From: a virus
Virus record (IMG/VR): IMGVR_UViG_3300034082_001189
Location: 1-22,724 of that record
Length of the DNA stretch: 22,724 bases
Strand: one strand, 5' to 3'
The notes under the pieces are model-generated. The model was not told where the DNA came from, did not search any database, and saw only the letters and a list, made by a program, of their open reading frames with translations. Both the position numbers and the translations under genes were made by a program. Positions 1-22,724 of the stretch are shown one piece after another. Position 1 is the first letter of the stretch, and the number at the start of each line of letters is the position of its first letter.

Positions 1-38
1 CTATTAATTTTGATCTTATAACCGTATGGTGTACTGAC

Positions 39-275
39 ATGCAGGCATGGCGAGCAATGCGTACTATGAATGTCATTAGTGTTGTGCTTCCTCCTAAAAA
101 ATGGATCATAACTGTTGAAGAAGATCTCGAGACAGGTGATGCAATATTGCCATTACCACCAGAATTATTAAAATTACAGGGATGGACTGAAGGAGATACA
201 CTAATTTGGTCGGATAATAGCGACGGATCGTGGGCATTGTCTAAAAAGGACGACACTGATGAAAATAGGGTTTAA
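39..275 (+). CDS. AbrB/SpoVT-like small protein, start uncertain, possibly 5'-partial
   Basis: A 78-residue product if ATG 39 is used. The recognisable part (from about residue 24) has the pattern of a swapped-hairpin AbrB/MazE/SpoVT domain: a KWIITVEEDLETGD strand, then LPLPPELLKLQGWTEGDTL, then a strand ending WSDNSDGSWALSKK. Proteins of this pattern are frequent in T4-like phages of marine bacteria, usually without a known function; DNA binding or an antitoxin-like role is inference. The frame stays open to the window edge, and ATG 57 and ATG 66 are alternative starts; none has a clear Shine-Dalgarno. A TATAAC at 17-22 could be a -10 box. The end overlaps the next gene by 17 bases, so the two are probably co-translated. 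Confidence 0.6.
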   Translation: MQAWRAMRTMNVISVVLPPKKWIITVEEDLETGDAILPLPPELLKLQGWTEGDTLIWSDNSDGSWALSKKDDTDENRV

Positions 276-762
276 TTGCAGTTCATTCGATCTGTTCCAT
301 GCCGGGCATGTTACAATGCTCAAGATGGAAAAAGAAATGTGCGATTATCTAAAAGTTGCATTACAGGTTGATCCTACTATCGATCGGCCTGGAATTAAAA
401 ATAAACCAGTCCAAAGCATCTATGAAAGATATGTACAGTTGCAGGGTTGTAAATATGTTGATGAAATTTTAGTCTATCAAACTGAACAAGATTTACTTAA
501 TTTAATTCAAACTCAAACTATACATATTAGATTCCTCAGTGAAGAATACCTAAATAGAGACTTTACTGGAAAACAATACTGTCTTAATAACGGAATAGAT
601 TTACATTATCACAAACGACAACACCAGTATAGTAGTAGTGATTTAAGAAAACGAGTGTATCAACTTGAATTGGAAAAAATAACCAATATTGATACTACCA
701 TTAGTGTACCACAACACAGTACTGACCTTCTATCCAAATACACTAATTCGGACAATGCCTAG
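259..762 (+). CDS. cytidylyltransferase-family (TagD/GCT-like) nucleotidyltransferase, copy 1
   Basis: A 167-residue HxGH-superfamily nucleotidyltransferase. FDLFHAGH at residues 10-17 carries the nucleotide-binding HxGH motif, and YSSSDLRKRV near residue 125 matches the C-terminal ISSTxIR-type motif that binds the triphosphate. The family moves CMP or AMP onto a phosphorylated alcohol or sugar (glycerol-3-phosphate, ribitol, heptose, pantetheine phosphate); the substrate cannot be read here. The core resembles the second copy at 14485-14949: both have a DPTIDRP segment, a QS-x2-ER segment and an FTGK segment. This copy has an extra tail of about 30 residues after the core. It overlaps the preceding gene by 17 bases and precedes the UvdE promoter. 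Possible roles are virion or host-surface polysaccharide modification, or nucleotide-linked metabolism. Confidence 0.8.
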   Translation: MKIGFNCSSFDLFHAGHVTMLKMEKEMCDYLKVALQVDPTIDRPGIKNKPVQSIYERYVQLQGCKYVDEILVYQTEQDLLNLIQTQTIHIRFLSEEYLNRDFTGKQYCLNNGIDLHYHKRQHQYSSSDLRKRVYQLELEKITNIDTTISVPQHSTDLLSKYTNSDNA

Positions 763-779
763 GAAAATTATTAAAAATG

Positions 780-788
780 TGCTATAAT
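780..788 (+). promoter_or_regulatory. extended -10 promoter upstream of uvdE
   Basis: TGCTATAAT is a TGn plus consensus -10 hexamer. No good -35 lies 17 bp upstream (the bases there are TAGGAA), as is usual for extended -10 promoters. The transcript would start near 795, giving a leader of about 30 bases with GAGG at 817-820, five bases before ATG 826. Confidence 0.6.
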
Positions 789-825
789 TGTGCATTGACT
801 AATAACAGAAAGTTTCGAGGATTTC

Positions 826-1851
826 ATGAAAAAAATTGGATTTGCCTGTAAATGGATTGATCGCCCGGATCAAGTGAACGGAATCAAGCCTAAAGACGAT
901 GCTAAACAATACAATACCGGCTCTACTACCGTATCTTGGTTAAATAGACAGAGCCAGCATGTAGCCGAAGAAAAACTATGGGACCTTGTAAAAGGTAACA
1001 TCGAGTCTACTCGTTTGCTGGTCGAACGTGTAGGAGCACTCAATGAAAATCTTAGAATGGTACGACTCAGCAGCGATATACTACCTGTATATACTGAGCC
1101 TCGCTGGAAGTTCTTCTATGGGCTATCCGACGTTAGAGCCTTTTGTGAAAGAGAGTTTGGAAAAGTGGGAGCTGTGGCTCGTGCGGCTAACGTTCGGTTG
1201 TCTGTTCATCCTGGTCAGTTTACTGTCTTGGCATCTGAGTCAGATGATATTGTAAACCGCAGTATTGAAGAATTTGAATATCATGCAGACATGGTACGCT
1301 GGATGGGATACGGAAAGTCGTTCCAGGACTTTAAGATCAATGTACACATATCGGGTCGAAGAGGTCCAGCCGGCATCATCGATGCTCTTTCACGACTCAC
1401 TCCAGAAGCAAGAAATTGTATTACCATTGAAAACGACGAAAACGCCTGGGGAATCGAAAGCAGCCTCGAACTGCAAAAGCATTGTGCCCTCGTGCTTGAC
1501 GTACACCATCACTGGGTCCGTACAGGAGACTACATTCAACCCTCCGACGATAGAGTTCTACGTGTAATCGATAGCTGGCGAGGTGTTCGCCCGGCAATGC
1601 ATTATAGTGTCAGCCGAGAAGAGTGGCTTAAAGATCATTGCAGTAAAACGCTACCTGATTATGCACAGTTACTAGAAGCTGGACACAAAAAGCAAAAGCT
1701 CAGAGCACATTCTAACTTCTACTGGAATTCAGCAGTAAATGACTGGGCACTGAGCTTTTTAACAACACATGATATCATGTGTGAAAGCAAGGGAAAAAAT
1801 CTTGCTAGTTTTTCATTACATGATCGTGCTAAAGAGCTGAATATCCTGTAA
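826..1851 (+). CDS. uvdE: UV-damage endonuclease UvdE/UVDE
   Basis: A 341-residue TIM-barrel UV endonuclease, which nicks DNA 5' to cyclobutane dimers and 6-4 photoproducts and starts an excision repair independent of UvrABC. The metal-ligand pattern of the family is complete: H128 in SVHPGQF, H174 in NVHISG, E202 in ITIENDE, D225 and H228 in LDVHHHW, H259 in MHYSVS, H295 in LRAHSNFYW, and E320 in MCESKGKN. It is about the usual length or slightly longer. ATG 826 has a GAGG Shine-Dalgarno five bases upstream and its own promoter, and a strong terminator follows, so it is a monocistronic unit. The base composition looks richer in G+C than the neighbouring genes by eye, consistent with acquisition from a bacterium. 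It would protect phage DNA in sunlit water. Confidence 0.92.
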   Translation: MKKIGFACKWIDRPDQVNGIKPKDDAKQYNTGSTTVSWLNRQSQHVAEEKLWDLVKGNIESTRLLVERVGALNENLRMVRLSSDILPVYTEPRWKFFYGLSDVRAFCEREFGKVGAVARAANVRLSVHPGQFTVLASESDDIVNRSIEEFEYHADMVRWMGYGKSFQDFKINVHISGRRGPAGIIDALSRLTPEARNCITIENDENAWGIESSLELQKHCALVLDVHHHWVRTGDYIQPSDDRVLRVIDSWRGVRPAMHYSVSREEWLKDHCSKTLPDYAQLLEAGHKKQKLRAHSNFYWNSAVNDWALSFLTTHDIMCESKGKNLASFSLHDRAKELNIL

Positions 1852-1866
1852 AATAAAAAGTAATAA

Positions 1867-1890
1867 AAAAAGCCCCTTTCGGGGCTTTTT
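1867..1890. terminator. bidirectional intrinsic terminator between uvdE and the minus-strand gene
   Basis: The hairpin GCCCC-TTTC-GGGGC (1872-1885) is flanked by an A-run on the left and a T-run on the right. It therefore works in both directions and serves the convergent genes ending at 1851 (+) and 1893 (-). Confidence 0.92.
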
Positions 1891-1892
1891 CA

Positions 1893-2228
1893 TTAGGCTT
1901 TTGGAGCCTTTGGCTTCTTTACAGGAGCTTTAATTGCCGCTGCCGGCTTTTTAGTCCCTGTAATCTTTTTAACAACTACTGGTTTAACATCAGCAACTGC
2001 AACTTTAGGAGTGCGAGGCTTACGTGGTTGTTTAACAGGAGCAGTTTCGACTTTTGGAGCCTCAACAACTTCTGCAATAACAACTGGCGCATCTGCTACA
2101 GGAGCAGGCTCATCAACCTTATATGGTGCAACAGGTGTAGAAACCTGTGCTGGTGGTGTAGCTTGTGTTCTAAAGAACAGCCAATAAGCTGCCGCAGCAG
2201 CGATTAAAAGAATAATAATTAATTCCAT
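1893..2228 (-). CDS. membrane-anchored Ala/Pro/Lys-rich protein
   Basis: A 111-residue protein with one hydrophobic N-terminal segment (about residues 2-19, ELIIILLIAAAAAYWLFF) followed only by low-complexity sequence rich in Ala, Pro, Val and Lys and ending in repeated KKP/KAP units. This is the build of an inner-membrane anchor with an extended periplasmic or cytoplasmic arm, like the linker of TonB, but no TonB C-terminal domain is present. On the minus strand AAAGGGA (complement of 2237-2243) lies about eight bases before the start. The gene stands alone between the uvdE terminator and the Suf genes, opposite in strand to almost everything else here. I do not recognise the family. Coding is supported by the start site, the TM segment and the flanking terminator. 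Confidence 0.7.
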   Translation of the reverse strand: MELIIILLIAAAAAYWLFFRTQATPPAQVSTPVAPYKVDEPAPVADAPVVIAEVVEAPKVETAPVKQPRKPRTPKVAVADVKPVVVKKITGTKKPAAAIKAPVKKPKAPKA

Positions 2229-2269
2229 TTTGTTTTTCCCTTTGAAAAATATACGTTTATTTAACCTCG

Positions 2270-2277
2270 AATAAATA
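2270..2277 (+). promoter_or_regulatory. possible T4-late-like promoter AATAAATA
   Basis: AATAAATA matches the NATAAATA late-promoter core of T4-like phages. It points towards sufC (2395) through a leader of about 105 bases. In AT-rich DNA an 8-base match can occur by chance. A second, sigma70-type promoter lies just before sufC, so this site would add late expression if real. Confidence 0.35.
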
Positions 2278-2280
2278 CCA

Positions 2281-2333
2281 TATCAAGAAATTGATATAAA
2301 AAGGAGGAAACGTTGAATTATCAACACCCTTAG
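2281..2333 (+). other. structured leader with alternative hairpins, strong SD and six-codon TTG frame
   Basis: TATCAA-GAAA-TTGATA (2281-2296) is a perfect 6-bp stem with a GNRA tetraloop. TTGATA (2291-2296) can instead pair with TATCAA (2319-2324), and GTTGA/TCAAC (2312-2325) forms a third small stem. Between them lies a strong AAGGAGG (2301-2307) five bases before TTG 2313, which opens a six-codon frame (MNYQHP, stop 2331-2333). No longer gene uses this ribosome-binding site. It may be a leader peptide or regulatory RNA, or the relic of a lost gene. Confidence 0.35.
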
Positions 2334-2358
2334 CGGAACACTGTTGAAAAGAGCTGAC

Positions 2359-2388
2359 TTGACTTTTAGGTCAATAATAATTTATAAT
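2359..2388 (+). promoter_or_regulatory. sigma70-type promoter placing sufC on a leaderless transcript
   Basis: TTGACT (2359-2364), an 18-bp spacer and TATAAT (2383-2388). ATG 2395 starts seven bases after the last T of the -10 box, where transcription normally begins, and there is no Shine-Dalgarno. An in-frame stop at 2392-2394 excludes an upstream start. Confidence 0.7.
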
Positions 2389-2394
2389 TACTAA

Positions 2395-3120
2395 ATGCTA
2401 ACAATAAAAAACGTATCCGCAATAATAGATGCAACTGATCTATTAACTGACATTTCATTACAAATCGACCCAGGTGAAATACATGCAATTTTGGGCCCAA
2501 CCGGGTCTGGCAAAAGTAGCCTCGCACACTTGATTTCCGGGCATCCGGACATTTCCCAAATTGAAGGAACTATAACTTATAACAAAAAAGACCTATCTAA
2601 ATTAGATAGTAGCAGCCGTAGCGCAATGGGAATCTATATTGCTTTCCAAACAGTTCCGGAAATTATAGGTCTTAGCAATTTTGACTTTGCTAAACTAATA
2701 CTCAAAACAAAGAAAGATAAAAGAACTGAACACGAAATAGAAAGAGATTACAAGACATTATCCACTATGTTAGCGTTACGTCCTAATCACGGGTCGCTAA
2801 TGATGGATTACGATGAGTTGTCTCCGTCAGAATTTAGAAAGAATGAAATTCTTTTAATGTTACTAATTAACCCGAGTCTAATTATTATTGATGAAATTGA
2901 TACTGATTTAGACGAGGAAGACATAGCCGTTGTCGGTGCTGTACTTAACGGTTACATCGATGATAAAAGTTCACTGATCTTAATTACTCATAATAGAACA
3001 CTACTAGATATAGTTGTGCCTACACATGTACATATACTAGTAGATGGGAAAATAAAAGAGCAAGGTGGACCAGAATTATATAAAAGGATCATAGAAGATG
3101 GCTATTCACAGTTTTCTTAA
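2395..3120 (+). CDS. sufC: SufC-like Fe-S assembly ATPase
   Basis: A 241-residue ABC ATPase. SufC drives the SufB-SufD scaffold that builds Fe-S clusters. Walker A is GPTGSGKS (residues 34-41), the Q-loop AFQTVPEI follows at about 84-91, Walker B is IIIDEID (163-169), and the H-loop histidine is H199 in LITHN. The parts specific to SufC are present: the FRKNEILL segment after the signature, PTHVHILVDGKIKEQGGPELY near the end, and a closing GYSQF. The signature, normally SGGE or LSGGQ, reads LSPSE (142-146), and Walker A has Thr where SufC usually has Asn, so the ATPase may be altered. The 3' end overlaps the SufD-like gene by 23 bases, which argues for a coupled complex. Start fixed by the in-frame stop just upstream. 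SufC assignment is firm; activity is inferred. Confidence 0.88.
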   Translation: MLTIKNVSAIIDATDLLTDISLQIDPGEIHAILGPTGSGKSSLAHLISGHPDISQIEGTITYNKKDLSKLDSSSRSAMGIYIAFQTVPEIIGLSNFDFAKLILKTKKDKRTEHEIERDYKTLSTMLALRPNHGSLMMDYDELSPSEFRKNEILLMLLINPSLIIIDEIDTDLDEEDIAVVGAVLNGYIDDKSSLILITHNRTLLDIVVPTHVHILVDGKIKEQGGPELYKRIIEDGYSQFS

Positions 3121-3922
3121 AGCAGAAAAAGGAGATCCAGATTGGCAATTCTCACCGGAAAACTATTTCGGAAAAGAATTCAAACTGATTGATGCTAGTA
3201 CAATAGAACTAGCAGAAAAACAAAGCAACCTAATGGTGCTTCGTCAAACTCCCACAGAAAAAGATTTATTAGCAAAGCATATTAAGATCGAAGTAAAAGA
3301 TGAATCTAAATTAGATTTAATTATTCTTAATGAAGCAAATGATAAACTACAACAAATTTTCCTATACGATATTCATGTACACCAGGGTGCAGGTATTAAC
3401 TTAGGAATCTTTGCTAAAAACGGCAAATTCAATAAACATATTTTTCAGGTATATTTAGAGGCAGGTGCTGAATTTAACAACTACGGACTTATGTTTAACG
3501 ACTGCGGCGGTGACACAGAGATTATCACTAAAGTTGTACATCAACATGAAGATAGCCATAGTACACAGTTTGTTCTAGGAATGTCTGGTAAAGACAGTCA
3601 GACTGTCTATCAGGCAATGACTGTGTTAGATGAAGGGGCTGACGGAAGTGAAGCCAACATCGAATCAGATAACATTATAATGGAAGAAGGTGGCCGATGT
3701 TATTCTAAACCGGATATCTATGCTGATTGTAACAATGTAAGGTCATCACACGGATGCACAACTGAATTCTTAAATCAAGACAAAATTTATTATCTACAGA
3801 CCAAAGGCCTGGAATTTGATAAAGCTAAAGAAGTGGTTATAAAAAGTTTTCAAAATAGAGTATTCGATGTTATCCCTTATGAAGATATTAAAGAAGAAGT
3901 AAAACAACTATTTTCTAATTAA
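3098..3922 (+). CDS. SufD/SufB-family Fe-S assembly scaffold protein
   Basis: A 274-residue member of the SufBD family (right-handed beta-helix core, SufBD/UPF0051 domain), shorter than bacterial SufD or SufB, which usually exceed 400 residues. The C-terminal half is the best match: KPDIYADCNNVRSSHGCTTE, then DKIYYLQTKGLEFDKAKEVV. H218 in SSHG lies where SufD has its conserved cluster-site histidine. C220 follows two residues later and is unusual there. This points to SufD more than SufB, although the N-terminal helical domain is reduced. No separate SufB, SufA or SufS is in the window, so the product would have to form a homodimer with the phage SufC or join the host SufB. It starts inside sufC with a 23-base overlap. 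Confidence 0.82.
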   Translation: MAIHSFLKAEKGDPDWQFSPENYFGKEFKLIDASTIELAEKQSNLMVLRQTPTEKDLLAKHIKIEVKDESKLDLIILNEANDKLQQIFLYDIHVHQGAGINLGIFAKNGKFNKHIFQVYLEAGAEFNNYGLMFNDCGGDTEIITKVVHQHEDSHSTQFVLGMSGKDSQTVYQAMTVLDEGADGSEANIESDNIIMEEGGRCYSKPDIYADCNNVRSSHGCTTEFLNQDKIYYLQTKGLEFDKAKEVVIKSFQNRVFDVIPYEDIKEEVKQLFSN

Positions 3923-3929
3923 GTGTGGC

Positions 3930-3969
3930 GTCATAAAGGTTTACTATTTTAGGTAAATATCTTTATGAC
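3930..3969. other. inverted repeat downstream of the Suf pair
   Basis: GTCATAAAG (3930-3938) pairs perfectly with CTTTATGAC (3961-3969), with partial further pairing inside the 22-base interval. No T-run follows, so it is a weak terminator at best. It could be an mRNA 3'-end stabiliser or a protein site. Confidence 0.5.
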
Positions 3970-3972
3970 AGC

Positions 3973-3980
3973 TATAAATT
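3973..3980 (+). promoter_or_regulatory. possible T4-late-like promoter for the tail gene
   Basis: TATAAATT differs by one base from the T4 late box TATAAATA and lies about 50 bases before the giant tail gene, which should be late expressed. AGGAG at 4021-4025, six bases before ATG 4032, is the ribosome-binding site. Confidence 0.35.
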
Positions 3981-3991
3981 GGATTATGTTA

Positions 3992-4014
3992 GCAGATAAT
4001 CTGCACTCTTTTTT
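3992..4014 (+). terminator. weak terminator-like hairpin before the tail gene
   Basis: GCAGA-TAA-TCTGC (3992-4004) is followed after four bases by six T (4009-4014). The stem is short and the spacer to the T-run is long, so termination may be partial. It would separate the Suf unit from the late tail gene. Confidence 0.35.
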
Positions 4015-4031
4015 GTGTATAGGAGACTAAA

Positions 4032-7000
4032 ATGTCGTACAATCCTATCACTTCTATATCAGGAAACGGTGTTCTAGGGCAGGTAACTGCTACTATAACT
4101 ACCGGTTCATCTTTTTGGAATATTGTAACACACAATATGCCAGGCCAGGCCATCACTGGCACATTCCCTAATAGTCAAAACAGTTTTTCTATTCTTTCTC
4201 AGAATTTTAATTACACATGGCCATTTAGAGGTGGAAAAAATTTACCTAATCCTGCTACTAGAACAATCACTCCTGTTGGAGAAGTTGGTATTAGTGCAAT
4301 TGGAGTTGTACTTTATAATTCAAGATTACCCATAACTGTATCTGGACAAAACGGAACTATATGGAATCTTAACTCAGTTGTTGCAAAAGTATTCGGTGAA
4401 GATATATACGGCGGTAGGCCTACTGGTACAGGTATATACAATTACCACGATAACGGTTTTATTAAAAACAATGCTTGGGGATCGATAACAACTTCAACAT
4501 TTAGCGGTGGTAGCTACACACAATCAACTGACGGCCATAGTAAAATAGTTGGTTGGGCAAGAGACGGATACCCTATTTACGGTCCGTACGGATATCAAAC
4601 ACCGTTAGACATTTTTAGTCCAGTTGTACGTATGCAATCTGGCTATCAGATTAACTTGCGAGCTAATCGACCAACTAGCAGAAATGTAGTAGTTAACGGT
4701 GCAGTAACATCGGCAACTAGTTTTCTTGTTTACAGTACATCGGGTATTACTATTGGCTTGGATCTTTCTGGAAGTTCACTTGTCAGTCCAGCTAAAGTTA
4801 TAGGAATTTTAGGAACAAGAATTACCGTAAAGACTCCAGTTACACTAGCGGGCGGTAGCATATTAACGGCAAGTTATGTGCCGGGTACATTTGTTGAAGA
4901 TTGGACACATTATACTTCAAACAATACTCTTGATATTTTTAATGGAAGATATTGTGTAACTCCGGAATATCCTAACGGAACCTATGCATATTTCTTAACA
5001 GAGGATGCATCAAGTAATCCAACATACCCGTATATTGTAGGTCCTAGTTTTTACGGGTCTACTATTATAGATAGTACTAACACCCAATTAACAAATATCA
5101 TCCCTGCGTTGGGAGTATTAACACCTGCGTTTTCATCAACAGTAACCAATTATTCAGTTACTGTGGATAACAGTAACACCTCAACACAATTCACTGCCTT
5201 TGTAAGTAGTGCATTATCTAGCCTAAAATTTAACAATAACCCACTCGGGTCCGGTGTGCTATCACCTAGTATACCGATTAGTGTAGGATTAACCACTTCT
5301 ACCTTTGCAGTAACATCTCAGTATCAAAATACCTCTACCTATACTGTAACAGTTAATCGATTAAGAAAGTCAGTAAAAGATTTATCTAATCTAGTGTTGT
5401 CAGTTGGAACGTTATCTCCTACATTCGATGCTAATGTAACTAGTTATTCTGTTACATATAATACAGATCAAACTAGTATCGATGTTACTGCAACTCGAGT
5501 AGATGCTGATTCTAATATTATAATTGAAGGAAATGCAGCAACATCAGGTTTGGCAGTAACTGTTAATCTGCTATACGGTGTAAACATCATTGAAGTTGTG
5601 GTTGTTGCACAAGACGGAACTACAAAAACTTATACTATTAATGCTACACGATTAAGTAACATTGCCGCACTAAATGGAATTACTACTAATCAAGGATCAA
5701 TTAGTCCTACATTTAATCAAAATATCTATGCATATTCATTAACGGTAACTAATGCAACTACTTCTATTAGTATCAGTGCAGATCCAATAGATAACTTATC
5801 AGAGATCTACGTTGATGGCGTATTCACTTCAGCAAATACATTATCAAATCCTATTGATTTAACTGTAGGATTGAATCCTATTAGTATTACAATTGTATCG
5901 TCTGATGGATCATCAACTCAAAATTATAGAATTAATGTTGACCGTACAAAAAGTAGCATTTCAACATTATCTGCAATCACTCTAAGTAGTGGTAGTTTAT
6001 CTCCTTCTTTTAATGCTGGCACAACATCGTACACTGTTAATTTAAGTAATGCAACTACTGGCATTAACGTTACTGTACAACCTACAGAAATTAATTCTAG
6101 TATTAAAATAAATGATGTTACGGTTAATGCAGGCGTTGGGTCACAACTAATTCCATTGAATGTAGGATCTAATCAAATTGAGATTGTTGTTACATCACAT
6201 AATGGAATTGTACAAACTACCTATACTGTTATAGCAACACGAGCAGCTAGTACAACAAGCAGTCTAAATAACTTATTAGTATACAATGCCGTTTTATCGC
6301 CTAGTTTCTCTTCGGGTGTTTATAACTATTCCGACACAGTAACTTATAATATTCAAAATACTATTGTTAGACCAACGAGTACAGATGTTAACTCTACTAT
6401 TAGAGTCAACAATATATCTGTATTATCTAATCAAGAAAGTCAATCTATACCATTAGTAATAGGTGTAAACACTGTTACTACAGTAGTAACTGCCCAAGAT
6501 GGAATTTCTACATCTACTTATAGAGTAGTATTAACTCGTAGAAATAATTTTGATGCATCTTTGGCATTCTTTTCAATAAATGTAGGAGAATTAACTCCCG
6601 AATTTGATAAAGATATTACAGATTATTCTGTAAATTTATTACACAATACAATAGAACTAGAAATAAACGCTGTTGCAACTGATATTAATGTAACCGGTAT
6701 TGCAATAGATAACGGAGTTGATTTTGTTACTACGGCAACTGCTAACTTAGTTACAAGTATTCCATTATACGGATCGGTAATCGATAATGCGTGGGACGGA
6801 TTGACTGTTGTTGAAATTATTGTAGTTGCTGCAGATGGCGAGAGTTATAAAAGCTATACAATTAACGCTAATAGATCGCCAAGTGCAATTTCTACATTGA
6901 CAAATTTAACAATTAATTTACCTGGTTTACAACCAACATTTGATCCTAATGTAACAGAATACTATCTAGGTGTACCACACGCCAGTAATTCAGTTGGTGT

Positions 7001-10000
7001 AACTGCTACTGCCAGTGATCCATTACAACAATTAATTATAAATGGCACCGTAACACCGTCTGGAATAGCAAGTAGCAATATTCCATTATACGTGGGAAAT
7101 AATACTATCCCTGTAGTATCACTTGCAGCAGATCAAAATTACAGCACAGGTTATAGCATTTTTATTAATAGGGCATCTCTTGGATTGGATACCAATTCAT
7201 TATTGTCTAATTTAGAATTAAGTACTGGAACATTTAGTACTAATTTTAGTTCTAATGTAACTTCGTATCAAGTAGATATTCCGTATTCAGTATCAGAGAT
7301 TACTGTTAAACCTACTAAACAGAGATCTAGTGCCAGTATTAAAGTTGATGATATAAATGTAATTTCTGGACAATTCAGTTCTCCTATATCTCTTGCAGTT
7401 GGAAATACTACAATTACTGTAGTAGTTACCGCAGAAGATAATAGTACAAAAACTGAATATATTATTACAGTTACAAGAATAGGCAACATTGTTAGTTCGT
7501 TATCTAATCTATACGTTAGTGCCGGACAATTAGATAAACCATTTAATCCTACAGAAACTCAATACTCAGTTAATGTAAAACATTCTACGAATCAAATATC
7601 AGTAAGACCTTTTACGGCTGACAACCAGGCAGTAGTTAGTGTCAATACTTTAGCCTGTACTCCAAATGAATGGTCAGCTCCAGTTAACTTAAATGTAGGG
7701 GAAAATGTTGTCACTATTAGAACGGTAGCAGGTGACTTGTTCAATGAAACAATTTATCAAGTTAAATTTATTAGAGCTGTTGCTGGAGTTGTAAATCCCA
7801 CTGATCTATTCTTAGTTGATGCTACTAATATCTCTGCAAACTTTATTGCTCCAAATATTTTAAGAATATTTACAAAAGTCAATACTAGCAATGTAACAAG
7901 AGGAACATTTCCAAATTTATCAAATACATGGACAGCGGCTTTACAGAATTTAGAAATTGTATTTCCTTATAGAGGCGGAGAAAATCAACAAGCTGTAACA
8001 AAATTAATTAGATCAAACGATTCTACTATCGGTGTTACAGTAGTAGGAATTCCTATTAAAAGTCCTACTATAGGTGAAACTGTTGCAGGGCCAAACGATA
8101 CTACGTGGACAATTAACTCAGTGTTTACCGGAGTATATGGCAATGATGCATTTGGTGGAGTAACCGGTCCTAATGGATATTATTACACTGACAATAGATT
8201 TGTATATAACGGTGGGTGGAATAATACTCCAGAATGGTATGGATTTATGTCTCACCCAGATGGACATAGTAAATTATTGGGCTACTCGGCAGATGGATAT
8301 CCTATTTACGGACCATACGGTTATTCAAAACCATTAACATCCTACAGTACCGTTACAGAAATGATATCTGCATATTCAATACGAATTGGTGCAAATAGGC
8401 CTGTCGGAAAACCAGTAACTTACAACGGTAACGAGTTAGGTGCTGAAATTCAATTGGTTTCAGCTGTGGGCGTATCTAAAGGGATGCAATTAACAGGTGG
8501 TCCAATTAGTACATCAACTGCTGTTATTATTCTCGGCGTTAATACCATAACAAATTATATTAGATTAAATCAAACGATATCGTTCGGCCCATTTGCAGCC
8601 AATCTACAGGTAAGTTATTTAGAAGGTTCGTTTACTGAAGACTATTATTATAATCCTGCTAAATCCGGTGCAACATTAGATGTACATAATGGAAGATATT
8701 GCGTGACTCCCGAGTATCCATTTGGCACCTACGCTTATTTTTCCACAGGAGCAACTAAACCAGAATATCCATATTTTATAGGAAATACTTTTTATGCTCC
8801 GCTGACTACAATTGATGCCAGTATTAAAAGTCCACCTACTTGGGTAACACCTGTAGGATTTATTGTTACGGCAACTGAAGGTGTATCCATAAGTAGAACA
8901 GTTACTGCTACAGGTGGCGGAATTTTATATAAATTAATTTCTGGACAATTGCCACCAGGCATGGAAATTAACACATCGACTGGTGCGATTTCCGGAACTC
9001 CTGCAATTGTGTATCAAACAATAACATCAGAATTTATTGTTAGAGCAACTAATCAATGGGGCGTTATTGATAGAAAGTTTTCTATAGATGTTAGGGGAGC
9101 GACTCCGCCTGTAATTACTACACCGGGTCCTAGGCCAGCTGTTGGACCTAGCGGAGAACAATACCTAGTAAACGGTCAAATAGTAGATTTTCAATTTAGT
9201 GCTACTTCCGATATTTTACCTAGTGGCAAAAGTTTATTCTATTTTATTGAAGATGGAGATGGCCAGCTTCCTCCGGGATTAACTCTTACGTCTACAGGAA
9301 GATTGTATGGCCAGGTACAGGACGATCTATCCTTGTTCTACAGAGCAGCAAGTGACGGAAGATACGATGCCGACCTATATGATTTGAATCCATACGAACA
9401 TGTAAGTATTCAGGAGTTCGGAATTAAGAATAAATTTGTTAATCGTGTTTATAGATTCTCATTATCAGTATCTAACGGGATAGCGACTAAAAAAGCAGAA
9501 TACACTATTGATGTTAACGACCCTGCTACATATGTTGAGATAGGGCCGTATCCAGTGCCGGTACAATGGATAACTCTTAGAAATTTAGGCAGTGTTAGAG
9601 CCAATACAAATATTGTAATTTCTTTAGAAACTCACGATTGTGACGAGGGAGGCGGTACTATTAGCTACGACTGGTTCTCTGCTAACAATGGCGATTTATC
9701 AGTTGTGCCTGAAGGGTTATCATTAGACAGTAGTAGTGGTGTTATTAGTGGGTTTATTAGATACACTCCTATATATAGTACAACTTACAATTTCAAATTA
9801 AGAGTTTACAAAACTAGCGTATTAACTGGTTCTACAAGTTATAGAGAAAAAAGTTTTAGTTTAACTGTGTTAGGTTCAGTTATTAGCAGTATGGTATTTG
9901 AGACTGGTACTGTTGTTGGTTTATTATATCAAGGTGAGCAAAGTGAATTGGCTATTTCTGCAATTCATTCTAACAGTTCATTGAACATAAATTATTCACT

Positions 10001-10865
10001 GCAAAGTGGCAGTTTACCTCCGGGGCTAGCACTATCTGTCGACGGTGCTATACAAGGAGTAGTGAATTACAATACTGCTACTACTGTTACTACAACTTAT
10101 AATTTTTCAGTTAAGGCAAAAGATAGCAGCCTTACTAACGAAATAATTGGAAACTTTAGTATATCAGTATATCCGTATCAAGGTAAAAAATATACTAGTA
10201 TCTTTATGCAACCGTTGCTACGTCTAGACTCGAGATTAATGTATGAACAATTCATAAATGATCAAAGTATATTTGACCCGGCATTACTGTATAGAAAATA
10301 CGATCCGGCATTTGGTATACAAACATCTGTAAAATATGTAATAGAACATGCAATTGAAGAATTAAAAATAGCAAGTTATGTACCTGCATTGCAACAGTAC
10401 TTCAGTAGAAAGAAATTGCAATTTGGATCAATAAAGTCTGCATTTGCAACAGATTCAGAAGGCAATATAACATACGAAGTAGTATATGTAGAGTTATTTG
10501 ATAATTTAGTGAATCAAGATGGGGTGCCAATTGGCGCTTCTGTAGAATTTGAAAATACTATCAGTTATCCAAATAGTATCAATAACATGAGAGTCGCATT
10601 AGAAAGTGTGGGCCAAACTGACGAATATCTATGGCCAAAGTTTATGAGGACAGTACAAGGTGATACAGGTATGCCGTTAGGTAGAATATTATGTATGCCG
10701 ATTTGTTTCTGTTTACCGGGCAATTCAGCTACGATCATAAACAGGATTAATAACAGCGGATTTAATTTTAAGATGATTAACTTTGATGTAGATAGGATTA
10801 CCGTCCTAAATATCTCGGACAATAATACAACTAAATATTTGCTGTTCCCGAATAAAGAGGTATAA
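4032..10865 (+). CDS. giant tail/virion protein: two YHYH-type domains, nine cadherin-like repeats, Ig-like domains
   Basis: A 2277-residue protein, the largest in the window. Order seen: a YHYH-type domain (about 10-340; DGHSK at 167-171, DGYPIYGPYGY at 178-188); nine cadherin-like beta-sandwich repeats (about 354-1255), each opening L-x-NL-x4-G-x-L-x-P-x-F and closing T-x-Y-x-I-x-x-x-R; a second YHYH-type domain (about 1256-1590; DGHSK at 1410, DGYPIYG at 1421); several putative-Ig/He_PIG-type modules marked by LPPGL or EGLSLD (about 1600-2050); and a C-terminal domain (about 2050-2277) resembling the ends of large tail proteins in T4-like marine phages. The position next to a tail-fibre-like gene suggests a tail or fibre component contacting the host surface. 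AGGAG six bases upstream fixes the start. The family of the whole protein is not recognised. Confidence 0.88.
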   Translation: MSYNPITSISGNGVLGQVTATITTGSSFWNIVTHNMPGQAITGTFPNSQNSFSILSQNFNYTWPFRGGKNLPNPATRTITPVGEVGISAIGVVLYNSRLPITVSGQNGTIWNLNSVVAKVFGEDIYGGRPTGTGIYNYHDNGFIKNNAWGSITTSTFSGGSYTQSTDGHSKIVGWARDGYPIYGPYGYQTPLDIFSPVVRMQSGYQINLRANRPTSRNVVVNGAVTSATSFLVYSTSGITIGLDLSGSSLVSPAKVIGILGTRITVKTPVTLAGGSILTASYVPGTFVEDWTHYTSNNTLDIFNGRYCVTPEYPNGTYAYFLTEDASSNPTYPYIVGPSFYGSTIIDSTNTQLTNIIPALGVLTPAFSSTVTNYSVTVDNSNTSTQFTAFVSSALSSLKFNNNPLGSGVLSPSIPISVGLTTSTFAVTSQYQNTSTYTVTVNRLRKSVKDLSNLVLSVGTLSPTFDANVTSYSVTYNTDQTSIDVTATRVDADSNIIIEGNAATSGLAVTVNLLYGVNIIEVVVVAQDGTTKTYTINATRLSNIAALNGITTNQGSISPTFNQNIYAYSLTVTNATTSISISADPIDNLSEIYVDGVFTSANTLSNPIDLTVGLNPISITIVSSDGSSTQNYRINVDRTKSSISTLSAITLSSGSLSPSFNAGTTSYTVNLSNATTGINVTVQPTEINSSIKINDVTVNAGVGSQLIPLNVGSNQIEIVVTSHNGIVQTTYTVIATRAASTTSSLNNLLVYNAVLSPSFSSGVYNYSDTVTYNIQNTIVRPTSTDVNSTIRVNNISVLSNQESQSIPLVIGVNTVTTVVTAQDGISTSTYRVVLTRRNNFDASLAFFSINVGELTPEFDKDITDYSVNLLHNTIELEINAVATDINVTGIAIDNGVDFVTTATANLVTSIPLYGSVIDNAWDGLTVVEIIVVAADGESYKSYTINANRSPSAISTLTNLTINLPGLQPTFDPNVTEYYLGVPHASNSVGVTATASDPLQQLIINGTVTPSGIASSNIPLYVGNNTIPVVSLAADQNYSTGYSIFINRASLGLDTNSLLSNLELSTGTFSTNFSSNVTSYQVDIPYSVSEITVKPTKQRSSASIKVDDINVISGQFSSPISLAVGNTTITVVVTAEDNSTKTEYIITVTRIGNIVSSLSNLYVSAGQLDKPFNPTETQYSVNVKHSTNQISVRPFTADNQAVVSVNTLACTPNEWSAPVNLNVGENVVTIRTVAGDLFNETIYQVKFIRAVAGVVNPTDLFLVDATNISANFIAPNILRIFTKVNTSNVTRGTFPNLSNTWTAALQNLEIVFPYRGGENQQAVTKLIRSNDSTIGVTVVGIPIKSPTIGETVAGPNDTTWTINSVFTGVYGNDAFGGVTGPNGYYYTDNRFVYNGGWNNTPEWYGFMSHPDGHSKLLGYSADGYPIYGPYGYSKPLTSYSTVTEMISAYSIRIGANRPVGKPVTYNGNELGAEIQLVSAVGVSKGMQLTGGPISTSTAVIILGVNTITNYIRLNQTISFGPFAANLQVSYLEGSFTEDYYYNPAKSGATLDVHNGRYCVTPEYPFGTYAYFSTGATKPEYPYFIGNTFYAPLTTIDASIKSPPTWVTPVGFIVTATEGVSISRTVTATGGGILYKLISGQLPPGMEINTSTGAISGTPAIVYQTITSEFIVRATNQWGVIDRKFSIDVRGATPPVITTPGPRPAVGPSGEQYLVNGQIVDFQFSATSDILPSGKSLFYFIEDGDGQLPPGLTLTSTGRLYGQVQDDLSLFYRAASDGRYDADLYDLNPYEHVSIQEFGIKNKFVNRVYRFSLSVSNGIATKKAEYTIDVNDPATYVEIGPYPVPVQWITLRNLGSVRANTNIVISLETHDCDEGGGTISYDWFSANNGDLSVVPEGLSLDSSSGVISGFIRYTPIYSTTYNFKLRVYKTSVLTGSTSYREKSFSLTVLGSVISSMVFETGTVVGLLYQGEQSELAISAIHSNSSLNINYSLQSGSLPPGLALSVDGAIQGVVNYNTATTVTTTYNFSVKAKDSSLTNEIIGNFSISVYPYQGKKYTSIFMQPLLRLDSRLMYEQFINDQSIFDPALLYRKYDPAFGIQTSVKYVIEHAIEELKIASYVPALQQYFSRKKLQFGSIKSAFATDSEGNITYEVVYVELFDNLVNQDGVPIGASVEFENTISYPNSINNMRVALESVGQTDEYLWPKFMRTVQGDTGMPLGRILCMPICFCLPGNSATIINRINNSGFNFKMINFDVDRITVLNISDNNTTKYLLFPNKEV
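5091..7776 (+). repeat. nine tandem cadherin-like beta-sandwich repeats (protein level)
   Basis: Repeat units begin near residues 354, 451, 547, 646, 745, 844, 956, 1058 and 1157 of the tail protein, a period of about 96-112 residues (roughly 300 bases). The repeats are diverged at DNA level, so they look old and should not recombine easily. Shared features are a Leu-rich first strand, a P-x-F turn, T-x-Y-S-V strand, a VG-x-N-x-I segment and a closing Arg. Confidence 0.85.
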
Positions 10866-10867
10866 TA

Positions 10868-11749
10868 ATGACAAGTGCAATTTCAACCGTTGGCCTAGAT
10901 GCTGAATTTCCAATCCCCGGTCGTGACAACGATAGTCAGGGGTTTCGTACTCGATTTGGCGTTACCAAAACTGGATTAGAAGTTGCGGCGGAGGAAATTA
11001 GTTTATTACAAGCCAATAAGGCAGACTTAATTGAACAGAGTGTGTTTACAAACTCAACTCCTAGCTATTCAACAGAAACTGGTGCAATTGTAGTTTTGGG
11101 AGGAATGGGGATAGGGGGCGATGTTTATATTGGTGGTGGCCTTAATGTTAACGGTGGCACTGCAATTACTTCTTCTACTGCTGTGTCGTCTACAACTACT
11201 GACGTTATAATGACTGGCACCTATGGTACGCCTATTTTTGCACTAGGATCAACTTTAACTGGAATTAAAAAATGGAGAGGTCCAAATACATTTAGTCCTG
11301 CAACAACATACGATTATGCAGGATCTTCTTCTACTAATGTGTTTATTTCTACTACTGCAACTTCAGCAGACATTGTTGCATTACATTCTAGATTAACAAG
11401 CTACGGAGTAGCACTTAAACTAGACATGAAAGTTACCAACGGGGGCAATAAGTATATTAGTTTTATCAAAACAGACGGTAGCAATAATGAAACAGAAGTA
11501 GGCAATATTAATTTGAACGCAGACGGAACTACATTGCAAGTTGGCAATAGATTAACGTTTACTGGAGGATTAACTGTTTCGGCAGGCGGTGCAATAATAT
11601 CAGGAGGATTAAGACTTCCATCACCGGGCACTGTTCCTGCTACAACGTCAACAACTGGTATTACTGGACAAGTTACATTTGATACTGATCACATTTATGT
11701 ATGTATAGGCACAAATCAATGGAAGCGGGCAGCATTGGCTAACTGGTAA
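10868..11749 (+). CDS. tail-fibre-like structural protein
   Basis: A 293-residue protein. The N-terminal region (residues about 1-60: LDAEFPIPGRDNDSQGFRTRF, then VAAEEISLLQANKADL) has the pattern of fibre or baseplate-attachment proteins of T4-like phages, with a short heptad-like segment. The middle is Gly/Thr/Ser-rich beta sequence with repeated GG, as in trimeric fibre shafts. The end, PATTSTTGITGQ then DTDHIYVCIGTNQWKRAALANW, is a very common C-terminus of marine phage tail fibres. Starts two bases after the giant tail gene stop, with GAGG seven bases upstream of the ATG, so the two form one late unit. Receptor binding is inference. Confidence 0.82.
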   Translation: MTSAISTVGLDAEFPIPGRDNDSQGFRTRFGVTKTGLEVAAEEISLLQANKADLIEQSVFTNSTPSYSTETGAIVVLGGMGIGGDVYIGGGLNVNGGTAITSSTAVSSTTTDVIMTGTYGTPIFALGSTLTGIKKWRGPNTFSPATTYDYAGSSSTNVFISTTATSADIVALHSRLTSYGVALKLDMKVTNGGNKYISFIKTDGSNNETEVGNINLNADGTTLQVGNRLTFTGGLTVSAGGAIISGGLRLPSPGTVPATTSTTGITGQVTFDTDHIYVCIGTNQWKRAALANW

Positions 11750-11754
11750 TAATT

Positions 11755-11997
11755 ATGTATCATCCACTTTTAGATAATCCTGCAAATCTTAAAGATGCAG
11801 AACTAGAAAATAGAATTTTAGACTTAACTAAAAAATATCATATTGCTGCAAGAATGGGCCAGGGTATGGTATGCGATCAAATCATAACCATTCTCGGTTC
11901 ATTGAAAGATGAACAATCCAGACGTGGTCAAGAAATGATTAAAAAGACCCAAAGCAACCAAAATAAAAATCTTGACGATTTAATCAATGTGACTTGA
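11755..11997 (+). CDS. conserved T4-like phage hypothetical protein
   Basis: An 80-residue, mostly helical, charged protein without signal or membrane segment. MYHPLLDNPANLKDAELENRILDL and a closing LDDLINV match a small hypothetical protein often found just after tail-fibre genes in T4-like marine phages. Function unknown. It starts five bases after the fibre gene stop without a clear Shine-Dalgarno, and probably shares its transcript. Confidence 0.75.
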   Translation: MYHPLLDNPANLKDAELENRILDLTKKYHIAARMGQGMVCDQIITILGSLKDEQSRRGQEMIKKTQSNQNKNLDDLINVT

Positions 11998-12022
11998 TTT
12001 TTAATGTTGTTGATTGTATACT
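11994..12022 (+). promoter_or_regulatory. sigma70-type promoter placing the DnaE-like gene on a leaderless transcript
   Basis: TTGATT (11994-11999), a 17-bp spacer and TATACT (12017-12022). ATG 12029 begins seven bases after the -10 box, the expected transcription start, and no Shine-Dalgarno exists. The -35 overlaps the stop of the preceding gene. Confidence 0.65.
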
Positions 12023-12028
12023 CTATGT

Positions 12029-12553
12029 ATGCAGATCGATAATTACGGTAGAACAATACTAAATCCTAACGAAGCGTTCGATGCTTTATATTCTGGTAAA
12101 ATTACCAATATGGCAGATTTATATTTGGATGACAAGAATCTCGTTGACCAATATAACAAGGCGATCTACGAAAATGCAGATAAAATTCCAAACCTGCAGA
12201 CAATAGACTCAAATCCATTTGACAATATTGAAATATTTGACAAGTCTAATCAATGCGATTGGTTCATGCCTAAAGAATATAGAGATTTTGAAATTGTGGG
12301 ATTTTTGTTAGATCAGACTCAAAATGAAGAACAATATCAAAGAGTAGTTACAGAGCTCGAATTGTTTATTCAACATAATATGATCGACCTCTTAAAATAC
12401 CTTAAATACTTAGTCGATGCTATGCGTGAAAACAAAATAGTATGGGGAGTAGGTAGAGGTAGTTCAGTAGCAAGTTATTGTTTATACTTACTGGGAGTAC
12501 ATAAAATTGACAGCATTAAGTACAACCTCGATATAAAAGAATTCCTAAAATAA
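12029..12553 (+). CDS. stand-alone DNA polymerase III alpha (DnaE)-like fragment
   Basis: A 174-residue protein. Residues about 120-173 (DLLKYLKYLVDAMRENKIVWG, GVGRGSSVASYCLYLLGV, DSIKYNLDIKEFL) match the segment of C-family polymerases around the GRGS motif of the palm (DnaE: GPGRGSGAGSLVAY and following). The rest of DnaE, including the catalytic Asp triad region, PHP domain, fingers and beta-binding parts, is absent. Such short DnaE-like proteins occur in T4-like marine phages, beside their own B-family polymerase. It cannot polymerise on this evidence; a role in nucleotide or DNA binding is inference. First gene of the unit with GroES and MazG. A TTG at 12014 is in frame but lies upstream of the predicted transcription start, so ATG 12029 was chosen. 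Confidence 0.78.
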   Translation: MQIDNYGRTILNPNEAFDALYSGKITNMADLYLDDKNLVDQYNKAIYENADKIPNLQTIDSNPFDNIEIFDKSNQCDWFMPKEYRDFEIVGFLLDQTQNEEQYQRVVTELELFIQHNMIDLLKYLKYLVDAMRENKIVWGVGRGSSVASYCLYLLGVHKIDSIKYNLDIKEFLK

Positions 12554-12563
12554 AGGTAAGATC

Positions 12564-12878
12564 ATGAGAAAAATTTATACAACATTTCAAGGTAGATCAG
12601 TTGACATGGATCAATTGTTACAAAAGAACGAAACAATGCCAGCAGTGGGTAATGTGCGAGTTAACGCTCGAGGGGATGAACTAGGACCCGATGGCAAAAT
12701 TATTCGTAGCAGAGAATCTGTTCTTTCTGAATATTACGATAGTAATCCTACTTCTATAATCGATGACGATATTTCATTGAACAAAGTAAAAATTCAAAAT
12801 AGAAAATCTACTGCTACAGAAAGTGCCGCTCCTGTTGTTGAAGCTCCTATTAAACTAAAGAGCAAGGATACAAAATGA
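12564..12878 (+). CDS. conserved phage protein upstream of groES, unknown function
   Basis: A 104-residue protein. MRKIYTTFQGRSVDMDQLL, then AVGNVRVNARGDELGPDGKI and RESVLSEYYDSNP are segments widely conserved in T4-like phages, with the tail after about residue 85 variable and Lys/Pro-rich. No domain, signal or TM segment is visible; it looks soluble and partly disordered. AAGG lies upstream of the ATG. The stop overlaps the groES start by four bases (ATGA), so translation is coupled. Confidence 0.78.
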   Translation: MRKIYTTFQGRSVDMDQLLQKNETMPAVGNVRVNARGDELGPDGKIIRSRESVLSEYYDSNPTSIIDDDISLNKVKIQNRKSTATESAAPVVEAPIKLKSKDTK

Positions 12879-13252
12879 CCGTAAAAGGTACATTAAGACC
12901 CCTCGGTAGCAAAGTTCTTATTTCAAATATGAATTTCGGAATGGAGAAGACTAGAGGCGGAATCGTGTTGCCTAGCGACGATGCAAAAAGTTCAGGAATC
13001 CATCCTCGTTGGGGTAAAGTGTTTGCAGTAGGTCCCGAACAAACAGAAGTCAATGTAGGTCAATGGATTTTACTAGAACACGGTCGTTGGAGCCGTGGTC
13101 ACAAATACGAATCTGAAAATGGTGAAACATTTGATATACGTCTTGCAGACTTAGATGCTATACTATTAGTAAGTGACGAAGAACCAAATGATGCTATGAG
13201 AGTGACTCCTGGAGCATTTAATCTTAACGTACCTAACCAAACTCCAACTTAA
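12875..13252 (+). CDS. groES: GroES co-chaperonin
   Basis: A 125-residue GroES-fold protein, the lid of GroEL. The family layout is visible: LRPLGSKVLI at 7-16, the mobile loop around 18-33 (MEKTRGGIVLP) that binds GroEL, WGKVFAVGP at 46-54, then VGQWILLEHGRWSRG, and DLDAILLVSDEE at 92-103. It is longer than the roughly 97 residues of bacterial GroES, with an added Asn/Pro/Thr tail after about residue 105. Phages such as T4 use their own co-chaperonin (gp31) to fold the capsid protein with host GroEL. It has no adjacent groEL, as expected for phages. Coupled to the preceding gene by ATGA, and one base from the following gene. Confidence 0.9.
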   Translation: MTVKGTLRPLGSKVLISNMNFGMEKTRGGIVLPSDDAKSSGIHPRWGKVFAVGPEQTEVNVGQWILLEHGRWSRGHKYESENGETFDIRLADLDAILLVSDEEPNDAMRVTPGAFNLNVPNQTPT

Positions 13253-13253
13253 T

Positions 13254-13619
13254 ATGACAAATCCATTTCGCGATCAAGAAAAATTTATGCGGGCCTGCGA
13301 CCAAAGTGTCGGCGAACTTAATGAAGCACAATACAAACTATATCTTAACCTTATGGAAGAGGAATGGAAAGAACTTCAAGTAGCCTTAGCTAGCAATGAC
13401 CGTGTAGAGCAATTAGATGCTCTACTAGACTTTATTGTTGTAACAACTGGTGCTATTCACAGTGCTGGATTTGATGGCAAAGGTGGATGGAAAGAAGTTA
13501 TGCGTACTAACTTTGCTAAGGTTGACAAAGAAACTGGCAAGGTACGTAAACGTGAAGATGGTAAAGTACTCAAGCCAGTGGGCTGGACTGCTCCCGATCT
13601 TAAACCATTTGTACAATAA
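13254..13619 (+). CDS. MazG-like / PRA-PH-type nucleoside triphosphate pyrophosphohydrolase
   Basis: A 121-residue all-alpha NTP pyrophosphatase. EExxE is present at 36-40 and the second acidic motif DALLD at 55-59, followed by FIVVTTGA, then a conserved N86-FAKV and the KREDGKVLKP-GW ending found in phage proteins of the phosphoribosyl-ATP pyrophosphohydrolase-like family. These enzymes hydrolyse (d)NTPs to the monophosphate and pyrophosphate, for pool cleaning or, as suggested for phage MazG, altering host (p)ppGpp. Last gene of the unit that starts at 12029; a terminator follows five bases after the stop. Confidence 0.82.
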   Translation: MTNPFRDQEKFMRACDQSVGELNEAQYKLYLNLMEEEWKELQVALASNDRVEQLDALLDFIVVTTGAIHSAGFDGKGGWKEVMRTNFAKVDKETGKVRKREDGKVLKPVGWTAPDLKPFVQ

Positions 13620-13623
13620 CACC

Positions 13624-13649
13624 AAAGGGTCTTGACAGACCCTTTTTTT
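13624..13649 (+). terminator. intrinsic terminator after the GroES/MazG unit
   Basis: AAAGGGTCT-TGAC-AGACCCTTT (13624-13645) is a perfect 9-bp stem with a four-base loop, running into seven T. The next promoter's -35 element lies across its loop. Confidence 0.9.
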
Positions 13650-13660
13650 ACGACTATAAT
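13632..13660 (+). promoter_or_regulatory. consensus sigma70 promoter embedded in the terminator, leaderless gene downstream
   Basis: TTGACA (13632-13637), exactly 17 bp, then TATAAT (13655-13660): a full match to the sigma70 consensus. ATG 13666 begins six bases after the -10 box, so the message should start at or next to the start codon. The -35 sits in the loop and right arm of the preceding terminator. Confidence 0.8.
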
Positions 13661-13665
13661 AAAGT

Positions 13666-13911
13666 ATGGGATACAATCATTCATACGACATAGTTCGAGC
13701 GTTAAACGAGATTCGTAGAGCAGCTTACGAATGCGGCAATAGTCGAACTGACGGATTCGTTGCATGGGGCATAAAGCAAGACCTGTATCAAGTCAAATGG
13801 TTGCTCAACGACTTACTTAAAGATTGCCCAACTTTTAGTCCCGAAGCCGACTGGCTTAAAGAACAAGAACAAAAGAAAATAATTAGAATACTTAAAGATG
13901 AACAGCTCTAA
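13666..13911 (+). CDS. hypothetical phage protein, first gene of an eight-gene unit
   Basis: An 81-residue soluble helical protein (NHSYDIVRALNEIRRAAYEC near the start; DWLKEQEQKKIIRILKDEQL at the end). I recognise no domain. The start lies directly under the consensus promoter with no room for a Shine-Dalgarno, so translation would be leaderless. The last 14 bases overlap the next gene. Confidence 0.7.
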   Translation: MGYNHSYDIVRALNEIRRAAYECGNSRTDGFVAWGIKQDLYQVKWLLNDLLKDCPTFSPEADWLKEQEQKKIIRILKDEQL

Positions 13912-14176
13912 AGAGTTTATGGAAAAGTTAAGAGATGATCCTGTAAAACTTAAAAAGTTTCTACGCGATGTAATGGGTCCTCCGCAACGAACTCTCAAAG
14001 GTAAAGAAAGAGGACAGGTTTTATTATTATTAGCATTAATGGAACCTTATTCAACATCAAACAATCAGCACAGTTGGACAGAGTGCTATATGATAGGCGA
14101 CAAGAATTATCATGTAACAACTTTTCCAGGTGAAGAAGCTATCGTCGATTTAATGTTACCGGAGGATGAAGAATGA
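13898..14176 (+). CDS. hypothetical phage protein
   Basis: A 92-residue charged, soluble protein, acidic at the end (PEDEE). KLRDDPVKLKKFLRDVMGPP then a WTECYMIGDKNYHVTTFPGEEAI segment with alternating strand pattern. No family recognised. It overlaps the previous gene by 14 bases and the next by four (ATGA), so expression should be coupled to both. Confidence 0.68.
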   Translation: MNSSKEFMEKLRDDPVKLKKFLRDVMGPPQRTLKGKERGQVLLLLALMEPYSTSNNQHSWTECYMIGDKNYHVTTFPGEEAIVDLMLPEDEE

Positions 14177-14325
14177 AATGCAAAACATGTAACGGTCCAG
14201 TGCGTCTAGACTGCGATTATAATCAAGGAAGATGTCCGCATAGACCTCCTATGTTAACAAACTATCATTTTAGATTTTATAATCTAATACAATCAATTAA
14301 AGGATTTTTCAAACGTGGAAATTGA
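14173..14325 (+). CDS. 50-residue zinc-ribbon-like microprotein
   Basis: A small frame starting at ATG 14173, which overlaps the preceding stop as ATGA, and ending at 14325. The first half has CKTC (C3, C6) and C14 and C21 followed by Pro-His, a four-cysteine spacing that could bind one zinc. The second half is aromatic and basic. The overlaps on both sides, without which the unit would have a long gap, and the preserved cysteines support coding. GGAGG at 14161-14165 is a good ribosome-binding site. Function unknown. Confidence 0.65.
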   Translation: MKCKTCNGPVRLDCDYNQGRCPHRPPMLTNYHFRFYNLIQSIKGFFKRGN

Positions 14326-14488
14326 AGTACAACCAAAAGATACAAGCAAGGGACATTTTTATGTCAGTCTTGTAAAAAGTGCTATTCGTATTGTAGCAGG
14401 TGGCTGTTTGATTACAGGCAATTTATTAATGGCAGGTGTTTGTCTTATTATGGCAGAGATACTAGGCATTGTAGAGGAATTGGTATGA
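14315..14488 (+). CDS. 57-residue small membrane protein, GTG start
   Basis: A frame beginning at GTG 14315 inside the preceding gene and ending at 14488, overlapping the next gene by four bases (ATGA). The first 15 residues are polar; residues about 17-54 are hydrophobic with Gly (IRIVAGGCLITGNLLMAGVC), enough for a tight TM hairpin. No family recognised. The chained overlaps on both ends support coding. Confidence 0.6.
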   Translation: MEIEVQPKDTSKGHFYVSLVKSAIRIVAGGCLITGNLLMAGVCLIMAEILGIVEELV

Positions 14489-14949
14489 TCTTCAACAAGA
14501 TTAAACAGCTAAAAGAAGATGGATTAAAAGTAGGTATAACATTTAGCACATTTGACCTGTTACACGCAGGGCATATTGCAATGTTAGCTGAAGCAAAGAA
14601 TCATTGTGATTATCTAATTGCAGCCATCCAAACAGATCCAACTATTGATCGCCCAGACACAAAGAATCCTCCTATACAAAGTATTGTAGAAAGACAAATA
14701 CAGGTTAGTACAAATCGTAATGTGGACGAAGTAGTTGTTTATCAAACTGAAAAAGACCTTGAGGATCTATTGCTTATTCTGCCAGTTGATGTTAGAATAT
14801 TAGGTGTAGAGTACGCAGACAAAGAGTTTACAGGCAAAGAAATTTGCAAGAAGCGAGGAATTGAACTTATCTTTAACGGACGAGATCATTCCTTTAGTAG
14901 CAGTAGTCTACGCAAACGTGTAGCAGAAGCAGAAAGGAATAAAAAATGA
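14485..14949 (+). CDS. cytidylyltransferase-family (TagD/GCT-like) nucleotidyltransferase, copy 2
   Basis: A 154-residue HxGH-superfamily nucleotidyltransferase. FDLLHAGH (23-30) holds the HxGH motif and SSSSLRKRV near the end is the ISSTxIR-type motif. The length is close to that of glycerol-3-phosphate cytidylyltransferase plus a short N-terminal extension. Start ATG 14485 has GAGG upstream and makes the ATGA overlap with the preceding small gene; a TTG further upstream would read through that gene. It shares a DPTIDRP segment, QS-x2-ER and FTGK with the copy at 259-762, so the two are paralogues. Substrate not readable. Confidence 0.82.
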   Translation: MIFNKIKQLKEDGLKVGITFSTFDLLHAGHIAMLAEAKNHCDYLIAAIQTDPTIDRPDTKNPPIQSIVERQIQVSTNRNVDEVVVYQTEKDLEDLLLILPVDVRILGVEYADKEFTGKEICKKRGIELIFNGRDHSFSSSSLRKRVAEAERNKK

Positions 14950-15350
14950 ATGGATATGCAGTTACAGCAAAGTCAAAATATACAGAAGAATCAGATTGTA
15001 GGCCAGATGTCCAGAAGAAAGTCAAGAAGCCGGGCTTCTTGTCACGATGGTTCCTTAGAAAACTAACAGAAGGTGCTGAATGGGAAAAACGTCAAAACCA
15101 AGAGCGCGAGTCAGCAATCTCAGTAAATCGATTGACTAATTCGTTAGTAAGTGCAGGTCCGCCAAGTATTGATCAACCAGAACGTGCTATTCGTTTTACA
15201 GTATATAGTGCCAGTGGTGGTCGAGTAATAGAGACTCAAAGATATGATCGACAAAAGGATCGTAATAACAACGGTCTTTACATTATCACCAGTGATCAAG
15301 ACTTTGGCCGAGAACTTGATAAAATTATTACCATGGAACATCTAAAGTGA
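14946..15350 (+). CDS. conserved-looking phage hypothetical protein
   Basis: A 134-residue soluble protein. The N-terminal third is basic (KKVKKPGFLSRWFLRKL), the middle is polar, and residues about 80-130 alternate as beta strands (AIRFTVYSASGGRVIETQRYD, then GLYIITSDQDFG), suggesting a small beta-rich domain. No family recognised. ATGA overlap with the preceding gene and GTGA overlap with the next place it firmly in the operon. Confidence 0.7.
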   Translation: MNGYAVTAKSKYTEESDCRPDVQKKVKKPGFLSRWFLRKLTEGAEWEKRQNQERESAISVNRLTNSLVSAGPPSIDQPERAIRFTVYSASGGRVIETQRYDRQKDRNNNGLYIITSDQDFGRELDKIITMEHLK

Positions 15351-15580
15351 ATGAAAATATCGCAGCCATTGTAAACAATGTAGGAACGGACATTAGTGGA
15401 AAATGGGTCAGTACAGACAAAATTGCAAATGTAGTAGAAGCTACTGTTAAAGAATGTATTGCGGTTGTGGAAAATACCCCAACTCATTGTGCATATACTA
15501 CGCACGATTTAGGCACCGTTACCTGCACAATTAGAAAAAGTGTAGAATCAATTAAAAATCATTTTGAGGTTAAACAATGA
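15347..15580 (+). CDS. hypothetical phage protein, GTG start
   Basis: A 77-residue soluble protein, helical at both ends (IAAIVNNVGTDISGKW; VESIKNHFEVK) with a Thr-rich strand pair containing two Cys between. GTG 15347 overlaps the preceding stop (GTGA); the ATG at 15351 is out of frame. The stop overlaps the clamp-loader start (ATGA). Unknown function; placed directly before the clamp loader. Confidence 0.66.
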   Translation: MNENIAAIVNNVGTDISGKWVSTDKIANVVEATVKECIAVVENTPTHCAYTTHDLGTVTCTIRKSVESIKNHFEVKQ

Positions 15581-16497
15581 TAGAACTATGGGTAGAAAAA
15601 TATCGGCCTAAAACGGTAGATGGTTATGTATTTCGAGATACAAATCAACGCAAACAAATTACCACTTGGATTAGAGACAAGTCAATTCCGCATTTATTGT
15701 TGAGTGGTAGTCCCGGTATTGGCAAGACTACTCTTGCTAAATTGCTGTTACACGAAATTGAGATTCCAGAGTTTGACATACTTGAAATGAACGCAAGTCG
15801 TGAACGTGGTATTAAGGAAGTACAAGAGCGTATTACAAATTTTGTACAAATGATTCCGTTTGGTCCGTTCAAAGTTGTATTGTTAGATGAAGCTGACTAT
15901 CTAACACCTGAGGCTCAGGCAGCTTTGCGAGGTGTTATGGAACAATATTCGAGTACTTCGAGATTTATTCTAACCTGTAATCATCCTAACAAAGTCATTC
16001 CAGCTATTCACAGTCGTTGCCAAAGTATGCATTTTACCAGTATCGATCAAACAGAATTTACAGCTCGAGTTGCTACAATTCTTGTAGAAGAAAATGTAGA
16101 ATTCGATCTCGATACCCTAGATACTTACGTTAAAACAGTGTATCCAGATTTGCGTAAATGTATTAATTTTGTTCAACAAAATACACAAGATGGTAAATTA
16201 ATTGGTGCAAATAATAGCGATGCAGGTGCCGCTGATTATAAAATTGCAATGGTTGATTTGTTTAAGAAGGGTAAGATTCAGGAAGCACGTAAGGTAATCT
16301 GCGGTGCAGCTCGCCCGGAAGAAATGGAAGAAGTGTATCGATGGTTGTACGATAATTTGAATCTGTTTGGCAAAGATGAAGAGACTAAAGATCAAGCTCT
16401 TCTTATTATTAAACAAGGTCTTGTGGATCACGCAATTATTGCAGATCCAGAAATCAACTTAGCTGCCACACTTGTAAAACTAGCCCGTTTACAATAA
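15577..16497 (+). CDS. gp44: clamp-loader large subunit (gp44 / RFC small-subunit-like AAA+ ATPase)
   Basis: A 306-residue AAA+ clamp loader, which opens the sliding clamp and loads it at primer ends. The N-terminal WVEKYRPKTVDGYV is the RFC-box II-like start; Walker A is GSPGIGKTT (44-52), Walker B LLDEAD (to D107), the sensor 1 region is FILTCNHPNKV, and the arginine-finger SRC motif is at 146-148 (IHSRCQSM). The C-terminal half is helical as in RFC. In T4 this subunit works with gp62 and clamp gp45, neither of which is in this window. Last gene of the eight-gene unit, ATGA-coupled to the preceding gene with GAGG upstream, and followed by a bidirectional terminator. Confidence 0.92.
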   Translation: MIELWVEKYRPKTVDGYVFRDTNQRKQITTWIRDKSIPHLLLSGSPGIGKTTLAKLLLHEIEIPEFDILEMNASRERGIKEVQERITNFVQMIPFGPFKVVLLDEADYLTPEAQAALRGVMEQYSSTSRFILTCNHPNKVIPAIHSRCQSMHFTSIDQTEFTARVATILVEENVEFDLDTLDTYVKTVYPDLRKCINFVQQNTQDGKLIGANNSDAGAADYKIAMVDLFKKGKIQEARKVICGAARPEEMEEVYRWLYDNLNLFGKDEETKDQALLIIKQGLVDHAIIADPEINLAATLVKLARLQ

Positions 16498-16501
16498 TAA
16501 A

Positions 16502-16549
16502 AAACCGCGTAACAATATCTGATGCAGGTCGGGATTGTTTACGCGGTTT
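16502..16549. terminator. long bidirectional hairpin between the clamp loader and phoH
   Basis: The left arm (16502-16516) pairs with the right arm (16534-16549) over about 15 bp with one bulged A (AAACCGCGTAA against TTTACGCGGTTT at its base). A-run before and T-rich bases after let it stop transcription from both converging genes. The 17-base loop is unusually large. Confidence 0.8.
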
Positions 16550-16577
16550 CTCTTGAGTTTAATTAGATTCTATTTGA

Positions 16578-17366
16578 TCAATCAGACTCCTTGTAAATTG
16601 ATAAGATCTCTTTTACCACAGGATGACGTTCAATGTCACGAGACTCAAAATGTGCCATAGCGATCATACGATACTCACCTCCTCGGCCGTATAAATTGCA
16701 AAATTCTAGCAGACCGTTCGCGGTAGGGCGATCGGCTTGATTAAGGTCTCCTGTAACTACCATTCGGCTACCATCGCCGATACGTGTCAACAGCATTTTC
16801 ATCTGTGAGGGTGTTGTGTTTTGCATTTCATCAGCAATAATGAAAGCGTTTTTGAAAGTACGACCGCGCATATAGGCTAATGGAGATATCTCTATTGTGC
16901 CATCTTCTAACATCGCAGTAATATCCTTCGGGTGATAGTATTCTTCAAATACATCCATAATTGGTCTCGTCCAGGGCGCCATTTTAGCATTTAAGTCGCC
17001 TGGTAAGAAACCGTGCTCTTCATCGACTGACACGGCTGGCCGTGTTACGATAATTTTACTAATAACTCCTTCTTGGTACAGTTTAATGGCCATCTGTACA
17101 CCTAGCATAGTTTTACCTGTGCCGGCTGGACCGATAGCAAAAACAATAAACTTTTTGGGATTTTTAAGTAGTTCAAGATACGTCTCTTGTGCGAGATTTC
17201 TCGGAACTATATGGACTTGCGGCTTTCTCTTTTGAAATTGTTTAATCTCAATTAATGTAGGTCCGCTGGCTTGGCTGAAACGCGGATCGCGTTCAGTAGT
17301 ACGTTGTTCACGTTCTTTTCGTCGTGCTCTAGGCAATTTTATCCCCCTATATTGAACGACCTGCAT
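16578..17366 (-). CDS. phoH: PhoH-like P-loop ATPase
   Basis: A 262-residue PhoH-family ATPase/nuclease-helicase-like protein, common in marine phages. Walker A is GPAGTGKT (79-86), Walker B IIADE (176-180), with the characteristic TRPAVSVDEEHGFLPGD (about 108-124) and VTGDLNQADRP (204-213). The first 60 residues are basic and low in hydrophobics. The exact role in phages is unsettled; it is often linked to RNA handling or phosphate stress. Single gene on the minus strand, convergent with the clamp loader across a shared terminator and divergent from the late block at 17469. No Shine-Dalgarno is seen before ATG 17366. Confidence 0.92.
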   Translation of the reverse strand: MQVVQYRGIKLPRARRKEREQRTTERDPRFSQASGPTLIEIKQFQKRKPQVHIVPRNLAQETYLELLKNPKKFIVFAIGPAGTGKTMLGVQMAIKLYQEGVISKIIVTRPAVSVDEEHGFLPGDLNAKMAPWTRPIMDVFEEYYHPKDITAMLEDGTIEISPLAYMRGRTFKNAFIIADEMQNTTPSQMKMLLTRIGDGSRMVVTGDLNQADRPTANGLLEFCNLYGRGGEYRMIAMAHFESRDIERHPVVKEILSIYKESD

Positions 17367-17441
17367 AGATATTTACGACCAAATAGAAAAATCACTGCTC
17401 AAATGCGAAATTTTGAACCAGTGCCTCAATGAGTTTTGCAA

Positions 17442-17449
17442 CATAAATA
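17442..17449 (+). promoter_or_regulatory. T4-late-like promoter CATAAATA
   Basis: CATAAATA matches the NATAAATA late box and lies 19 bases before ATG 17469, a fitting distance for a late virion and lysis gene block. The region 17367-17468 holds nothing else I can assign. Confidence 0.5.
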
Positions 17450-17468
17450 TACGGTAAAGAGATCAACT

Positions 17469-18035
17469 ATGCACGACATTATCGACGTTATTAAGAATCT
17501 AGAAACATTAACTGCTAACGACAGTGCTTTTAAGGTATTAAAAGACTTTGAAAGAGTTATTGATGAACTAGACATTTACGTTTTCTCAAATTGGGAAGAC
17601 GGTGAACTAGTCACGGGTCCGGAAGTAGACAGGTATGCAGTTACTTGTAAGTTTATGTGGCCGTATGAAAGCATGCCAGATCCAGACGGTGGCGCACGAT
17701 TAGTAGACTATGGGTGCAAAGTAGGTTATAAAAAAGATCACGTAATGATCCCTAGAAAAATTTATCAACCTTCAGATTTTAGGCCAGAAACAAAAAAGGG
17801 AAAAATTGACGCTCACCCGGTTTGGATTATCACAATCACTATGCCTAAGAAGTTAATGCAAGATATCTATCAAGGTTATCTTGATAAAGAAAATGCTGCA
17901 AATGCAGATTTAATGAGATATAACGTAGGCAACGAAGTAAACGAGCAACAAGCCGCACAGGAGAACCCAGCAGATGAAGCACCAGCACCAGAAGTACCAG
18001 CAGCAGAAGTCCCAACAGCAGCCCCCCAAGGTTAA
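17469..18035 (+). CDS. conserved T4-like phage protein, probable virion component
   Basis: A 188-residue protein from ATG 17469. A TTG 33 bases upstream is also in frame, but it lies before the late promoter. The body (MHDIIDVIKNLETLTANDSAF, then FMWPYESMPDPDGGARLVDYG and HPVWIITITMPKK) matches a protein conserved in T4-like marine phages and usually listed as hypothetical or structural. The last 40 residues are a disordered Ala/Pro/Glu/Val-rich tail encoded by imperfect short repeats. The next gene lies in the +1 frame and overlaps this tail by 62 bases. Function unknown. Confidence 0.8.
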   Translation: MHDIIDVIKNLETLTANDSAFKVLKDFERVIDELDIYVFSNWEDGELVTGPEVDRYAVTCKFMWPYESMPDPDGGARLVDYGCKVGYKKDHVMIPRKIYQPSDFRPETKKGKIDAHPVWIITITMPKKLMQDIYQGYLDKENAANADLMRYNVGNEVNEQQAAQENPADEAPAPEVPAAEVPTAAPQG

Positions 18036-18768
18036 ATTATCTGAGGGGCTAAGGGCAGGAGACCTGCAGGACATGATCTTCCCTGTGTTTACTATTGATC
18101 AATTCAAAAGTAAAATGGGCGAAGACAAGAATGTAGTTGTTGTAGCATTTAAGTCAAAAGAAAAAATGCCGGCAGTAGACTTGATGGAATTTATTGAAAA
18201 AGGCTACAAGTTTGTTTTAGATGCTGACATGAGCACCGGCGAAGAACGTGACGGCCGTTATAGTGTCTTTGTTGAACTAGAAAGAACTGATCAAGTGCCT
18301 GATCAAATTTTAGAAATGCTAAAAGGAATTGGCCAACTTACTAATTGTAAAGATTGGAGTTTTAAGTATTTCAAAGATGCAAACTTATACGAAACTACTG
18401 CTGAAAATTTATCACAACATATTCCTCTAGACGAAGAAATTTACGTTTCTAAAATGCAAGGGCTAAAACAAGATAAGGTTGAAGAATTCTTTAATCAAGG
18501 ATCAGTTAGTCTTAATATTAACGAAAGTAATATCATAACTTTTGATAAACCATATTCTGGTTCTATACAGGCAAAACTAGTTGCGTTTGGCGAATACGAA
18601 AAAATTAAAAATCAATTGCCTGGCAAAATCAGTTTAGATGAAGCTAGTCAAAGCCAGGTAATTTTCCTAAACAAATTTTTAGGTAATTACGATATTGAAA
18701 AAGTAGAAGATAAATTTTTAGTAAGGAACGGTAGCCTGGCAGTTATTCTAGAAAAGGATAGGTGGTAA
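17974..18768 (+). CDS. conserved T4-like phage protein, start ambiguous (overlap or frameshift)
   Basis: 264 residues if ATG 17974 is the start; AGGAG at 17959-17963 supports it with a long ten-base spacing. The first 20 or so residues are a Gln/Lys-rich out-of-frame reading of the previous gene's Pro/Ala tail. Conserved-looking sequence begins at about residue 20 (KLSEGLRAGDLQDMIFPVF, KSKMGEDKNVVVVAF, LMEFIEKGYKFVLDAD), as in structural or hypothetical proteins of T4-like marine phages. No start codon exists exactly where that conserved part begins. ATG 18073 would remove the GLRAGDL segment. A +1 slip at the C6 run 18022-18027 of the preceding gene would join the two frames. Function unknown. 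Confidence 0.72.
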   Translation: MKHQHQKYQQQKSQQQPPKVKLSEGLRAGDLQDMIFPVFTIDQFKSKMGEDKNVVVVAFKSKEKMPAVDLMEFIEKGYKFVLDADMSTGEERDGRYSVFVELERTDQVPDQILEMLKGIGQLTNCKDWSFKYFKDANLYETTAENLSQHIPLDEEIYVSKMQGLKQDKVEEFFNQGSVSLNINESNIITFDKPYSGSIQAKLVAFGEYEKIKNQLPGKISLDEASQSQVIFLNKFLGNYDIEKVEDKFLVRNGSLAVILEKDRW

Positions 18769-18769
18769 T

Positions 18770-19231
18770 ATGTGGCAAATATCATGGATCCTAAGTTTTT
18801 TACCTGATTGGTTCTGGATTTTATTATTGATTATCAGCATTGCATCAGTATTGCTATCTAGATTTTTTGCTGTATATAAACTGCCAATGAAGGTGGTAGG
18901 ATCAATAGGACTAGTGTTAAGTGTATGGATGCTAGGTGCTGCCAGTAACGAAGCTAAATGGGAAGCTCGTGTTAAAGAACTAGAAGAAAAACTTTTAGTT
19001 GCAGAACAGGCTAGCAAGCAAATCAATACTGAAATTGTAGAAAAAGTTATTACTAAAACTAAGGTAGTTCAAAGTAAAGCTAACACAATTATTGAGTATG
19101 TAGATCGTGAGATTGTCAAAGACAAAGAAATAATCAAATACATAGAAATGTGTCCAGTTCCAACTGCAATTATAGATGCACACAATGCCGCAGCAACTTT
19201 GAACAAAGCAGCGGAAGGATCCAAGAAATGA
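18770..19231 (+). CDS. membrane protein with coiled coil, i-spanin-like (Rz-like)
   Basis: A 153-residue protein with two hydrophobic segments (about 13-30 and 40-58) followed by a long charged coiled coil (about 60-125: VKELEEKLLVAEQASKQINTE and on) and a terminal CPVP segment. An inner-membrane anchor plus periplasmic coiled coil, directly before a small lipoprotein and an endolysin, fits an i-spanin of the lysis cassette. Classical Rz has one TM segment, so the second is a difference. AGGTGG precedes ATG 18770, and the gene overlaps the lipoprotein by ATGA. Confidence 0.72.
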   Translation: MWQISWILSFLPDWFWILLLIISIASVLLSRFFAVYKLPMKVVGSIGLVLSVWMLGAASNEAKWEARVKELEEKLLVAEQASKQINTEIVEKVITKTKVVQSKANTIIEYVDREIVKDKEIIKYIEMCPVPTAIIDAHNAAATLNKAAEGSKK

Positions 19232-19500
19232 AATACATTATTTTAAGTCTTGCAATTTTTCTGTCAGCATGTTCTACAACAGTCCCTGTGAAACAAAAGT
19301 TTCCAGACGCTCCTAAAGAATTATTTGAAAAGTGCCCTAACTTGAACACTATAGAGCCTGGCAAGACTGCTATTACCGACTTGCTAAAAACAGTAGTGAG
19401 CAACTATGCACTTTATTACGAATGTTCTATTAAACAGGAAGGATGGACTGACTGGTACGGAGAGCAGAAAAATAATTTTAATAAGGCAAACGAAAAATGA
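19228..19500 (+). CDS. outer-membrane lipoprotein, o-spanin-like (Rz1-like)
   Basis: A 90-residue lipoprotein from ATG 19228, which overlaps the previous stop as ATGA. The signal peptide MKYIILSLAIFLSAC ends in a lipobox (LSAC, C15). The mature part is short and has two further Cys (C36, C66). The longer in-frame start at 19150 would bury the signal peptide, so it is rejected. Together with the coiled-coil protein before it and the endolysin after it (ATGA overlap), this suggests the outer-membrane half of a spanin pair that fuses the membranes in the last step of lysis. It is not Pro-rich like lambda Rz1, so the role is inferred from context. Confidence 0.72.
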   Translation: MKYIILSLAIFLSACSTTVPVKQKFPDAPKELFEKCPNLNTIEPGKTAITDLLKTVVSNYALYYECSIKQEGWTDWYGEQKNNFNKANEK

Positions 19501-20129
19501 GTGAATGTATTTTAACAAAAAGCCAGTTAGCAGAATTGCTACCAGGTAATCCTTATATTGATTTTTGGTACGCTGCACTAGAGCAGTTACTACCAGATTA
19601 TGATATCAATACTCCGCAGCGAATAGCAGCGTTCATAGCACAATGTTCTCACGAGAGTGGTGGATTTAGAACTCTAAAAGAAAACTTAAACTATAAGGCA
19701 GTGACCTTACGTAAGATTTTTCCTAAGTATTTCCCTACAGATGCTATTGCCGCACAGTATGCAGCATTGCCGAATAAGCAAGAAGCAATTGCTAACAAGG
19801 TATATGGCGGAAGAATGGGCAACGGTCCAGAAGAGTCAGGAGACGGTTTCCGTTATTGTGGTCGAGGTCTTATACAGTTAACTGGTAAGAATAACTACGA
19901 AGAATTTGCCATGAGTATTGAAACTCCGGTTGAACAAATTCCAGAATACTTAGCAACATTTGAAGGTGCTGCTCAATCAGCTTGCTGGTTTTGGGAAAAG
20001 AACCAGTTAAACAAGTGGGCAGATGCAGGCGATATCAAAGAACTAACTCGCAGAATCAACGGTGGATATATTGGTTTAGAGGACCGTATTAAACACTATA
20101 ATCACGCACTACACGTATTGGGCGAATAA
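19497..20129 (+). CDS. GH19 chitinase-like endolysin
   Basis: A 210-residue glycoside hydrolase family 19 protein, the lysozyme-like muramidase or chitinase fold used by many phage endolysins. The catalytic Glu lies in the FIAQCSHESGGF segment (E53), with ENLNY following (E62), then a GRGLIQLTGKNNY segment (122-134) lining the substrate groove, and RRINGGYIGLEDR near the C-terminus. There is no signal peptide or binding domain, so it needs a holin for release, which is present at 22404. ATGA-coupled to the o-spanin-like gene. Confidence 0.9.
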   Translation: MSECILTKSQLAELLPGNPYIDFWYAALEQLLPDYDINTPQRIAAFIAQCSHESGGFRTLKENLNYKAVTLRKIFPKYFPTDAIAAQYAALPNKQEAIANKVYGGRMGNGPEESGDGFRYCGRGLIQLTGKNNYEEFAMSIETPVEQIPEYLATFEGAAQSACWFWEKNQLNKWADAGDIKELTRRINGGYIGLEDRIKHYNHALHVLGE

Positions 20130-20482
20130 TGAAACATATCTTCTTATTAGTATCTGTACTGTTACTGAGTGGTTGTTCTACTATTAAACAATACTGGCCA
20201 AGGCCGCACGATCCTGTAATGTTTAATCAATTAGTTGCCGCAGATATTGCTATTGCACATCAAAATTGTGATTCTCCTACATGGAATTCTATTTCTACTA
20301 TCACAGAACAATTGGCAAAATATACAGAATGGCGTAAAGATCCACAAGCTGAAAATCTTAAAGGTCTCCATGCTCATGTAGAACGTATGAACAAGGGCGG
20401 ATCGAAAACATTCTGTGAGTTAGGAAAGAAGACAGCTCACCAAAGAATAGAAGCAGCTAAATCTGCTTGGGAGGGAAGATAA
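20129..20482 (+). CDS. second small lipoprotein in the lysis block
   Basis: A 117-residue protein with a signal peptide MKHIFLLVSVLLLSGC and a clear lipobox (LSGC, C16). The mature part is helical and polar, with two further Cys (in HQNCDSP and KTFCEL) that could form a disulphide. It starts on the last base of the endolysin stop (TAATG). It is larger than Rz1-type proteins. It may be a second o-spanin-like partner or a virion/periplasmic lipoprotein; no family is recognised. Confidence 0.75.
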   Translation: MKHIFLLVSVLLLSGCSTIKQYWPRPHDPVMFNQLVAADIAIAHQNCDSPTWNSISTITEQLAKYTEWRKDPQAENLKGLHAHVERMNKGGSKTFCELGKKTAHQRIEAAKSAWEGR

Positions 20483-20670
20483 TGCATCCATTAGAACAAG
20501 AAATTCAGGCAATTGCTGAACAATGTCAACTAGGTAATATTTCGCAAGAAGAACGTAATTATCTTCTACAGGAAATAAGAGATATTCGTGCTGCACAAGA
20601 ATGTGCGGGCAATGAGGTTTTATTTAGATATGTAGTGCAAGCATGTAATATTGCAATGGCCGTCGTTTGA
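20482..20670 (+). CDS. 62-residue hypothetical phage protein
   Basis: A small helical soluble protein (HPLEQEIQAIAEQCQLGNIS, then EERNYLLQEIRDIRAAQEC). ATG 20482 overlaps the previous stop (TAATG) and has GGGAGGG ahead of it at a good distance, so it is preferred to an in-frame TTG at 20467. The pattern is like small phage proteins with unknown function that sit beside membrane proteins in late blocks. Confidence 0.7.
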   Translation: MHPLEQEIQAIAEQCQLGNISQEERNYLLQEIRDIRAAQECAGNEVLFRYVVQACNIAMAVV

Positions 20671-20685
20671 TAAGGAGCAACATAA

Positions 20686-21249
20686 ATGTCATTAGTCGAT
20701 TCAGTATTAAAGTTAGTAACAAAAACACCAAAAGACCCGGATGCACCAAAGCCTCCAGTAGGATCACGTAGCGAACGTGAAGCCAAACTAAAAGACAAAG
20801 CAGGTATGGTTATTTCCGTATTTGCCTTGCTACTAGCAGTCAACGCATGGTACGGTGGTAAGTTAAGTTCTACAGTTCTTAACAATACATTAGGTGCTAA
20901 TAATACATGGGCACAGTATCAAGCCAAAGCAGGTCGTGGCGTTAGTTATGAGATTGCCGCTAAGACAGCAGCTGATCCAAAAATTAAAGCAGAGTTCATG
21001 GCCGAGAAAGAACGCATGGATACTGACAAGAAAGAAATTGCTGTCACAGCAAGAGCTATGGAAGCTGCTCGTGAAGAAGCTAAAAAATCCAGTCCTTGGA
21101 TTAGTTACGCAAGTACAGCCTATCAGTTAGCCATTGTTGTGCTGTCAGCAAGTATTCTTGCAGTCAGTGTGGCCATGTTCTGGGGCAGTTTTGCTGTAGC
21201 AGCATTTGGAGTACTACTAAGCCTAAATGGCATATACCTTTGGTTCTAA
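20686..21249 (+). CDS. DUF4337-like membrane protein
   Basis: A 187-residue protein with one N-terminal TM segment (about 40-58), an intervening helical region, and a C-terminal hydrophobic region (about 141-187) with two TM segments. The NNTWAQYQAKAGRGVSYEI segment after the first TM is the typical pattern of DUF4337 proteins, membrane proteins of unknown function in bacteria and phages. AAGGAG lies ten bases before the start. In the lysis block it could assist membrane disruption, but this is inference. Confidence 0.72.
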   Translation: MSLVDSVLKLVTKTPKDPDAPKPPVGSRSEREAKLKDKAGMVISVFALLLAVNAWYGGKLSSTVLNNTLGANNTWAQYQAKAGRGVSYEIAAKTAADPKIKAEFMAEKERMDTDKKEIAVTARAMEAAREEAKKSSPWISYASTAYQLAIVVLSASILAVSVAMFWGSFAVAAFGVLLSLNGIYLWF

Positions 21250-21252
21250 AAA

Positions 21253-21978
21253 ATGAAAACACAACTACTATTAGAGTTTGCTAACATAGCGGCAACTACT
21301 TATGACAATCCTAAAACCTCCACTGCCAAGTTCAAAGCATTGGGATATAAAATTATTCAATTCTTTGACATTGACGGAGCACAGGCATACCTGTTGACCA
21401 ATGGCACTATTACTGTGCTGAGTTTTAGAGGCACTGAGGTAACTGAAAAGTCAGATGTATTAGCAGACTTAAAATCTGGTAAAAACATCGAAGCCTGTGG
21501 CGGCAAGGTACACGTTGGCTTCAAAGGTGAGATTAACAAGCTATGGCCCAGTATCACTGCCGCACTAGAAGCTAATCCAGGTAACCTATACGTGACCGGT
21601 CATAGTCTTGGTGCTGCCATGGCCACCATCGCTGCCAGTCGTATACAGGATCGTGTAACAGCATTGGTAACATTTGGCTCGCCGAGAGTGGGTAACAAAG
21701 AGTTTGTTGACAGTGTGGTTGTTGAACACTACAGAGTGCAGAACAACTGTGATGATGTGACCAAAGTTCCTTTTATGTTAATGGGCTTTACACATCACGG
21801 CACACACCGGTACATGAACTTTCATGGAGAGTTTAGAGATCTAACACCGTGGCAACGAGTAAAAGACATGGCTCGCAGTAGACTGAAAGCCAGAGCAAAA
21901 GGTCAAAAGTATATTGGTGTGTTTGATCACATGATGGCCAACTACATTGCCAAATTAGAAAAAGCAGGAGAAGAATAA
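21253..21978 (+). CDS. class 3 lipase (alpha/beta hydrolase)
   Basis: A 241-residue alpha/beta hydrolase of the lipase class 3 family, which cleaves triglycerides or phospholipids. LSFRGTE (56-62) is the oxyanion-side motif, VHVGF (86-90) follows, TGHSLGAA (115-122) contains the nucleophile S118, VTFGSPRVGN is at 139-148, the acid is D167 or D168 in NNCDDVTKVP, and the base lies in the HHGTHRY segment (181-187). There is no signal peptide, so it acts in the cytoplasm or is released with lysis. The DNA looks richer in G+C than surrounding genes by eye. It lies between the endolysin/lipoprotein genes and the holin, suggesting membrane-lipid attack in lysis or entry. Confidence 0.86.
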   Translation: MKTQLLLEFANIAATTYDNPKTSTAKFKALGYKIIQFFDIDGAQAYLLTNGTITVLSFRGTEVTEKSDVLADLKSGKNIEACGGKVHVGFKGEINKLWPSITAALEANPGNLYVTGHSLGAAMATIAASRIQDRVTALVTFGSPRVGNKEFVDSVVVEHYRVQNNCDDVTKVPFMLMGFTHHGTHRYMNFHGEFRDLTPWQRVKDMARSRLKARAKGQKYIGVFDHMMANYIAKLEKAGEE

Positions 21979-21979
21979 A

Positions 21980-22357
21980 ATGGAATTGGAACAAATCAAA
22001 GAAAAGATGAGTGCTGGCGAAGCCAAGGGCGCACTGATCGAAAAGGTAACATTTGCTGTGCTACCCATCATGTTCGCTTGTGTGGTGTACTTGATGAATG
22101 CGCTGAGTAATGCCAATCATCAACTGACAATTCTCGAAAGTAAAATGCAGTTGGTGGTGACATCAGACAACAAACAAGCACCAAACATGGGTGCTGAACT
22201 GGCCTGTGAAAAACTACGCCAAGACTTGATGCAGGCCAACACAGAAGCTGTGAGCCGTGCTGCCGCAAACCGTGCCGTCATTGATACCTTGCAGTTTCGT
22301 GTGGCAGAGTTAGAAAAGTTCAAAGACAGACAATTATACAATGGTGGGAAGAAGTAA
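21980..22357 (+). CDS. single-TM coiled-coil protein in the lysis block
   Basis: A 125-residue protein: polar N-terminus, one TM segment (about 24-42, FAVLPIMFACVVYLMNAL), then a long coiled-coil region (about 46-115, heptads around ELACEKLRQDLMQANTEAV and VAELEKFK). This is also the build of an i-spanin or of a phage membrane scaffold. GGAG precedes ATG 21980, one base after the lipase stop. The G+C appears raised like that of the lipase, so the two may have arrived together. Family not recognised. Confidence 0.68.
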   Translation: MELEQIKEKMSAGEAKGALIEKVTFAVLPIMFACVVYLMNALSNANHQLTILESKMQLVVTSDNKQAPNMGAELACEKLRQDLMQANTEAVSRAAANRAVIDTLQFRVAELEKFKDRQLYNGGKK

Positions 22358-22403
22358 TTAGACCCAGGATGTTGATTTTAATTAAAAAATAGGAGCGAAC
22401 ACT

Positions 22404-22724
22404 ATGTCAGAAGAAGTAAAAAGCGCGAGCGAATCAAAAAAAGAAGATTGGATGAATTCAAAATGGCGTCCAATGATGGGTTGGATGTACATGTTAGTCT
22501 GTACAATGGACATGATTATATTTCCAATCCTATGGAGTCTATTACAAACTACTACAGGTACTCAAATTACACAATGGAATCCTCTAACACTACAAGGTGC
22601 CGGATTATTTCACATTGCAATGGGTGCTGTACTAGGTATTGCGGCATTTGGTCGTACACAAGAAAAACTAGGGGGAGCCAACAATGGCGGAGCACAATTA
22701 CCATCAAGCGGGTTTACAACACCT
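22404..22724 (+). CDS. holin, 3-TM (GTA-type) family, 3'-partial
   Basis: The frame runs from ATG 22404 to the window edge, 107 residues seen and truncated. AGGAG at 22391-22395 is eight bases before the ATG. KWRPMMGWMYMLVC then FPILWSLLQ (about 20-48), and GLFHIAMGAVLGIAAFGRTQEK (about 67-88) are the core of the 3-TM holin family found in T4-like marine phages and gene transfer agents, with two TM segments visible here. It should release the cytoplasmic endolysin (19497-20129). The family call rests on recalled pattern only. Confidence 0.75.
   Translation, partial: MSEEVKSASESKKEDWMNSKWRPMMGWMYMLVCTMDMIIFPILWSLLQTTTGTQITQWNPLTLQGAGLFHIAMGAVLGIAAFGRTQEKLGGANNGGAQLPSSGFTTP

Follow-up and report, generated by a model that had tools for sequence, protein, structure and literature searches.

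The A/B junction and the encoded proteins

The window, the whole analysed stretch of 22,724 bases, is a virus record with genes for a clamp loader, PhoH and other phage proteins. Two of its genes, A and B, lie next to each other on the plus strand, as do all features of their junction. Gene A (17469–18035) encodes a predicted RaK2-type jumbo-phage virion structural protein of 188 aa, and gene B (17974–18768) encodes the putative neighbouring virion structural protein of 264 aa. The reading frame of B is uninterrupted and lies +1 relative to that of A, and the two genes overlap by 62 nt (17974–18035) in the +1 register. The 3′ end of gene A reads GCA GCC CCC CAA GGT TAA, with the stop codon at 18033–18035, and contains a run of six cytosines (C6, 18022–18027), which is lineage-specific and is not a conserved slip site. 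The start codon of B is the ATG at 17974–17976, whose first two bases, AT, end an Asp codon in the frame of A. A Shine-Dalgarno match of B, AGGAG (17959–17963), lies within the Gln-Glu codons of A (CAG GAG), with 10 nt between it and the ATG. The positions of A, B, AGGAG, ATG 17974 and the C6 run given in the first-pass annotation all proved correct on re-reading. Its statements that a +1 slip at CCC.C would read ...TAAP-KVKLSEGL, and that the Gln-rich N-terminus of B is the shifted reading of the Pro/Ala tail of A, are likewise accurate.

The C-terminal tail of A is rich in Pro, Ala and Glu and is predicted to be disordered, with AlphaFold2 pLDDT values below 50 at residues 159–181. The N-terminal residues 1–22 of B are also modelled with low confidence (pLDDT of about 52 for residues 1–20). 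The conserved part of B begins at about residue 20, and in the alignment of relatives its invariant residues start at E24, L26, D30 and L31, just past the C run. The next in-frame ATG of B, at 18073, corresponds to residue 34. This codon is implausible as the start of B, because it lies inside the conserved part of the protein.

Gene A matches PHROG 12928 with an E value of 2.2e-23 and gene B matches PHROG 13138 with an E value of 2.9e-33; both profiles are annotated "virion structural protein, head and packaging". By these profile matches, the two proteins are assigned to the RaK2-type virion structural pair. A remark on ESI-MS/MS occurs only in the PA5oct annotation of A. With tblastn, A and B were each matched in 57 records of the phage database, and among the 40 of these that were listed, most are jumbo phages of the RaK2/121Q/PA5oct type. 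Neither a solved structure nor a convincing fold match accounting for A or B was found in the PDB: the sequence search gave nothing credible and the fold search gave no match at E ≤0.001 for either protein. VIA-align Z scores did not exceed 6.2 with B or 4.9 with A, values within the range of unrelated proteins. Weak phage neck and tail-terminator rows for A (9m6x_M, Z 4.4; 8kef_a, Z 3.7; 3fzb_B, Z 3.5) are only a lead. In BFVD, A matched two unnamed viral proteins (1.5e-12 and 1.0e-11).

Relatives of the gene pair and the C6 run

Two scans yielded 160 loci, many of them from the same contigs. The 169 sources consist of the window and 168 loci, including five cultured-phage loci and three loci of distant contigs (L082–L089). 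Scans with the B proteins of Phosso and PA5oct returned 2 and 1 loci, respectively. Gene A is located directly upstream of B in 167 of the 169 sources; the exceptions, L014 and L110, represent one contig in which A is cut off at the contig end, and they were dropped. The remaining 167 sources collapse to 94 distinct junctions. An earlier count comprises 65 dereplicated junctions from the first scan; it lacks L004, the A gene of which runs to the contig end and which is included in the 94. The distant contig locus L087 belongs to the 87 junctions in the register of the window and is outside the 86 that were used for the motif and codon-position counts. The profile of synonymous codon identity left out L087 and L004. 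PA5oct (L084) is counted in the 94 and has no start by the rule used, since its B begins past the stop of A.

In each of the 94 distinct junctions A and B occupy different frames, and no A–B fusion occurs in any of them. Of the 94, 87 share the register of the window. The other register occurs in seven: the five cultured phages (L082–L086), L088 and L159. The last of these is a close environmental relative (51% identity) in which the genes overlap by 4 nt at an ATGA (junction region 1225–1325 of that locus). The A/B register can thus change, and strict register conservation was dropped as an argument, since this close relative has the other register. Among the 87 junctions the overlap ranges from 8 to 65 nt with a median of 23 nt, and the 62 nt of the window are near the upper end of the family.

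In all eight cultured phage records that could be placed, A and B are annotated as separate genes. They overlap by 1 nt in Phosso, RaK2, 121Q, GAP32, XbC2 and Kaldavass and by 4 nt in Atu_ph07, and they are separated by a 29-nt gap in PA5oct. By sequence search, genes 62 and 63 of Escherichia phage 121Q and the corresponding pairs of the other phages are the neighbouring homologues, kept as separate genes; the window differs from them in its long overlap and its register. Two further genes next to A are candidates for B: the gene that follows A after a 1-nt gap in Vibrio phage 2.275.O, and the shorter neighbour of A in Salicola SCTP-2. In the available parts of two papers, there was no match for the names ORF168/169 (PMC3622015, on RaK2) and gp305/gp306 were not named (PMC6102473).

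The first-pass annotation had suggested that an indel or an assembly error in the C run might have split one gene into two. A homopolymer does sit at the junction of the two frames. The same C6 is present in the nearest relative, L002, a separately assembled contig with 69 differences from the window in the 1,280 bases aligned around the junction. This makes a random assembly error in the run unlikely. The +1 register recurs in 87 of 94 junctions, most of which contain no C run at all; none of the 94 junctions has a fused homologue, and the cultured jumbo phages carry two annotated genes. The probability of such an indel or error is practically negligible.

A programmed +1 frameshift had also been proposed. 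Here, peptidyl-tRNA-Pro would slip from CCC to the overlapping CCC within C6, and an A–B fusion would be made beside A. The A-frame CCC, followed by a C and located three codons before the stop of A, would suit such an event, and, according to the available part of PMC5009743, phages provide known examples of +1 slippage at proline codons. The slip site is, however, not conserved. C6 occurs in 2 of the 87 junctions, namely in the window and L002, a run of C5 or longer in 4 of the 87, and CCC.C in the frame of A in 4 of the 65 dereplicated junctions. The codon after this CCC in the window is CAA and not a stop, and the 80 nt downstream fold worse than shuffled sequences (z of +1.49; 195 of 200 shuffles were as good or better). 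Synonymous conservation is not raised past the junction. Gene B of the window has its own ATG and Shine-Dalgarno sequence, and 62 of 65 junctions have a start with a Shine-Dalgarno match. The comparison with homologues that the first-pass annotation called for found the proteins separate and out of frame in 94 of 94 junctions and fused in none, and the register differs in 7 of 94, including L159. A programmed frameshift is scarcely credible on these grounds. In the cps and tsh genes of Listeria phage PSA, as in A, a CCC proline codon lies near the end of the first frame and the second frame is +1. The PSA site is described in the same source as CCC before a stop or a pseudoknot, with the second frame extending the first product. 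By contrast, conservation is lacking at the A/B site, and B possesses a start of its own.

A narrower version is restricted to the lineage of the window: growth of the Pro/Ala tail of A would have created C6, and a few ribosomes would slip by +1 and give a little A–B fusion beside normal B. This is considered extremely unlikely.

The window and L002 are identical over 246 nt around the stop of A (17925–18170), despite the 69 differences in 1,280 bases overall. A hidden RNA signal was rejected as the reason for this identity, as it is absent in L003 and in the family-wide synonymous profile. The identity is taken as chance or recombination.

The predicted start signal of gene B within gene A

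An in-frame ATG is present within the overlap in 85 of the 87 junctions in the register of the window; the other two, L013 and L027, have GTG in its place. Among the 65 dereplicated junctions, the Shine-Dalgarno match before the best in-frame start of B extends over at least 4 bases in 62 and at least 5 bases in 40. The same two thresholds were passed by 191 and 54 of 983 ATGs lying out of frame in the A and B bodies, which served as one control, and by 852 and 339 of 3,250 segments of equal length. When the tail of A was recoded synonymously 200 times, the means for any start were 21.9 (at least 4 bases) and 6.7 (at least 5 bases) against the 62 and 40 observed. For ATG with a match of at least 4 bases, 59 of 65 were observed against a mean of 16.6. 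The start in each locus was chosen by its best Shine-Dalgarno match. This choice tilts the result towards the hypothesis, and it is covered by the equal-length and recoding controls. They do not allow for kinship, and no p value is given as the loci are related. The feature that stands above chance is the Shine-Dalgarno sequence with a start codon inside A, rather than the C run.

A Shine-Dalgarno match of 4 bases at 4–12 nt is missing from five of the 87 junctions, and in one of them, L138, an AGGAG is located slightly farther from the start. Spacings of 8–10 nt are the commonest in the family, and the 10 nt of the window are on the long side. Synonymous codon identity is 0.66 in the overlap versus 0.49 expected, and it is near expectation downstream in B. 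Changes in the A tail are spread evenly over the codon positions (22, 18 and 23 in 19 disjoint pairs); this fits two constrained frames and also relaxed ones, the counts being too few to distinguish between them.

The start signal is accompanied by a motif in protein A. In 57 of 86 junctions, Gln-Glu occurs no more than nine A codons upstream of the start, compared with 170 of 13,276 windows elsewhere in A, and AQE precedes the start in 47 of 86. The spelling of Gln-Glu is CAGGAG in 34 of 58 cases, although both codons are in the minority in the gene bodies (CAG, 334 of 1,279 Gln codons; GAG, 469 of 2,890 Glu codons). In 79 of 86 junctions, an Asn or Asp codon ends with the AT of the ATG. In the window, A reads A-Q-E-N-P-A-D-E at this place, with CAG GAG followed by the D codon that carries the ATG.

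The first-pass annotation had named ATG 17974 with AGGAG as the alternative start and considered that it might be newly captured, having recently replaced a lost one. The 62-nt overlap, against a median of 23, and the Gln-rich N-terminus of B would agree with a recent replacement. AQENPADE, however, matches the family motif in place and spelling, and L003, which is 77% identical in B, carries the motif too. As the window has exactly the family motif, ATG 17974 with AGGAG is most likely the inherited, usual initiation site of the family. The codon was thus correctly chosen, whereas its newness is not borne out, and a recent capture is very unlikely.

Proposed independent initiation of gene B, and other genes in the window

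We propose, with a probability of roughly 93%, that a RaK2-like jumbo phage carries A and B as two separate structural genes with a 62-nt overlap and independent starts. Both frames are intact, the start signals are present, and the genes are separate in the relatives. Independent initiation at ATG 17974 is the best-supported mechanism. Ribosomes translating A would terminate at the TAA at 18033–18035, and other ribosomes, recruited by the AGGAG in the coding sequence of A, would start B independently at ATG 17974. B is probably made from this codon in cells. Ribosomes that translate A may keep the start site of B open; according to the available part of a review (PMC12548453), an upstream ribosome that opens the RNA can have this effect at overlaps like the 50 nt of MS2. 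Coupling by re-initiation is unlikely for A/B, since the same review text reports that translational coupling declines with overlap and was absent at 25 nt in one study.

The A tail behind the start signal is longer in the window than is usual for the family. It appears that in this branch the low-complexity tail and the shifted N-terminus of B grew downstream of the start signal in multiples of three, which would place the start farther than usual from the folded part of B. The first 20 or so residues of B may serve as a passive linker.

Like long unidirectional overlaps in prokaryotes and phages, A and B share one strand, and the start signal of B is embedded in A. In the available part of PMC3887535, overlaps of 2 modulo 3 are described as nearly always long owing to codon sets. 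This constraint explains the long A/B overlap without a special function. More than 80% of overlapping pairs share less than 30 bp, as stated in the review (PMC12548453), and the A/B overlap of the window is longer than most known ones. A and B are regarded as ordinary overlapping structural genes, with no good sign of slipping, sequencing error or a new start. The main gain is one of annotation, as the start of B is placed and the suspected frameshift cleared. The family is also a neat example of a start signal embedded in the codons of the disordered tail of the upstream gene (CAG GAG ... AAT/GAT G).

Several other genes of the window deserve mention. A SufC-like ABC ATPase (PF00005) is followed by a SufB/D core protein (PF01458, 1.3e-32) at 2395–3922, with frames overlapping by 23 nt. 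These are likely phage-carried genes of iron-sulphur cluster assembly; the name SufC is suggested by the SufB/D neighbour. The 179-aa protein at 12014–12553 is matched by PHROG 11127, "DNA polymerase", along almost all of its length (4.7e-45) and also matches short parts of larger polymerase families, as a small free-standing polymerase piece. Downstream of B, genes for a membrane protein, a lipoprotein, a glycoside hydrolase 19 and a second lipoprotein-like protein (18770–20482) form a likely lysis cluster. The first lipoprotein matches Rz1-like LysC weakly, without reaching the curated cut-off, and the membrane protein, encoded by the first gene of the cluster, may have an Rz-like role. Two cytidylyltransferase-like proteins (PF01467) are encoded about 14 kb apart in this one 22.7-kb window, at 259–762 and 14440–14949. 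The phage also encodes a UvdE UV-endonuclease (826–1851) and a class 3 lipase (21253–21978).
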